This document shows, piece by piece, positions 1 through 64,000 of a stretch of 64,000 nucleotides of DNA. The DNA comes from Acidimicrobiia bacterium (GTDB lineage: Bacteria; Actinomycetota; Acidimicrobiia; Acidimicrobiales; AC-14). Under the pieces are notes generated by a model that was given only the letters and a program-made list of their open reading frames with translations, did no database searches and was not told the DNA's origin. The position numbers and the translations under genes are program-made. Numbering within the stretch: the first letter of the stretch is position 1; each line of letters opens with the position of its first letter. The DNA lies in NCBI GenBank assembly GCA_023264995.1, contig JAHFUR010000004.1, forward strand, positions 102,921-166,920, given 5' to 3'.

Positions 1-660
1 GGCCCCGAGGCGGTCCAGGAAGTCCGGGCGAGCCACCTCGACTGCGCCCAGGGTGGTGAGGTGGTCGGTGGGGAGCTGCACGTCGATGAAGGCGCCGCCC
101 GCTTCGGCCCACCGGGCAACCAGGTCGGCGAGGGCCACCTTCGACGCGTCCGTGGCCCGGTGGAACATGGACTCACCGGTGAAGCACCCGCCCACGGCCA
201 CGCCGTAAAGACCGCCGGCGAGCACGTCGCCGTCCCACACCTCGATGCTGTGCGCCCAGCCCATGCGCCCGAGTCGGCTGTAGGCCTGGCGCATGCCGTG
301 GCCGATCCATGTGCCCTCACCCCTGGGCCGCACGGCACAGGCGTCAACCACGTCGTCGAAGGCGCCGTCGACCGTCGTCGTCCACCCGCACCGGCGCAGG
401 CGCTGGCGCAGCGACCGGGAGACAAGGAGACCGTCGAGCTCCAGCACGGCGCGGGGGTCGGGTGAGAACCACGGGAGGGCCACGCCGGGATGGGGCCAGG
501 GGAATATGCCCCGGCGGTAGGCGTCGACCAGCGTCGCCGGTTTCAGGTCGGCGCCGAAGCCCACGACCCCGCCGGCGTCGGGGTCGCCGGTGGCCGGGTC
601 GGGGATACGCCATGGCGTCCGCCCGACCGGCTGGGGCGGGGCGGCCCGGGCCTCATCCAT
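1..660 (-). CDS. aat: Leucyl/phenylalanyl-tRNA--protein transferase (3' end truncated by window edge)
   Basis: Reverse-strand translation starting MDEARAAPPQPVGRTPWRIPDP..., with GLLVSRSLRQRLRR, GTWIGHGMRQAYSRLGRMGWAHSIEVWDGDVLAGGLYGVAVGGCFTGESMFHRATDASKVAL, characteristic of Aat. Confidence 0.93.
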   Translation of the reverse strand, partial: MDEARAAPPQPVGRTPWRIPDPATGDPDAGGVVGFGADLKPATLVDAYRRGIFPWPHPGVALPWFSPDPRAVLELDGLLVSRSLRQRLRRCGWTTTVDGAFDDVVDACAVRPRGEGTWIGHGMRQAYSRLGRMGWAHSIEVWDGDVLAGGLYGVAVGGCFTGESMFHRATDASKVALADLVARWAEAGGAFIDVQLPTDHLTTLGAVEVARPDFLDRLGA

Positions 661-1816
661 CGCCGGCGCCACGGGCGGCCAGGTAGAGCGCCCGCACCGC
701 GAACGCCTGGCGCAGCTCGACCAGCACCTCCTCGAGGAACTCCTTTCGGTACGTCCCGTCGGTGAGCACGTAGACGGTGAAGTAGAAGCCGGAAAAGGCG
801 GTGAGGAAGCCGGCGACCTGGAGCAGTTCGGTGGTGAGGACGACAGGGCGGCCCCACAGCTCCCACTCCACCAACAGGTGGACCTCGCCGCCGACCCACA
901 GCGCCGCCGTCTCGGGCGTGACGGTCAGGAGCCCGAACCCGACGAAGAACGCCCCGATCATCACGCTGACGACCAGGATCTGGAGGCCCTGGGTGAACAG
1001 GACGACCAGGCCGACGTTGCCCCACTGCCGCCGGCCGAGGCGGGGCGTCGACCCCACAGCGACGCCGGCCGGCGGCGTCAGGCCGGCCGCCGGCGTGCCG
1101 GCCACGAGGGTGGCGACGTCGGCCCACGACTCGAAACCGGCCAGGGCGCCGACCTCGCGGGGGATCCGGGCCACCACGAACACGACGCCCACGGCCACGA
1201 ACAGGGCCATGGTCACGGCCAGGAACGGCCCGTCGAGCGATGCGGCCACCTGCCACACCTCGGTGGTGAGGAACAGGAACGTCACGAAGAGGAGCATCAG
1301 CGGCATGGCCCGCACGAACAGGCCGACGACGTCGCCGAGCTGCTGCCAGAACCGCCCCGCGGCCCACCGGGTGATGGGCAGCACGGCATAGCTGGTGCCC
1401 AGGTAGACCAGGCCCAGCAGGGCCAGGTTGCCGAGCAGCGTGTTCAGGCTGGTGAGGACCTGGCCGCCGGCGGCCAGGTCGAGCGCCGGCACCAGCAGGA
1501 CGAAAATGGCCAGCTCGGTGCGCCCGACCCGGTCGGGCCGGGCCAGCGCCGGCCGCCGGCGGGATCGGTTGACGACGGCCCACACCCCGAGCAACGCGCC
1601 CAGGCTGGCCGCGGCCACGCCCAGGTTGGCCCACCAGGCCCACTCGAAGTTGAGGGCGCCGACCAGCTCGAGCACGAGGACCAACGTGAGCGCCGGCAGC
1701 GACCGGGTGAACACGTCCCGGGCCGCGCTGTAGCCGCCGATGAAGTGCGGGATGCCCCGCGAGCGGAACCACCGCTCGACATCGGCAAGTGCGTCCTGGT
1801 CGGCCACGTTGGCCAT
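653..1816 (-). CDS. Polytopic integral membrane protein, uncharacterised
   Basis: ORF MANVADQDALADVERWFRSRGIPHFIGGY... with multiple hydrophobic segments; GGAGG upstream of ATG at 1816; overlaps aat by 8 bp. Confidence 0.8.
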   Translation of the reverse strand: MANVADQDALADVERWFRSRGIPHFIGGYSAARDVFTRSLPALTLVLVLELVGALNFEWAWWANLGVAAASLGALLGVWAVVNRSRRRPALARPDRVGRTELAIFVLLVPALDLAAGGQVLTSLNTLLGNLALLGLVYLGTSYAVLPITRWAAGRFWQQLGDVVGLFVRAMPLMLLFVTFLFLTTEVWQVAASLDGPFLAVTMALFVAVGVVFVVARIPREVGALAGFESWADVATLVAGTPAAGLTPPAGVAVGSTPRLGRRQWGNVGLVVLFTQGLQILVVSVMIGAFFVGFGLLTVTPETAALWVGGEVHLLVEWELWGRPVVLTTELLQVAGFLTAFSGFYFTVYVLTDGTYRKEFLEEVLVELRQAFAVRALYLAARGAGDG

Positions 1817-1828
1817 AGTGTCGCCTCC

Positions 1829-3583
1829 GTGCGCTGCGCGGTGGACACGGGTGGGACCTTCACCGACGTGGTGATGGCCGACGGCCGCGTCGCCAAGGTC
1901 CTGTCGACGCCCGACGACCCCGGCCGGGCCGTCCGCGCCGGGCTCGACGGGCGGGTGCCCGACCTGCTGGCCCACGGCACGACGGTGGCCACCAACGCCC
2001 TGCTGGAACGCCGGGGCGCCACCGTCGCCCTGGTCACCAACGCCGGCTTCGCCGACGTGATCGAGATCGGGCGCCAAGACCGGCCGTCGCTCTACGACAT
2101 CTGGGCCGATCGTCCCGCGCCGCTGGTGCCCCGCCGGCTCCGCCTGGAGGTCGAGGGCCGCCTCGACGCCGCCGGCCGGGAGATCGAGCCGGTCGGGCCG
2201 GCGCCTGCGGTGCCCGACGGGGTGGAGGCGGTGGCCGTGTGCCTCCTCCACGCCGACCTCGACCCGTCGCACGAGCGGGCGGTGGCCGCCGGGCTGGCCG
2301 GGTACGACGTGTCGTGCTCGCACGAGGTGTCGCCCGAGTTCCGAGAGTACGAGCGCACCGTCACCACGGTGGTCAACGCCTACCTGCGGCCGCGGTGCCG
2401 TTCCTACCTCCGGGGCCTCGACGGGCTGGCGGCCAAGGTCCTGGTCATGACCTCGGCCGGCGGGCTCATCCCGGCGGCCGACGCGGCCGACCTCCCCGTC
2501 GCCCTCCTGCTCTCCGGGCCGGCCGGCGGGGTGATCGCCGGCGGGGCCGCGGCGGTGGCCGCCGGCTTCGAAGGCGCCATCACCTTGGACATGGGCGGAA
2601 CCAGCACCGACGTCTGCCTCGTGCGCCACGGCGTGCCCGAGCCGGCGGCCGGCCGCCGGGCGGCCGGCTTCCCGATCCGCGTCCCGTCCCTGGACATCCA
2701 CACCATCGGCGCCGGCGGGGGGTCGATCGCCCGCATCGACGCCGGCGGCGCCCTGGTCGTCGGCCCGGAGAGCGCCGGCGCCGTCCCGGGGCCGGCGTGC
2801 TACGGCCGGGGCGGCGTCCAGCCGACGGTGACCGACGCCGACCTCGTCCTCGGCCGCATCCCCGCCGGCGCCGTCTTCCCGGGCCTGGGCGCGCTCGACG
2901 TCGACGCCGCCGGGAAGGCGCTGGCCGACGCCGGCGCCACCGCCGAAGGGGTGGTCGCCGTGGTCGACGCGGCGATGGAGCAGGCCCTGCGGGCGGTGTC
3001 GGTGGAACGGGGCGTCGACCCTGCGGGATTGGCCCTCGTGGCCTTCGGCGGCGCCGGCCCGCTGCACGCGTGCGCCCTGGCCGAGGCGCTGGGGATGGCC
3101 GCCGTCGTGGTCCCGCCGAGGGCCGGCGTGCTGTCGGCCGTCGGGCTGCTGTGCGCCCCCCGCCGGCGCAGCCTGGTCCGCTCGTGGCCCACCCCGGGCG
3201 ACGTCACCGGCCTGGCCGGCGCCCTGGCCGAGCTCGGCGCCCGAGCCGCGGCACTGGTCGGCGCCGGCGCCGAGGTGACCACCTCGGTCGACTGCCGGTA
3301 CGCCGGCCAGAGCCACGAGCTGACGGTGGCCACCGTTGACGACTTCGCCGCCGAGCACGCCCGGCGCAACGGCTACGCCCGGCCGGGCGCACCGATCGAG
3401 GTCGTCGCCCTCCGGGCGTCGGCGACCACGCCCGCCGCCGTGCGGGTGGGCGACCTGCCCCCCGTCGACCGCCGGCCGGCGAGGGGCCCGTGCGTGATCG
3501 CCGAGCCCGACTGCACCATCTGGATCCCCGAGGGCTGGTCGGCCGACGTCGGCCCCGACGGCAGCTACGTGCTCACGTGCTGA
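1829..3583 (+). CDS. Hydantoinase/5-oxoprolinase subunit A (HyuA-like)
   Basis: VRCAVDTGGTFTDVV..., THGTTVATNALLERRG, TLDMGGTSTDVCLV, TIGAGGGSIARID motifs of the HyuA family; GTG start inferred. Confidence 0.92.
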   Translation: MRCAVDTGGTFTDVVMADGRVAKVLSTPDDPGRAVRAGLDGRVPDLLAHGTTVATNALLERRGATVALVTNAGFADVIEIGRQDRPSLYDIWADRPAPLVPRRLRLEVEGRLDAAGREIEPVGPAPAVPDGVEAVAVCLLHADLDPSHERAVAAGLAGYDVSCSHEVSPEFREYERTVTTVVNAYLRPRCRSYLRGLDGLAAKVLVMTSAGGLIPAADAADLPVALLLSGPAGGVIAGGAAAVAAGFEGAITLDMGGTSTDVCLVRHGVPEPAAGRRAAGFPIRVPSLDIHTIGAGGGSIARIDAGGALVVGPESAGAVPGPACYGRGGVQPTVTDADLVLGRIPAGAVFPGLGALDVDAAGKALADAGATAEGVVAVVDAAMEQALRAVSVERGVDPAGLALVAFGGAGPLHACALAEALGMAAVVVPPRAGVLSAVGLLCAPRRRSLVRSWPTPGDVTGLAGALAELGARAAALVGAGAEVTTSVDCRYAGQSHELTVATVDDFAAEHARRNGYARPGAPIEVVALRASATTPAAVRVGDLPPVDRRPARGPCVIAEPDCTIWIPEGWSADVGPDGSYVLTC

Positions 3584-5097
3584 GCGCGGCGGCGCTGCAG
3601 ATCCTGGTCTCCCGGCTGACCGGCATCGCCGAGGAGATGGGTGCCGTCCTCCGCCGGGCCGCGTTCAGCCCCAACATCAAGGAGCGAGCCGACTGCTCGG
3701 CCGCCCTCTTCACGCCGGCCGGCGAGCTGCTCGTCCAGGCCGAGCACATCCCGGTCCACCTGGGTTCGATGCCGGCGTCGGTGCGGGCGGCCATCGACGT
3801 GTTCGGCGCCACCGTCCGGGCCGGCGACCAGGTCGTCCTCAACGACCCCTTCGCCGGCGGCACCCACCTGAACGACATCACCCTGGTCGCCCCGTGCTTC
3901 GTCGACGGGCAGCTCGTCGGCTGGGCGGCCAACCGGGCCCACCACGCCGACGTGGGCGGCATGGCCCCCGGGTCGATCCCGGCGGCGGCCACCGAGATCT
4001 ACCAGGAGGGCCTGCGCATCCCGCCCGTCCTGCTCACCGGCGCCGTCGAGGACATCCTGTGCGCCAACTCCCGCACCCCCGACGAGCGCCGGGGTGACCT
4101 CGACGCCCAGCGGGGGGCCAACGTCGTCGGCGTCGCCCGCCTGGCCGCGTTCGCCGGCGCCCCGCTCGACGAGATCACCGCCTACGGCGAGCGGCGCATG
4201 CGCGCCGCGCTCGCCGCCATGCCCAACGGCACCTGGACCTTCGAGGACCAGATCGACTCGTGCGGCCCGGAGCCCGACCAGCAGCGCCCGGCCCGCATCG
4301 TCGTGACCCTCACCGTCGCCGGCGACGAGGCCACCTTCGACTTCACCGGTACCGACGACCAGCGCCCGGGGAACGTGAACGCCGTCGAGGCCGTCACCGT
4401 CAGCTGCGTCTCCTTCGCCCTGCGCTCGGCCGCCGACCCCACCATCCCCGCCAATGGCGGCGCCATGCGCCCGGTCCGCGTCATCGCCCCGGCCGGCTCC
4501 ATCGTGGCCGCCCTCCCCCCCGCCGCCGTGGGTGCCGGCAACGTGGAGGTCAGCCAGCGGGTGGCCGACGTGTGCCTGGGCACCCTGGCCCAGGCCTGCC
4601 CGGGCCGGGTCGGCGCCGCCAACCAGGGCACGATGAACAACACCCTCATCGGTGGGACCGGGTGGGTCTACTACGAGACCGTGGCCGGCGGGCAGGGCGG
4701 GCGCCCGGGACGGGCGGGGATGAGCGGTGTCCAGACCGGGATGACCAACACCCAGAACACCCCGGTCGAGGCGCTCGAGCGGTCCTTCGCCATGCGGGTG
4801 CGCCGGTACCGGCTGCGGACCGGGAGCGGCGGCGCCGGGGCGGCCGCCGGCGGCGAGGGCGTGGAGCGGGAGCTGGAGATGCTCGAGCCCGTCACCGTCT
4901 CGCTCATCACCGAGCGCCGGGCCAGCCGGCCGTGGGGGCTGGACGGCGGTGGCCCGGGCTCCGCCGGCGAGAACTGGCTGCTCCCCGCCGGCGATGCCGC
5001 CCGAGCCGAGCGGCTACCCGACAAGTGCACGGTCCGGCTCGATGCCGGCGACGTGCTGCGCATGCTCACGCCGGGGGGCGGAGGGTGCGGCGGATGA
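3577..5097 (+). CDS. Hydantoinase/5-oxoprolinase subunit B (HyuB-like)
   Basis: SRLTGIAEEMGAVLRRAAFSPNIKERADCSAALF, NDPFAGGTHLNDITLVAPCF motifs; overlaps hyuA end. Confidence 0.92.
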   Translation: MLSAAALQILVSRLTGIAEEMGAVLRRAAFSPNIKERADCSAALFTPAGELLVQAEHIPVHLGSMPASVRAAIDVFGATVRAGDQVVLNDPFAGGTHLNDITLVAPCFVDGQLVGWAANRAHHADVGGMAPGSIPAAATEIYQEGLRIPPVLLTGAVEDILCANSRTPDERRGDLDAQRGANVVGVARLAAFAGAPLDEITAYGERRMRAALAAMPNGTWTFEDQIDSCGPEPDQQRPARIVVTLTVAGDEATFDFTGTDDQRPGNVNAVEAVTVSCVSFALRSAADPTIPANGGAMRPVRVIAPAGSIVAALPPAAVGAGNVEVSQRVADVCLGTLAQACPGRVGAANQGTMNNTLIGGTGWVYYETVAGGQGGRPGRAGMSGVQTGMTNTQNTPVEALERSFAMRVRRYRLRTGSGGAGAAAGGEGVERELEMLEPVTVSLITERRASRPWGLDGGGPGSAGENWLLPAGDAARAERLPDKCTVRLDAGDVLRMLTPGGGGCGG

Positions 5098-5133
5098 TCG
5101 CCGGCCCGGCACAGAGTGACAGGCTGTGACCTC

Positions 5134-5919
5134 ATGACCGTCGCCGCCGTCATTTTCGACTGGGGCGGGACGCTGTCGGACTTCGTCGACGCCGAGATGG
5201 TCGACGCGTGGCGGCTGGCGGCCCGCCACCTGGACCCGGCCCACGAGGACGAGCTGACGGCCCGGCTGGTGGACGTGGAGGCCGAGTTCTGGGCCACCAC
5301 GTCGAGCCACCAGCGCAGCGCCACCCTGGCCGACCTGCTGGCCAGCGCCGCCGAGCAGGTCGGCCTCGACGTGGCCGAGGCCCTGCTGGAGGAGGCGGCC
5401 GTCCGCCACCTCGACGCCTGGACCCCCCACATCCACCACGACCCCGACGCGGTCGCCACCCTCACCACGCTGCGGGCCGCCGGCATCGGCATCGGCATGC
5501 TCTCCAACACCCACTGGCCGCGGACGTTCCACGAGCACTTCCTCGAGCGCGACGGCCTGGCCGCGCTGATCGACGTCCGCCTCTACACCAGCGAGATGGC
5601 GTTCCAGAAGCCGCACCCCTCCGCGTTCCTGGCCGCGACCCGAGCCCTCGGGGTCGACGCCGAGGAGGCGGTCTTCGTCGGCGACCGGCCGTGGGACGAC
5701 ATCGCCGGCGCCCGGTCCACCGGCATGCGCACCGTCCTGCGCCCCAACCCCCACGCCCCCGACATCGCCGGCATCGAGCCCGACGCCCGCATCGAGCGCC
5801 TCACCGAGCTGGTCGACCTGGTCCGGCGGTGGTCAGCCGAGCGGGATGGCCTCGGCGAAGACGATGCGGCTGGCCGTCGGCACGACGCCGGTGAGGAGAC
5901 CACCGAAGATCACGGGTAG
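5134..5919 (+). CDS. HAD-superfamily hydrolase
   Basis: FDWGGTLSDF, MLSNTHW, KPHPSAF, VFVGDRPWDDIAGA motifs; 3' end overlaps the convergent gene. Confidence 0.88.
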   Translation: MTVAAVIFDWGGTLSDFVDAEMVDAWRLAARHLDPAHEDELTARLVDVEAEFWATTSSHQRSATLADLLASAAEQVGLDVAEALLEEAAVRHLDAWTPHIHHDPDAVATLTTLRAAGIGIGMLSNTHWPRTFHEHFLERDGLAALIDVRLYTSEMAFQKPHPSAFLAATRALGVDAEEAVFVGDRPWDDIAGARSTGMRTVLRPNPHAPDIAGIEPDARIERLTELVDLVRRWSAERDGLGEDDAAGRRHDAGEETTEDHG

Positions 5920-8900
5920 CCGGCCGTCGCCCGACGGGTAGTACTCGCGCTCGGTCACCAGCAGGCGTAGGCCGGCGCCGGCTGGGTCGGCCAGGTGGAC
6001 CTCGCCCCGCCACAGCACGGCCTGGGTGGGCGGCGACTGGGCGGCGCCGGCCACGGTGGCGACCGATGCCGGCGCCGGCTCCCAGCCCAGCTCGGGGCCG
6101 AGGTCGGGCGCGGCCTGCTCGACGGCGACGGTGACGCCGGTGCGGAAGGACCGGGCGCCGAACCCGATGCCCACCGCCGCCGGCCCCACCCCGGTCACGA
6201 CCACCCGCCGGCGGTGGGGGTCGTCGGGCAGGGTGGCGACGGTGACGGCCCGGTCCGGGCTGAGCTGGAGGTGGTCGACGACCACCGGCGCCGAGATCTC
6301 CCGCCCGGGCACCGAGTACGGCTGGAACCGCACCAGCACCAGGCGGACGAAGGGCGTGTAGGCCAGCTTGGCGTCGAGCACCACGTCGGCGAACCACCGG
6401 TCAGTGCCGGCGTCGTAGTGGACGGTATGGCCGGCGATGTCGACGCTGCGCTGGAACTGGCGCAGGTACACGCCGTCGGCGCCGGCGACCGCCTCAGGGA
6501 AGCTCCACCGGCGGGGGGCGTCGGGCACGAGGTCGCCGCCGCCGTGCAGCCCGTCGAGGCCCCACAGGCTGACCCGGTCGCGCAGGTTGCACAGGCGGGG
6601 GCCGAGGGCCTCGGCGGCCGGGAGGCAGACCACGCCCAGCAGCTCGTCGTCGCCGCTGCTGAACCACGGGCGCTCCAGGTAGACGCGGACGGTGCGGCCC
6701 TGGCGCACGCTGGTACGCACGTCGGTGCTGTGCTGGCGGTCCCAGGCGAAGGCGGGCACCACCTCCACGACCACCGGCGGGTCGGGCCGGGCGCAGGACG
6801 GGACGTGCACCTCCACCGGGTCGCTGGTACGGGTGGTCTCGGTGCCCGCCGGCTGCTCCGCCGCGTCGCGGGACACGGCCTGGGCCCGGTAGCGCACCAG
6901 GTGGTGGCGGGTGTCGCCGATGGTGTGGACCAGGGGGCACGAGCGGGCCACGTCGACCGCGGCGATGCGCCCCTCGCCCGACCAGGCCAGGGCGCCGGCG
7001 CCCACGACCATGGTCGGCTGCGTACCGGGCGCGTCGAGCAGGTCGCCGACGCCGGCACCCTCGGGGATCTCGACCCGGCCGACGGCCTCGTCGCGCTGGG
7101 CCCGACTGGGCGGACCGAGGGCGGGGACGTCGACGGGGTCGGTCCACGCCGCCCGTACCGTGACCGACCCGGTGCTCGGCAGGTCGACCAGCAGGCCGCC
7201 CGTCAGCTCGGCCGTGTGGGCGCCGGCGGCCCGCACCACGTCGAAGGGCCCGGTGCCGGGGTCGGGCTCGGGCAGGTGGTCGCGCTCGGTGAACCTACGC
7301 AGGCTCGGCGCCCCCACCGGCTGGGCCACCTGGTGGACCAGCCGGAGCGTGGCCGCCGGCGTCAGGGCCCAGTGCCCGCCTTCGAGTGCCAGCCGGGTGA
7401 TGTGGGCCCGGGTGGCGACCCGGTCGGTGAGCGCATCGCCGGCCACCACCGAGCCGCCGAAGCCGGCGGCCGCGGCCACATCCCGGTCGAGGCGGGCCGC
7501 GAACCACTCCCACACGCCGAGCAGGGCCAGGTCGCCGGCGCCGAGCAGGCTGCTGACGGCGACGTCGGCCCGCCGGCCCTTGGCCAGGCCCACGGTGAGG
7601 GTGCGCTGGGCGTGGTCCCAGGTGGGCAGGCCCGACCCTTCGACCAGGGCCACCTTCACCGGGACCGGGTCGGGCCAGGCGCCGGTGAACGGCAGGGCCA
7701 CCGCGCCGGCCTCGGCCCCGTCGAAGGGGATGGGGAGGTTCTCGTCGAAGCGGAGGACGCCGGCGGCGTCGACCGTGCCGAACCACCCGTCGGGCACGCC
7801 GGGCAGGCCCCGCAGCACGACGCCCCGGGCCAGGGGGTCAGGCAGGTGGGGGATGCCCGGGTCGTCGATGGTGGCGGCCCGGTCGACAGCCACGTCGCGG
7901 GCGGCGAGCAGGGCGTGGACCGCGGCGGCCGGGCGGGGGCGGCCGGTGGCGTCGTCGAGGCAGCCGTGGCGCTCGACCAGGTCGACGGTGGCCTTGGGCG
8001 GCAGCAGGTGGGCCACCGCCGTGGCGGCCGTCGGCACCAGGTCGTCGGCCGGCGACAGGTTGGCGCTGTCGATGACCAGGCGGGGCGTGGCGCCGGCGGT
8101 GACGATGACCGGCGCGGCCACCGGCTCGAAGCGCAGGTAGCGCCGGCCGACGGGCTCGACGGGCAGGCCGGCGCCGGCCGAGCCGGCGTCGGGGAGGAGG
8201 CCGCCGCCGCCCACGTCGACGGCCCGCAGGCGGACCCGGTAGCGGTCGCCGAAGCGCAGGCCGGGCAGCGACCGGGGCGCCGGCCGGGAGGTGACCACCC
8301 GCAACGGGGAGGTGGCCGGCGGGGCGCCCTCGGGCTCGGTGCCGGCGCTGCCCGGGACGACCTCGCGCCCGATCGGCTGGACCGGGCGGGGCACGCTCAG
8401 GCTCCAACCCGTCCAGCGGACAAGCACCTCGGCCGTGTCCAGGGTGCGGTGGGGCTCCGGTGGCTGGGCCAGGGCGGCGGTGGCGAACCCCTCGTCCTCC
8501 GCCGGCCAGGCGATGCCGCCCACGTCGTACTCCTGGGCCCGCCGGTGGAGCGAGAACCAACTGTTCCGTGACTCGCGCCACACGTCGGCCCGGTACCCCT
8601 GGGTCAGGTGGGCGGCGGTGAGCACCTCTTCGGGGCCGGCGCCCCGAAGGGCGGCGTCGATGCGGGCGGCGCGGTCGAAGGCCAGCAGGGCCTCGGCCGC
8701 CTGGGTGAGCGACGCCAGCCCCAGCCCGTCGGACCGCAACGCCGGCAGGCCGACGCCGACATCGGGGGCCGCGGTGCCGGCCGGGTCGCGCTCGGCCAGG
8801 GAGAGGAGCTTGGTGACCGCCCCCTCGACGTCGAGCGGGACGACCGACCAGAGGGCCGGGTCGAGCAGGACCGCGCCCTGGTACACCCCGCCGCGGGGCA

Positions 8901-9849
8901 CGTCGCCGGCCCGCACCGTCGGGGCGGGCAGGAAGGCGCGGTCGGCGGCGTCGACCGCGGTGCGGGGCAGGGCCAGGGCCTCCACGTCGCCGTCAGGGAG
9001 CTGGGGCTCGGGGAGCGACCAGCGCCGCAGGGCGATGGTCGGGTAGAAGTCCCCCGGCGCCGGCGGCCCCAGCGCCGGGCCGTCGTCGGGGATGGTGAGG
9101 TCGAACACCAGGCCGAGGGCCCGGAGGAGCGCCGGGTGGTGGGCCAGGGCGGCCAGCACGCCGTGGACGTCGAGGCGGTCCGAGGTGGCCCGGGGGTCGG
9201 GGCGGCCCGGCCACGGCCGGTCGCTGCGGTCGGCCCGGCCCGGCTCCCGCACGGCCCGGAACCGGCGCAGGGCCTCGTCCACCGTCGGCGGGTTGGTGGC
9301 CAGCTCCTGGCGCCGGCGGGCCTCGAGTGGCTCGCGGTCGGCCAGGCCCACCCCGCCGAGGTCCCAGTGCCGGCGGTCCTCGTCGAACACCGCCGGGTCG
9401 GGCTCGCCGTGGCGGAGGCGGCCGGTGACCTCGCTCACCTGGCGGGCCGTCGGGACGCGGGCCGGGCTGTACAGGCCGATGTCGGCGTAGCTCTCCTGCA
9501 CCAGGCCGGCGAGGACGGCGGTCGGCGAGCTACGCACGGTGTGGCCCCGGAAGTCGTCGATGGCGAAGTCGTTGACCGGGAGGTCGGGCCGGAGCAGGGC
9601 CTCCCACAGGTCGGGGCGCAGGCCCCCGGTGTCGACGGCCGCCGACCAGGGTTGGCCGTCGATGTCGAAGTACAGGGTCGGGCCGCCGTCGACCAGCCGT
9701 TGCGTCCAGGCCAGCATCCCCGGGAAGTCGGCCAGCACGGCCCCACCCGCCAGCCGGGGGAACACGGCCACGCTCAGCCGGCGGAGGCCGGGGTCGCCCG
9801 GCCCGGGGCCGCCGGGGACGGCGATGAGGACGAGCGTGGTTTCCGCCAT
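5833..9849 (-). CDS. Giant uncharacterised protein (1338 aa)
   Basis: Continuous ORF MAETTLVLIAVPGGPGPGDPGLRRLSV...; starts where the 1085-aa gene ends; no recognised domain. Confidence 0.8.
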   Translation of the reverse strand: MAETTLVLIAVPGGPGPGDPGLRRLSVAVFPRLAGGAVLADFPGMLAWTQRLVDGGPTLYFDIDGQPWSAAVDTGGLRPDLWEALLRPDLPVNDFAIDDFRGHTVRSSPTAVLAGLVQESYADIGLYSPARVPTARQVSEVTGRLRHGEPDPAVFDEDRRHWDLGGVGLADREPLEARRRQELATNPPTVDEALRRFRAVREPGRADRSDRPWPGRPDPRATSDRLDVHGVLAALAHHPALLRALGLVFDLTIPDDGPALGPPAPGDFYPTIALRRWSLPEPQLPDGDVEALALPRTAVDAADRAFLPAPTVRAGDVPRGGVYQGAVLLDPALWSVVPLDVEGAVTKLLSLAERDPAGTAAPDVGVGLPALRSDGLGLASLTQAAEALLAFDRAARIDAALRGAGPEEVLTAAHLTQGYRADVWRESRNSWFSLHRRAQEYDVGGIAWPAEDEGFATAALAQPPEPHRTLDTAEVLVRWTGWSLSVPRPVQPIGREVVPGSAGTEPEGAPPATSPLRVVTSRPAPRSLPGLRFGDRYRVRLRAVDVGGGGLLPDAGSAGAGLPVEPVGRRYLRFEPVAAPVIVTAGATPRLVIDSANLSPADDLVPTAATAVAHLLPPKATVDLVERHGCLDDATGRPRPAAAVHALLAARDVAVDRAATIDDPGIPHLPDPLARGVVLRGLPGVPDGWFGTVDAAGVLRFDENLPIPFDGAEAGAVALPFTGAWPDPVPVKVALVEGSGLPTWDHAQRTLTVGLAKGRRADVAVSSLLGAGDLALLGVWEWFAARLDRDVAAAAGFGGSVVAGDALTDRVATRAHITRLALEGGHWALTPAATLRLVHQVAQPVGAPSLRRFTERDHLPEPDPGTGPFDVVRAAGAHTAELTGGLLVDLPSTGSVTVRAAWTDPVDVPALGPPSRAQRDEAVGRVEIPEGAGVGDLLDAPGTQPTMVVGAGALAWSGEGRIAAVDVARSCPLVHTIGDTRHHLVRYRAQAVSRDAAEQPAGTETTRTSDPVEVHVPSCARPDPPVVVEVVPAFAWDRQHSTDVRTSVRQGRTVRVYLERPWFSSGDDELLGVVCLPAAEALGPRLCNLRDRVSLWGLDGLHGGGDLVPDAPRRWSFPEAVAGADGVYLRQFQRSVDIAGHTVHYDAGTDRWFADVVLDAKLAYTPFVRLVLVRFQPYSVPGREISAPVVVDHLQLSPDRAVTVATLPDDPHRRRVVVTGVGPAAVGIGFGARSFRTGVTVAVEQAAPDLGPELGWEPAPASVATVAGAAQSPPTQAVLWRGEVHLADPAGAGLRLLVTEREYYPSGDGRLPVIFGGLLTGVVPTASRIVFAEAIPLG

Positions 9850-12800
9850 CAGGCGAAGGCCTCGACGTAGTCGTCCCACGCCGCCGGCGTGACGAGCATG
9901 GCGAAGTCGGGGTCGCCGCCGTCGGCCCCGAACGAGCGCTCGACCGAGAGCGACACCGACTTGGAGATCCCGCAGACCGACACGCTGACCTTGACGGTGG
10001 CCGACCCGTGCACCTTGTCGTGAGCCAGGTCGTAGCCCAGCTCCAGGCGGAACACGACCGACACGGTGACGATGCCCAGCACCGACACGTAGCCCGACGC
10101 CTCGAAGAACCCCCCGATCACCGCCGACGGCTTGTCACGGTCGTAGGTGAAGTAGATCCCGGCCATGATCCGGACGCCGCCGGAGGCGACGCCGATGTCG
10201 AGCTGGAACTCGCCGCCGAACTCGATGGCCGCGTCGAGGGCGCGGATGCCCGCGGTGTCGACCTCCAGCTCCAGGTAGCCGCCGCCGCCGAGCAGGCTGA
10301 TCGTCAGCACGAACGGGTGGTGGCGGTCGGCCACCCCGAAGCGCAGCGCCGGCCGGCCGTCGACCAGCGGCAGGGTGACGCCGGTGGTGAGGCGGACGTC
10401 GTGCAGCGAGAAGACGGCCAGGCCGAAGGGCGGCAGGGCGATGGCCTCGTCGACCCTGACCGCGCCGGCGTCGACGGAGATGGTCGGCCCGCCCGGGCCG
10501 CCCAGGAGCGACGAGAACGCCTGCAGCTTCTCCTGCACGTCGGCCAGGAAGCCCAGCGGCCCGACGAACTCGACGGCGCCGAGCTTCACGTCGACGGTGG
10601 TGGCGTCGCTCCCGGTGCTGGTGAAGCGGAACTCGGCCACGTCGACGCGGACGGCGCCGGCGATGGTGACGGCCAGGTGCCTGACCACGCCGGTCACCGT
10701 GGTCGTGCCGGTCGTGCCGTCGAGCGATCGGCGGATGGTGGCCCGCAGGTCGAGGCTGGCCGCGGCCCGGTCGACCTTCACGAACGGCGGGAGGTCGAGG
10801 GCTGCGCCGTCGATGCTCGGCGCCCAGCTCAGCTCGGTCACGACCGCGCCCGGCTCCTGGTGGCTGGCCACCTTGGGCGCCTGGCCGGCGATGGCACCCG
10901 GGTTGACCAGCAGTTTCAGGGGCACGACGCCGAACAGCGTGGCGTTGCCCGGGAAGAACCCGGCGGGGTTGAACGTGCCCGCGACCGCCGAGGCCACCGT
11001 CGGGCCCAGCTCGCGCGACAGGGCGCTGGGGGCGAACTCGGGCAGGGCCACGCCGCCGGCGGCGGCCGCGGTCAGGCCCAGGCCGGCCAGCCCGGCGGCC
11101 TCGGGGGCGACGGTGGCCCACACGCCTGCGCCGGCGGGGCCCGACGCCACGTAGCCCGGGTCGAAGCTGATCCGCCGGCGGGCGTGCTCGGGCCCGGACA
11201 GCTTGGCGATGTCGGGCACGACCACGTCGGCGCCGGCGACGATGGGCACCCACGCGTTGGGCCCGCCGGCGCCGGCCGTCGCCGCCAGCGTGAACGAGTT
11301 GAGGCCCACCGCCGTCTCGGTCCGACCGGGTGCGGCCGGTGCCGCCATCGTGACCCGCTGGCCGCCGACGGTCGCGACGGGAGCGGCCTTCGTATAGGCG
11401 TCGGCGACCGCCGCCATGTCGCCCGCCTTCTCCCACATCCGCATGGGGACGAAGATCATCGGCGTCGTGAACGTGAACCGTTCCGGGGCGGCGTCGGTTG
11501 AGGCGCAGGCGAAGGCCACGGGCACGCTCGACGTTTCCGTGCTCACCTGGATCCAGAACGCCTGGGTACCGCCCACCTGGGTGGTGGCCGGGTCGGTCAG
11601 GTGGGGGGTGCGCTCGGTGAGCACCTCGAACCGCCGGCCGAACGGGAAACCCCTGGCCTGGGCGGCGCTCAGCCGGATCTCGCGTAGGCGCTGGCGGCGG
11701 ATGACCAGGGTGTACAGGAAGAGGTTCGAGACGGGTGCCCCGCCGCCGCCGGGGCGCTCGATGCGCCGCTCCATGACGTCGATCCGGACGGCCCGGTGCC
11801 CGGTCGGGAAGAGCGCACCCTCGGTGGCGATGACCACGTACTGGTCTCGGCCGAACACCGCGTCGTGCGACCACAGGCTCAGGTCGGTCGGCTCGGCCCG
11901 CTCCTTGGGCAGGAGCGCGCCGAGGTCGACCGCCGTGGCCAGGACGGCCGACACTTCGTCGCCGTGGCGCTCGAGCGCTTCGGCCAGGCGACGGTCCCGT
12001 TCGCCGGCCGTGCCCGGTCCACGCTCCACCAGGGTCGCGTCGACCTGGAGCACGGCGTGCTCGAGCAGGAGCCGGACCCGTTCGAAACGGTCATGGGGCG
12101 CCGGCACTGCGCTGTCGTCCCACTGGCCCTTCAACCGGACGGACGCACCCAGTGCCGACAGGAACAGCCGGCTGGCCTCGGCCGGGCGGGGCTCGAAGGC
12201 CCGGTGCCGGGACACCAGCTCGTCGCCGACCCACCGGCGCAGGGCCCGCGGGACCGCGACCCGCTCCCGGACCAGGCCGGCGCCGGCGCCGGTCCCCCCG
12301 CCGCCGGTCCCCCCGCCGCCGGCGCTGGGCTCGTAGACCTCGTAGCCGCTGAAGCCGGACATGAGCGTGACCAGCTCGTGGCGGTGGGCGGGATTGGGCA
12401 GGCTCCGGAACGGCACCATGGCGTCGAGGTCGGCCCAGGTGCGGTCCGGTGACCGCCAGTCGGGCGACCAGACGGCCCGGACCGCCACCGGCTCGGCCGA
12501 GCTGGCCGGCGTCACGGCTCCGCCGTCCTGGTGGCCGAGGGCGGCCCGCCACAGCTCGGTCCGGCCCGCGCGGGCCACCGCGGATGCCGCCGTGGTCCAG
12601 CCGCTCCCCGCCTCCGGTGACATGACCAGGCGCCAGGGGAGCTCGATGGCCGTCTCGTGCGCCGCCGGCGGCGCGATCGGCGGCGGGGCGGCGGGCGTCG
12701 CCCGGCTGGCCGGGGGGACGACGAGGGTGAACCGGTGCCAGGCCAGGAGGTCGTCGATCGTCAGCGGGATGGGCAGCAGAGCGTCGGGGACCGAGAACAC

Positions 12801-13106
12801 CACCCGGCTCGGTCCGGCCAACCGGGACCGCGCCGCGCCGGGCGGGTCGGGGACCTCCGAGCCGTAGGCCGGGGGCGGTGGCGTGGCGCACCCGTCGGGG
12901 CTGTCATCGCGATAGGCCTGCTCGGCGATGTGCTGGGGGGGCAGGGTGAAGACGAGCAGCCGTTCCGGGCCGCCGGCGCCGTCGGCGTCCACCACCGGCC
13001 CGCCAGCCGCTGGTTGCACCGACAGGCCGACCAGCTCGACGTCGAGGACGACCAAGTCGTCCGGTCGCAGAACCCGCAGCTTCTGGCCCACCTGCGGGGT
13101 AGTCAA
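9849..13106 (-). CDS. Giant beta-rich uncharacterised protein (1085 aa)
   Basis: Continuous ORF with TTG start; C-terminal third is a succession of short alternating hydrophobic strands (GGGGYLELEVDTAG...FQLDIGVASGGVRIMAGIYF...SVSLSVERSFG). Confidence 0.78.
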   Translation of the reverse strand: MTTPQVGQKLRVLRPDDLVVLDVELVGLSVQPAAGGPVVDADGAGGPERLLVFTLPPQHIAEQAYRDDSPDGCATPPPPAYGSEVPDPPGAARSRLAGPSRVVFSVPDALLPIPLTIDDLLAWHRFTLVVPPASRATPAAPPPIAPPAAHETAIELPWRLVMSPEAGSGWTTAASAVARAGRTELWRAALGHQDGGAVTPASSAEPVAVRAVWSPDWRSPDRTWADLDAMVPFRSLPNPAHRHELVTLMSGFSGYEVYEPSAGGGGTGGGGTGAGAGLVRERVAVPRALRRWVGDELVSRHRAFEPRPAEASRLFLSALGASVRLKGQWDDSAVPAPHDRFERVRLLLEHAVLQVDATLVERGPGTAGERDRRLAEALERHGDEVSAVLATAVDLGALLPKERAEPTDLSLWSHDAVFGRDQYVVIATEGALFPTGHRAVRIDVMERRIERPGGGGAPVSNLFLYTLVIRRQRLREIRLSAAQARGFPFGRRFEVLTERTPHLTDPATTQVGGTQAFWIQVSTETSSVPVAFACASTDAAPERFTFTTPMIFVPMRMWEKAGDMAAVADAYTKAAPVATVGGQRVTMAAPAAPGRTETAVGLNSFTLAATAGAGGPNAWVPIVAGADVVVPDIAKLSGPEHARRRISFDPGYVASGPAGAGVWATVAPEAAGLAGLGLTAAAAGGVALPEFAPSALSRELGPTVASAVAGTFNPAGFFPGNATLFGVVPLKLLVNPGAIAGQAPKVASHQEPGAVVTELSWAPSIDGAALDLPPFVKVDRAAASLDLRATIRRSLDGTTGTTTVTGVVRHLAVTIAGAVRVDVAEFRFTSTGSDATTVDVKLGAVEFVGPLGFLADVQEKLQAFSSLLGGPGGPTISVDAGAVRVDEAIALPPFGLAVFSLHDVRLTTGVTLPLVDGRPALRFGVADRHHPFVLTISLLGGGGYLELEVDTAGIRALDAAIEFGGEFQLDIGVASGGVRIMAGIYFTYDRDKPSAVIGGFFEASGYVSVLGIVTVSVVFRLELGYDLAHDKVHGSATVKVSVSVCGISKSVSLSVERSFGADGGDPDFAMLVTPAAWDDYVEAFA

Positions 13107-13134
13107 CCCGGCCGGTCGGCGGGTGTCAACCGAT

Positions 13135-13176
13135 CTGGCTGCAGTGACATGCCTATTGGCCCGCCAGTGCAGCCAG
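13135..13176. terminator. Hairpin (9-bp perfect inverted repeat CTGGCTGCA/TGCAGCCAG) in the gap after the cupredoxin gene
   Basis: CTGGCTGCA at 13135-13143 and TGCAGCCAG at 13168-13176; no T-tract, so terminator role is tentative. Confidence 0.4.
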
Positions 13177-13196
13177 AACGGGTGGTGCGCGGGTGG

Positions 13197-13613
13197 CTAC
13201 CCCACCCGGACCGTGCCCTGCATGCCGTAGGCCCAGTGACCGGGGAGGTGGCAGCCGAAGAGGACCGTGCCGCCGGCGGCCCCGAACCGGTAGGTCGTGA
13301 CCGCGGTCTGCCCCGGCGGGACCGAGACCTCACCCGGCCGGTCGCCGTGGTGGGCCTCGGTGCCGGCCTCGTGGTGGTCCTGCACCGCCTGGTCGCCCAC
13401 GATCAGCTCGTGGGCGATCGGGTCGGTGTTGCGCACCACGAAGCGCACGGTCTGGCCGGGCCGCACCCGGATCTCACTGGTGGAGAACTGCGAATGATGG
13501 ACGGTGAGGTCGACGGTCAGCGCCGGCGGCGCCCCGGTCGTGCCAGCGGCGCCGGCGCCCGCGCAGGCGCCGGCCAGGGTGGCCACGGCGGCCAGGCCGA
13601 CCAGCAGCTTCAT
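13197..13613 (-). CDS. Cupredoxin-like lipoprotein (type-1 copper fold)
   Basis: MKLLVGLAAVATLAGAC lipobox; NTDPIAHELIVGD and FGCHLPGHWAYGMQGTVRV give H...C-H-M copper ligand pattern. Confidence 0.82.
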   Translation of the reverse strand: MKLLVGLAAVATLAGACAGAGAAGTTGAPPALTVDLTVHHSQFSTSEIRVRPGQTVRFVVRNTDPIAHELIVGDQAVQDHHEAGTEAHHGDRPGEVSVPPGQTAVTTYRFGAAGGTVLFGCHLPGHWAYGMQGTVRVG

Positions 13614-14668
13614 CGCCGGCGGGCCGCCACCGCCACGGCCACGCCGCCGGCGACGACGGCGAGGGCGACGCCGCCGGCCAGCGCCCAGGGGACGACCGAG
13701 GTGCCCTTCGGCGCGACGACCACCGCCGTGGGCGCGGGGCCGGGGCTGGGCCGAGCCAGCCCGGCCGCCACCGGCGACGGGGTGCCGGCGCCCGAGGCAT
13801 CGACGGCCAGGTCGTAGGTGAGCTGGGTGGGCAGGGCGTCGACCTTGAGGTAGCTGAGCCACATCGAGGGCGGTACCCAGTCCATGCCCTTGTCGGTGCG
13901 GAGGTCGGTCAGCAGCGTGGAGGTGGCCGGGCCCTGACGGTCCAGGACCAGGCCAGGGGCCTTGTCGCCCGGCAGGAGGGTGGGGCGGGAGTCGGTCAGC
14001 AGGAAGACGTCGGCATTGATGCGCTCCCCCGGCTGCAGGCCGACGCCCAGGATGCGCAGCGGCACCCACGGGTTCGGCGTCGGGATGGTGAGGTGGACCG
14101 GCGTCCCGTCGCCCAGGGCCACGCCCTTCTGGCGGGCGGCGTCAGCGTTGAACTTGGCGGCCAGGAAGATCGGGCTGCGCTGGGCATAGAAGTCGAGCAC
14201 CTCGGGCGTATCGGGGGTGAGCAGGAAGCCGTTCTTGGTGGCCCACTCCCCCACAGCCTGGCCGCCGCCCTTGAGCACGGTGATGTCGAGGGCGTCGATG
14301 CGGGTCTCGAGCAGCACCACGGCGGCGTCGGACGCGGCGCCCGAGTTCGCCGACGACGCGGCCCGGGCGAACAGGGGCTGCGGCGTGACCTCACGCACCA
14401 GGCGCTGCAGGGTCCAGTCGCCGCCCCGCTCCACGCTGGTGGGCACGTCGGGCAGCGGGATGATGGACCCGAACTCCCCGCCGGCGCCGGCGAACTTGAA
14501 GGCGGTGACGTAGTGCTCGATGCCGCCGTGCCACGCGGCCAGCGTGGTGGTCCGGACCAGGTTCACCGACCCGTTGCGCCCGATCAGGCCGCCGCACGCC
14601 AGCGCCGGCCCCGCGCTCATCACCGTTGCCGCCACTCCGATCCCTACCGACATCAGGGCCTTGCGCAT
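13610..14668 (-). CDS. DUF2330-like secreted protein with C-terminal TM anchor
   Basis: Signal peptide, ACGGLIG start of mature region, C-terminal VVPWALAGGVALAVVAGGVAVAVAARRR; ATGA overlap with next gene. Confidence 0.75.
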   Translation of the reverse strand: MRKALMSVGIGVAATVMSAGPALACGGLIGRNGSVNLVRTTTLAAWHGGIEHYVTAFKFAGAGGEFGSIIPLPDVPTSVERGGDWTLQRLVREVTPQPLFARAASSANSGAASDAAVVLLETRIDALDITVLKGGGQAVGEWATKNGFLLTPDTPEVLDFYAQRSPIFLAAKFNADAARQKGVALGDGTPVHLTIPTPNPWVPLRILGVGLQPGERINADVFLLTDSRPTLLPGDKAPGLVLDRQGPATSTLLTDLRTDKGMDWVPPSMWLSYLKVDALPTQLTYDLAVDASGAGTPSPVAAGLARPSPGPAPTAVVVAPKGTSVVPWALAGGVALAVVAGGVAVAVAARRR

Positions 14669-14671
14669 TCG

Positions 14672-14702
14672 CCCACCTCCTGTGGCTTGGTTCGGAGGTG
14701 GG
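14672..14702 (-). promoter_or_regulatory. Perfect 9-bp hairpin whose 3' arm is the Shine-Dalgarno of the DUF2330-like gene
   Basis: Minus strand reads CCCACCTCC-gaaccaagccaca-GGAGGTGGG-cga-ATG; arms at + 14672-14680 and 14694-14702. Confidence 0.6.
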
Positions 14703-14709
14703 ACGACCG

Positions 14710-15843
14710 CTACCCGGCGTCTGGTTCCGGGATCCTGACCTTTCTGCGATTGTGGACGAAGAACAGGATGAACCCGCCGGCGATGAGGACGGCCGTGACG
14801 ACCGCCAGCACGACGACACCCATGGTGCCGGCCCGGGGGATCGGCGGCGGCGGCGGGCCGAGCACGACGGTGACGTGGCCCTCGATGTGGGCGTTGGGGG
14901 CGTCGCCGAAGGGGAACGTGCGGCACGTCATGCGGCAGCGGACCACGACGCTGTGGCCCGTCTCGCTGACCACGACGAGGTCGTTCTCGTCGATGCGCAC
15001 CTGGCTGAACGAGCTGGCCGGCATCCGCCAGATGGTGTCGCTGCCCTCGGTGGGCGAGCCGGGCGAACGGCGGTCGGCCACGTACGCCGTGCCGCCCCGC
15101 CCGATGAACCCGGGCGGCGTGAACCCCACGCTCTCGACGCCGATGTCCGGCCCGGAAGCCAGCCCGGGGTTGATGAGGACACCGCTGGTGCCGTCGAAGC
15201 GGATGAAGATCACGTCGCCGCTGTTCTCGTCCACGCCGATCAGGTCGCCGCCGTGCTCGCCGAAGAGCTGGGGGGCCACCTCCATCCCGCCCTCGATGAG
15301 GGGGGCGTTCTCGGTGAGGGTCTTGAGCCGGCCCCGGCAGTCGATCGAGAAGATGGCGGTCTTGGTGCCCTTGCGGCCGGCGACGAGGAGCTGGTTGGCG
15401 AACCGGCCGGTGCCGTCGAAGGCGATGCCGGTGAGCAGGTCGACCGGCGGCGTGTTCACGAAACGGGTCGCCTGGCCGTCGACCGCCACCCGGACCACGC
15501 CCTGCGGGGTGCCGGCGCCCAGCTCCAGGGCGTAGACCTCGCCGGCGTCGAAGCGGCAGCCGGCGCCGGGCACGTCGAGCCCGGGGGCCATGGCGATGTA
15601 GCTCTCCGGGCCCGGGTCGGTCGAGTAGTTGCCGAACGGCGCCGGCTTGCCCCCGTCGGGCTGGACGAGGAAGAGCTTGCCGGCGGCCGCGGCCACCAGC
15701 GCCCCGTCGGGGCGAGGGCCGACCACGTCGACCACACCGGGCAGCGACACCCAGTGCTCCCAGTTCGGCGGCGCCGGCGCAGTCGTCGTCGGCCCGGCCT
15801 GCGCCGCGAACAGCCCGATGACGAGGAGGAGGGCGGCGATCAT
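14710..15843 (-). CDS. Secreted/membrane-anchored propeller-like protein
   Basis: N-terminal signal, repeated short beta segments (VVDVVGPRPDGALVAAAAGKLFLVQPDGG...), C-terminal TM; ATGA overlap with thiH. Confidence 0.7.
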   Translation of the reverse strand: MIAALLLVIGLFAAQAGPTTTAPAPPNWEHWVSLPGVVDVVGPRPDGALVAAAAGKLFLVQPDGGKPAPFGNYSTDPGPESYIAMAPGLDVPGAGCRFDAGEVYALELGAGTPQGVVRVAVDGQATRFVNTPPVDLLTGIAFDGTGRFANQLLVAGRKGTKTAIFSIDCRGRLKTLTENAPLIEGGMEVAPQLFGEHGGDLIGVDENSGDVIFIRFDGTSGVLINPGLASGPDIGVESVGFTPPGFIGRGGTAYVADRRSPGSPTEGSDTIWRMPASSFSQVRIDENDLVVVSETGHSVVVRCRMTCRTFPFGDAPNAHIEGHVTVVLGPPPPPIPRAGTMGVVVLAVVTAVLIAGGFILFFVHNRRKVRIPEPDAG

Positions 15844-17009
15844 GACCTGGAGCGGGCGCCGATGGTGTCCTTCCAGACCGGCTCGTAGCCGGCGGCTCGC
15901 AGGGCGGCGGCCACCTCGGCCGGCGACCGGGTGTCGCTCACCTCGAACTGCGGCTCGGCCTCACCGGGCTCGCTGTAGCCGCCCGGCTCGGTCTGCGACC
16001 CGGCCGACATCTGGGTCACACCCAGCTTGCACGCGGCATCCCGGAACGCGGCCGACTCCCGGGTCGACAGGGTGATGCCCACGTCGGGGAGCACGAGCCG
16101 CAGGGCGCAGAGGATCTGGACGTACTCCCGGTCGGTGACGGGCCGGGCCGGCTCGAAGTCGCCGGCGGCAGGGCGCATCCTCGGGACGGAGACGGCCACG
16201 TCGCACCGCCACCAGCGCCGGAGGAGCGCCGAGGCGTGGGCGGCCAGGGCCACGACATCGGACCGCCAATCGGGCTCCAGCCCGAGCAGGGCGCCCAGCG
16301 TGAGCGACCGCATGCCCGCCTCGGCGCCCCGGTCGGGAGCGGCCAGGCGCCAGTCGTAGTTGCGCTTCTTGCCCTTGAGGTGGACCGCGGCGTAGGTGCT
16401 CCGGTTGTAGACCTCCTGGTAGACGACCAGGCCCTCGCAGCCGGCCTCCACCAGCCGGCGGTACGTGGCCGTGTCCCACACCTGGGTCTCCAGGGAGATC
16501 GACGGCACAGTGGCGGCCAGGGCAGTCACGCAGTCGACCAGGTAGTCCTTGGACACGATGCGGGCGTGCTCGCCGGCCACCAGCAGCAGGTGGCGGAAAC
16601 CCCGGTCGGTGAGCGTCCGGGCCTCGGCCGCCACCTCCGCGGGCGAGAGGGTGCGGCGGGCGATCTCGTTGCCGGCCGAGAACCCGCAGTACGTGCACGT
16701 CGACACGCACTCGTTGGACAGGTAGAGCGGGGCGAACAGCCGCACCACCCGCCCGAACCGGCGCACGCTGGCGGCGTGGGCGGCGACGGCCAGGTCCTCC
16801 AGGCGGTCGGCGGCCGCGGGCGAGAGCAGGGCGCCGAGGTCGTCGAGCGACCGCCGGGTGGCCCGCAACGCCCGGTCGACGTCGCCGGCCGTGGCCGAGG
16901 CGGCGAGGGCCAGCGGGCCGGCCAGGTCGGTGGCCAGGAAGTCCGCCGCCGCCGTGTTGTCGGGGACACCATCGGGCCGGGAGTCGAGCGTGACAGTGAC
17001 CGCCGTCAC
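15840..17009 (-). CDS. thiH: 2-iminoacetate synthase ThiH (radical SAM)
   Basis: [22 protein letters not shown] (CX3CX2C), [41 protein letters not shown]; 4-bp overlap with thiG. Confidence 0.92.
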
Positions 17010-17773
17010 GAGAGAAAGCCGGTGAGGGGCGACGACGCCTCGGCCGCCCGGCCCACCGCCGCCAACCCGGCCACCCGGGCCTGGCGGCCGGCCACGACCG
17101 CCATGCGGAACGCGTCGGCCATGACGGCCGGGTCGCCGGCGGTGCCGATGGCCGTGTTCACCAGCACCGCGCCGGCACCCATCTCCATGGCTTCCGCGGC
17201 CTGCGACGGGGCGCCGATGCCGGCGTCGACCACCACTGGCACGAACGACTGCTCGATGATGATCTCCAGCGCGGCCCGGGTGCGCAGGCCCTGGTTGGAC
17301 CCGATCCACGAGCCGAGGGGCATGACCGTGGCGCAGCCCGCCTCCTCCAGCCGCTTGCACAGCACGGGGTCGGCGTTGACGTAGGGCAGGACGGTAAAGC
17401 CCTCCCGGCAGAGGATCTCGGCCGCCTTCAGCGTCTCCACCCCGTCGGGCAGGAGGTAGCGGGGCTCGGGGGTGATCTCCAGCTTGATCCAGGTGGGGTA
17501 GCCCCCGCTGCGGGCCAGCCGGGCCAGGCGCACGGCCTCGTCGGCGTCGTCGGCCCCGCTGGTGTTGGTAAGGAGCAGCACCTTGGCCGGGTCGACGGCG
17601 TCGAGGATGTCCTCCTCGGCCGTCACGTCGATCCGGCGGAGCGCGACGGTGACCATCTCGGTGCCCGAGGCGTCGATGGCGGCGGCCAGGGACGCGTTGG
17701 AGGGGAACTTCCCGGTGCCGAGGAAAAGGCGGCTGGAGAACTCCCGGCCGGCGATCACGAGGGGGTCATGCAT
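17006..17773 (-). CDS. thiG: Thiazole synthase
   Basis: [96 protein letters not shown]. Confidence 0.96.
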
Positions 17774-17792
17774 CCCGGCCTACCTTACGTGG

Positions 17793-18134
17793 GTGCGCTA
17801 CTGGACCGTCAGCGAGGCCCGGGCCTACCTGCCCCGCGTCAAGGAGCTGGCCGAGTGCATCCGCCACGCCGCCCGGCTCCGGGCCGGGGAGGCGGGCTCG
17901 ACCAACGGGAAGCGGGCGCCGATCCTCGACGCCCAGGAGGCGCTGGAGGAGATGCAGGCAGGTGACATCATCTTCCGTGACGCCATGACCGGCCTGCTCG
18001 ACTTCCACGCCAAGGGCGCCGACGGCGTCGTGTACTTCCTCTGCTGGCGCCTGGACGACGGTGAGCTGGGCTTCTGGCACCTCCCGTCGGAGGGTTTCCC
18101 CGGCCGCAAGCCCCTCCCGAGGGACCCCGAATGA
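17793..18134 (+). CDS. DUF2203-like protein
   Basis: VRYWTVSEARAYLPRVKELAE...GLLDFHAKGADGVVYFLCWRLDDGELGFWHLPSEGFPGRKPL. Confidence 0.82.
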   Translation: MRYWTVSEARAYLPRVKELAECIRHAARLRAGEAGSTNGKRAPILDAQEALEEMQAGDIIFRDAMTGLLDFHAKGADGVVYFLCWRLDDGELGFWHLPSEGFPGRKPLPRDPE

Positions 18135-18223
18135 AGACCCGTACGCTCATCGTCCTGGCCATGGTCGCCGGCTTGGCCATCCTCGTGGCCTTCACCCTCC
18201 AGATCACCATGGCGGCCAAGTAG
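18131..18223 (+). CDS. 30-aa single-TM small protein, translationally coupled
   Basis: Reads MKTRTLIVLAMVAGLAILVAFTLQITMAAK-stop; ATGA overlap with preceding gene; absent from supplied ORF track because of size. Confidence 0.55.
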   Translation: MKTRTLIVLAMVAGLAILVAFTLQITMAAK

Positions 18224-18270
18224 GCGCCGGCTCTGACGACCACCCATCCCGCCGCCGGTAGGCTCGGGCC

Positions 18271-19665
18271 ATGGCCGAGGAGTTCGACCTTGTCGTGATC
18301 GGCGGAGGCCCGGGCGGGTACGCGGCCGCCCTCTATGGCGCCGCCGCGGGCATGTCGGTGGCGGTGGTGGAGAAGGAGAAGGTGGGCGGCACCTGCCTGC
18401 ACCGCGGTTGCATCCCGGCCAAGCACTACCTGGAAACGGCGTCGGTGTTCCGCACGGTGGCCGGCGCCAAGGAGTTCGGCGTCAACGCCGACCAGCCCCA
18501 GCTCGACCTGGGGGTGTCCCGGGCCCGCAAGCAGAAGGTGGTCGACCAGCTCTGGAAGGGCCTTCAGGGGCTCATGCGGAAGCGCAAGATCACGACCTAC
18601 GCCGGCACCGGCTCCCTCGGCGCCGGCCACCTGGTCACCGTCGACGATGCGGCCGGCACCGTGCTGCACGGCACCCACGTCGTCCTGGCCACGGGTTCGG
18701 TGCCTCGCACCATCCCCGGCTTCGAGCCTGACGGCACCACGATCCTCACCTCGGACCACGTGCTCGAGCTCGACGTGCTGCCGGCGTCGGCGGCGGTCAT
18801 CGGCGGCGGGGCCATCGGCTGCGAGTTCGCCTCCATGCTGAGCGACCTCGGGTGCGCGGTGACGCTGCTCGAGGCCCTCCCCAAGCTGCTGCCGGGCTGC
18901 GACGCCGACGTGGTCGACGTGGTGGTCAAGTCCTTCACCCGCCGGGGCATGACGGTGCGCACCGGGGTAACGGTCGAGGGCCACGAGCGGTCCAACGGGC
19001 AGATCGCCGTGAGGCTGGGCGACGGCAGCACGGTCACCGTCGACACGGTGGTCGTGTCCGTGGGCCGCCGGCCCCTCACCGACGGGTTGGGCCTGGAGGG
19101 CACCGCAGTGGAGGTCGACAGCAGGGGCTTCATCTCCGTCGACAACCGCCAGCGCACGGCCGAGCCCGGCGTCTATGCGGTGGGCGACGTGGTGCCCACC
19201 CCCCAGTTGGCCCACGTGGGTTTTGCCGAGGCCATCGTCGCCGTGCGCGACATGTTGGGCGAGGACCTCGAGCCGGTCGACTACGGCAAGGTCCCGTGGT
19301 GCATCTATTGCCACCCCGAGGTGGCCTTCGCCGGCCTGACCGAGCAGGCGGCGCGCGATGCCGGCCACGAGGTCGTCGTGTCCAAGCACTCGTTCAACGC
19401 CAACAGCCGGGCCATGATCATCGGCGAGGCGGAGGGCCTGGTGAAGGTCATCGCCGAACGGCGGCCCGACGGCACGGCCGGTCCGATCCTGGGCGTCCAC
19501 ATGGTCGGCCCGTGGGTCACCGAGCAGCTCGGCGAGGGTTGGCTGTCGGTGAACTGGGAGGCCACGCCGGCCGACATGGGCCAGCTCATCCACCCGCACC
19601 CGACACTGTCCGAGACGTTCGGCGAGACGGTCCTGTCGCTCACTGGAAGGGGACTGCACGGCTGA
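18271..19665 (+). CDS. lpdA: Dihydrolipoyl dehydrogenase (E3)
   Basis: VVIGGGPGGYAAALYGAAAG, GGTCLHRGCIPAKHYLE, GVYAVGDVV, HPHPTLSETFGE. Confidence 0.96.
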   Translation: MAEEFDLVVIGGGPGGYAAALYGAAAGMSVAVVEKEKVGGTCLHRGCIPAKHYLETASVFRTVAGAKEFGVNADQPQLDLGVSRARKQKVVDQLWKGLQGLMRKRKITTYAGTGSLGAGHLVTVDDAAGTVLHGTHVVLATGSVPRTIPGFEPDGTTILTSDHVLELDVLPASAAVIGGGAIGCEFASMLSDLGCAVTLLEALPKLLPGCDADVVDVVVKSFTRRGMTVRTGVTVEGHERSNGQIAVRLGDGSTVTVDTVVVSVGRRPLTDGLGLEGTAVEVDSRGFISVDNRQRTAEPGVYAVGDVVPTPQLAHVGFAEAIVAVRDMLGEDLEPVDYGKVPWCIYCHPEVAFAGLTEQAARDAGHEVVVSKHSFNANSRAMIIGEAEGLVKVIAERRPDGTAGPILGVHMVGPWVTEQLGEGWLSVNWEATPADMGQLIHPHPTLSETFGETVLSLTGRGLHG

Positions 19666-20984
19666 TGGCCGCCACCGAGTCATTCAACGTCGTGATGCCG
19701 CAACTCGGCGAGACCGTCACCGAGGGCACCATCACCCGGTGGTTCAAGAAGGTCGGGGACCAGGTCGTCGAGGACGAGCCGCTCTTCGAGGTCTCGACCG
19801 ACAAGGTGGACTCCGAGGTGCCGGCCGCCTCCGGCGGCTACCTCGCGGAGATCCTGGTCGAGGAGGGGGAGACGGTCGACGTCGGTGCCCGGCTCGCAGT
19901 GATCGGCGTCGCCCCCGGCTCGGGCAACGGCGCCGCGCCAGCGCCGGAGCCGGCCGAGGCGCCCGTCGCGGCGGTCCCGCCCCCCGTGGCCCCGCCGGAG
20001 GTCGTGCCCGCGCCCGAGCCGGTGGGACCGGCGCCGGAGGCCTCCGGCAACCCCAGCCGCAAGGTCCTGTCGCCCCTGGTCCGGCGGCTTCTGGCCGACA
20101 ACAACCTGGACGCCGACGAGATCGAGGGCACCGGCATCGACGGGCGGGTCACCCGCAACGACGTGATGGCCCACCTCGACAAGGGCGGCGCCCGCGCCGG
20201 CGCGCCCAAGCCCGCCGCCGCCCCCACCCGGACCGCCGTCGCGCCGGCGGTCGTGCCCGCACCCCGCGCCGGCGCCGACGAGGTCATCCCCTTCACCAAC
20301 ATCCGCAAGCGCACCGCCGAGCACATGGTGCGGTCGCAGGCCACGTCGGCCCACGTGCTGATCGGCATGGAGGTCGACTTCGACGGCGTCGACCGGGTCC
20401 GGCTGGCCGAAAAGGACGCGTTCAAGGCCGAGGAGGGGTTCTCCCTCACCTACCTGCCCTTCGTGTCCCGGGCCGTGGTCGACGCCATCCGCGACTTCCC
20501 CCACGTCAACGCGTCGGTCGGTGACAACGCGCTGATCGTCCACCGCGCCGTCCATCTCGGCATTGCCGTGGACATCAACTTCGAGGGCCTGATCGTCCCC
20601 GTGGTCCACGATGCCGACGGCAAGCGCATGCGGTCGATCGCCCGGGAGATCTCCGACCTGGCCGGGCGCGCCCGCAGCAAGAAGCTCAACGCCGACGAGA
20701 TCTCGGGCAGCACGTTCACCATCACCAACCCGGGTGGCTACGGCACGTTCTTCACCGCGGCCGTCATCAACCAGCCCCAGGTGGCCATCCTCTCCACCGA
20801 CGGCGTGCGCAAGCGCCCCGTCGTGGTCCAGCTCCCCGACGGGAGCGACGCCATCGCCATCCACCCGGTGGGCACCCTGGCCCTCACCTTCGACCACCGG
20901 GCCTTCGACGGCGCCTACGCGTCGGCCTTCCTGGCCCGCTGCCGCGACATCATCGAGACCCGGGACTGGTCCCAGGAGCTGTGA
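19665..20984 (+). CDS. sucB: Dihydrolipoamide acyltransferase (E2, 2-oxoglutarate dehydrogenase type)
   Basis: N-terminal lipoyl domain (STDKVDSEVPA), E3-binding SPLVRRLLADNNLD, catalytic FDHRAFDGAYA. Confidence 0.9.
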   Translation: MAATESFNVVMPQLGETVTEGTITRWFKKVGDQVVEDEPLFEVSTDKVDSEVPAASGGYLAEILVEEGETVDVGARLAVIGVAPGSGNGAAPAPEPAEAPVAAVPPPVAPPEVVPAPEPVGPAPEASGNPSRKVLSPLVRRLLADNNLDADEIEGTGIDGRVTRNDVMAHLDKGGARAGAPKPAAAPTRTAVAPAVVPAPRAGADEVIPFTNIRKRTAEHMVRSQATSAHVLIGMEVDFDGVDRVRLAEKDAFKAEEGFSLTYLPFVSRAVVDAIRDFPHVNASVGDNALIVHRAVHLGIAVDINFEGLIVPVVHDADGKRMRSIAREISDLAGRARSKKLNADEISGSTFTITNPGGYGTFFTAAVINQPQVAILSTDGVRKRPVVVQLPDGSDAIAIHPVGTLALTFDHRAFDGAYASAFLARCRDIIETRDWSQEL

Positions 20985-22567
20985 GCCTGGCCGCACCGGC
21001 GGGCGCGGCCGGCGCACCGCTCCGGGCTCGCTGGCTCGGACGGGCCCGCTTCACCGACGCCCACGCCCTGCAACGGGCCCTGTTCACGGGTACCACCGAC
21101 TCGTACCTGCTCCTCCTGGAGCACCACCCCGTCTACACCGTCGGCCTGCGGGGCCCGCTCGACCACCTGCGGGTGCCCGCCGGCGACCTGGGCGCCGACC
21201 TCGTCGCCACCGACCGGGGCGGCGACGTCACCTGGCACGGGCCGGGCCAGCTCGTCGGCTATCCCATCGTCTCCACCACCGCCTCGCCCAAGGACCACGT
21301 CCGGGCCGTCGAGCAACTGGTCATCGACGTGTGCGCCAGCCTCGGCCTCCCCGGTCTCGGTCGGGCCGAGGGGGCACCCGGCGTCTGGGTCGACCCCGCC
21401 GGCGCCCGCCCCCGCAAGATCTGCGCCATCGGGACCCGCCGGTCGAGGGGCCGGACCATGCACGGCTTCGCCCTCAACGTCGACCCGGACCTGTCGTGGT
21501 TCGACCGGATCGTGCCGTGCGGCATCGCCGACCGGGGCGTGACGTCGCTCGCCGCCGAGGGCATGACGGTCGACATGCGCACCGTCGTCGACGCGGTCAT
21601 CGAGGCGGCCGCCGGCCGGTGGGGCGACGGCACGGTCGACCGGGCCGACGTGTCCTGGGAGCGGGAGACGCCGGCGGGCATGCCCGTGGCCACCCGCAAG
21701 CCCGAGTGGCTCCGGGTCAAGGTCGACCTGGGAACGGGGTACCGCGACGTGAAGCGCACCATGCGCTCGCGCCAGCTGGTCACCGTCTGCGAGGAAGCCG
21801 GCTGCCCCAACATCTACGAGTGCTGGCGGGACGGCACGGCCACGTTCATGATCAACGGCGAGCAGTGCACCCGGGCCTGCGGGTTCTGCCAGGTCGACAC
21901 CAGCAAGCCGATGCCCGCCGACCCGGCCGAGCCCGAGCGGCTGGCCGACGCCGTCGCCGAGATGGGCCTGGCCCACGCCGTCATCACCGCCGTGGCCCGC
22001 GACGACCTGCCCGACGGCGGCGCCGGCGGGTTCGCCGAGTCCATCCGGGCCGTCCGCCGGCGGAACCCGGCGACCGCCGTCGAGGTGCTGGTCCCCGACT
22101 GCAAGGGCGACCCCGGTGCCCTGGCCACCATCTTCGACGCCCGGCCCGACGTGCTGAACCACAACCTGGAGACCGTCGCCCGGCTCCAGCGCCACGTGCG
22201 GCCGTCGGCGTCCTACGCCCGGAGCCTTTCGGTGCTGGCCCGCGCCGCGGCCGCCGGCCTGGTCACCAAGTCGGGGCTCATCCTCGGCCTGGGCGAGTCG
22301 GAGGACGAGGTGCTGGCCGCCATGGTCGACCTCCAGCGGGTGGGTGTGTCCATCCTCACCCTGGGCCAGTACCTGCGCCCGTCCGCCGCCCACCTGCCCG
22401 TCGCCCGGTGGTGGGCGCCGGCGGAGTTCGACCGGCTGGCCGCGGCCGGGCGGGCCATGGGCTTCGCCCATGTCGAGGCGTCACCCCTCACCCGGTCGAG
22501 CTACCACGCCCGCCAAGCAGCGTCCGCGGCCACCCCTGTCGAACTGGTGACACGAACGGGGCGTTGA
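20981..22567 (+). CDS. Bifunctional fusion: octanoyltransferase (LipB) - lipoyl synthase (LipA)
   Basis: LipB: DRGGDVTWHGPGQLVGYPI, RKICAIG...HGFALNVDPDLSWFDRIVPCGI. LipA: VCEEAGCPNIYEC, CTRACGFCQVDTSKP, LNHNLETV, TKSGLILGLGES, RSSYHA. One uninterrupted frame; GTGA overlap with sucB. Confidence 0.95.
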   Translation: MSLAAPAGAAGAPLRARWLGRARFTDAHALQRALFTGTTDSYLLLLEHHPVYTVGLRGPLDHLRVPAGDLGADLVATDRGGDVTWHGPGQLVGYPIVSTTASPKDHVRAVEQLVIDVCASLGLPGLGRAEGAPGVWVDPAGARPRKICAIGTRRSRGRTMHGFALNVDPDLSWFDRIVPCGIADRGVTSLAAEGMTVDMRTVVDAVIEAAAGRWGDGTVDRADVSWERETPAGMPVATRKPEWLRVKVDLGTGYRDVKRTMRSRQLVTVCEEAGCPNIYECWRDGTATFMINGEQCTRACGFCQVDTSKPMPADPAEPERLADAVAEMGLAHAVITAVARDDLPDGGAGGFAESIRAVRRRNPATAVEVLVPDCKGDPGALATIFDARPDVLNHNLETVARLQRHVRPSASYARSLSVLARAAAAGLVTKSGLILGLGESEDEVLAAMVDLQRVGVSILTLGQYLRPSAAHLPVARWWAPAEFDRLAAAGRAMGFAHVEASPLTRSSYHARQAASAATPVELVTRTGR

Positions 22568-22591
22568 GGCCCCGAACCTGTCACCAGTTCG
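22540..22591. repeat. Palindromic repeat copy 1: perfect 13-bp inverted repeat with inner 6-bp stem; lipBA stop codon in the apical loop
   Basis: CGAACTGGTGACA (22540-22552) / TGTCACCAGTTCG (22579-22591); inner CGGGGC/GCCCCG; TGA at 22565-22567. Confidence 0.75.
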
Positions 22592-22603
22592 GAGGGTGGG
22601 TGG

Positions 22604-23119
22604 CTAGAAGGTCACCGGCAGGCAGGCCTGGCGGGCGCCGGCGGCGCCGCCGGGGGCCGTGGGCAGGGCGTGGATGACCATGGACTTGGCCGCGCCCGAG
22701 GCGATGACGAAGGGCACGGTCGTCATGGCATACCCGTAGCCGCCGTCCCGCACGGTGAAGTCCAGCCACACCTCGGTGGACGGGCTCGGGGTGCCGCCGA
22801 TGTTGTAGTGGCCCAGGGCCGCCGCGCCGTTGCCGGCCACGCACGGGCCGATGTGGATGTGGGCGCCGAAGGTCGTGCCGGCCGCCTGGGGGTCGAGCCC
22901 GGTGAAGTAGACCCGGAAGGTGGTGGTACCACCAGATGCCAAGGCGTAGAGCTGGGCCGAGGCGCCGTCGGTGGCGTTGTAGGTGCCCACGGCCAGGTCC
23001 GACAGCGCGCCGCCGGCCGTGACGTACGAGGTCGCGGCGCCCACCGGGGCTACGCCGGTCACAAGCCCGGTTGCTACCGCAGCCGCCGCCAACCATCCGA
23101 ACCTGCGTGTCCCGCGCAC
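22604..23119 (-). CDS. Secreted Cu/Zn-superoxide-dismutase-like protein
   Basis: Signal peptide; AHIHIGPC...LGHYN...VWLDFTV...MVIHA pattern; GTG start. Confidence 0.6.
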   Translation of the reverse strand: MRGTRRFGWLAAAAVATGLVTGVAPVGAATSYVTAGGALSDLAVGTYNATDGASAQLYALASGGTTTFRVYFTGLDPQAAGTTFGAHIHIGPCVAGNGAAALGHYNIGGTPSPSTEVWLDFTVRDGGYGYAMTTVPFVIASGAAKSMVIHALPTAPGGAAGARQACLPVTF

Positions 23120-23187
23120 AACGTCCCCCTTTGTCGGTTTGGAGCCCGCAGCTTGTCACAGTCAGGCCCTGGCTACCCTGACCCTGG

Positions 23188-24300
23188 ATGTCCCCCACCA
23201 CTTCTGCCCTCGCCGCCCGTATGGCCGCCGTCCGGGCCCGCATGAGCGAGCTGGGTATCGACACCCTGCTGCTCTCCCTGGGGGCCGACCTCCCCTGGCT
23301 CACGGGCTACACGGCCATGCCCCTTGAACGCCTCACGATGCTCGTCCTGCCCTTGGAAACAGACGCCGTGCTCGTCATCCCCCAGCTCGAGGCGGCCAGG
23401 GTGCAGCCGCGCCCGGAGCTGTTCTCGGTCCAGCCGTGGGCCGAGACCGACAACCCCGTCCGGCTGGTGACGGGGGTGGTCGGCCGGTCCCGCCGGCGCC
23501 TGGCCGTTTCCGACCGGACCTGGGCCACGTTCCTTCTCGCTCTCCAGGTCGAGCTGCCCCGCTCCACGTGGACCGTCGCCTCCACCGTCACCGGCCCCCT
23601 GCGGGCGGTCAAGGACGACGACGAGGTGGCCGCCCTGCGGGCCGCAGCGGCCGCCGCCGACCGGGTGGCCGCCGACCTGCTGAGCGGCGGGATCCCCCTC
23701 ATCGGCCGGACCGAGGCCGAGGTCTCCCGCGAGCTCGGCGACCGGCTCGTCAGCGCGGGCCACGACGCGGTCAACTTCGCCATCGTCGCCGGCGGGCCGA
23801 ACGCGGCCAGCCCGCACCACGAGCCGGGCTCCCGCCCCATCGGTGCCGGCGAGGCGGTCGTGTGCGACTTCGGCGGCACCATGGCCGGCTACTGCTCCGA
23901 CATCACCCGCACTGTGTTCACGGGCGACCCGCCGGAGGAGTTCCGCGACCTGTACGCCGTGCTGGCCGGCGCCCAGGCGGCGGCGGTCGACGCGGCCCGG
24001 GTCGGCACGTCATGCCAGGCCGTCGACGCCGTGGCCCGGGACCTGATCACCGCGGCCGGCTATGGGCCGAACTTCATCCACCGGACGGGCCACGGGATCG
24101 GGCTGGAGGAGCACGAGGATCCGTACCTGGTCAGCGGCAACCGCGACCCGCTCGTCGCCGGGCACGCCTTCTCGGTCGAGCCCGGGATCTACATCGAGGG
24201 CCGGTGGGGTGCCCGCATCGAGGACATCGTCGTGGCCACCGGGGCCGGGCCGAGCTCGCTGAACCAGGCCGACCACGCCCTGGCCGTCGTAGAGTCCTAG
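23188..24300 (+). CDS. M24 family Xaa-Pro peptidase
   Basis: VVCDFGGTMAGYCSDITRTVFTG, HRTGHGIGLEEHEDPYLV, FSVEPGIYIEGRWGARIEDIV metal-ligand motifs. Confidence 0.94.
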   Translation: MSPTTSALAARMAAVRARMSELGIDTLLLSLGADLPWLTGYTAMPLERLTMLVLPLETDAVLVIPQLEAARVQPRPELFSVQPWAETDNPVRLVTGVVGRSRRRLAVSDRTWATFLLALQVELPRSTWTVASTVTGPLRAVKDDDEVAALRAAAAAADRVAADLLSGGIPLIGRTEAEVSRELGDRLVSAGHDAVNFAIVAGGPNAASPHHEPGSRPIGAGEAVVCDFGGTMAGYCSDITRTVFTGDPPEEFRDLYAVLAGAQAAAVDAARVGTSCQAVDAVARDLITAAGYGPNFIHRTGHGIGLEEHEDPYLVSGNRDPLVAGHAFSVEPGIYIEGRWGARIEDIVVATGAGPSSLNQADHALAVVES

Positions 24301-24303
24301 GCC

Positions 24304-25026
24304 ATGGACCTGGGCATCAGTGGTCGCGTGGCGCTGGTCACCGCCGCCTCCAAGGGTCTCGGCCGGGCGTCCGCCGTCGCCCTGGCCCGGGAGGGGGCCA
24401 ACGTGGTCATCTGCGCCCGAGGGGCCGACGCGCTGGCCGCCGCGGCCGCCGAGGCCGGTGCCGACGCCGAGGTGCTCGCCATCCCGGCCGACGTCACCGA
24501 CCCGGCCGTGCCCGCGCAACTGGTGGCCGCGGCCGTCGAGCGGTTCGGCCGGCTCGACATCGTGGTGGCCAACGCCGGCGGCCCGCCGGCGGCGCGGTCG
24601 CTCGAGGTCGACGACGACCAGCTCGAAGCGGCGCTCAACGCCAACCTGCTCACCTCAGTCCGCCTGGTCCGGGAGGCGCTCCCCCACCTTCGGGCCGGCG
24701 GGTGGGGCCGGATCTGTTGCATCACCTCGTCGTCGATCAAGCAGCCCATCCCGTCGCTGGCCCTATCGAACACGGCCCGCACCGCGCTGTGGGCGTGGGC
24801 CAAGACAGCCGCCGCCGACCTGTTCGCCGACGGGATCACGCTCAACCTGATCTGCCCGGGGTCGCACGCCACCGACCGCATGAAAGCCATCTCGGTGCCC
24901 ACCGGCCCCATGGGCGACCCCGACGACTTCGGGCGCACGGTGGCGTTCCTGTGCTCGGAGCCGGCGAAGTTCATCAGCGGCTCCACCCTCGTCATCGACG
25001 GGGCGCGGAGCGTGGGGCTGGTCTAA
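24304..25026 (+). CDS. SDR family oxidoreductase
   Basis: ALVTAASKGLGRASAVALAREGANVVI, VVANAGGPP, SGSTLVIDGA; typical SDR fold. Confidence 0.92.
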   Translation: MDLGISGRVALVTAASKGLGRASAVALAREGANVVICARGADALAAAAAEAGADAEVLAIPADVTDPAVPAQLVAAAVERFGRLDIVVANAGGPPAARSLEVDDDQLEAALNANLLTSVRLVREALPHLRAGGWGRICCITSSSIKQPIPSLALSNTARTALWAWAKTAAADLFADGITLNLICPGSHATDRMKAISVPTGPMGDPDDFGRTVAFLCSEPAKFISGSTLVIDGARSVGLV

Positions 25027-25256
25027 CCGTCTTCGGTGTGCTCGGGGTGGCGCTGCTCGTGGCGCTTCCCCTCGTCCTGCGCCTTGAGCTCCTCGGCCCA
25101 GGTCGACATGATCTTGTCGAACTTGCCCAACCGCCGGCGGAAGCGCCGGGTGGCCACCTTCGGCGCCAGCTTCGGCCAGAACAGCCGGACGATCAAGAGC
25201 GACATGGCGACCGCCAAGGAGCAGTACGCCGCAATCTCCAACACGCTCTTCAGCAT
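25023..25256 (-). CDS. Small single-TM protein (77 aa)
   Basis: MLKSVLEIAAYCSLAVAMSLLIVRLFWPK... then charged tail; convergent 4-bp overlap with SDR. Confidence 0.55.
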   Translation of the reverse strand: MLKSVLEIAAYCSLAVAMSLLIVRLFWPKLAPKVATRRFRRRLGKFDKIMSTWAEELKAQDEGKRHEQRHPEHTEDG

Positions 25257-25399
25257 CTCGTCGCTCCTTCCGGTTGGACGTAGTGGCCCCTGCGGAACTT
25301 CTCGACCGATGCGGCGGCGACCTTGAGTGATGCGTCGGTCTCCGAACCGGCCCGTGTGTGCAACCTGTTGTGTTCCAAGCCTATGCGAAACTCGGCCGG

Positions 25400-26260
25400 G
25401 TGATCCGCCTCGATGCCGCCACGGTGCTCCTCCAGTGGGCCACTGGCGGTCTCCTGTTCCTCTGGGTCACCACTCGCCGCCGCGAGGTGGGGATCGGCTA
25501 CGGCTGGTTGCTCCGGATCGTCTACGCCCTCCTGGCCCTGGGCGCCGCCGGCGCCGGCCTGCTGCTGGACGCCGTCCCGGTCCGGGACGCGGCGTCCCTG
25601 GGCGTGGTCGCGGCCGCGGGCGTCGCCCTTGGCGTGTCGATCGTTCGCCGCAAAGCCGGCGTGGCCGGCGAGCGGGCCCGCAAGGAACGCAAGGCGGCGA
25701 GGGTGGCGGCCATGACCGGCGCGCCCGCTGCCGCCTCCCACGTCGGTGCCGCGGCCGGAGCCGTCCGGGAGTTCCCGCCGGCGCTCGACCTCGTCGCCCC
25801 CCTCATCGGCCTGGTCGGCCTGGTCGCGGCCGGGATCGCCGCCGGCGGGCCCCACCTCCTGGCCGTGGCCCGCACCCTGGCCGGGGCGCTCTTCCTGGGT
25901 GCGGTGTCCGATGCCATGCTGCTCGGCCACTGGTACCTCGTGCAGCCCGGGCTGGGCCGGGGGTCGCTGCTCGAGCTCAACCGCTGGCTGGCGCTGACCT
26001 GGCCACTTGAGGTCGCCCTGCTCCTCTGGCCGACCGGGATGCTGTCCGTGCTCTCCGGCTCGGTCGACGACGGGTGGGACGGCACCCTGGGCTGGTTCTG
26101 GGTGGCGTGCGCGGTGGCCACCCTGGTCCTGACCTTCGTGACCCAGGCCGCCCTGAAGGAGAAGGCGTACTCGGCCGTCATGGCCGCCACCGGGCTCCTG
26201 TACCTGGCCATCCTCACCGCCTTCGGCACCGACCTGGTGGCCCGCGCCATCCTGGCCTAA
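25400..26260 (+). CDS. Polytopic membrane protein, uncharacterised
   Basis: Multiple TM segments; VIRLDAATVLLQWATGGLLFLWV...; start uncertain (25358 or 25400). Confidence 0.7.
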   Translation: MIRLDAATVLLQWATGGLLFLWVTTRRREVGIGYGWLLRIVYALLALGAAGAGLLLDAVPVRDAASLGVVAAAGVALGVSIVRRKAGVAGERARKERKAARVAAMTGAPAAASHVGAAAGAVREFPPALDLVAPLIGLVGLVAAGIAAGGPHLLAVARTLAGALFLGAVSDAMLLGHWYLVQPGLGRGSLLELNRWLALTWPLEVALLLWPTGMLSVLSGSVDDGWDGTLGWFWVACAVATLVLTFVTQAALKEKAYSAVMAATGLLYLAILTAFGTDLVARAILA

Positions 26261-26350
26261 GGGGGCGCGTATCAGGGCCGCCTCCTGAGAACTCCCTGCT
26301 GGGACGTCGTCGCTCATGGACGGGCGGCGCAGGAATGGCGGGAGACCACG

Positions 26351-28831
26351 ATGACATCGCCGAGGGCCCAGCTGACCGACTTCACGAAGGACGTGCTCGG
26401 GCGGTACGTCTGCAACGGCCTCGACGAGGCCCTGGCCAGCGCGAACGCCGGCAACGGACGCCCCGACGCCCGGCCGTTCGACGTGATCGTGATCGGTGGC
26501 GGGTCGTTCGGGCCCATCTTCGCCGAGCACCTAGCGGTCGCCGACACGGCCCACAGCCATCGGGTGCTGGTGCTCGACGCCGGCCCGCTGTCGCTCCCCG
26601 AGCACGTCCAGAACATGCCGGCGGTCGGCCTGGGCGTCCCCGACCCGGCCGTCGGCGACCCCGGTCCCCGCGCCGAGGTCTGGGGCAAGCCGTGGGAGTC
26701 CGACGTCGCCTTCCCCGGGCTGGCCTACACCCTGGGCGGGCGGTCGATCTTCTTCGGCGGGTGGGCCCCCGAGCTGTTGGAGTCGGAGACCACGGCCTGG
26801 CCGGCCTCGGTCCTGGCCGACCTTCGCTCGCCGCTCGCCAACGGGTCTGACCCCTACTTCCGTCAAGCCAGCGAGCAGATCGGGGTCACCGAGACCAACG
26901 ACTTCGTGTTCGGCCCCCTGCACGAGGCGCTCCGCCAGCGTCTCTTCGCCGGCATCAAGGCCAATCGGGTCGGGGCCGCCGTGCCCCTTGACAGCGCCGA
27001 CCTGCCCCTGCACCTCGACGGCATCCCCGCCGGCGACGTGGAGATCAGCAAGCTCGAAGCACCGCTGGCCGTGCAGGGGCGGGCACCCCGCTCGGGGTTC
27101 TTCCCGTTCAGCAAGTTCAGCTCCGTCCCGCTCATCATGCAGGCGGCTCGCGCCGCGGCCGCCGAGTCCGGCAACGACGACGTCAAGAAGCGGTTCATGG
27201 TCGTGCCGGGCTGCCACGTCGTCCGGCTGGAGACCGAGCCCACCTCCACCGGCGTCCGGGTCACCAACATCCTCACCAGCAAAGGCTCCGTCCCGGTCCC
27301 CCACGGAGCCAAGGTCGTCATCGCCACCGGCACCATCGAGAGCACCCGGCTGGCCCAGATCTCCTTCCCGCTGCTGCCCAACCGTGGTCTGGTGGGGACC
27401 AACCTGATGGCCCATCTCCGTTCCAACCTGACCATCGCCATCCCGACCAGCTCGCTGCCGGCCGGCCTGGGCAACGAGCTGGCCACCTCGGCCCTGTTCG
27501 TCAAGGGCCGCTACCAGTTCGACGCCACCACCACCGGGCACTTCCACCTCCAGATCACCGCCGCCGGGCTCGAGAAGCCCAGCGGCGACTCGGAGGCCGA
27601 GCTGTTCAAGAACAACCCGGACGTGGACCTGTTCGAACGGTTCCGGCACGCCACGGACACGACGGTCGTGGTCACGATCCGGGGCATCGGGGAGATGCAG
27701 CCCCGCAACCCCGAGAGCCACGTCTCGCTGAACGGCAACGTCGACGAGTTCCAGATGCCCCGGGCCGTGGTCTCCATGGGCGACCCCAAGGGCCCGCCGA
27801 AGCCGGGTGAGAGCGCCCAGACGGCGACCGACCGCGCCCTTTGGGCGATCATGGACCAGGCCGCCGACGACGTGGCTGCGGTGCTGGCCGGCGGCAAGGC
27901 GTACCAGGTCCTGGTCAACCGGACCACGTTCGCCCCGGCCGCCGCCGGCCAGGCGGCGTCGGAGATCCTCCCGTTCTCGGCCCGGCGCGACGGGCTGGGC
28001 ACGACCCATCACGAGGCCGGCACCCTCGCCATGGGCGAGGACCCCACCACCTCGGTCACCGACCCCGACGGGCGCTTCCACTACGTCGACAACGCCTACG
28101 TCGCCGGGCCGGCCCTGCACCCGACGGTGGGGTCCCCCAACCCCATGCTCACCGGCACCGCCCTGGCCCGGCGGCTGGCCGACCGGCTCGGACGACCGGC
28201 CCCGTTCACGGCCGACCCCGGCTTCACCGCGCTCTTCGACGGGTCCGACGCGTCGAAGTGGAAGATGTCGACCATCCGCAACCAGCCCGGCCACGACGAC
28301 CCGGGCCGGTTCCTCGTCGTCGACGGCGGGTTCGAGGCGGTCACCGGCACGGACATCGGGCTGTTCTGGCACACGGTCCCCACGCCGGCGGACTTCCTGC
28401 TCCGCCTCGAATGGCGGCGCTGGACCGACGCCGACAACTCGGGGGTCTTCCTCCGGTTCCCCGACCCCGGCTCCAAGGGCTTCGACAACACCGCGTTCGT
28501 GGCCGTGCGGTTCGGCTTCGAGGTGCAGATCGACCAGCTGGCACGCGACGACGGCGCCGGCGTGCACAAGACCGGCGCCATCTACGACCTGGCCGCGCCG
28601 TTCGCCCCGGCCGCGCTCCCGGTCAACCCGCCGGGCGAATGGAACCTGTTCGAGATCCGAGCCGTCGGCCAGGTCTACGACGTGGCCCTCAACGGCGTCC
28701 CGGTGACCCACTTCGTGAACACCGACCCGGCCCGCGGGCTGCCGACGGCGCCGGGCGCGCCCAGCTTCATCGGCCTGCAGGCCCACACCGGCCGGGTCGG
28801 CTTCCGGCGGCTGCAGATCAAGGCGCTGTGA
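26351..28831 (+). CDS. GMC-family oxidoreductase fused to C-terminal DUF1080 (3-keto-disaccharide hydrolase family) domain
   Basis: N-term FDVIVIGGGSFG..., LGTTHHEAGTLAMG, ALHPTVGSPNPMLTGTALARRLAD; from about 28220 GFTALFDGSDASKWK, LLRLEWRRWTDADNSGVFLRF, FEVQID, KTGAIYDL, PPGEWNLFEI. Confidence 0.92.
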   Translation: MTSPRAQLTDFTKDVLGRYVCNGLDEALASANAGNGRPDARPFDVIVIGGGSFGPIFAEHLAVADTAHSHRVLVLDAGPLSLPEHVQNMPAVGLGVPDPAVGDPGPRAEVWGKPWESDVAFPGLAYTLGGRSIFFGGWAPELLESETTAWPASVLADLRSPLANGSDPYFRQASEQIGVTETNDFVFGPLHEALRQRLFAGIKANRVGAAVPLDSADLPLHLDGIPAGDVEISKLEAPLAVQGRAPRSGFFPFSKFSSVPLIMQAARAAAAESGNDDVKKRFMVVPGCHVVRLETEPTSTGVRVTNILTSKGSVPVPHGAKVVIATGTIESTRLAQISFPLLPNRGLVGTNLMAHLRSNLTIAIPTSSLPAGLGNELATSALFVKGRYQFDATTTGHFHLQITAAGLEKPSGDSEAELFKNNPDVDLFERFRHATDTTVVVTIRGIGEMQPRNPESHVSLNGNVDEFQMPRAVVSMGDPKGPPKPGESAQTATDRALWAIMDQAADDVAAVLAGGKAYQVLVNRTTFAPAAAGQAASEILPFSARRDGLGTTHHEAGTLAMGEDPTTSVTDPDGRFHYVDNAYVAGPALHPTVGSPNPMLTGTALARRLADRLGRPAPFTADPGFTALFDGSDASKWKMSTIRNQPGHDDPGRFLVVDGGFEAVTGTDIGLFWHTVPTPADFLLRLEWRRWTDADNSGVFLRFPDPGSKGFDNTAFVAVRFGFEVQIDQLARDDGAGVHKTGAIYDLAAPFAPAALPVNPPGEWNLFEIRAVGQVYDVALNGVPVTHFVNTDPARGLPTAPGAPSFIGLQAHTGRVGFRRLQIKAL

Positions 28832-28850
28832 CCCCGGCTGGCCGGGTCAG
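28832..28850. terminator. Short imperfect hairpin between convergent genes
   Basis: TGACCCCGGC-TG-GCCGGGTCA between stop of 26351..28831 (+) and stop of 28847..29503 (-). Confidence 0.35.
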
Positions 28851-29503
28851 ATGTCGACGACGCCCCGCAACGTCACCAGCTCGAACAGCGGGCTCACCTT
28901 GGCACCGGTACGGAAGAGCGACTCGGCCGGCGCGGCGTCGGCCGACAGGTGGCTGAGCATGGCCGCGCCCAGGTACAGCGACACGATGGCGAAGGCCAGG
29001 TCATGGCTGGGCACGAGCGGGCCGAGGCTGGAGCCGGCCATGACCCGGACCACGGCCTCCTCGGTGAAACTGATCCACGGCTCCATGCGGGCGGCGATGG
29101 CCGGGCCCAGCTCCGGGATGGCCGAGGCGCCGGCGATCATCTCGGCCAGGACCTTGATGTGGCCGCCGGCCAGATCCTCCTGATAGGCCTCGCTGGCCAC
29201 GGACAGGAGCTCGGGCAGGGTGGTGACCGAGCCGATCGCCGCCCGGTAGCGGGCCATGCGCACCGCACTGGTGTGGTCGAGGGCGGCGACCAACAGGTCG
29301 TTCACGCTCCCGAAGTGGTAGAAGACCAGCGCCTGGTTGAACCCGCCCGTCGCGGCAATGGCTCGGGCGCTGGTGGCCGCGAAGCCCCGCTCCTTGATGG
29401 TCTGCACGGCCGCCTCGACGATGCGCTGGCGGGTGCCCTCACGGATGGAGCGGGCGACCGCCCCGTTGGGCCCGGACTTGGCCAAAGCAGTTGCTCCGAT
29501 CAT
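28847..29503 (-). CDS. TetR/AcrR family transcriptional regulator
   Basis: TRQRIVEAAVQTIKERGFAATSARAIAATGGFNQALVFYHFGSVNDLLVAAL N-terminal HTH. Confidence 0.93.
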   Translation of the reverse strand: MIGATALAKSGPNGAVARSIREGTRQRIVEAAVQTIKERGFAATSARAIAATGGFNQALVFYHFGSVNDLLVAALDHTSAVRMARYRAAIGSVTTLPELLSVASEAYQEDLAGGHIKVLAEMIAGASAIPELGPAIAARMEPWISFTEEAVVRVMAGSSLGPLVPSHDLAFAIVSLYLGAAMLSHLSADAAPAESLFRTGAKVSPLFELVTLRGVVDI

Positions 29504-29525
29504 CTAGTTTGACCAACTGCTCAAA
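29486..29525. promoter_or_regulatory. Candidate TetR operator: nested inverted repeats around the regulator's start codon
   Basis: AGCAGTTG (29486-29493)/CAACTGCT (29514-29521) perfect 8-bp IR; TTTGACCAACTGCTCAAA (29508-29525) imperfect 18-bp palindrome. Confidence 0.5.
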
Positions 29526-29549
29526 TCCTACGACTGTCCCGGCTGCGGT

Positions 29550-30023
29550 TCAACCGCCCTGTTGGAGCTGGGCCATCCGGTCCTGGACCTCGGCCATGGC
29601 CCGGTCAAGGCCCTGCCGCTCGGCGGGGCCGGCGACCAGGGACGCCACCGCGACCTCGACGGCGTCCACCGCCGAGGCCACCGCGGCCAGCGGCTCGGCC
29701 CGTACCCGTTCCGGCAGCGCGGCCACGGCGATCAGCCGCTCGTCGACCGCCAGGGCCTGTTGCTCCAGCGTGACCCGGGCGTCGAGCGCCCACGCGTCGG
29801 CCATGGCCGGGTTGGCCCGTACCGCCTCGACGGCGTCACGTAGCCGGCGGTGCATCCGGGCTTCGGGGGTGTGGGCGCCGGCCCACTCCGCCGGCGCCGA
29901 CGTGGCCGTGCCCGGCACGACCTGGTTGGCCGCCGCGTACTGGCGCCGCCCGTTGCGGACGACCACCGCGGCCGCCGTCGCCGCCGCGGCCACGAACAGG
30001 ACCAGCACGACCACCAGGGTCAC
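29550..30023 (-). CDS. Small TM protein, third member of SPFH cassette
   Basis: VTLVVVLVLFVAAAATAAAVVV TM then helical region; GTGA overlap with next gene. Confidence 0.65.
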   Translation of the reverse strand: MTLVVVLVLFVAAAATAAAVVVRNGRRQYAAANQVVPGTATSAPAEWAGAHTPEARMHRRLRDAVEAVRANPAMADAWALDARVTLEQQALAVDERLIAVAALPERVRAEPLAAVASAVDAVEVAVASLVAGPAERQGLDRAMAEVQDRMAQLQQGG

Positions 30024-31180
30024 TGGCTGCTCCCGCCCCCCGAGCCCCGCCACAGGATGGCGACGATCACGATGACGATCACCGCGATGGTGATGGCCAC
30101 CGCCAGCTTCACCTTGCTCCACGGGCGCTGGCCCTGGACCTCGCCGGTGATGCCGTTGATGAACACCTGGAACGGTCGGCCGGCGTACACCACCGTCAAC
30201 AGCCAGATCGGCAGCAGCAGGTGCTTGAACGTCAGCGACTGGAAGTTGGTGTCCTTCCGGTTGATGTCCTGGCGGTCACCACCGATGTCCTGGCGGATCG
30301 TGCTCTCGATCTCGGCGTCCATGCGGCCGCGGGCTTCGCCCAGGCAGGCCTCCACGTCGCGGTCGTAGGTGCGGCTGAGGTGGCCGGCCACGTACTCGGC
30401 CGAGAAGGGCCGGGCCTGCTGCGTCGGCCAGGGTTCGAGGGCGGTGACCTTGTTGCGGTCGAAGCCGTCGTTGGCCAGCACGGCGATGTCGTCGAAGGAG
30501 TTGTGGACCTGGCCGGATACGTCGTACCAGTTGACGCGGGTCTCGGTGTGCTCCTTGTCACCCGAGCCCACCGTGACCGTGTACTCCTCGCCCCGGCGGC
30601 CGTCGTACCAGGTGTCGGTCTCGGCGTCGTAGGTGAAATAGGACGCGTAGACGCTGGTGAAGGCCCCTGTCTGCTTGTACTTCTTGAACTCGCTCGGCGC
30701 GAACCAGCGGTTGTTGATCCAGGCCTCGAGCGATTCCCGGGCCTTGCGCTCGTCGACCGAGAACGGCAGCACACCGTCGACGGGCAGGCGGGCCGGCGCG
30801 TCGTGCACGTCGTCACGCTGGATGGGAGTGGCGCAGTAAGGGCAGCGGGTGGACGTGAGCGTGCCGGTGAAGGTGGTGTGGCCCCCGCAGTTCTGGCACA
30901 CGACCTCCTTCTCGCCCACGAGCTGGGGGCCGTCGGTGGCGGCTTGGGCGTGCAACTTGGCCACCGCGGCCTGGAAGTCCTGCTCGGCGGTGACCCGGCC
31001 GGCGTCCTCGATGATGTCCTGGATGTTCCCGCAGTTCGGGCACTTGAGCTTCTGGGTCGCCGGGTCGAAGACGAGCTGGCCCCCGCAGTTCGTGCACGGG
31101 TAGGTGCGGGTGTCCTCGGTCTTCTGGTGTACCGCACGCTCGGGGAGGGGGGGCGGGGCCCCGGGGTCGCCCGTGCTCAC
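30020..31180 (-). CDS. Zinc-ribbon membrane protein (YdjG-like)
   Basis: Two zinc ribbons CTNCGG...CPNCGN and CQNCGG...CPYCAT; C-terminal TM segments; GTGA overlap with SPFH gene. Confidence 0.75.
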   Translation of the reverse strand: MSTGDPGAPPPLPERAVHQKTEDTRTYPCTNCGGQLVFDPATQKLKCPNCGNIQDIIEDAGRVTAEQDFQAAVAKLHAQAATDGPQLVGEKEVVCQNCGGHTTFTGTLTSTRCPYCATPIQRDDVHDAPARLPVDGVLPFSVDERKARESLEAWINNRWFAPSEFKKYKQTGAFTSVYASYFTYDAETDTWYDGRRGEEYTVTVGSGDKEHTETRVNWYDVSGQVHNSFDDIAVLANDGFDRNKVTALEPWPTQQARPFSAEYVAGHLSRTYDRDVEACLGEARGRMDAEIESTIRQDIGGDRQDINRKDTNFQSLTFKHLLLPIWLLTVVYAGRPFQVFINGITGEVQGQRPWSKVKLAVAITIAVIVIVIVAILWRGSGGGSSQ

Positions 31181-32373
31181 TGGGCGGGTGGCGCCGACGG
31201 CGGGACGGGGGGCGGCCCGCCGGCGCCGGGCATGGGTGGCGGGGCGGCGAAGAGGGCCTGCAGGGCGGGGACGGTGCCGGCTGGCGCCCATGCCGCCATC
31301 CCCTGGGACCAAACGAGCGTGTTGGCGTTCACCTGGCCGTTGGCGATGCCAGCCTGGACCTGGGCGGCGTTGAAGGGCCCGCCCGACTGGCCGTTGCCCA
31401 TGTCGACGTGGAACAGCGCCTGGCCGGGCAGCGGGGGCGGGCCGGCGGCCGCCGCCGGCGCCGCGGCCTGGGCCGCGCCAGGGGCCATCGCCCCTTGTAA
31501 GGCGCCGGCCATCTGCCCGGCCATGGCCATGCCCATGCCGGCCTGCATGAACTCGCCCATGGCGCTCCCGCCGGGGTTGCCGGCCGCGGCCACCATGGCG
31601 TCGGCCGCCGCCACCTGCTGGTACCGGTCGATGGGGCCCAGGTTCTGCAGGAAGCCCTTCTGCTCGACGCCGCGGGCCACGCCGGCGGTCATGGCCTGGG
31701 TGATCTCCTCGGGCAGGGAGATGTTCATGGTCACGTCGGTGACGGCCAGCCCGAACTCGTCGTCGACCCGCTCGGTGACGAAGTCCTTCAGCTTCCCGGC
31801 CAGCTCCACCTGGCGGCCCTGGAGGTCGATGGCCCCGAGCCCCGTGGCCATGACCATGTCGGAGAACGCCAGGGTGATCACCCGGCGCAGGAGCTCGGCG
31901 ATCTCCTCGGCCTGGACGTCGCTGTCGGTGCCGATGACCTCGCGGAGGAACACCTCGACGTCGGCGATCTTGACCACGCACAGCCCGTTGGCCCGGACCT
32001 GCACCATCCCGAAGTCCGGGTCGCGGACGGTGATCGGCTGCGGCGTCCCCCACCGCAGGTCGGTCACCGGCCGGGTGTTGATGAAGTACACCTCGCTGCG
32101 GAAGGGGCTGTTGAACCCGTGCTTCCACCCCTGGAGCGTGCTCAGGATGGGCAGGTTCTCGGTGGTCAGCTCGTGGGGGCCGGGGTCGAAGGAGTCGGCG
32201 AGCTGGCCCCGGTATACGAACACGGCTCGCTGGCCCTCGCGCACGATGAGCTGGGCGCCGTTCTTGATCTCGTTGTTGTACCGGGGGAACCGCCAGGCCA
32301 GCGTCGAGTGGGAATCGTCGATCCACTCGATGATGTCGACCAGTTCGCCCTTGAGCTTGTCGATCAGGCCCAT
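31177..32373 (-). CDS. SPFH-domain protein with C-terminal GYF_2-type domain (YdjI-like virion core family)
   Basis: MGLIDKLKGELVDIIEWIDDSHSTLAWRFPRYNNEIKNGAQLIVREGQRAVFVYRGQ...; C-term FHVDMGNGQSGGPFNAAQVQAGIANGQVNANTLVWSQGMAAWAPAGTVPAL. Confidence 0.85.
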   Translation of the reverse strand: MGLIDKLKGELVDIIEWIDDSHSTLAWRFPRYNNEIKNGAQLIVREGQRAVFVYRGQLADSFDPGPHELTTENLPILSTLQGWKHGFNSPFRSEVYFINTRPVTDLRWGTPQPITVRDPDFGMVQVRANGLCVVKIADVEVFLREVIGTDSDVQAEEIAELLRRVITLAFSDMVMATGLGAIDLQGRQVELAGKLKDFVTERVDDEFGLAVTDVTMNISLPEEITQAMTAGVARGVEQKGFLQNLGPIDRYQQVAAADAMVAAAGNPGGSAMGEFMQAGMGMAMAGQMAGALQGAMAPGAAQAAAPAAAAGPPPLPGQALFHVDMGNGQSGGPFNAAQVQAGIANGQVNANTLVWSQGMAAWAPAGTVPALQALFAAPPPMPGAGGPPPVPPSAPPAQ

Positions 32374-32419
32374 CCCTGCCCCCCTCATCCGTGCGACCGG
32401 GTCCACCTGGTCACCGACG

Positions 32420-32863
32420 TCAATTGGGCACAGCGTACGGCTCGAGGATGACGAGTGGGATCAGCCGGTCCGTCCGCTGCTGGTACCGCTCGTAGCCCGG
32501 ATAAGCGGCCACGACCCGTGCCCACAGCTCCACCCGTTCGTCTCGGCCGGCGACGCGCGCCCGCATGGGCCGCTCCGCCATCCCCCGCATCGTGACGGTC
32601 ACCTCGGGGTGGGTGAGCAGGTTCTGGAACCAGTGCGGGTTGTGGCTGTACCCGCCATAGGACGCGACCAGCACGACCCGTTGGCTGTCGGCCACCGGGG
32701 TGGTGAGCATGGTCGCCCGCCGGCGGCCGGTGCGGTGGCCGACGGTCGTCAGGACCACAACGGGCATGCCGCCCATCCGGCCCAGGAGCCGGCCCCCCGA
32801 GGCCCGGAACACGGCCCGATGGAACCCCGTCACCGTGCGGAACAGGCCGCTCCTGAGCGTCAC
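32420..32863 (-). CDS. Deazaflavin-dependent (DDN-type) nitroreductase family protein
   Basis: VVLTTVGHRTGRRRATMLTTPVADSQRVVLVASYGGYSHNPHWFQNLLTHPEVTV. Confidence 0.88.
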   Translation of the reverse strand: MTLRSGLFRTVTGFHRAVFRASGGRLLGRMGGMPVVVLTTVGHRTGRRRATMLTTPVADSQRVVLVASYGGYSHNPHWFQNLLTHPEVTVTMRGMAERPMRARVAGRDERVELWARVVAAYPGYERYQQRTDRLIPLVILEPYAVPN

Positions 32864-32912
32864 TCGGCCGACGGTAGGGCATAGGCACCACAATGGGGGC
32901 GTGGGACAACGG

Positions 32913-34076
32913 ATGCGTGCCGCCGCGGTCACAGTCGTGCTCCTGGCCCTGACCGGGTGCAGCGGTGGCGGAGGTGCGGAGACCGACCCCGGCGCGGCGG
33001 CCGCCGGCCCGGCCACGGGGACCTGGCAGGACATGAGCCCGGCCCCGATCGTCGGCCGGTCGGGCGCGGCGACGGCATGGACCGGCAAGGAGCTGCTCGT
33101 CTGGGGCGGTGGCAACTGCAAGGCCAACCCGTGCCAGAACGACAACGTCGACCCCCTGGCCGACGGGGCCGCGTACAACCCGGTCTCCGACACCTGGCGG
33201 AAGCTGGCGGCGGCACCCCTCTCGCCCCGGACCGGTAGCGCCTCGGGATGGACCGGCAAGGAGCTGCTGATCTGGGGCGGCGGCGTGGGCACCACCGACG
33301 TCTTCGCCGACGGTGCGGCCTACGACCCCGCGGCTGACACGTGGCGCCCCATCGCCCCGTCGCCGCTCACCCCCCGCCGCACCCGGGGCACCTGGACGGG
33401 CAAGGAGCTGGTGGTCTGGGGCGGCCGTGACATCGTCAACACCCACTACTACGCCGACGGGGCGGCTTACGATCCGGCCACCAACACGTGGCGGGCGCTC
33501 TCCACCGGGCCGCTGCCGGCGCGCGACCGGGTGGCCGCCGAGTGGACGGGCAAGGAGGTGGTGTTCTGGGGCGGCGGCACCAGCCAGGACGCGTACGGTG
33601 ACGGTGCCGCCTACGACCCGGCGACGGACAAGTGGCGGGCCCTGGCGCCGGCGCCCTTCGCCCCCCGCTTCGTCGGCAGCAGCTGGACCGGGACCGAGAT
33701 CCTCTACTGGGGCGGCGAGGACTGGGCTCAGGTGTTCAACGACGGCGCGGCCTACAACCCGGCCACCAACACCTGGCGGCCGCTGGCCGCCGGCCCCCTC
33801 AGCGGCCGGGTCGGGACGGCCCAGGCCTGGTCGGGCCGCGAGCTGCTGATCTGGGGCGGCACCCCCGGCACGTTCAACAACTACCTGGCCGACGGCGCCG
33901 CCTACGACCCGGCCACCGACCGGTGGCGGCGCATCCCCACCTGGACCGGCCGGTTCAGCTCCGGGGTCTGGGACGGGAAAGAGATGATCGTGTGGGGGGG
34001 CATCGTGCCCACCGGCGCTCCGGGCAAGACGGTCGACGTCAAGAGCGCAGCCGACGGCCGGCGCTACGTGCCGTAA
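32913..34076 (+). CDS. Kelch-like beta-propeller lipoprotein
   Basis: Lipobox LLALTGC; seven W(T/S/D)G(K/R/T)E...WGG units and six DGAAY(N/D)P units; alternative GTG start at 32901. Confidence 0.85.
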   Translation: MRAAAVTVVLLALTGCSGGGGAETDPGAAAAGPATGTWQDMSPAPIVGRSGAATAWTGKELLVWGGGNCKANPCQNDNVDPLADGAAYNPVSDTWRKLAAAPLSPRTGSASGWTGKELLIWGGGVGTTDVFADGAAYDPAADTWRPIAPSPLTPRRTRGTWTGKELVVWGGRDIVNTHYYADGAAYDPATNTWRALSTGPLPARDRVAAEWTGKEVVFWGGGTSQDAYGDGAAYDPATDKWRALAPAPFAPRFVGSSWTGTEILYWGGEDWAQVFNDGAAYNPATNTWRPLAAGPLSGRVGTAQAWSGRELLIWGGTPGTFNNYLADGAAYDPATDRWRRIPTWTGRFSSGVWDGKEMIVWGGIVPTGAPGKTVDVKSAADGRRYVP

Positions 34077-34106
34077 GGCACCCGTGCGGCGGATGGGCCC
34101 GGCGGG

Positions 34107-37100
34107 CTACCCCCGGGCCACGAAGTACTTGGCCTTGGGGTGGTGGCAGATGATGGCCGACGTGGTCTGCTCGGGGACGTACTGGAAGTCCTCGCTCACG
34201 GCCACGCCGATGCGGTCGGCCTCCAGCAGCTCGGCCACCTTGAGGTTGTCCTCCAGGTCCGGGCACGCCGGGTAGCCCCACGAGTACCGCCCGCCCCGGT
34301 AGCCCTGGCGCACGAGCATGTCGACGAGGCGACCGTCCTCGCCGGCGAAGCCCCACTCCTCCCGCATGCGCCGGTGCCAGTACTCGGCCAATGACTCGGC
34401 CATCTCGACTCCCAACCCGTGCAGCAGCAGGTACTCGGTGTAGCGGTCCTCGGCGAAGAGCTTGGCCGTGGCCTCCGACACCCGGTCGCCGATCGTGCAG
34501 ATGGAGAATGCGGCGTAGTCGACCTCGCCGGACGCGACCGGGCGGAAGAAGTCGGCGATGCAGCGCCAGGGGTCGGTGCCCTCCCGGGGGAAGGAGAACC
34601 GGGCCAGCTCCGAGGTGGCCGACTCGTCCTTCCAGAGGACCACGTCGTTGCCGTCGCCGTTGGCCGGGTAGTAGCCGTAGACCACCTGCGGTACGAGCAG
34701 GCCGCCGGCGGTGGCCTTGGCTAGCTCGTCGCGCAGCGTCGGCCGGATACGGGTCTTGAAGTCGGCGTCGGTCTCGCCCTTCTCGGGGCGGAACTGCCAC
34801 TGGTTGCGGAACAGGGCCGTCTCGTTGATGTACCCGGCCAGGTCGTCGATGGCCACGCCCTTGACCACGCGCGACCCGAGGAACGGCGGGACGAACACCT
34901 GGTTGTCGGTCTCCACCGCCGGCGAGCGGGCCGGCAGGTCGACCGGTGTGGCCTGGGCCTCCTTCACGACGACGCGCCCCAGCGGCACCCGGCCGAAGTC
35001 AGGGTCGACCACGCCGGCCCGTTTCATCTCCATGAGCTGGTCCATGGTGTGGAGGCCCTCGAAGGCGTCCTTGCCGTAGAAGACCCGACCGTCGTAGATC
35101 TCGCGCAGGTCGCGCTCGACGTAGCGGCGGGTCAGCGCCGCGCCCCCCAGGATCACCGGCGTGTCGTCGGCGATACCGCGCCGGTTGAGCTCCTCCAGGT
35201 TCTCGCGCATGATCAGCGTGCTCTTCACGAGCAGCCCGCTCATCCCGATGGCGTCGGCCTTGACCTCGTCGGCTTTGGCCAGCATCTCGGCCAAGGCCAC
35301 CTTGATGCCGAGGTTGTGGACCTCGTAGCCGTTGTTGGTGAGGATGATGTCGACCAGGTTCTTGCCGATATCATGGACATCGCCCTTCACCGTGGCCAAC
35401 ACGATCCGGCCCTTGCCCCCCTGGTCGGACTTCTCCATGTGGGGTTCCAGGTAGGCGACGGCCGACTTCATGGCCTCGGCCGACTGCAGGACGAACGGGA
35501 GCTGCATCTGGCCGGCGCCGAAAAGGTCGCCGACGACCTTCATCCCGGCCAGCAGCATGTCGTTGACGATGGCCAGCGCCGGCGTGGTGGTCAGCGCCTC
35601 GTCGAGGTCGTCGGTGAGGCCGTCACGGTCGCCGTCGATGATGCGCTGCTGGAGCCGGTCCGCCACCGGCCACCCGCTGCGGTCCTCCTTGACCAGGGTC
35701 GCCGAGGTCACACCCTCGAACAGGCCGAGCAGTTCCTGCAACGGGTCGTACCCCTCGCGCCGGCGGTCGTAGATCAGGTCGAGGCAGACCTCGAGCTGGC
35801 GCTCGGGGATCTTCGACAGCGGCATGATGCGGGCGGCGTGGACGATGGCCGCGTCGAGCCCCGCCTCCACGCACTCGTGCAGGAAGACGGAGTTGAGAAC
35901 GTGGCGGGCCGCCGGCGCCAAGCCGAACGACACGTTCGACAAGCCGAGGATGGTGTGGACACCGGGCAGCTCGGCCTTGATGCGGCGGATGCCCTCGATG
36001 GTCTCGATGCCGTCGCGGCGGCTCTCCTCCATGCCCGTCGAGAGGGGCAGGGCCAGGGCGTCGAAGAGCAGGTCGCCGGGTTCGAGGCCGTAGCGGTTGA
36101 CGGCCAGGTCGTGGATGGCCGTGGCCGACCGCACCTTCCAGTCGGCCGTGCGGGCCTGGCCCTCCTGGTCGATGCAGGTGCACACCACGGCGGCGCCGTA
36201 CTCGCGGGCCAGCGAGAGGAACCGGTCGAGGCGGGTACCGGGCGCGTCACCGTCCTCCAGGTTGACCGAGTTGAGGATGGCCTTGCCGCCGATCCACTGC
36301 AGGCCGGCTTCGATGACCGGGGGCTCGGTGGAGTCGAGCATCAGCGGCAGGCTGGCCTGGGTGGCGAAGCGGACGGCAACCTCGTCCATGTCGGACACGC
36401 CGTCCTCGCCGGTGTAGTCGACGCACACGTCGAGGACGTGGGCGCCCTCCTTCACCTGCTCACGGGCCATGGCCACGCAGGTGTCCCAGTCGCTGGCCAA
36501 CATGGCGTCGCGGAACTTCTTCGACCCGTTGGCGTTGGTGCGCTCCCCCACCACGAGGAACGACGTGTCCTGGTGGAAGGGGACTGAGGAGTAGATCGAC
36601 GCCGCGCCCGACTCGTGGGTCGGCGTCCGCCGCTTCGGCTCCAGGTCGCGGCAGCGCTCGACCACCGCCTTCAGGTGCTCGGGGCCGGACCCGCAGCAGC
36701 CCCCGATGACGCTCACACCCAGCTCGGTCACGAAGCCGGCGTGGTGGGTGGCCAACTGCTCGGGCGTGAGGTCGTAGTGCATCTTGCCGTCGACCACCGA
36801 GGGCAGGCCGGCGTTGGGCAGGCACGAGATCGGCACCCGGCAGTGCTGGGAGAGGTGGCGGAGGTGCTCGTGCATCTCGGTGGGACCGGTGGCGCAGTTG
36901 ATGCCGATGACGTCGGGGCGCAGGGCGTCGAGGGCCACCAGGGCGGCGCCGATCTCGGTGCCGGGGAGCATGCGCCCGGTCAGCTCGATCGTGACCTGCA
37001 CCTGCAGCGGCACGGTGCGGCCGATGGCGGCCATGGCCCGCCGGCAGCCGATGAGAGCCGCCTTGGCCTGCAAGAGGTCGAACACCGTCTCGACGAGGAG

Positions 37101-37550
37101 CAGGTCGACCCCGCCTTCGAGCAGGCCGTGGGCCTGGACCTCGAAGGCGTCGCGGAACTCGGCGAAGCGGATCTGGCCAAGGGACGGGAACTTGGTGCCC
37201 GGCCCGATCGAGCCGGCGACCCAGCCCCCGTACCCGCTGGCCACCTCGCGGGCGATGCGGGCCGCCTTCACGTTCAGCTCGTGGGCCCGCTCGGCGATCC
37301 CGTACTCGCCCAGCGTGTAGGACAGGGAGCCGAACGAGTCGGTCTCCACCACCTCGCAGCCCACCTCGAAGAACGAGTTGTGCAGGGCGGCGATGGCGTC
37401 GGGCCGGGTGTCGACGAGGATCTCGTTGCACCCCTCGAACTGCGGCCCGCCGAAGTCGTCGGCCGTGAGCTCCATGCGCTGGAGGTTGGTGCCGGTGGCG
37501 CCGTCGAAGATGACGACCCGCTCGCGGACGGCCTCCAGGTAGCTCTTCAT
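34107..37550 (-). CDS. metH: Cobalamin-dependent methionine synthase
   Basis: 1147 aa: FDGATGTNLQ, GGCCGSGPEH, VGERTNANGSKKF, VKGDVHDIGKNLV (B12-binding), C-terminal activation domain. Confidence 0.97.
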   Translation of the reverse strand: MKSYLEAVRERVVIFDGATGTNLQRMELTADDFGGPQFEGCNEILVDTRPDAIAALHNSFFEVGCEVVETDSFGSLSYTLGEYGIAERAHELNVKAARIAREVASGYGGWVAGSIGPGTKFPSLGQIRFAEFRDAFEVQAHGLLEGGVDLLLVETVFDLLQAKAALIGCRRAMAAIGRTVPLQVQVTIELTGRMLPGTEIGAALVALDALRPDVIGINCATGPTEMHEHLRHLSQHCRVPISCLPNAGLPSVVDGKMHYDLTPEQLATHHAGFVTELGVSVIGGCCGSGPEHLKAVVERCRDLEPKRRTPTHESGAASIYSSVPFHQDTSFLVVGERTNANGSKKFRDAMLASDWDTCVAMAREQVKEGAHVLDVCVDYTGEDGVSDMDEVAVRFATQASLPLMLDSTEPPVIEAGLQWIGGKAILNSVNLEDGDAPGTRLDRFLSLAREYGAAVVCTCIDQEGQARTADWKVRSATAIHDLAVNRYGLEPGDLLFDALALPLSTGMEESRRDGIETIEGIRRIKAELPGVHTILGLSNVSFGLAPAARHVLNSVFLHECVEAGLDAAIVHAARIMPLSKIPERQLEVCLDLIYDRRREGYDPLQELLGLFEGVTSATLVKEDRSGWPVADRLQQRIIDGDRDGLTDDLDEALTTTPALAIVNDMLLAGMKVVGDLFGAGQMQLPFVLQSAEAMKSAVAYLEPHMEKSDQGGKGRIVLATVKGDVHDIGKNLVDIILTNNGYEVHNLGIKVALAEMLAKADEVKADAIGMSGLLVKSTLIMRENLEELNRRGIADDTPVILGGAALTRRYVERDLREIYDGRVFYGKDAFEGLHTMDQLMEMKRAGVVDPDFGRVPLGRVVVKEAQATPVDLPARSPAVETDNQVFVPPFLGSRVVKGVAIDDLAGYINETALFRNQWQFRPEKGETDADFKTRIRPTLRDELAKATAGGLLVPQVVYGYYPANGDGNDVVLWKDESATSELARFSFPREGTDPWRCIADFFRPVASGEVDYAAFSICTIGDRVSEATAKLFAEDRYTEYLLLHGLGVEMAESLAEYWHRRMREEWGFAGEDGRLVDMLVRQGYRGGRYSWGYPACPDLEDNLKVAELLEADRIGVAVSEDFQYVPEQTTSAIICHHPKAKYFVARG

Positions 37551-37717
37551 CCCGTCAAGGGTACCGGGGGTGACGCGCGGGCCGATCGGTCAATACGGCG
37601 GCCGGAGATCTCGACCATTGGAAGTGGCCGACGTGCAGGGTGCGCTGCTCAGCCTCAGTCAGCGAGATCTGGGCCGGCAACGTGGTGCACGGCGACATCA
37701 CGCCGCCGCCGCCGGCG

Positions 37718-38746
37718 TCAGCCGGCCCGGCCCGTGCGGCCGATGCGCTCGGCCCGGCTGTGGTGACGCTCCAGGGCGGCGTCGACCAGGTGCTCGATGA
37801 GGTCCGAGTAGCCGATGCCCGTGGCTTCCCACATCTTGGGGTACATGGAGATGGGTGTGAAGCCCGGGATGGTGTTGACCTCGTTGACCAGCAGGCCTCG
37901 GCCGTTCTCCTCGTAGAAGAAGTCGACGCGGGCCATGCCGTCGACCCGCAGGGCATGGCCCGCGGCCAAGGCCATGCCCTGGACCTCCTCGATGACCTCG
38001 CGGGGCAGGGGGGCCGGCGCCAGCAATTGGGCCGCGCCCTCGGTGTACTTGTCCTCGTAGTCGTAGAACTCGTGGCTCGGGCGCACCTCGCCGGGCAGGG
38101 AGGCCCGGAGGCGGCCGTAGCCGAGGAGGCCGCACTCGATCTCGCGGGCGGTGACCGCCTCTTCGAGGACGATCCACTCGTCGTAGGCCAGGGCCAGCTT
38201 GACCGCGGTGGCCAGCTCCTCCATGTCGTGCGCCTTGGTGACGGCCACGGAGGACCCGAGGTTCGCCGGCTTGACGAACAGGGGGAAGCCGAGCTCGGCG
38301 GCCGCCTCGCCCAGCGCGCCGTCGTCGACCTCGATGTCACGAAGGGCCAGGTAGCGGACCTGGTCCATGCCGGCGCCGGCCAGCACGTCCTTGGCCATGG
38401 CCTTGTCCATGCACAGGGCCGAGGCCAGCACGCCTGAGCCGATGTAGGGGATGCCGGCCAGCTCGAGGAGGCCCTGGATGGTGCCGTCCTCGCCCAGGGG
38501 GCCGTGGACGAGCGGAAAGGCCAGTGACTCCGGGGTGAGCACCGAGGGGTCGACCCCCGGGCCCTCGGCGACCAGGCTGGTGGCGCCGGGCTGGTAGTCC
38601 GCCATCACCCACTGGCCGTCGTCGGCGATCCCCACGGGGACGACCTCGTAGCGTTCGGGGTCGACCGCGGCAATGACGTGGGCGGCGGTGACGCAGCTGA
38701 TCTCGTGCTCAGCCGAACGCCCGCCGAAAAGGATGACAAGGCGCAC
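37718..38746 (-). CDS. ddl: D-alanine--D-alanine ligase
   Basis: LFGGRSAEHEISCVTA, HGPLGEDGTIQGLLE, FVKPANLGSSVAV, VDFFYEENGRGLLVNEVNTIPGFT. Confidence 0.95.
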   Translation of the reverse strand: MRLVILFGGRSAEHEISCVTAAHVIAAVDPERYEVVPVGIADDGQWVMADYQPGATSLVAEGPGVDPSVLTPESLAFPLVHGPLGEDGTIQGLLELAGIPYIGSGVLASALCMDKAMAKDVLAGAGMDQVRYLALRDIEVDDGALGEAAAELGFPLFVKPANLGSSVAVTKAHDMEELATAVKLALAYDEWIVLEEAVTAREIECGLLGYGRLRASLPGEVRPSHEFYDYEDKYTEGAAQLLAPAPLPREVIEEVQGMALAAGHALRVDGMARVDFFYEENGRGLLVNEVNTIPGFTPISMYPKMWEATGIGYSDLIEHLVDAALERHHSRAERIGRTGRAG

Positions 38747-38792
38747 GGCTGCGAAGTCTAGGGCGGTCCAACGGGTGGCAGTGTTAGCCCCG

Positions 38793-40097
38793 ATGCGACT
38801 CCTGGCCTCCGACGCGGCGCGCCTGACCGGAGGGGCCCTCCACGGCCCCGATCTCACCTTCGACGGCGCCGGCATCGATACCCGCACGGTGCGGGCCGGC
38901 CAGCTGTTCGTCGCCCTCCGGGGGGCGAGGGACGGCCATGCCTTCATCGACGCCGCGGTTGCCGCCGGCGCCGCCGCCTGCCTCGTCGAGCACCCCCACG
39001 GGGCCACGACGAGCGTCGTGGTGGCCGACACCAGCGTGGCCCTGACCGCCCTGGCCACGGCCGCCCGTGGCCGGCTGCCCGAGCGGGTCGTCGGCATCAC
39101 CGGCTCGGTGGGCAAGACGTCGACCAAGGACCTGCTGGCCGCCGCCCTGGCCCGGCACTGGCGGGTGAGCGCCAGCGCCAAGTCGTTCAACAACGAGCTG
39201 GGCGTGCCGCTCACCGTGCTGGGGGCACCCGACGACGCCGAGGCGGTGGTGGTGGAGATGGGTGCCCGGGGCCGGGGCCACATCGCCGCCCTCTGTGCCG
39301 TGGCCCAGCCGGTCGTCGGGGTGGTGACCACCGTCGGGCTCTCCCACGCCGAGTTCTTCGGGACGCTCGACGACGTGGTCGCGTCGAAGGGCGAGCTGGT
39401 CGAGGCCCTCCCGGCCCACGGGACGGCGGTCCTGAACGCCGACGTGGCCCAGGTCGCCGGCATGGCGGGGCGGACCCCGGCCCGCGTCCTCACCTTCGGG
39501 CTGGCCGCCGGCGACGTGCGGGCCGAGTCGGTCACGCTCGACGATGACCTGCGCCCGGCGTTCCGGCTCCGATCGCCTTGGGGGGATGCCGGCGTGACCC
39601 TCGCCGTGCGGGGCCACCACCAGGTCGCCAACGCCCTGGCCGCCGCCGCTGCCGCCCTGGCGTGCGGCACGCCTGTGGACGCGGTTGCCGCCGGCCTGGG
39701 CGACGCCCGGCTCTCCCCCTGGCGCATGCAGCTCGAGCACGCCCCGTCGGGCGCGCTGGTCCTCAACGACACCTACAACGCCAACCCCCTCTCGGTGGAA
39801 GCGGCCCTGCGGGCCCTGGCCGCGCTCCCCGGCCGGCGCCGGACCGCCGTGCTTGGGATCATGGCCGAGCTGGGGGCCGTCGGCCCGGCCGAGCACGCCC
39901 GCCTCGGGGCCCTCGCCGCCTCGCTCGGCATCCGGGTCATCGCCGTCGACGCGCCCGGCTACGGGGGCGAGGCGGTCAGCGGGGTGCCCGAGGCCCTCGA
40001 CCGCCTCGGGCCGATCGGCGCCGGCGACGCCGTACTCATCAAGGGCAGCCGGGCCGCGGGCCTGGAGAGCCTCGCCGGTACGCTCGCAACCCGGTGA
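38793..40097 (+). CDS. murF: UDP-N-acetylmuramoyl-tripeptide--D-alanyl-D-alanine ligase
   Basis: VVGITGSVGKTSTKDLLAAAL, FNNELGVPLTVL, LNDTYNANPLSVEAAL. Confidence 0.95.
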   Translation: MRLLASDAARLTGGALHGPDLTFDGAGIDTRTVRAGQLFVALRGARDGHAFIDAAVAAGAAACLVEHPHGATTSVVVADTSVALTALATAARGRLPERVVGITGSVGKTSTKDLLAAALARHWRVSASAKSFNNELGVPLTVLGAPDDAEAVVVEMGARGRGHIAALCAVAQPVVGVVTTVGLSHAEFFGTLDDVVASKGELVEALPAHGTAVLNADVAQVAGMAGRTPARVLTFGLAAGDVRAESVTLDDDLRPAFRLRSPWGDAGVTLAVRGHHQVANALAAAAAALACGTPVDAVAAGLGDARLSPWRMQLEHAPSGALVLNDTYNANPLSVEAALRALAALPGRRRTAVLGIMAELGAVGPAEHARLGALAASLGIRVIAVDAPGYGGEAVSGVPEALDRLGPIGAGDAVLIKGSRAAGLESLAGTLATR

Positions 40098-40642
40098 AGA
40101 TCTACACACGAAGGGGTGACGACGGCACGACCGGCCTGCTCTACGGCGGGCGGGTACGCAAGGACGCCCCGGCGCCGGCGGCGTGCGGGGATGTCGACGA
40201 GGCCCAGGCCGCCCTCGGCCTGGCCCGGGCCGGCGCCGGCCGGGGCACGGAGCTCGACGGGTTGCTGGTCGGCCTCGAGCGCGACCTGTGGGTTCTCATG
40301 GCCGAGGTGGCCACCGCCCCCGAGCACCGCGACCGCCTCACGGCTGGCGCCACCCTGGTGACCGCCGACATGGTCGCCGCCCTCGAGCCGGTGATCGACG
40401 ACCTCACCGGGCGGTTCGCCCCCCCGACCGAGTTCGTCCTCCCGGGCCAGACGCCCCTGGCCGCGGCGCTCGACATGGCCCGCACCGTCGTCCGCCGGGC
40501 GGAACGCAGCGCCCTCGCCGTCGCCGTACCGGGGTCCTCCGTTGTCCCCTATCTCAACCGCCTCTCCGACCTGCTGTGGACCATGGCCCGCTGGCAGGAA
40601 GGCCAGGCCCTGCCCGCCCGCGCCCCCGAAACCGAGGAGTAA
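40094..40642 (+). CDS. PduO-type ATP:cob(I)alamin adenosyltransferase
   Basis: VKIYTRRGDDGTTGLLYGGRVRKD, GDVDEAQAALGLARA, FVLPGQTPLAAALDMARTVVRRAER. Confidence 0.93.
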   Translation: MKIYTRRGDDGTTGLLYGGRVRKDAPAPAACGDVDEAQAALGLARAGAGRGTELDGLLVGLERDLWVLMAEVATAPEHRDRLTAGATLVTADMVAALEPVIDDLTGRFAPPTEFVLPGQTPLAAALDMARTVVRRAERSALAVAVPGSSVVPYLNRLSDLLWTMARWQEGQALPARAPETEE

Positions 40643-40648
40643 CCCCCC

Positions 40649-42112
40649 ATGCCCATCACCTTCACCCTCGCCGGCGAGCTCCCGGCCGGCGCCGGCCCGA
40701 TCGGCGTGCCCGTCTTCAAGGGCCGGGTGCTGCCGGCCGGCGCCGGCGTCGACCTCGACCTGGGCTTCCTGGCCGAGCGGGGCTTCGAGGGCCGGCCCGG
40801 CGAGGCCCTGGCCGTCCCGGGCGACGGGGCCACCGTGGTCGCCCTGGGCGTCGGCGCGCCCGACCGGGTGACCGCCGAGGTCCTCCGCCGGGCCGCGGCC
40901 GCCTTCGTCCGCACGGCGTGGCGGGCCGCCGCCGGCGCCACCACCCTCCTCGCCGCCGCCCCGCCCGACCTCGACCCCGCCCTCGCCGCCCAGGCCGTCG
41001 CCGAGGGCGCGGCCCTGGCCGCCTACCGCTTCGGGCGCTACAAGGCCGACCCGAAGGCCAGCGCCATGGCCGCCCTGACCGTCGTCGGGTCGGGCGACGC
41101 CGCCGCCCATGGCCTGGCCCGGGGCGCCCGCATGGCGGCCGCCGTGGCCCTGGCCCGCGACCTGGTCAACGAGCCGGCCCGGGCCATGACCCCCCGCCGG
41201 CTGGCTGAGGTGGCGGGGGAGATCGCCGAGGCCGAGGGGCTGTCGTTGACCGTGCTCGACGAGGTGGCGATCGCCGCCGAGCGCCTGGGCGGGCTGGCCG
41301 GCGTTGCCCTCGGCTCCGACGAGCCCGCCCGCCTCATCCAGCTGGTCTGGGACCCGCCGGGGGGCGCCGACGGCGCCGTCGCCCTGGTCGGCAAGGGGAT
41401 CACCTTCGACTCCGGTGGCCTGTCCATAAAGACGGCCGAGGGCATGGAGACCATGAAGACCGACAAGTCCGGCGCGGCCGCGGTCCTGGGCGCCATGTCG
41501 GTGATCGCCGCGCTGGCCCCGCCGGTCAGGGTCATCGCCATCATCCCGGCCACCGAGAACATGCCCGGCGGCTCGGCCCTGAAGCCGGGCGACGTCCTCA
41601 CCATCCGCAACGGCACGACCGTCGAGGTCCTCAACACCGACGCCGAGGGCCGGCTGGTCCTGGCCGACGGGCTCTCCCTGGCCGTCGAGGCCGGCGTGGA
41701 CGCCATCATCGACGTGGCCACCCTCACCGGCGCCTGCGTGGTGGCCCTGGGCCGCAAGGTCGCCGGGCTGATGGGCAACAACGCCGACTGGACCGAGCAG
41801 GTGGCCGAGGCGGCCGGCCGGGCCGGCGAGGACGTGTGGCCCCTCCCCCTTCCCGACGACTACCGCAAGCTCATCGACTCCGACGTCGCCGACATCAAGA
41901 ACATCAGCAGCGGGCGCTTCGCCGGCGCCCTCACCGCCGGCCTGTTCCTCCAGGAGTTCGTGGGCGCCACGCCGTGGGCCCACCTCGACATCGCCGGCCC
42001 GGCACGCAGCGACGACGACGAGCACTACTTCCGTAAGGGAGGCACCGGCTTCGGCGTGCGGACCCTGGTGGAAGCGGTGATGGCCTTCCGCAAGCCGTCG
42101 CCGGCCGGGTGA
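40649..42112 (+). CDS. pepA: Leucyl aminopeptidase (M17)
   Basis: VGKGITFDSGGLSIKTAEGMETMKTDKSGAAAVL, NTDAEGRLVLAD. Confidence 0.96.
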   Translation: MPITFTLAGELPAGAGPIGVPVFKGRVLPAGAGVDLDLGFLAERGFEGRPGEALAVPGDGATVVALGVGAPDRVTAEVLRRAAAAFVRTAWRAAAGATTLLAAAPPDLDPALAAQAVAEGAALAAYRFGRYKADPKASAMAALTVVGSGDAAAHGLARGARMAAAVALARDLVNEPARAMTPRRLAEVAGEIAEAEGLSLTVLDEVAIAAERLGGLAGVALGSDEPARLIQLVWDPPGGADGAVALVGKGITFDSGGLSIKTAEGMETMKTDKSGAAAVLGAMSVIAALAPPVRVIAIIPATENMPGGSALKPGDVLTIRNGTTVEVLNTDAEGRLVLADGLSLAVEAGVDAIIDVATLTGACVVALGRKVAGLMGNNADWTEQVAEAAGRAGEDVWPLPLPDDYRKLIDSDVADIKNISSGRFAGALTAGLFLQEFVGATPWAHLDIAGPARSDDDEHYFRKGGTGFGVRTLVEAVMAFRKPSPAG

Positions 42113-42483
42113 GGTTCGACTTCGACTTCGACCCGCTCTACCGGGCGGTCGCCCTGGCCTTCGGCGTCACGCCCGGCCGGTCCTTCGTGGAGGTGGCAGA
42201 CGGCCGGCTCATCGCCCGGTTCGGGTTCTGGCGCCTGTCGACCGAGCTGGCCAACGTCTGCGGCACGGAGGTCACCGGGCCGTACCGGACCTACACGACG
42301 ATCGGGCCGGCCCACCTGTCGCTCGTCGACCACGGCCTCACCTTCGCCTCGAACCGCCGGCTCGGCCTCTGCATCTGCTTCCACCAACCGGTGCCCGGCC
42401 TCGAGCCCTCCGGTCGCCTCCGCCACCCCGGCTTGACCGTCACGGTGGCCGACGTCGCCGGCCTGGCCGCCGCCCTCGCCTGA
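42109..42483 (+). CDS. Uncharacterised protein (124 aa)
   Basis: GTGA overlap with pepA; coherent ORF MRFDFDFDPLYRAVALAFGVTPGRSFVEV... Confidence 0.65.
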   Translation: MRFDFDFDPLYRAVALAFGVTPGRSFVEVADGRLIARFGFWRLSTELANVCGTEVTGPYRTYTTIGPAHLSLVDHGLTFASNRRLGLCICFHQPVPGLEPSGRLRHPGLTVTVADVAGLAAALA

Positions 42484-42488
42484 CCCAA

Positions 42489-42532
42489 CCGGTGACGATC
42501 GAACACGCCGGGGCGTGTCGGACCGTCACCAG
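42489..42532. repeat. Palindromic repeat copy 2: 21-bp imperfect hairpin, 2-nt loop, between convergent genes
   Basis: CCGGTGACGATCGAACACGCC (42489-42509) / GGCGTGTCGGACCGTCACCAG (42512-42532), 17 of 21 paired. Confidence 0.7.
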
Positions 42533-42540
42533 CGCGGCGG

Positions 42541-43629
42541 TCAGGTCAGGTCGACCTGGGAATGGTCGCCCAGCATGAAGCGGTTGGCCCGGGGCCGGCG
42601 GGCCGAGCGGGTGACGACCACCTGCTTGCCGATGAGGGAGTCCTCGACCCGGGGGATGTCGACGATGCGGCTGTCGTCGAGGATCACCGAGTGCTCGATC
42701 TCCGAGCGCACGACCTGGCACCGCTCGGCGATGGAGGTGAACGGGCCCACGAAGCTGTGCTCGACCCGGGTGCCGGCGCCGATGATGGCCGGGCCCCGGA
42801 TCGTGGACGCCACCACCTCGGCACCCTCGCAGACCACGACCCGGCCCTCGATCTTCGAGTCGGCATCGACTGTGCCCTCGATGCGCTGGTCGAGCGTCTC
42901 CAGGATGAGCCGGTTGCCCTCGAGGAGGGCGTCGAGCTTGCCAGTGTCGATCCACCAACCGTCGACGACCTGATGGTGCACCCGGTGGCCGTGGTCGAGG
43001 AGCCACTGGATGGCGTCGGTGATCTCCAGCTCGCCCCGGCCCGACGGGGCGATGGCCCGGACCGCCTCGTGGATGGTCGGGTCGAAGAGGTAGACGCCGA
43101 CCAGGGCCAGGTCGGAGGGCGGGTCCACCGGCTTCTCGACCAGGCGCAGCACCTCACCGTCGGCGCCGATCTCGGCCACGCCGAAGCGCTGGGGGTCGGG
43201 CACCCGGGCCAGCAGGATCTGGGCGACGGCCGGTGTGGGGCCGGCGCCGAGCCGACCGTGGGCCTCGAAGCGGTCGACGAACCCCTTGACCCCCTGGCGG
43301 AGCAGGTTGTCGCCCAGGTACATCACGAAGTCGTCCTGACCCAGGAAGTCCCGGGCGATCAGGACACAGTGGGCCAGCCCGAGGGGGGCGTCCTGGGCGA
43401 TGTAGGTGACCTTGAGGCCCCACGCCGACCCATCGCCGACCGCGGCGCGGATCTCCTCGGCCGTGTCGCCCACCACCATCCCGACCTCGACGATCCCGGC
43501 CTCGGCCATCTGCTCCAGCCCGTAGAAGAGGATGGGCTTGTTGGCCACCGGCACGAGCTGCTTGGCGCTGGTGTGGGTGATCGGCCGCAGGCGGGTGCCG
43601 GCGCCGCCGGCGAGGATGAGGGCCTTCAT
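42541..43629 (-). CDS. rmlA: Glucose-1-phosphate thymidylyltransferase (long form with left-handed beta-helix)
   Basis: MKALILAGGAGTRLRPITHTSAKQLVPVANKPILFYGLE; WWIDTGKLDALLEGNRLIL. Confidence 0.92.
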   Translation of the reverse strand: MKALILAGGAGTRLRPITHTSAKQLVPVANKPILFYGLEQMAEAGIVEVGMVVGDTAEEIRAAVGDGSAWGLKVTYIAQDAPLGLAHCVLIARDFLGQDDFVMYLGDNLLRQGVKGFVDRFEAHGRLGAGPTPAVAQILLARVPDPQRFGVAEIGADGEVLRLVEKPVDPPSDLALVGVYLFDPTIHEAVRAIAPSGRGELEITDAIQWLLDHGHRVHHQVVDGWWIDTGKLDALLEGNRLILETLDQRIEGTVDADSKIEGRVVVCEGAEVVASTIRGPAIIGAGTRVEHSFVGPFTSIAERCQVVRSEIEHSVILDDSRIVDIPRVEDSLIGKQVVVTRSARRPRANRFMLGDHSQVDLT

Positions 43630-43660
43630 GTCTGTTCCTGCATGACTCGGGTCTAGCCGC

Positions 43661-45079
43661 TCATCGCTCGCCCATCCACCTGAGCAGCTCCTCGCCGGCC
43701 ACCCGGCCCCGCGTGGCCAGGCGCCGGCGGCCGGCCAGGGCCTCGGGCACCATGCGGACATAGGCGCCGTAGGCCCGCAGCCGCCGGCGCACGGTCTCGA
43801 CCGACGGCGGCCGCCGGCGGGCCAGGGGCACGAGGATGTCGCGCCGGGCGTAGGACCCGGTGATGAGCAGGTGGCGGCCCACCTCGCGCAGCGCCAGGCC
43901 GGTGGGCGCGTTGCGGGTCAGGGTGAGCAGGCGGTTGCGCTCGTCGTAGTGCTGGAAGAGCCGGGAGCCCTCCACCGACGAGGCCGAATGCACGTGGCGC
44001 ACCACCGACCCGGGCACGTAGAAGTACCGCCAGCCCTGGGCCCGGCCCCGCCACGAGAGGTCGAAGTCCTCGTAGTACAAGAAGTAGTGCTCCTCGAAAA
44101 GGCCGACGCGCTCGAGGTACTCACTCGACAGCAGGACAGCCGCCCCGCACCAGGCGAACACCTCCTCGACCTCGTCGAACTGGCCGTCATCGCGCTCGAG
44201 ATAGCCCCGGTCGGCGCCGTGCCCGTCGGCGAGGAGGACCGAGCCCACGTTGTTGAGCACGTCGAAGGGGTCGCCCCCCAAGGCGATGCGGTGCCAGGCG
44301 GGCTCCCGGGTGACGTGGACCTCGGTGCTCCGGTCCCCCGAGCGGGCCACCACCGTGCGGTCGTCGTCGGCGGCCAGGCGCAGCTCGCAGACCGGGAGCT
44401 CGCCACTGCGGCCGGCGGGCACCCGCAGGTGGGCATCGCCGCTCGTCCATTCGAAGGTGCCCTCCCCGCCGCCGGCGTGCTCGAGGCCCCAGAACCCCGA
44501 CACGAGCTGCCACCGCTCCGAGGCGTCCTGGCCGTTGACCCGGGCGCCCGACAAGCGCACGCCGAGCCGCCGGCGGTCGCCCATGCCCCGCACGGCCGTC
44601 TCCGAAGTGAGCCGGATGTCGACGAAGCGGTCGGCGAAGAGGATCTTCGGGTTGGCGGCCCCGACCGACGGGTCGGCCTCCAGGACGTCGACGAGGGGTG
44701 CCAACCACCCCGGGTCGACCTCGGCGTCGTTGTTCACCAGGGCGACGTAGTCCACGCCGTCCAGGTCGGACAGTGCCAGGTTGCACCCGCCGCCGAAGCC
44801 CAGGTTCCCGCCGGCGTCCAGGACCCTGACGGCCGGCATCTCGGCCCGCACGCGGGCGGCCACGCCATCGGTGGACCCGTTCTCCACCATCACGATGTCG
44901 AGGGCCGCCGCGGGCCAGTCCGACTGGAGAAGGCTGGCGAGGCAGGAACGGGTGAGCGCGCCGCCGTTGTGGTTGACGACGACCACCCGGACGCGTGGCC
45001 GGCGTAGCTCGGCGGCGGTTGGCTCAGCGGTCGACAGGCTGGTCCTCCGAGGTGGTCGCCGGGCTGCGGGGGGTGTCAT
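43661..45079 (-). CDS. GT2 family glycosyltransferase
   Basis: VVVVNHNGGALTRSCLASLL, VMVENGSTDGV, NLGFGGGCNLAL, ALVNNDAEVDPGWL. Confidence 0.9.
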   Translation of the reverse strand: MTPPAARRPPRRTSLSTAEPTAAELRRPRVRVVVVNHNGGALTRSCLASLLQSDWPAAALDIVMVENGSTDGVAARVRAEMPAVRVLDAGGNLGFGGGCNLALSDLDGVDYVALVNNDAEVDPGWLAPLVDVLEADPSVGAANPKILFADRFVDIRLTSETAVRGMGDRRRLGVRLSGARVNGQDASERWQLVSGFWGLEHAGGGEGTFEWTSGDAHLRVPAGRSGELPVCELRLAADDDRTVVARSGDRSTEVHVTREPAWHRIALGGDPFDVLNNVGSVLLADGHGADRGYLERDDGQFDEVEEVFAWCGAAVLLSSEYLERVGLFEEHYFLYYEDFDLSWRGRAQGWRYFYVPGSVVRHVHSASSVEGSRLFQHYDERNRLLTLTRNAPTGLALREVGRHLLITGSYARRDILVPLARRRPPSVETVRRRLRAYGAYVRMVPEALAGRRRLATRGRVAGEELLRWMGER

Positions 45080-45413
45080 GAGGTGGGTCGGCGCGCAGGA
45101 TGGCGAGCTCCTCGGCGAGCAGTCGGGTGCGGGCGTCGAGGCGGGCCAGCTCCCAGGAGAAATGGACGACGATCAGGAACAACAGGGTGATGGCGCCGAG
45201 GAAGAAGGTGCCGGGGGCGTAGGCGATGCCCAGCCAGCTCGACGCCCGGTCGAGCACCCGCGGGAAGGTGGCCACGAAGGCGAGCACCGCACCGATCGAG
45301 AGCCACAGGAGTGCATACCGCGACGGCAGTTGGTTACGCCGCACCATGCGCACGATGAACAGCAGGCTGATGGCGGTGAGGACCAGGATGAGGACGTGGC
45401 CGCCGGCGCTCAT
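45024..45413 (-). CDS. DUF2304-like membrane protein
   Basis: HVLILVLTAISLLFIVRMVRRNQLPSRYALLWLSIGAVLAFVATFP...; adjacent to GT2 as is typical. Confidence 0.8.
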   Translation of the reverse strand: MSAGGHVLILVLTAISLLFIVRMVRRNQLPSRYALLWLSIGAVLAFVATFPRVLDRASSWLGIAYAPGTFFLGAITLLFLIVVHFSWELARLDARTRLLAEELAILRADPPHDTPRSPATTSEDQPVDR

Positions 45414-46216
45414 CTGACCGCCCGCCTCAAGGCCCGCTCGCGCCGGCGGATCGGGGCGCGGCTGAGCAGGGAGAGCAGCGCCCGGAGGTAGTGGTAGGCC
45501 AGCCGGAAGTTCTGGGTCGACGGGGTGCCGGCGGCGCGGACCCGCATGGTCACCGGCACCTCCACGACCCGGAAACCGGCCTGGCAGGCCCGGAGCAGGG
45601 CCTCGACGGTGTCGCCCAGATACTCGTTGGGGTAGTCGGCCGCGTAGAACGCCAGCAGCGGGGCGGAGAAGGCCCGGAACCCGGACGAGGTATCGGTGAA
45701 CTTCCGGCCGGACAGCACCCGGACCGCCAGCCGCAGGACACCCATGGCGCCGCCACGCAGGCGGCCGACGCTGTACTCCGAGCCTTCGTCGGGCGCCGAG
45801 AACCGGCTGCCGATCACCAGGTCCGCACCCTCGTCGAGGGCGGCAAGGAGGGCGGGCACCTGGCTCGGGTCGTGCTGGCCGTCGGCGTCGAACTGCACGG
45901 CGCGCCCGTACCCGTGGCTGACGGCGTAGCGGAAGCCGGTCTGCAGCGCCCCACCCACACCCAGGTTGAACGGCAGGACGGCGACGGGCACGCGCTCGGC
46001 CCGGGCCACCGCCGCCGTGCGGTCGGTGGAGCCGTCGTCGACGACGAGCACGTCGAGGTGGGGGCACGACCGGGCCAGCTCGCGGAGCACGTCGGTGAGG
46101 GCGGCCTCCTCGTTGAGGGCGGGCAGGATCACCAGCGTACGCGCCGACCGGGCTGGACCGGCCGGCGATGTCAGCGGGAGGGCCCCAGGGTGGTCCCGCA
46201 CCAGGGCCTCCGTCAC
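45410..46216 (-). CDS. GT2 family glycosyltransferase (polyprenyl-phosphate mannosyltransferase-like)
   Basis: VILPALNEEAALTDVL, VVDDGSTDRTAAVA, QFDADGQHDPSQVP, VIGSRF. Confidence 0.9.
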   Translation of the reverse strand: MTEALVRDHPGALPLTSPAGPARSARTLVILPALNEEAALTDVLRELARSCPHLDVLVVDDGSTDRTAAVARAERVPVAVLPFNLGVGGALQTGFRYAVSHGYGRAVQFDADGQHDPSQVPALLAALDEGADLVIGSRFSAPDEGSEYSVGRLRGGAMGVLRLAVRVLSGRKFTDTSSGFRAFSAPLLAFYAADYPNEYLGDTVEALLRACQAGFRVVEVPVTMRVRAAGTPSTQNFRLAYHYLRALLSLLSRAPIRRRERALRRAVR

Positions 46217-47397
46217 CGTGGCCGGTCGATCCGGAAGAGGCCGAGGAAGAAGGCGGCGAAGCTGGTCTGGGCGCCCACCATCATCAGGGTCATGGCCAGC
46301 AACGCCGGCCGCAACGAGTTGATGGGGCCGAGGCCACGGCGGAGCCAGTGCAGGAGAATGGCGGCGTCGATCACGAAGCCGACGAGGAACATCAGGCCGC
46401 CGCCGACCAGCCCGCGCTCGAGGCTGTAGTTCCGTTCGAACCAGTGCTGGAGCCGGTCGGAGCCGGGGCCCTGCTCGAGCGGCAGGCAGGTACGGGCAAA
46501 CACCCCGAACAGCAGCGTCTGGTACCCGAGGATGGCCAGCAGGGCGAAGAGGGCACTGAAGTGGACGTCGAGGGCGTGGAAGCCGAGGTTCAACGGCCCC
46601 GGGAGCAGCAGGCCCTGGCCGACCAGGCCGAGCACGAACATGGCGATCCCCGGCCCGGTGAAGAGCCAGTTGGGGCTGCGCAGGAGCATGAAGCGGAGGT
46701 GGCGCCACCCGTCGCGCATGGAGTGGAGCTTCGACTCGCCCTCCCGGGGGTGGTAGGTGATCGGCACCTCGGTACCCCGCAGGCCCACCCTGGCCGCCTG
46801 GATGACGATCTCCGACGCCAGCTCCATGCCCTCGGACTGCAGGCCCATGCGGCGGTAGGCGTCGCTCGTGAAAGCCCGCATGCCGCTGTGGGCATCGGAG
46901 CTGTCGACCTTGAACAGCCGGTTGAGCACGCCGGTGAGGACGGGGTTCCCGATGTAGCGGTGGGTCCACGGCATGGCACCCGGCAGGATGCGGCCAGCGA
47001 AGCGGGAACCGAGGACATAGTCGAAGCCCTCGTGGAGGGGGGCGATGAGCCGGTCGAGCTGGGCGAAGTCGTAGCTGCCGTCGGAATCGCCCATGATGAT
47101 GAACCGGCCTCGGGCCGCGGCGAAACCCTTGAGGTACGCGTTGCCGTAGCCCCGCTCCGGCTGGCTGACGACTCGGGCGCCGGCCCTGGTGGCGACGGCC
47201 ACTGAATCGTCGGTGGAACCGTTGTCGCTGATGACGACCTCGCCGGTGAGGCCGGTGCGGCGGATCCCTTCCCACGCCTTCTCGATGCACGCGCCCACAG
47301 AACCGGCCTCGTTGAGGCAGGGCATCACCACCGAGATGTCGGGAGCGACGTGCGACGGCTCGCGGGCGCTCAGGTCGACCGCTCCGGTGGCGCTCAT
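46213..47397 (-). CDS. GT2 family glycosyltransferase with C-terminal TM segments
   Basis: SVVMPCLNEAGSVGACI, VISDNGSTDDSVAVA, MGDSDGSYDF, VLGSRFAGRI; alternative GTG start 47403. Confidence 0.9.
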   Translation of the reverse strand: MSATGAVDLSAREPSHVAPDISVVMPCLNEAGSVGACIEKAWEGIRRTGLTGEVVISDNGSTDDSVAVATRAGARVVSQPERGYGNAYLKGFAAARGRFIIMGDSDGSYDFAQLDRLIAPLHEGFDYVLGSRFAGRILPGAMPWTHRYIGNPVLTGVLNRLFKVDSSDAHSGMRAFTSDAYRRMGLQSEGMELASEIVIQAARVGLRGTEVPITYHPREGESKLHSMRDGWRHLRFMLLRSPNWLFTGPGIAMFVLGLVGQGLLLPGPLNLGFHALDVHFSALFALLAILGYQTLLFGVFARTCLPLEQGPGSDRLQHWFERNYSLERGLVGGGLMFLVGFVIDAAILLHWLRRGLGPINSLRPALLAMTLMMVGAQTSFAAFFLGLFRIDRPR

Positions 47398-47409
47398 GCG
47401 CACGTCAGT

Positions 47410-48798
47410 TTAGGCGGGGTCGCGGTCGCGCCTGGTGACCACAGCCCGGCGGACCCGGCCCGCGGCCTTCCGTGCCGCCAGCCCGACGCCCCCGTCCCGC
47501 AGGTGGTCGGCCGCCGTCTGGAGGTCGTAGGCCAGCCCCCGCCAGCGCTCCTTCACCTCGGTGAGGTCGTGGCGGAGGCCGGCCGTGGCCCCGGGGTCGA
47601 GCAGGTCGGGCGCCCGGTGCGGGTCACGGCAGAACTCGACGAGGGGGGCCAGGACCTTCGGCCAGGTCAGCTCGGTGGCGAGCGCGCCGGCGCCGGCGGC
47701 CATGGACGCCCGCAGCTCGTCGTCGTCGAGGATCCGGGCCAGCGCCGCCTCCAGGGCGGCGACGTCTCCAGCCGGGACCGTGAGGCCGATGCCCCGGTCC
47801 TCGATCAGGCCGGCCAGAGCGTCGCCCCCGGTGGCCACGGTGGGCAGCGACGCCCACAGATAGTCGAGGATGCGGGTGCGGAAGGAGAACGCCGTCTCGA
47901 CGTGGTCGAGGTGGGTGCTCACCCCGATGTCGGCCTCGAGCAGGTAGTTCTGGCGGTCGTCGTACTCCACCCATCCCTCGTTGAAGAAGACGTGGGTGCC
48001 GGTGAGCCCGAGCCGGTCGGACAGCTCGCGGGCGGCCACCGCCATCCGCATCTCGGGGATGTCGGGGTTGGGGTGTTTGAGGCCCAGGAAGAACAGGCGC
48101 ACGTCGGACCGCCGCCGGCGGAGCCGGTCGACGGCGTGGAGGAGGGTGAGCGGGTCGAACCAGTTGTAGATGCCGCCGCCCCAGAGCAGGACCTTGTCGT
48201 CGGGGCCGATCCCGGGGACCACGCCCTTGATGGCCGGACGGGTGCGGGCCGGCGCCACATCAGGCACGCCGAAGGGGACCACGCTGATCAGGGAGCGCAG
48301 CGTCTGGTCGTCGTCGTAGCTGACCGGGTTGACCCGGCCGAGGGCCGAGAGCTGGCCCAGCCAGAAGTCCCGCTGCTTCTCCGACGCGCACAGGAAGAAG
48401 TCGCCCCGTAGGAGCTGCTCGTTCAGGACCGCGGTGGCCGACTGGACGGCGATCAGCCGGCCCCGCCGGCCCTCGTCCCGGCCCTGTTCGAGCTGCTCGA
48501 GGTGCAGCGGGTCGTAGACGTCGGCGACGAGCACCTTGTCCGACTCCAGGAGGAACGGCCGCTTGTGCACCAGCCAGCCCTGGAAGACCAGCACGTCGCA
48601 CCACCGCTCGAGCTCGACCAGGCCGGCGTCATCGACCGCCAGCACCGGGAACGGAGCGTCGGGGAGGTCGGCCAGCGTGGTGGTGACCAGCCGGACCTCG
48701 TGCTCGGCCGCCAGGGCGCCGGCGATCTGCCACGCCCTGATCCCCGGCCCGGCCATGCGGGCCGTGAGGGTGTCGGGGGTGGCGACGACGATCTTCAT
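47410..48798 (-). CDS. GT4-type glycosyltransferase
   Basis: DKVLLWGGGIYNWFDPLTLLHAVDRLR, LFFLGLKHPNPDIPEMRMA, GVSTHLDHVETAFSFRTRILDYLWASLPTVATGGD; near-identical motifs to C-terminal half of 53719..56232. Confidence 0.88.
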   Translation of the reverse strand: MKIVVATPDTLTARMAGPGIRAWQIAGALAAEHEVRLVTTTLADLPDAPFPVLAVDDAGLVELERWCDVLVFQGWLVHKRPFLLESDKVLVADVYDPLHLEQLEQGRDEGRRGRLIAVQSATAVLNEQLLRGDFFLCASEKQRDFWLGQLSALGRVNPVSYDDDQTLRSLISVVPFGVPDVAPARTRPAIKGVVPGIGPDDKVLLWGGGIYNWFDPLTLLHAVDRLRRRRSDVRLFFLGLKHPNPDIPEMRMAVAARELSDRLGLTGTHVFFNEGWVEYDDRQNYLLEADIGVSTHLDHVETAFSFRTRILDYLWASLPTVATGGDALAGLIEDRGIGLTVPAGDVAALEAALARILDDDELRASMAAGAGALATELTWPKVLAPLVEFCRDPHRAPDLLDPGATAGLRHDLTEVKERWRGLAYDLQTAADHLRDGGVGLAARKAAGRVRRAVVTRRDRDPA

Positions 48799-48878
48799 CG
48801 CGTCGACACTACGGCGACTGATCTGTATTGCCGGGCAGGTCCGTAGAACGGGTACAGCGAGAGAGAGAAGGCCCCAGC

Positions 48879-50066
48879 GTGAGAGTTCAAACCAAAGCAA
48901 CGGTCTCGGCCGTGGTGGCCGCACTGGCCCTCTTCGGCGCCGCGTGTGGCAAGGACAGCGACACGAAGCCCGCCGCCCAGGCCCCAGCGGCTGCCACCGA
49001 CACGGTGACGGCGATCCCGAGCCTCTCCGGCGTCGGCACGTCGGTGAAGCTCGACGGCGGCACCGCCGCCGCCCTGAAGTCCCTCGGCGTCGCCATCGCC
49101 CCGTCCGGTTCCGCCACCTTCGACGCCGCGACATCGACCATCACCTTCCCCATCACCTCCGGCTACGCCGAGATCCACAGCGACCTGGCCTTCAAGCCCG
49201 GCTACATCCTCGGCTCGATCGACCACGCCGGCAGCGGGTTCACCCTCACCGCCGGCGCCACCAAGGTCGGCCTTTCCGACTTCGTGGTCGACCCGGGCAA
49301 CTCGGTGCTCTACGGCACGGTCGGCGGGACGCCGATGGTCCCGCTGCTCAGCCTGGACGGCACCGGCGTCAAGGTCAGCATGGAGGGTGGCAACGTCGTG
49401 CTCGACGGCACGGTCGCCAAGCTGACCGACACCGCCGCCGGCGCGCTGAACAAGGCGTTCAAGACCGACGCCATCAAGGCGGGCACGCCGCTCGGTGTCG
49501 TCCACCTGGTGGCCAAGGGGGCGGCGACGACCTCCACCGACAAGCTCACCGTGATCAGCCGCCTGGCCGGGAAGTCCACGTCGGTCACCCTCGACGCCGG
49601 CACGGCCAAGGCCCTGCAAAGCCTGGGCGTGGCCGTGGCACCGGTCGGCTCCGCCACCTTCGACGCCAAGACGGGTACCGTCTCGTTCCCCATCACGGGC
49701 GGCTTCGCCGCCATCCACTCCGACCTGGGATACAAGCCGGGCTACATCGCCGGCACGGTCATCCACCAGGCCAGCGGGCTGAAGTTCTCCAAGGGGGCCA
49801 AGTCCCTCACGGTCACCGACTTCGTGGTTGACCCCGGCAACTCCATCCTGACCGCTTCGGCCGGCGGCAAGTCGGGCATCCCCCTGCTCGACCTGGACGG
49901 CACCGCGGTCAAGGTCGGCTCGGCCGGCTCCGACGTCACCCTCGACGGCACGGTCGCCAAGCTGACCAAGACCGGCGCCGATGCCCTCAACGCCACCTTC
50001 GGTGTGACGGCCTTCACCGCCGGCCTCCCCCTCGGCGTCGTCCACCTGGTCGCCGCCGCCGGCTAG
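48879..50066 (+). CDS. Secreted lipoprotein with two tandem ~165-aa homologous domains (HtaA-like pattern, tentative)
   Basis: Lipobox LFGAACGK; repeats SVKLDGGTAAALKSLGVAIAPSGSATFDA.../SVTLDAGTAKALQSLGVAVAPVGSATFDA... and LSDFVVDPGNSVL.../VTDFVVDPGNSIL... Confidence 0.75.
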   Translation: MRVQTKATVSAVVAALALFGAACGKDSDTKPAAQAPAAATDTVTAIPSLSGVGTSVKLDGGTAAALKSLGVAIAPSGSATFDAATSTITFPITSGYAEIHSDLAFKPGYILGSIDHAGSGFTLTAGATKVGLSDFVVDPGNSVLYGTVGGTPMVPLLSLDGTGVKVSMEGGNVVLDGTVAKLTDTAAGALNKAFKTDAIKAGTPLGVVHLVAKGAATTSTDKLTVISRLAGKSTSVTLDAGTAKALQSLGVAVAPVGSATFDAKTGTVSFPITGGFAAIHSDLGYKPGYIAGTVIHQASGLKFSKGAKSLTVTDFVVDPGNSILTASAGGKSGIPLLDLDGTAVKVGSAGSDVTLDGTVAKLTKTGADALNATFGVTAFTAGLPLGVVHLVAAAG

Positions 50067-50076
50067 TGCAGCATCC

Positions 50077-50117
50077 GAAGCCGGCACGACGCTGTCCCCC
50101 ACCGTCGTGCCGGCTTC
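50077..50117. terminator. Bidirectional terminator, perfect 15-bp inverted repeat
   Basis: GAAGCCGGCACGACG (50077-50091) / CGTCGTGCCGGCTTC (50103-50117), 11-nt loop, between convergent genes. Confidence 0.85.
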
Positions 50118-50131
50118 GTCGCGTCCCCTCG

Positions 50132-50974
50132 TCAAGCGGTCGGCGCCGGAGCGGGGAGTTCGGCGAAACGGGCCAGGGCGACGCATGCGCCCACCGTCAG
50201 GGCGAAGCCGGCGATGGCGACGGGCACCATGCCCGCCCGGGCGCGGTCGCCGAGCCACGCCACACCGACGACCGCCGGCACGATGGTCTCGACCGCGAAC
50301 ATCACCGCGGCCACGATCGTCACCTTGCCCCGCTGCAGGGCGCGGGCCAGGAGCAACGATGCGATGACCCCGTGGGCGACGATCGCGTACAGCAGCGGGT
50401 CGGCGAAGGCGTGCGTCCAGTGCGCCGGCACCTGGAACGCCCGCGCCGCGATCCCGACCGCGCCGAATGCGGCGCCGGCGCCGGCGGCCAGCCCGGCGGC
50501 GGCGTGCGTGTTCGCGGCGCGGACGGGCAGGAACAGCAGGATGGCCAGAGCCACCGCCCCGGCCAGCAGGAGCCCGGGGCCCGGCTCAGCCAGCCGCAAC
50601 GCGTGCTCGGGGCGGCCAGCGGCGGCCAGCAGGACGAGCCCGGCCAGGAGACCGACGAGCGCCCGGCGTTCGCCGCGGACGAGATGGGCGTGCAACAGCA
50701 ACGCCGCGGCCAGGGCCGTCACCCCGACGCTGCTGGCGACCGCGGCCTGCACGACGAAGAGCGGCAGCGTCCGCAGCGCCACCACGGCGGCGACGAACCC
50801 GGCCAGGTCGAGCCCGAGCCCGCAGACGTACCGCCACTGGCCCACCAGGCGGGCCAGGAGCACGACGTCGAGCCGTTCGGTGGCCACCGAGCGGGACGCG
50901 GCCATCGCCTGCAGGACCGAACCGAACCCATAACAGGTCGCGGCAACAAGGGCGGCCGCCAACCCGACGATCAC
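50132..50974 (-). CDS. DMT/EamA-like membrane transporter
   Basis: About 9-10 TM segments; MIVGLAAALVAATCYGFGSVLQ... and internal symmetry. Confidence 0.75.
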   Translation of the reverse strand: MIVGLAAALVAATCYGFGSVLQAMAASRSVATERLDVVLLARLVGQWRYVCGLGLDLAGFVAAVVALRTLPLFVVQAAVASSVGVTALAAALLLHAHLVRGERRALVGLLAGLVLLAAAGRPEHALRLAEPGPGLLLAGAVALAILLFLPVRAANTHAAAGLAAGAGAAFGAVGIAARAFQVPAHWTHAFADPLLYAIVAHGVIASLLLARALQRGKVTIVAAVMFAVETIVPAVVGVAWLGDRARAGMVPVAIAGFALTVGACVALARFAELPAPAPTA

Positions 50975-51648
50975 CGCGGCCCGGATCCGGCGAGGGCGCG
51001 ACCAATGACGCCGGCCACCAGCTCCGGGTGGGTGCGGTGCAACCGATGCCCGCCGTCGGGGACGGAGACCAGCTCGGCGCGCGGGAGGGCGGCAACCAGG
51101 CTGAGGGCGGTCGCCGGAGGGACGACCCGGTCACGGCCGCCGCCGATGACCGTCGTCGGTGTGGCGATGCGGTCGAGCTGGGACAGCAGCAGCGGGAGCT
51201 CCCGGACGAGGGCGACCTGCTCGGCCAGGAAGGCGGCCACGACAGCCCGCCGCCGGGCTCGCCGGCGCGGGGCGGTGCCCGAGGTGGCCCGGGCGGCGGC
51301 GAGCGCACCCGCGGGGACGGCGAGCACCCGGTCCATCCGGGAGACGGCTCCCGGGCCGACCGAGCCGATCAGCACCAGCCCGCGGACCAGGTCCGGGTGG
51401 TGCAGCGCCAGGGCGAGGGCGACCCCGCCGGCCCAACTGTGGGCGACGACCAACGGGGCGCCACTCCCCCTCCCGGTGTCGACGAGGCCGGCCAACCAGT
51501 CCACGTTGGCCCCGACGCCGCCGGCGGGAAGCGGGTTGTCGCCGTACCCCGGACGGTCGGGAGCGACCGCGTCGACGGTCGGGGCGAGCGCGTCGATCAC
51601 CCGGCCGAACTCGGTGCCCCTGCCAGGCTGGCCGTGCAGGAGCACCAC
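50971..51648 (-). CDS. Alpha/beta hydrolase
   Basis: VLLHGQPGRG, VAPDRPGYG, VVAHSWAGGVALALAL, GGRDRVV, DGGHRLH. Confidence 0.9.
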   Translation of the reverse strand: MVLLHGQPGRGTEFGRVIDALAPTVDAVAPDRPGYGDNPLPAGGVGANVDWLAGLVDTGRGSGAPLVVAHSWAGGVALALALHHPDLVRGLVLIGSVGPGAVSRMDRVLAVPAGALAAARATSGTAPRRRARRRAVVAAFLAEQVALVRELPLLLSQLDRIATPTTVIGGGRDRVVPPATALSLVAALPRAELVSVPDGGHRLHRTHPELVAGVIGRALAGSGPR

Positions 51649-51652
51649 GCGG

Positions 51653-52492
51653 TCACGGTCGGGAACGGGAACCGGGGCTCACCTCCCCGGCTTGGGTCCC
51701 TTCTCCGGCGCCTTCCCGTACCGCCACCAGCCGGCGGAGGGGCAGGCCCAGCTCCTTGCCGACCCAGCCTCGGGCCAGGTGCTCGCCGGCCGCCAGCCGG
51801 CCAGGGTCGACGTCGGGCAGGTAGAGGGACCGTACGCACATCACGCCGACCGCGGGACTGGTGATCCGGCAGGCGAACCGGCGGCGTTCGTCCTCCACCA
51901 GGCGCAGGCTATGGGCACCCATGAGGCCGGTGGCGTCGACCAGCCGGTCGTCGTTGGGATAGGCGAGGTGGCGCCGGCGCAGCACGGCCAGGAGGCGGGC
52001 GTAGTGGGCGGTGTCCGACGCTGTCCTCGGGCGGGTCGACGGGAGGAGGGCCACGAATGTCCCACCGGGCCGGAGCACGCGAGCGACCTCGGCCAGCGCC
52101 GCGTCCACCGGGTCCACCAGCATGAGGGCCATCGAGCACACGACGGTGCCGACCACACCGTCGGGCAGCGGCACCGACACAGCGTCGGCCAGGGCGACCC
52201 GGCCGGTCCCGTGCTGGCGGACATTGGCCAGCTCGGACGCGGAACTGTCGACACCGACCCAGCCTCGCCCGGCGAGCGCCGGCGCCAGTGGACCGCTACC
52301 GCAGGCCAGGTCGAGCACCGGGCCGGCGCCCACCGCGTCGACGACCCAGCCGTACGGCGTGGCTCCCTGGTCGGTGGCGTGGGCCAGGACGTCCTCGGTG
52401 ATCCCCGGGTTGGCCTCGTGGAACCGTCGCAGGTAGGCGGCCCAGCCGCCGCCGGGGCCACCTGTCCCCCGCCGCTGGCTGGGGTCGACCAT
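51653..52492 (-). CDS. Class I SAM-dependent methyltransferase
   Basis: VLDLACGSGPLAPALAGRGWVGVDSS, ADAVSVPLPDGVVGTVVCSMALMLV, RVLRPGGTFVALLPS. Confidence 0.88.
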   Translation of the reverse strand: MVDPSQRRGTGGPGGGWAAYLRRFHEANPGITEDVLAHATDQGATPYGWVVDAVGAGPVLDLACGSGPLAPALAGRGWVGVDSSASELANVRQHGTGRVALADAVSVPLPDGVVGTVVCSMALMLVDPVDAALAEVARVLRPGGTFVALLPSTRPRTASDTAHYARLLAVLRRRHLAYPNDDRLVDATGLMGAHSLRLVEDERRRFACRITSPAVGVMCVRSLYLPDVDPGRLAAGEHLARGWVGKELGLPLRRLVAVREGAGEGTQAGEVSPGSRSRP

Positions 52493-52509
52493 CCGACGGC
52501 TCGCCGAGC

Positions 52510-52902
52510 TCAGCCTTCCAGCCCACCGGGATCGGCAGGCACGTCGACGGCGTGCTCCCGGAGCGCGGCCAGCGGCACGATGTCGGTGGCCCGCTCATGG
52601 GTGGACGCCAGCACCACGTGGGCGGCGGCGCCGTCGAGGTGGGCACGGAACCAGTTCGCCGCGGTGACACACCAGCGGTCGCCCGGCACCAGGCCGGGGA
52701 ACCCGTAGTGCGGCGCCGGCGTGACCAGGTCGTTGCCGATGCTGCGCTGATGGGCGAGGAACTCCGCCGTCACCACCGCGCAGATGGTGTGGCTGCCCCG
52801 GTCCTGGGGCCCGGTGGCACAGCACCCGTCCCGGTAAAAGCCGGTCATGGGATCCGTACCACACGGCTCCAGCTCGCCACCCAGCACATTGCGGTCGGTC
52901 AT
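52510..52902 (-). CDS. DUF2237 family protein
   Basis: NVLGGELEPCGTDPMTGFYRDGCCATGPQDRGSHTICAVVTAEFLAHQRSIGNDLVTP. Confidence 0.9.
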   Translation of the reverse strand: MTDRNVLGGELEPCGTDPMTGFYRDGCCATGPQDRGSHTICAVVTAEFLAHQRSIGNDLVTPAPHYGFPGLVPGDRWCVTAANWFRAHLDGAAAHVVLASTHERATDIVPLAALREHAVDVPADPGGLEG

Positions 52903-52906
52903 CGGC

Positions 52907-53722
52907 TTACAGCTCCTCGGCCAGCTTGGGCTCGAGCTTGGTGAAGACGTAGACCCCCACGGCCAATGTCGCCACGGACACGCCGACGAGGAACACCGTG
53001 TCCAGCAGCGGCGGGAACCGCCGGTCGTAGAGGCAGTCGCGGTAGGCCTCGACGAAGCGGACCATCGGGTTCAGCTTGTAGAGGGTGAACAGCACGTGGC
53101 GGTGCTTGAGGGCATCGCGCACGTAGGAGATCGGGTACACGATCGGCGTGGCGTAGAACCAGATCTGCAACAGGATGCCGATGAAATGCTGGACGTCGCG
53201 GAAGTACACGTTGAGCACGCTGAGGACCAGCCCGATGCCCACGACGAAGAGGGTTTGCACGACGACCAGGCCGATCACCGGCAGGAGCCAGGGCAGGACG
53301 AAGCTGCCGGCGACGACGAGGACAAGGGCCAGCACCCCCAGCTCGAGGAGGAACGACACCACCCACGAGGCGATGTTCGATGCCACCAGGATCTCCCGGG
53401 GGAAGAACACCTTCTTGATGAGGTTCGAGTTGGCGATGAGCGTGCCCATCGACCCCGACATGCCGTTCGAGAGGAAGTTCCACGGCAGCAGCCCGCACAG
53501 CAACCACAGGGCGAAAACCTTCAACCCGCTCGGGTCGCCCGCCGTGGTCGCCACCTTGAGGAAGTAGCGGAAGACCACGCTGAAGATGACCATGTTGGCC
53601 AGCGGGTTCAGGAGCGACCATGTCCACCCGAGGACCGACCGCTTGTACTTGCCCCGTAGCTCCCGCAGGGTGAGGTTGACGAACAGCTCGCGTGATTCCG
53701 CCAGCTCGGCGACAGAGCTCAC
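52907..53722 (-). CDS. Polysaccharide ABC exporter permease (Wzm-like)
   Basis: LRELRGKYKRSVLGWTWSLLNPLANMVIFSVVF..., FYATPIVYPISYV, LNPMVRFVEAYRDCLY. Confidence 0.92.
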   Translation of the reverse strand: MSSVAELAESRELFVNLTLRELRGKYKRSVLGWTWSLLNPLANMVIFSVVFRYFLKVATTAGDPSGLKVFALWLLCGLLPWNFLSNGMSGSMGTLIANSNLIKKVFFPREILVASNIASWVVSFLLELGVLALVLVVAGSFVLPWLLPVIGLVVVQTLFVVGIGLVLSVLNVYFRDVQHFIGILLQIWFYATPIVYPISYVRDALKHRHVLFTLYKLNPMVRFVEAYRDCLYDRRFPPLLDTVFLVGVSVATLAVGVYVFTKLEPKLAEEL

Positions 53723-56232
53723 TCCGACAGCCGCCGGCCCACCGCCACGCCGTAGCGCACCATGCGCATGGAGGCACGACGGGCCACTTCCACCGGGCCG
53801 CCGGCCTTGAAGTACTCGCGGGCCAGGGCCATGTCCTTGCGCAGCCGGGGCCGGCGGGCGACTGCCTCGGCCAGCTCGGCCATGTTCCCATAGCCGACGG
53901 GGGCGGCCAGGTCGGCGGCCCGCCGAGGCGCCCGGCAGAACGCCACGACCGGCGCCAGGACCCGGCTCCAGGTGTGGTCGGGCATCACCTCGGCCAGGCG
54001 GGCCCGGCAGGCGTCGCTGGCCGCCTGGTCGTCGAGCAGGGTGAACAGCGCGTCCTCCAGGGCCTCGACGTCGCCCGCCGGCACCGTGATCCCGAGGCCC
54101 TTGCTGTCGATGAGGTCGGCGAAGGTGTCGCCGCCGGTGGCCACGATGGGCAGGCAGGTCCAGAGGTAGTCGAGGATCCGGGTGCGGAACGAGAAGGCGG
54201 TCTCGACGTGGTCGAGGTGGGTGCTGACACCGATGTCGGCTTCGAGGAGGTAGTTCTGGCGGTCGTCGTAGTCGACCCAGCCCTCGTTGAAGAACACGTG
54301 CTTGTCGGTGAGGCCGAGGGAGTCCGACAGTGCTCGGGCGGCGACCGCCATCCGCATCTCCGGCACGTCGGGGTTGGGGTGCTTCAGCCCGAGGAAGAAC
54401 AGGCGGACGTCGGGCCGGCGCTGGCGCAGCCGGTCGATGGCGTGGAGCAGGGTGATCGGGTCGAACCAGTTGTAGATGCCGCCGCCCCACAGGATGACCT
54501 TGTCGTCGAGACCGATGCCGGGCACCACGCCCTTGAGGGCCTGCCGGGTGTGCACCGGCGGCTGGTCGGGAACGCCGAAGGGGGCGACGGCGATCAGGCC
54601 GCCCATCGTCTCGTCGGCGTCGTAGTTCTTGGGGTTGATGCGGCCGACGGCGGAGAGCTGGCCCAGCCAGAAGTCGCGCTGCTTCTCCGAGGCGCACAGG
54701 AAGAAGTCGCCCCGGGTGAGCTGGTCGTTGATGGCCGTGGTGCAGTCGCTCACCGTGCGGGCCCGGCCCTCGGCGCCCTGGTCCTTCGCTTGCTCGAGCT
54801 GCTCCAGGTGGAACGGGTTGTAGATGTCAGCGATCAGGACCTTGTCGCTGTCGATCAGCCAGCGGAAGGTCGACAGGATGAGGCCCTGGAAGATGAACAC
54901 GTCGCACCAGCGCTCGAGGCCCCGCATGTCGGCCAGGCCGGCTGAGCGGATGGTGAAGCGGGGGTTGGTGATGGTGCACGTGCCGCTGGTGACCAGCTCC
55001 ACGTCGTGCTCGGCCGACAGGGCGTCGGCCATGGCCCACGCCCGGATCGCGGGGCCGGCCATGCGGGCCGACAGCGTCTCGCCGGTGGCGATCACGATCC
55101 GGCGCCGGGTGCCGAACGCCTTCTCGATGCCGAACGCCTCGACCAGGATGCGGTGGGCCGCCTCGTACCGCGGGTGGGCGTACGCCGGCTCCAGGGCCTG
55201 GCGGAACAGCGGGAGCAGCTCGGTGTCGGTGCGCCGGCGCTCGGCCTGGAGCCGGCGACGGTCCTCGGCCAGGCCCGGCAGCTGGTCGACCAGGGCGTCG
55301 ATGGCCAGGACGGGCGCCAGCGTCTCGCGCGACACCATGACCGGTTCGTCCTCTGCACCAGCCGGCGGGGACGCGGCGAGGTCGAGGACGGTGTTGTCGG
55401 CGTCGCCGCGGGACAGCCCGCGGCGGACGGCAAGGAGCAACGCTGCGGGCAGGGCGGTGGCCAGCAGGTCGTCGCCCAGGTTCTTGTAGAGGCTGAAGAG
55501 GGCGTTGCGCTCGAGCAGGTAGTGCTCGCGCCACGGCCCGTAGCTCTTCATCGACGCGTGATGGCGGTGGAAGGCCACCGACGTCGGCACGTACCGCACC
55601 CGCCAACCGAGCAGGTTCAGCCGCCACCCGAAGTCGACGTCCTCGTAGAACATGAAGTACCGGTCGTCGAAGCCGTTGACGGCCCGGTACACGCTGGCCC
55701 GCACGAACATCGCTGCGCCGGTGGCGAAGAGCACGTCCTTCGGCGTGTCCCATTCTCCCGTGTCGGGCTGCTCGCACTCGCGCTTGTAGCCCATGCCGTA
55801 CCAGGTGAGGGACCCGTCGACGTAGTCGATCCGCTCCCCGTCCCAGTCCAGCACCTTGCTAGCCACGCAGGCCACGTCGGCCTGGGTGTCGAGCACGTCG
55901 ACGGCAGCGGTGACCCAGTCGGCACCAGGGCGGGCATCGTTGTTGATGAAGGCCAGGTACTCGCCGCTGGCGTTCGCCGCGCCCAGGTTGCACCCGCCGG
56001 CGAAGCCGCTGTTGATGTCGGCATCGATGACCTTGGCGTCGGGCACCGCGGCCCGGATGCGCTCGGCGCTGCCGTCGCCCGATGCGTTGTCGACGACGAT
56101 CAGCTCGAGGCGGTCGGCCGGCCAGTTGACCGAGGCGAAGGATTGCAGGCAGGTGATGGTGTCATCGGCGCCCCGGTAGTTCACCAGGACCACCGACACC
56201 ACGCCGGCGCGTAAGGCCGGAGGCGTCTTCAT
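53719..56232 (-). CDS. Two-domain glycosyltransferase: GT2 (N) fused to GT4 (C)
   Basis: N: VVLVNYRGADDTITCLQSF, VVDNASGDGSAE, NSGFAGGCNLGAANASGEYLAFINNDARPGADW; C: ILWGGGIYNWFDPITLLHAIDRLRQR..., GVSTHLDHVETAFSFRTRILDYLW. Confidence 0.92.
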   Translation of the reverse strand: MKTPPALRAGVVSVVLVNYRGADDTITCLQSFASVNWPADRLELIVVDNASGDGSAERIRAAVPDAKVIDADINSGFAGGCNLGAANASGEYLAFINNDARPGADWVTAAVDVLDTQADVACVASKVLDWDGERIDYVDGSLTWYGMGYKRECEQPDTGEWDTPKDVLFATGAAMFVRASVYRAVNGFDDRYFMFYEDVDFGWRLNLLGWRVRYVPTSVAFHRHHASMKSYGPWREHYLLERNALFSLYKNLGDDLLATALPAALLLAVRRGLSRGDADNTVLDLAASPPAGAEDEPVMVSRETLAPVLAIDALVDQLPGLAEDRRRLQAERRRTDTELLPLFRQALEPAYAHPRYEAAHRILVEAFGIEKAFGTRRRIVIATGETLSARMAGPAIRAWAMADALSAEHDVELVTSGTCTITNPRFTIRSAGLADMRGLERWCDVFIFQGLILSTFRWLIDSDKVLIADIYNPFHLEQLEQAKDQGAEGRARTVSDCTTAINDQLTRGDFFLCASEKQRDFWLGQLSAVGRINPKNYDADETMGGLIAVAPFGVPDQPPVHTRQALKGVVPGIGLDDKVILWGGGIYNWFDPITLLHAIDRLRQRRPDVRLFFLGLKHPNPDVPEMRMAVAARALSDSLGLTDKHVFFNEGWVDYDDRQNYLLEADIGVSTHLDHVETAFSFRTRILDYLWTCLPIVATGGDTFADLIDSKGLGITVPAGDVEALEDALFTLLDDQAASDACRARLAEVMPDHTWSRVLAPVVAFCRAPRRAADLAAPVGYGNMAELAEAVARRPRLRKDMALAREYFKAGGPVEVARRASMRMVRYGVAVGRRLSE

Positions 56233-56274
56233 TTCTCTCCCATCAGGCGGTGCAGCGTCTGGGTCGGTCGCTGA

Positions 56275-57483
56275 TCATGCAACAAAACTGTCCGACACCC
56301 AGCGGCCACCGAGGGCCACGAACCCGCCGGACTCGCGGGGCGTGCCGTGCTCCACGTCGAAGCGCAGGCAGCGGCGCAGGTAGTCGTACTGGTGGGTGGT
56401 CGTGTAATCGACCACCGACGCGGACAGGTCATAGGTGCCGGGTTGGAGCATCAGATTGGGCACGTGGAGGTCGACGACGCCCTCGCCCACGATCTCGTCG
56501 GGGACGAAGCCGGCGTCACGGGTGTGGTGGGCCCACAGCCAGGTGCCGTCGAGGGTTTCCAGCGCCAGCCCGAACACGGGCTTGGCCACCGGCTTGTCGG
56601 CCCGGTAGCGCAGCCGGATGGTGACCGCGTCGCCCGTGGACGGGTGACTGGTCTCCCGCCCGGCCGAATCGACCAGCGTCACGTGCTGGAGGCGTACCTC
56701 GCCCGAACCCCATCGGCTCTCGGCCACCTCGGGGGTCACCTCCACCCGGTCCTCGTGGCCCTGGTCGACATAGTCGTCGACGACATCCTCGGAACGGCCC
56801 TCGGCGACGACCTGGCCGTCCTTGAGCCACGCCACCCTGTCGCACATGGTGCGCAGGGCGTCGGTGGCATGGCTGACGATCACGACGGTCTTCCCCGCCC
56901 GGCGGAAGTCGGCGAACTTCTCGTTGCACCGGCGCTGGAAGACGGCGTCACCCACGGCCAGGACTTCGTCGACGAGCAGCACATCTGGGTCGATGTTGAT
57001 GGCCACCGAGAAGCCCAGGCGCACGTACATGCCCGAGGAGTAGTTCTTCACCGGCTGGTCGATGAAGCGCTCGAGGCCGGCGAACCCGACGATGTCGTCG
57101 AAACGGGCGGTGAGGTCGCGCTTGGAGAGGCCGAGGATGGAGCCGTTCAGGAACACGTTCTCCCGGCCGGACAGCTCAGGATGGAAGCCGGAACCCAACT
57201 CGAGCAAGGCCGCCATCTTGCCGCGGGTCGCGATGCGGCCATCGTCAGGGCGCAGGATTTTCGCGATGCACTTGAGCAAGGTGGACTTGCCGGAGCCGTT
57301 CTCGCCCACCAGGCCGTAGGTGATGCCCTCCTCGATCTCGAGGGACACGTCGCGCAGGGCCCAGAACTCGTCATAGCGCACCCGCCCGGCCCGCAGGATC
57401 GCCGCCTTCAGCGACCGGTTCCGCTCGTGGTACAGCCGGAAGCGCTTGCTGACCCCGTCGACAACGACGACAGGGTCAGCCAT
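56275..57483 (-). CDS. Polysaccharide ABC exporter ATPase with Wzt C-terminal domain
   Basis: YGLVGENGSGKSTLLKCIAKIL, YSSGMYVRLGFSVAINIDPDVLLVDEVLAVGD; ~160-aa C-terminal beta-sandwich-like extension. Confidence 0.93.
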   Translation of the reverse strand: MADPVVVVDGVSKRFRLYHERNRSLKAAILRAGRVRYDEFWALRDVSLEIEEGITYGLVGENGSGKSTLLKCIAKILRPDDGRIATRGKMAALLELGSGFHPELSGRENVFLNGSILGLSKRDLTARFDDIVGFAGLERFIDQPVKNYSSGMYVRLGFSVAINIDPDVLLVDEVLAVGDAVFQRRCNEKFADFRRAGKTVVIVSHATDALRTMCDRVAWLKDGQVVAEGRSEDVVDDYVDQGHEDRVEVTPEVAESRWGSGEVRLQHVTLVDSAGRETSHPSTGDAVTIRLRYRADKPVAKPVFGLALETLDGTWLWAHHTRDAGFVPDEIVGEGVVDLHVPNLMLQPGTYDLSASVVDYTTTHQYDYLRRCLRFDVEHGTPRESGGFVALGGRWVSDSFVA

Positions 57484-58492
57484 GTCTCGACGGACGGAAG
57501 CCTGGGAACCCGCGCCACGCCCGGAGCTTGGAGTACGTCGAGCGGACCTCGTGCGACCAGCGCATCGTGCGGGTGGCCAGCAGTTCCTTCAAGTGGGCCT
57601 GGAGCCCCTCGAGCTCGGTCCGAGCCCGGTCGAGCTCGTCGCTCGTACCCGCCAGACGGCTCTCGAGGTCGTCGGCCCGCTTCTCGCCGTCCTCGGCCCG
57701 GCTCAGCAGCTCTTGCACCGTGCGCCGCGCCTCGTCCAACTCGCGTTCGAGCACGGCGATCTGGGCCCGCTGGGCCTCGGCGTCGGCCCGGAGCTTGGCG
57801 ACGGCAGCGTCGGCGTCGTCGGGGACCGCCCGCAGGACGAACTGGTAGGTGGCGGACTCCGGGTCGGCCATGACCGCATCGACGACCTCGGGCGGGAACT
57901 CGGACTCCCGGACGGGGACGGGCGTGTCGAAGAAGCCGGCGGTCGTACGCCGTACGTCGATCGGGACAAGGCCGGCCTCGCGGAACAGGTCCTCGATGGA
58001 CGACCGGGTGAAAAACCGGATGTGGGTGCTGTCGAGCAGGCCGAGCACCTGGTAGTCGAACCGGCCGGCCATGAGGGCCAGGCGCACGCTGCCGTGGGCC
58101 ACGTTGGGGATCGACGCCACCACGCTGCCCCGGTCGGCCAGCAGCGCCCGGGCCTTGCGCAGGGCGGCCAGCGGGTCGCGCAGGTGCTCGAGGACGTCGC
58201 CGAAGACGATCACGTCGAACCGCTCGTCGCCGAAGGTCTCGGCCAGGTCCATCGTCTCGATGTCGCCCACGACGAGGCGCTCCAGGTGCGGGCGGGCCTC
58301 TTCGGCGGCGGCGGCGTCGAACTCCAGCCCGGACACCGAGCAGCCCCGCTCGGTCAACGCCTCGGCCAGGTAGCCCGTGGCGCAACCCACATCGAGCACT
58401 CGCTTGGTGCCTCCGACCAGCTCGACCATCAGCGTGTGGCTGTTGTTGCGGTTCGAGAGGTCGACGTCGGTGTCGTACCGGGGGCCGTCCAT
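57476..58492 (-). CDS. Class I methyltransferase with C-terminal coiled coil
   Basis: VLDVGCATGYLAEALTERGCSVSGLEFD, DVIVFGDVLEHLRDPLAALRKAR; heptad-rich tail LRADAEAQRAQIAVLERELDEARRTVQELLSRAEDGEKRADDLESRLAGTSDELDRARTELEGLQAHLKELL. Confidence 0.88.
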   Translation of the reverse strand: MDGPRYDTDVDLSNRNNSHTLMVELVGGTKRVLDVGCATGYLAEALTERGCSVSGLEFDAAAAEEARPHLERLVVGDIETMDLAETFGDERFDVIVFGDVLEHLRDPLAALRKARALLADRGSVVASIPNVAHGSVRLALMAGRFDYQVLGLLDSTHIRFFTRSSIEDLFREAGLVPIDVRRTTAGFFDTPVPVRESEFPPEVVDAVMADPESATYQFVLRAVPDDADAAVAKLRADAEAQRAQIAVLERELDEARRTVQELLSRAEDGEKRADDLESRLAGTSDELDRARTELEGLQAHLKELLATRTMRWSHEVRSTYSKLRAWRGFPGFRPSRHG

Positions 58493-58495
58493 TCC

Positions 58496-61321
58496 TCAGA
58501 CCACCCTACTGCCTCGCCTCCGCCGCCTCGGGGGGAGCACGGCCACGCCGGCGGCGAGCAGGGCAACTCCCGTCACGGCGGCGCCGGCGACGAACGGGCG
58601 GGGGAGGTAGCCCAGGGTCACGGTGTGGCGGCCGGCGGGGACGAACACCCCCATGAGGGCGCCGTCGACCGCCACGACCGGCGCCGGCTCGCCGTCGACC
58701 TTCGCCGTCCATCCGGTGGCCAGGTTCTGGGAGACGACGAGGAGCGACGTCGCCCCGCCGGTCACCTCGGCGTGGACGGTGTTGTCGCCGATCCGCGACG
58801 AGAGGACCTGCGGCGGGGGGGCGCCGGGCGCCGGCGCGAGGTGGGCGCCGGCCGGGCCGACGTACGCGGCCACGTCGGCGTCCTCGGGCGGCCGGGTGGC
58901 GGCCCACGCCAGCAGCGACGCCTGGTCGGGGAAGGCCCGCCAGCGGGCGTGGGTGCTGACCAGGGGCCAGGCCGAGGGCCGCTCGTAGATCCACGACTCC
59001 TCGGTGGAGACCAGGCGTACGTCCTGGCCGGGGTCCTCGATCAGGAGCTGGCGGGCGGCGCGCGGGCCGGTCATCCCGATGTCGACGGTGCACCCGGCCT
59101 TGTCGGAAGTGGCCGTGAACCGGTACGAGTCGCCGGCGGCCAACGCCCGGCCGACCACGGCGAACCCCGTCCAGCCGCCGCCGATGTCGAAGGACGGGCG
59201 GGTGGCGTGGGCCAGCGGGCGGTCGCCGCTGAGCAGGGTGAGGGTCACGAAGGCCCCCCGGCACGCCTTGCTCGACGCCCGCAGCGGGACGTAGATCCCG
59301 TTGAGCGGGCCGGGCGCCAACCCCGAGGTGGCGTCCGCCGGCAGGCCGTCGACCGACGCCCAGCGGTCCCAGGTCAGGTCGGCGTCGCCGGCGACCCGGC
59401 CGAAGGGCAGCTCGTCGGCCCCTTCGGCGAAATAGCGCACGGCCAGGTGGTCGAGCACGGGCGAGGTGAGGTTCCACTCCTCGCGCCGGAGGTTGATCTT
59501 GAGCGCGTCCCGAGAGAAGGCACCGGGGTTGAAGGCCCCGACCAGGGCCTTGAACTGCTTCGAGTGCAGGGCCAGGCCCCGGAGGTCGGGGAGCCCGAGG
59601 GCCTGCCCGGAGTTCGGGTAGTAGTTGTACTCCGTGGCCGCGAAGCGGTACTGGTCGTCCAGGAGGCCGCGCAGGGCTCGGTGACCGGCCCGCTCGCCGT
59701 AGAAGTCGCCGATGGGTGCCTCGGGCGTGAAGTGGCGCAAGGGCCAGCCGAGCTGGGCGAACAGCAGGGCGGCAAGGGCCAGGGTGGCGACGACCTGGCC
59801 CCGCGCCGTCGGTCGGCGCACCGCCAGCCCCGCGACTAGGGCGGCGACGCCGGCCAGCGCCATGGCGAGGGCGAAGTGGGCGGTGACGTTACGGAGGAGG
59901 TTGTGGCTGGAGGCGGTCCGGAGGAAGTCGGCGGCGGGGAGCAGGAGGGCGCCGGCCAGGACGGCAAGGGTGGCGCCGGAGGCGGCGGGCGACGCCGGGA
60001 CGGCGGCGTCGGGTGCGGGGCGCCGGGCGGCCCACCACGCATCCAGGGCCAGGGCGCCGAGCACGGCCACGGCCAGGCTGATGAGGAACCGGGACCGGCC
60101 GACGGGGTTGCGGGCGATGCCGGGCAGGTGCTCGACCACGGTCAGCAGCGGCGTGCCGACGTAGTTCACGACCACACCGACGGCGGCCATGCCGCAGAAG
60201 AAGGGCCAGGCGTCGGCGCCCGCCCGCCGGAGCCGGACCCGCCCGAGGGCGGCGGCGGCCAGGCCGGCGGCCAGCGCAACCGCGGCGATCATCCCGACGT
60301 GGGACACGCTCTCCACCGGGTTGAGGCCGCTCCACCACGGCCCGGAGAGGGGCGGGCCGGTGGCGCTGAGGTCGAGCAGCCCGAAGATCTGGATCGACGG
60401 GATGTGCCCGCCGCCGGGCCCGACCCGGACATCGAGGGTGCCCCGGGCGAGCACCTCGGACACGAACGGCACGAGGGTGGCCGCAGCCAGCGCCACCCCC
60501 CACACGATGGCCGCGGCCGGGAGCACCACCCGCCGGACAGCGTCCCGGAGGCTCGACCCGCCCCGGACCGAGAGCCAGGCCGCCCATGCCGAGGCGCCGT
60601 AGACGCAGAAGACCCAGCCCGACGGGAAGCCCTCGGCCCACGCCCACGCCACCAGCCCGGCCAGCGCCGCCGCGCCCCGCAGGCCGCCCCCGCCAGCGAA
60701 CTGGTGACCGGAACGAGGGTCACCGCCCAGAGATCCGTCACCGGTTCGGCTGGGATGCCCGACCAGCCGGTGGACGGCCCAGAAGAGCGCCGGCACCAGG
60801 AACACGGCGTCGACCCGGTGGATGAAGACCAGGTTCGTTCCACTGAAGGTGTACGCCACGCCGGCCAGCACCGCCGGCCCGACCGCCGTGCCCAGCCGGC
60901 GGACGAGGAGGTAGGTGAACGTCTGGCAGAAGACCAGGGCCAGGAAGACCTTGAGGCCGATGGCGTACCAGGCCGGGAGGAACAGGAACCCGATGCTGAA
61001 GGGCGAGAAGAGCCCGTTCAGTGGCAGGGTCCCCGTCGGCTGGCCGGCGGCCAGGTTCGGGTCCCACATCTGGAACGTCCCGTGGCGCAGGGCCCTGAAG
61101 AAGGACACCGGTCCGGCCAGCGACTCGGCCTGGTCGGTCTGGACCAGCGACTTCACGTACGGCGGGCGGCGCAAGGCCTCGCGGTAGGGCGACTTGGCCT
61201 CGATGAGGTCGACGCCGGCGTACGTGCGCTGGCCGAGCATGGCCTGGGGCATGAGCAGGAAGGCGCAGGCCAGGAAGACGGCGGCGGGGAGCACGGCCCG
61301 GCGGAGAGTGTCGCGGGTCAT
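58496..61321 (-). CDS. YfhO-like multi-TM membrane protein (941 aa)
   Basis: WDPNLAAGQPTGTLPLNGLFSPF, many TM segments, C-term GWTAKVDGEPAPVVAVDGALMGVFVPAGRHTVTLGYLP. Confidence 0.85.
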   Translation of the reverse strand: MTRDTLRRAVLPAAVFLACAFLLMPQAMLGQRTYAGVDLIEAKSPYREALRRPPYVKSLVQTDQAESLAGPVSFFRALRHGTFQMWDPNLAAGQPTGTLPLNGLFSPFSIGFLFLPAWYAIGLKVFLALVFCQTFTYLLVRRLGTAVGPAVLAGVAYTFSGTNLVFIHRVDAVFLVPALFWAVHRLVGHPSRTGDGSLGGDPRSGHQFAGGGGLRGAAALAGLVAWAWAEGFPSGWVFCVYGASAWAAWLSVRGGSSLRDAVRRVVLPAAAIVWGVALAAATLVPFVSEVLARGTLDVRVGPGGGHIPSIQIFGLLDLSATGPPLSGPWWSGLNPVESVSHVGMIAAVALAAGLAAAALGRVRLRRAGADAWPFFCGMAAVGVVVNYVGTPLLTVVEHLPGIARNPVGRSRFLISLAVAVLGALALDAWWAARRPAPDAAVPASPAASGATLAVLAGALLLPAADFLRTASSHNLLRNVTAHFALAMALAGVAALVAGLAVRRPTARGQVVATLALAALLFAQLGWPLRHFTPEAPIGDFYGERAGHRALRGLLDDQYRFAATEYNYYPNSGQALGLPDLRGLALHSKQFKALVGAFNPGAFSRDALKINLRREEWNLTSPVLDHLAVRYFAEGADELPFGRVAGDADLTWDRWASVDGLPADATSGLAPGPLNGIYVPLRASSKACRGAFVTLTLLSGDRPLAHATRPSFDIGGGWTGFAVVGRALAAGDSYRFTATSDKAGCTVDIGMTGPRAARQLLIEDPGQDVRLVSTEESWIYERPSAWPLVSTHARWRAFPDQASLLAWAATRPPEDADVAAYVGPAGAHLAPAPGAPPPQVLSSRIGDNTVHAEVTGGATSLLVVSQNLATGWTAKVDGEPAPVVAVDGALMGVFVPAGRHTVTLGYLPRPFVAGAAVTGVALLAAGVAVLPPRRRRRGSRVV
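60697..60748. repeat. Palindromic repeat copy 3, in-frame inside the YfhO-like coding sequence
   Basis: CGAACTGGTGAC (60697-60708) / GTCACCGGTTCG (60737-60748), 11 of 12 paired. Confidence 0.65.
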
Positions 61322-61409
61322 GTCGGCCGGATTCTTGCCGCTCCGCCCGTCACCCTGCCCGTCGGCACCGGGCGCTGCCGGTCACCACCGGGGCGGTAGC
61401 CTCGCCGGC

Positions 61410-63752
61410 GTGCGTCCGGGCCTGCACCCGGCCAGCAAGCTGCGGCGGCCAGTCCTGTGGGCCGCCCTGAGCTACGTCCTCCTCGGCACGGTCGCCCTGT
61501 GGCCGTCGGTCCGCCCCGGCCGCACGCTCGTACCGTCCGACGCGCTCATCATCGTGACCCCGTACTCGGCGCTGCCGACCGCCCACGAACCCCACAACCT
61601 GCAGCTCTCCGACGCCACGTTCCAGTTCTTCCCGTGGTTCCACTACGTGGCCGACGGCCTGCGCCACGGCGAGATCCGCCAGTGGGACCCCGACCTGCTG
61701 GCGGGCGTGCCGGTGAGCCCGAACGGGAACGTCAGCCCGTACTACCCGCCGACGTGGCTGGGGGCGGTGTTGTCGCCCTACGACGCCTACGACGTCTTCG
61801 TCGTCCTCCACCTGGTCCTCGGGGCGCTGGGCGTCTACGTGCTCTCCCGAGCGCTGGGTACCCGCCCGCTGGCGGCGTGGACCGGCGGCCTCCTGGCCTT
61901 CACCGCCGCGTTCTGGGTCCACTGGTCGCTGCACCTGGTCCACATCGCCGGCATGGTGTGGTGCCCGTGGGTGCTGGCCGCGACGTGGTGGTTGCTGGCC
62001 GCCCCGTCGCGCCGGCGGGTGGCCGCCCTCGCCGCCGTGGTGGGCGTCTGGCTCCTGGGCGGTAGCCCGCAGTACGTCTTCTACGGCGGCCTGGCCGTCG
62101 GCGGGGTGGCTGTCACCGTCCTCGCCGGCCGACGGGCGCGACGGACCGGCCCCGTCCTGCGGCCGGCGCTGGCCTTCGCCGCCGCCATGGGGTTGGGGGC
62201 ACTCATCGCCGCGCCGGTCCTGCTGCCCACGCTCACCACCTCCGGGGAGGTCGTCCGCACCCGGGAGACCGAGGCCCAGACGGGCCACATCCCCCGGCGG
62301 GAGGCCATCCGGGCAGTCGTGCCCGACGCCACGGGGAACGCCGCCGACTACGTGTTCCAGGGCTCCAACGACGAGCTGCGGATGGACTCGCCCTTCCTCG
62401 GGGTGACGGGGGTGCTCCTCGCCGGCGCCGCGCTAGGGGGCGTCAACCGCCGCCAACGGGGCCGCCTGGTCCTCGTCGCCGGCGCGGTCTGCACGGTGCT
62501 GCTGGCCTACACCGGGTTCCCTCACCGGGTGCTCTACGCCCTGGTGCCCGGCTACGACCGGTTCCGGTCGAGCCCCCGCTGGCTGTTCCTCCTTCCCGTC
62601 TTCGCCCTCCCCCTGGCCGCTCTGGGCCTCGAGGACCTCCTGGCCGGCGCCCGCCGGGCCCGCGCCGCCCTGGGCGCCACGGCGGCGACTGCGGTGCTCG
62701 CTGTCGGCGGCTGGTTCGCGTACGAACAGGCCCAGCCGGGCACGCCGGTGGCCTACTTCCGGAACCGGTCCCTCGTCGCCCTCGCCGTCATCGTCGTGGT
62801 CGCCGGGGCCGGCTGGGCCGCCCGGTCCCGGCCCCGGTGGGCGGTGGCTGCCGTCGTCCTCATGGCGCTCGGGGAGGTGGGCTTCCACACCCCGCGGTGG
62901 TACCCACGCGTCAACCAGGCAACCGCCTACCCACCGTCGGTGGTGAGCGACCTGGCGACGACGCGAGGCGGGCGGTTCATCACCGTCGGTGTTCGCAGCC
63001 CCTTCCCCCCGTTCGCGCCCGACGTCTCGATGGTCTTCGGCGCGGCCGACGCCCACGGGCTCTCCGTGCTGTTCCCCCGCGACTACGACCGGTTCCTGCG
63101 CCTCATCGACGACTACGGGCTCTACGCCGAGGAGTTCAACCTGGCCCCGTCCCTGTCCAGCGGCGACCGGCTGGCGTCGCCCCTGCTCGACGTGCTCGAC
63201 GTGCGCACCGTGCTGGCCGAGCGCGACGTGGCCATCCCCGGCCAGTACACCCGGCTCGTGCCGGACAGCACCGAACCCTGGGTCTACGCACGGCCGTCGC
63301 CCGGCGGTGCCATGGTCGTGCGCCGGGCCGAGCCGGCAACCGAGGACGAGATGTGGCGGCGCGTCGCCGCGCCGGGCTGGGATCCGTCGGCGGCGGCGGC
63401 CGTGGTCGGGCTGGGCGAGACGGTGGCCGGGGCCGGGGGCACCGCCACCGCCCGGCCGGCGCCGGCGGACCGGGAGGCATGGGAGGTCGACGCCCCCAGC
63501 GGCGGGTTCCTCCGCGTCGGGGCCCGCTGGGACCCGGGCTGGTCAGCCACCATCGACGGGAGGAGGGCCCCGGTCCTGCGGGCCGACGGCGTGTTCCGGG
63601 GCGTGACGGTCCCGGCCGGCCACCACCTCGTGCGGTTCTCCTACCGGAACGCCGACGAGATGTGGGGCCGGTCCGTGGCCGGCGTCGGGCTCCTTGTGCT
63701 CGTCGGGCTGGTCCTTCCCGGACCTCGCCGATCGGCGATGGGAGCCGGCTGA
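61410..63752 (+). CDS. YfhO-like multi-TM membrane protein (780 aa), paralogue of the divergent neighbour
   Basis: IRQWDPDLLAGVPVSPNGNVSPYYPPTWL, C-term GWSATIDGRRAPVLRADGVFRGVTVPAGHHLVRFSYR; start GTG inferred. Confidence 0.85.
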   Translation: MRPGLHPASKLRRPVLWAALSYVLLGTVALWPSVRPGRTLVPSDALIIVTPYSALPTAHEPHNLQLSDATFQFFPWFHYVADGLRHGEIRQWDPDLLAGVPVSPNGNVSPYYPPTWLGAVLSPYDAYDVFVVLHLVLGALGVYVLSRALGTRPLAAWTGGLLAFTAAFWVHWSLHLVHIAGMVWCPWVLAATWWLLAAPSRRRVAALAAVVGVWLLGGSPQYVFYGGLAVGGVAVTVLAGRRARRTGPVLRPALAFAAAMGLGALIAAPVLLPTLTTSGEVVRTRETEAQTGHIPRREAIRAVVPDATGNAADYVFQGSNDELRMDSPFLGVTGVLLAGAALGGVNRRQRGRLVLVAGAVCTVLLAYTGFPHRVLYALVPGYDRFRSSPRWLFLLPVFALPLAALGLEDLLAGARRARAALGATAATAVLAVGGWFAYEQAQPGTPVAYFRNRSLVALAVIVVVAGAGWAARSRPRWAVAAVVLMALGEVGFHTPRWYPRVNQATAYPPSVVSDLATTRGGRFITVGVRSPFPPFAPDVSMVFGAADAHGLSVLFPRDYDRFLRLIDDYGLYAEEFNLAPSLSSGDRLASPLLDVLDVRTVLAERDVAIPGQYTRLVPDSTEPWVYARPSPGGAMVVRRAEPATEDEMWRRVAAPGWDPSAAAAVVGLGETVAGAGGTATARPAPADREAWEVDAPSGGFLRVGARWDPGWSATIDGRRAPVLRADGVFRGVTVPAGHHLVRFSYRNADEMWGRSVAGVGLLVLVGLVLPGPRRSAMGAG

Positions 63753-63906
63753 GCGCAGGGTGCGCCGGTTCGGGTGGGCAGGGCGGCTATGGTGAAGCTC
63801 ACCCAAGGCTTGGTCGGGACATGCCTTCGCCCCACTGTGCGGTCAGCGATCCAGTGCGGTCGGTGATGGCCTTCGACGGGAGCCAGGGCTCGACAAGGAG
63901 AGACGC

Positions 63907-64000
63907 ATGACGAAACGCAACGTGTTCACCGCGTTGGCCGCGGCAGCGATGGTGCTGGGGCTGCTCGGCACGGCCGGGCCCTCGGGGGCCCAGGTCACCC
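63907..64000 (+). CDS. Secreted protein, 5' fragment only (runs off window)
   Basis: AAGGAGAG SD then MTKRNVFTALAAAAMVLGLLGTAGPSGAQVT signal peptide. Confidence 0.6.
   Translation, partial: MTKRNVFTALAAAAMVLGLLGTAGPSGAQVT

Follow-up and report, generated by a model that had tools for sequence, protein, structure and literature searches.

Can a single protein both oxidize a glycoside and cleave it? Glycoside cleavage by oxidation followed by elimination has only lately been recognized as an alternative to the classical glycoside hydrolases, and the examples known so far are mainly split gene sets. In the window, by which we mean the whole analyzed stretch of 64,000 nucleotides of contig JAHFUR010000004.1 from an Acidimicrobiia bacterium, one gene encodes a GMC oxidoreductase joined to a DUF1080 domain. 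The original prediction was that this protein oxidizes a glycoside at C3 and then cleaves the 3-keto product. The gene, its parts, and its immediate surroundings are as follows.

25358..26260, plus strand: flanking membrane protein gene, conserved, outside the system
26261..28864, no strand: segment missing from the same-genus genome G300 (homology break)
26351..28831, plus strand: GMC-DUF1080 fusion gene, 826 aa (ORF and Pfam; architecture kept in seven homologues)
26351..26479, plus strand: N-terminal leader, residues 1-43, consensus TxFTKDVLGRYICN-xxEA (family alignment)
26480..26512, plus strand: FAD-binding dinucleotide motif DVIVIGGGSFG, residues 44-54 (hhalign to ordinary GMC proteins)
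26735..26764, plus strand: GGRSIFFGGW motif, residues 129-138 (family alignment, hhalign)
27782..28168, plus strand: GMC_oxred_C, PF05199, residues 478-606 (Pfam, 1.6e-16)
28010..28012, plus strand: predicted GMC catalytic His H554, motif GTTHHEAGT (invariant, 8/8)
28139..28141, plus strand: predicted second GMC active-site residue N597, motif GSPNPMLTG (invariant, 8/8)
28169..28219, plus strand: linker between the Pfam domains, residues 607-623
28220..28822, plus strand: DUF1080 (3keto-disac_hyd), PF06439, residues 624-824 (Pfam, 4.4e-32)
28436..28444, plus strand: NSG motif, residues 696-698 (conserved in the family)
28520..28534, plus strand: E-x-Q-x-D motif, E724/Q726/D728 (conserved in the family)
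28784..28786, plus strand: H812 in the LQ-x-H motif, equivalent of the BT2157 His (alignment with 9fbe)
28847..29503, minus strand: flanking convergent TetR-family gene (Pfam; conserved in sister genomes)

As first noted, there is one continuous reading frame, located exactly at 26351-28831 on the plus strand, which starts with ATG and encodes 826 amino acids with no internal stops. A conserved leader precedes the GMC flavoprotein domain (residues ~44-612), and after a short linker comes the full DUF1080 domain that had been claimed, matched over all 187 positions of the PF06439 profile (1-187 of 187). The GMC signatures had also been called complete. This holds by motifs and by profile-profile alignment, but the proposed HMM search gave PF05199 and PF06439, both scoring well above the Pfam cut-off, and no PF00732 call on the fusion protein. 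In the family of eight described below, PF05199 and PF06439 are each matched in every protein and PF00732 is called in one, at 0.0035. Alignment of the family GMC domain with ordinary GMC proteins covers 548 columns (hhalign probability 100, E 1e-59) and runs from the FAD motif through the C-terminal His/Asn motifs. The glycines of the FAD motif are invariant in the family, as are G129, G130, S132, G136, G137, and W138 of the GGRSIFFGGW motif, whose aligned counterpart in ordinary GMC proteins is the GG motif. H554 aligns with their active-site His. No loss of catalytic residues was seen, since every one of the eight proteins has H554 and N597 and the most conserved DUF1080 positions are present.

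The search for the same architecture gave seven homologues, each with the GMC domain followed by the DUF1080 domain and with a similar junction. Full-length relatives came from a genome scan (Nitrosospira, 55% identity; a Chitinophagales MAG; a Verrucomicrobia MAG) and from plasmid records (Rhizobium leguminosarum and Nostoc), and two more were found in the window's own phylum, in genomes G267 and G292; the contig carrying the G267 copy (L010) ends inside its DUF1080 domain. The fusion is thus spread over Pseudomonadota, Bacteroidota, Verrucomicrobiota, Cyanobacteriota, and the window's phylum. The connection between the domains (residues 602-628) measures 26 to 29 amino acids in six of the eight proteins and 35 in the other two. 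That the fusion is an assembly join, a frameshift product, or a decaying pseudogene would fit with its being missing from sampled close relatives, but the intact reading frame, the order and junction shared with seven homologues, the retained catalytic residues, and the clean insertion between conserved genes refute this reading and leave it a negligible probability. The fusion is a genuine conserved architecture. Its two domains have diverged together (pairwise divergences correlated, Mantel r 0.78, p 0.012), and the window and Nitrosospira proteins are sisters in both the GMC and the DUF1080 tree. The second domain is not obligatory, which counts against a bifunctional reading: two GMC genes without DUF1080 (L012 and L068) nest within the fusion clade, so that it can be lost or gained; L068 adjoins an IS and is 5'-truncated. 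On the Azospirillum plasmid p5 there is a remnant (L031, 5031-5834) that consists of the GMC C-terminal motif and the DUF1080 domain only. It adjoins an M4 peptidase gene, and an M4 peptidase is also found near the Nostoc fusion.

The fusion family is rare and horizontally mobile. Within the window's phylum, 299 genomes were sampled and three hold the fusion (G267, G292, and the window genome); the same search gave a fusion-type GMC gene in G028, and all further matches were DUF1080 only. Among 198 genomes of the window's class the window genome was the sole match, and in the phyla of three homologues (299, 246, and 250 genomes) the seed genome itself was the sole match each time. Scans of viral contigs with the full protein and with each domain alignment gave no further relatives, nor were any found in phage records. 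In the same-genus genome G300, homology stops at 3417 and restarts at 3443, corresponding to window positions 26259 and 28865, and the flanking membrane protein and tetR genes abut. This indicates an insertion of about 2.6 kb that brought in the fusion gene alone. Of 21 related genomes, 18 carry the flanking membrane protein gene; these are otherwise without the fusion. The Rhizobium leguminosarum and Nostoc copies sit on plasmids, transposase genes are present in the Nostoc region, and the G292 copy is flanked by ISL3 transposases. A gene that moves alone is what would be expected of a self-sufficient enzyme. In another genome of the same genus (G299; L065, 3357-5062) two other ORFs, one of them sigma-factor-like, occupy the slot of the fusion, and this slot is possibly a variable cargo site.

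The neighboring genes in the window encode an M24 peptidase, an SDR protein, a membrane protein without a Pfam match, and TetR. An operon with the upstream M24-SDR-membrane genes was considered and rejected, since the genus keeps these genes where the fusion is missing. No gene is common to most fusion loci, and the lack of shared substrate-specific neighbors counts against the reading that we prefer. The stand-alone GMC relatives on plasmids have no consistent sugar-lyase partner beside them. In the Rhizobium leguminosarum plasmid locus (L029), the end of the fusion ORF lies within an overlap with a GH13-family ORF (9415-11322). A GH13 protein near the Nostoc fusion shares 26% identity with this GH13 ORF, a distant relationship. 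Directly upstream of the Nostoc fusion lies an ORF for a DyP-type peroxidase, a single case, which would fit H2O2 made by an oxidase. Deriving the substrate from these distant GH13 neighbors and this peroxidase was dropped as too thin.

What does the DUF1080 domain do? It keeps N696-S697-G698, E724, Q726, D728, Y745, W764, N765, N781, Q810, and H812, which rank among the most conserved positions in 41 domains of the family. An AlphaFold2 model of the domain alone (pLDDT 87.4, pTM 0.88) has the DUF1080 fold: in a Foldseek search its best 18 PDB matches were all DUF1080-family structures, and they include 8rr2 and 9fbe, titled eliminase/hydratase, and 8tda and 8v31, titled hydratases. The domain could instead be a noncatalytic, lectin-like, sugar-binding module through which the GMC oxidase reaches its substrate, given that the fold is concanavalin/CBM66-like and that lectins and CBM66 appear lower in the fold search. 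We consider this quite improbable, because the family-conserved positions, H812 included, are retained, none of the best 18 matches is a carbohydrate-binding module, and there is no sign of secretion, where such a module would help most.

The prediction had the domain acting as a 3-keto-disaccharide hydrolase. The family assignment stands, but plain hydrolysis is the less likely outcome: the closest characterized DUF1080 enzymes are eliminase/hydratases by their PDB titles, so that elimination plus hydration is the better prediction. The structures 9fbe and 8rr2 are both of BT2157, and the sole difference in the aligned domain is a His-to-Asn change at MQDHG. For this enzyme, the H275N variant is described as missing hydration activity and retaining elimination, as it still eliminated 4-nitrophenyl 3-keto-alpha-glucoside (PMC13273386). 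From the position and kind of the change, we infer that the His altered in 9fbe is H275. H812 of the fusion aligns with this position, and the His is present in six of the seven fusions with a complete DUF1080 domain. The Chitinophagales fusion (L006, 6001-8349) has Phe there and may lack hydratase activity, which counts against the reading that we prefer. The tree places the fusion domains with ThuA-type DUF1080 (96/92), away from the BT2157-like ones, and function is therefore carried over within the family but across subclades. A related possibility is that the GMC domain oxidizes glycosides, cleavage happens spontaneously or elsewhere, and DUF1080 mainly hydrates the released 2-hydroxy-3-keto-glycal. 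The hydratase titles of 8tda (BT2) and 8v31 (AL2), the retention of the hydration-linked H812, and the spontaneous deglycosylation of FAD-GO products, most readily in base (PMC4650693), are in line with it; it is made unlikely by the eliminase/hydratase titles of 8rr2 and 9fbe, obtained for one and the same protein, and by the elimination that H275N still performed.

The GMC domain is harder to place. Its PDB sequence matches, to glucose dehydrogenase and pyranose oxidase, are weak and come essentially from the C-terminal motif, and phmmer matches to characterized sugar oxidases are essentially limited to the C-terminal and FAD motifs. Close kinship to any characterized C3 oxidase was not found by phmmer, which also counts against our preferred reading. 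As these matches are weak, we infer the C3 regiochemistry from the fusion partner. In FAD-GO of Rhizobium a single catalytic residue, His493, takes the proton of the C3-OH, and GMC enzymes of the FAD-GO/GlycDH type oxidize the C3-OH of many glycosides through one such His (PMC4650693). A mutagenesis primer for FAD-GO reads APGMGI-H-EMGTAR (PMC4650693), with E-x-G-T after the His as in the fusion, and the common H-E-x-G-T context is suggestive of a similar role for H554. The GMC domain might also act on a nonsugar alcohol, or at C1 or C2 of a free sugar, with DUF1080 working on a keto product other than a 3-keto-glycoside. GMC enzymes span widely differing chemistries, and among the nearest solved ones are glucose dehydrogenase, pyranose oxidase, and HMF oxidase; such an activity is nevertheless improbable, as the fusion partner indicates 3-keto sugars and DUF1080 genes adjoin the C3-oxidizing LacABC dehydrogenase in operons (PMC9007349).

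Taken together, we consider that the fusion is probably a bifunctional oxidative glycosidase of the cytosol. Binding FAD through residues 44-54 and using H554 and N597 as its active-site pair, the GMC domain would oxidize a sugar hydroxyl, most likely the C3-OH of a small glycoside, to give a 3-keto-glycoside, and FADH2 would pass its electrons to O2 or a soluble acceptor. On its short linker, the DUF1080 domain would take over the 3-keto-glycoside, pull the now-acidic C2 proton so that the aglycone leaves by beta-elimination, and finally hydrate the glycal. That both steps reside in one protein was the core of the original prediction. The complete domains, the key residues, and the conserved fusion support it in part; the C3 oxidation is derived indirectly, and elimination with hydration replaces hydrolysis as the likelier chemistry. 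Elsewhere, each of the two domain types has a role in 3-keto-glycoside chemistry (PMC9007349, PMC4650693, PMC13273386). A full-length AlphaFold2 model built from four sequences reached a pLDDT of 37 and was set aside; it counts against the proposal. Inspection by eye showed no signal peptide in the N termini of the family, in agreement with the earlier remark that none was obvious, and this makes a cytosolic location plausible. That the protein is a mobile, single-gene, self-sufficient enzyme of the cytosol, in which the 3-keto intermediate may pass directly between the two sites, is a tentative extension that we consider possible but would not yet call probable.

The closest parallels are LacABC with separate DUF1080 proteins and the GSDH-ThuA-DUF1080 proteins of the window's phylum. 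Genetic evidence links DUF1080 with the lactose 3-dehydrogenase LacABC, and in Caulobacter LacABC with CCNA_01705 and CCNA_01698 likewise pairs a C3-oxidizing dehydrogenase with a DUF1080 enzyme, acting on disaccharides (PMC9007349). There, the genes are separate, the three-part dehydrogenase is membrane bound, and the DUF1080 protein is putatively periplasmic (PMC9007349), whereas the fusion is one polypeptide without a visible signal peptide; LacB/LacC partner subunits were not found by Pfam among the genes neighboring it. The GSDH-ThuA-DUF1080 proteins (L072, L073, and L074) also carry a sugar dehydrogenase and DUF1080 in one chain, which argues for the bifunctional reading, and their DUF1080 domains are the nearest relatives of the fusion domain in the tree. 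Their dehydrogenase is of the GSDH type rather than a flavin enzyme, and they have extra ThuA, PKD, and CBM6 domains (1265 to 2281 aa); Pfam finds no GSDH or ThuA domain in the fusion protein. These three proteins represent an independent dehydrogenase-DUF1080 fusion. BT2157 of Bacteroides thetaiotaomicron (PDB 3osd, 8rr2, 9fbe, 8tda) shares the DUF1080 family, the fold, and the active-site His, but it stands alone, is "probable secreted" by its PDB molecule name, and belongs to another subclade. FAD-GO/GlycDH of Rhizobium sp. GIN611, likened by its His motif context, is a GMC flavoprotein oxidizing the C3-OH; it has no fused cleavage domain, and cleavage is spontaneous or due to the unrelated Mn-dependent AtOGE (PMC4650693, PMC10628242). 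In the C-glycoside systems CarA-CarBC and PurA-PurBC, C3 oxidation is followed by lyase cleavage of the glycosidic bond, as proposed here, but the CarBC/PurBC lyase is separately encoded, has two subunits, and is not described as DUF1080 (PMC12724307). No paper that mentions DUF1080 together with "GMC oxidoreductase" came up in a literature search.

With a natural fusion, the coupling of oxidation and elimination becomes explicit and can be tested in one protein, and the fusion could possibly serve as a one-enzyme biocatalyst for hydrolase-resistant glycosides. DUF1080-fused GMC proteins gain a testable function, among them the Nostoc fusion, which is labeled "family 16 glycoside hydrolase" in the public record. 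Elsewhere in the window, a second apparent fusion was observed: a single 528-aa ORF (20981-22567, plus strand) reads as LipB (octanoyltransferase, residues 13-211) joined to LipA (lipoyl synthase, residues 237-517).
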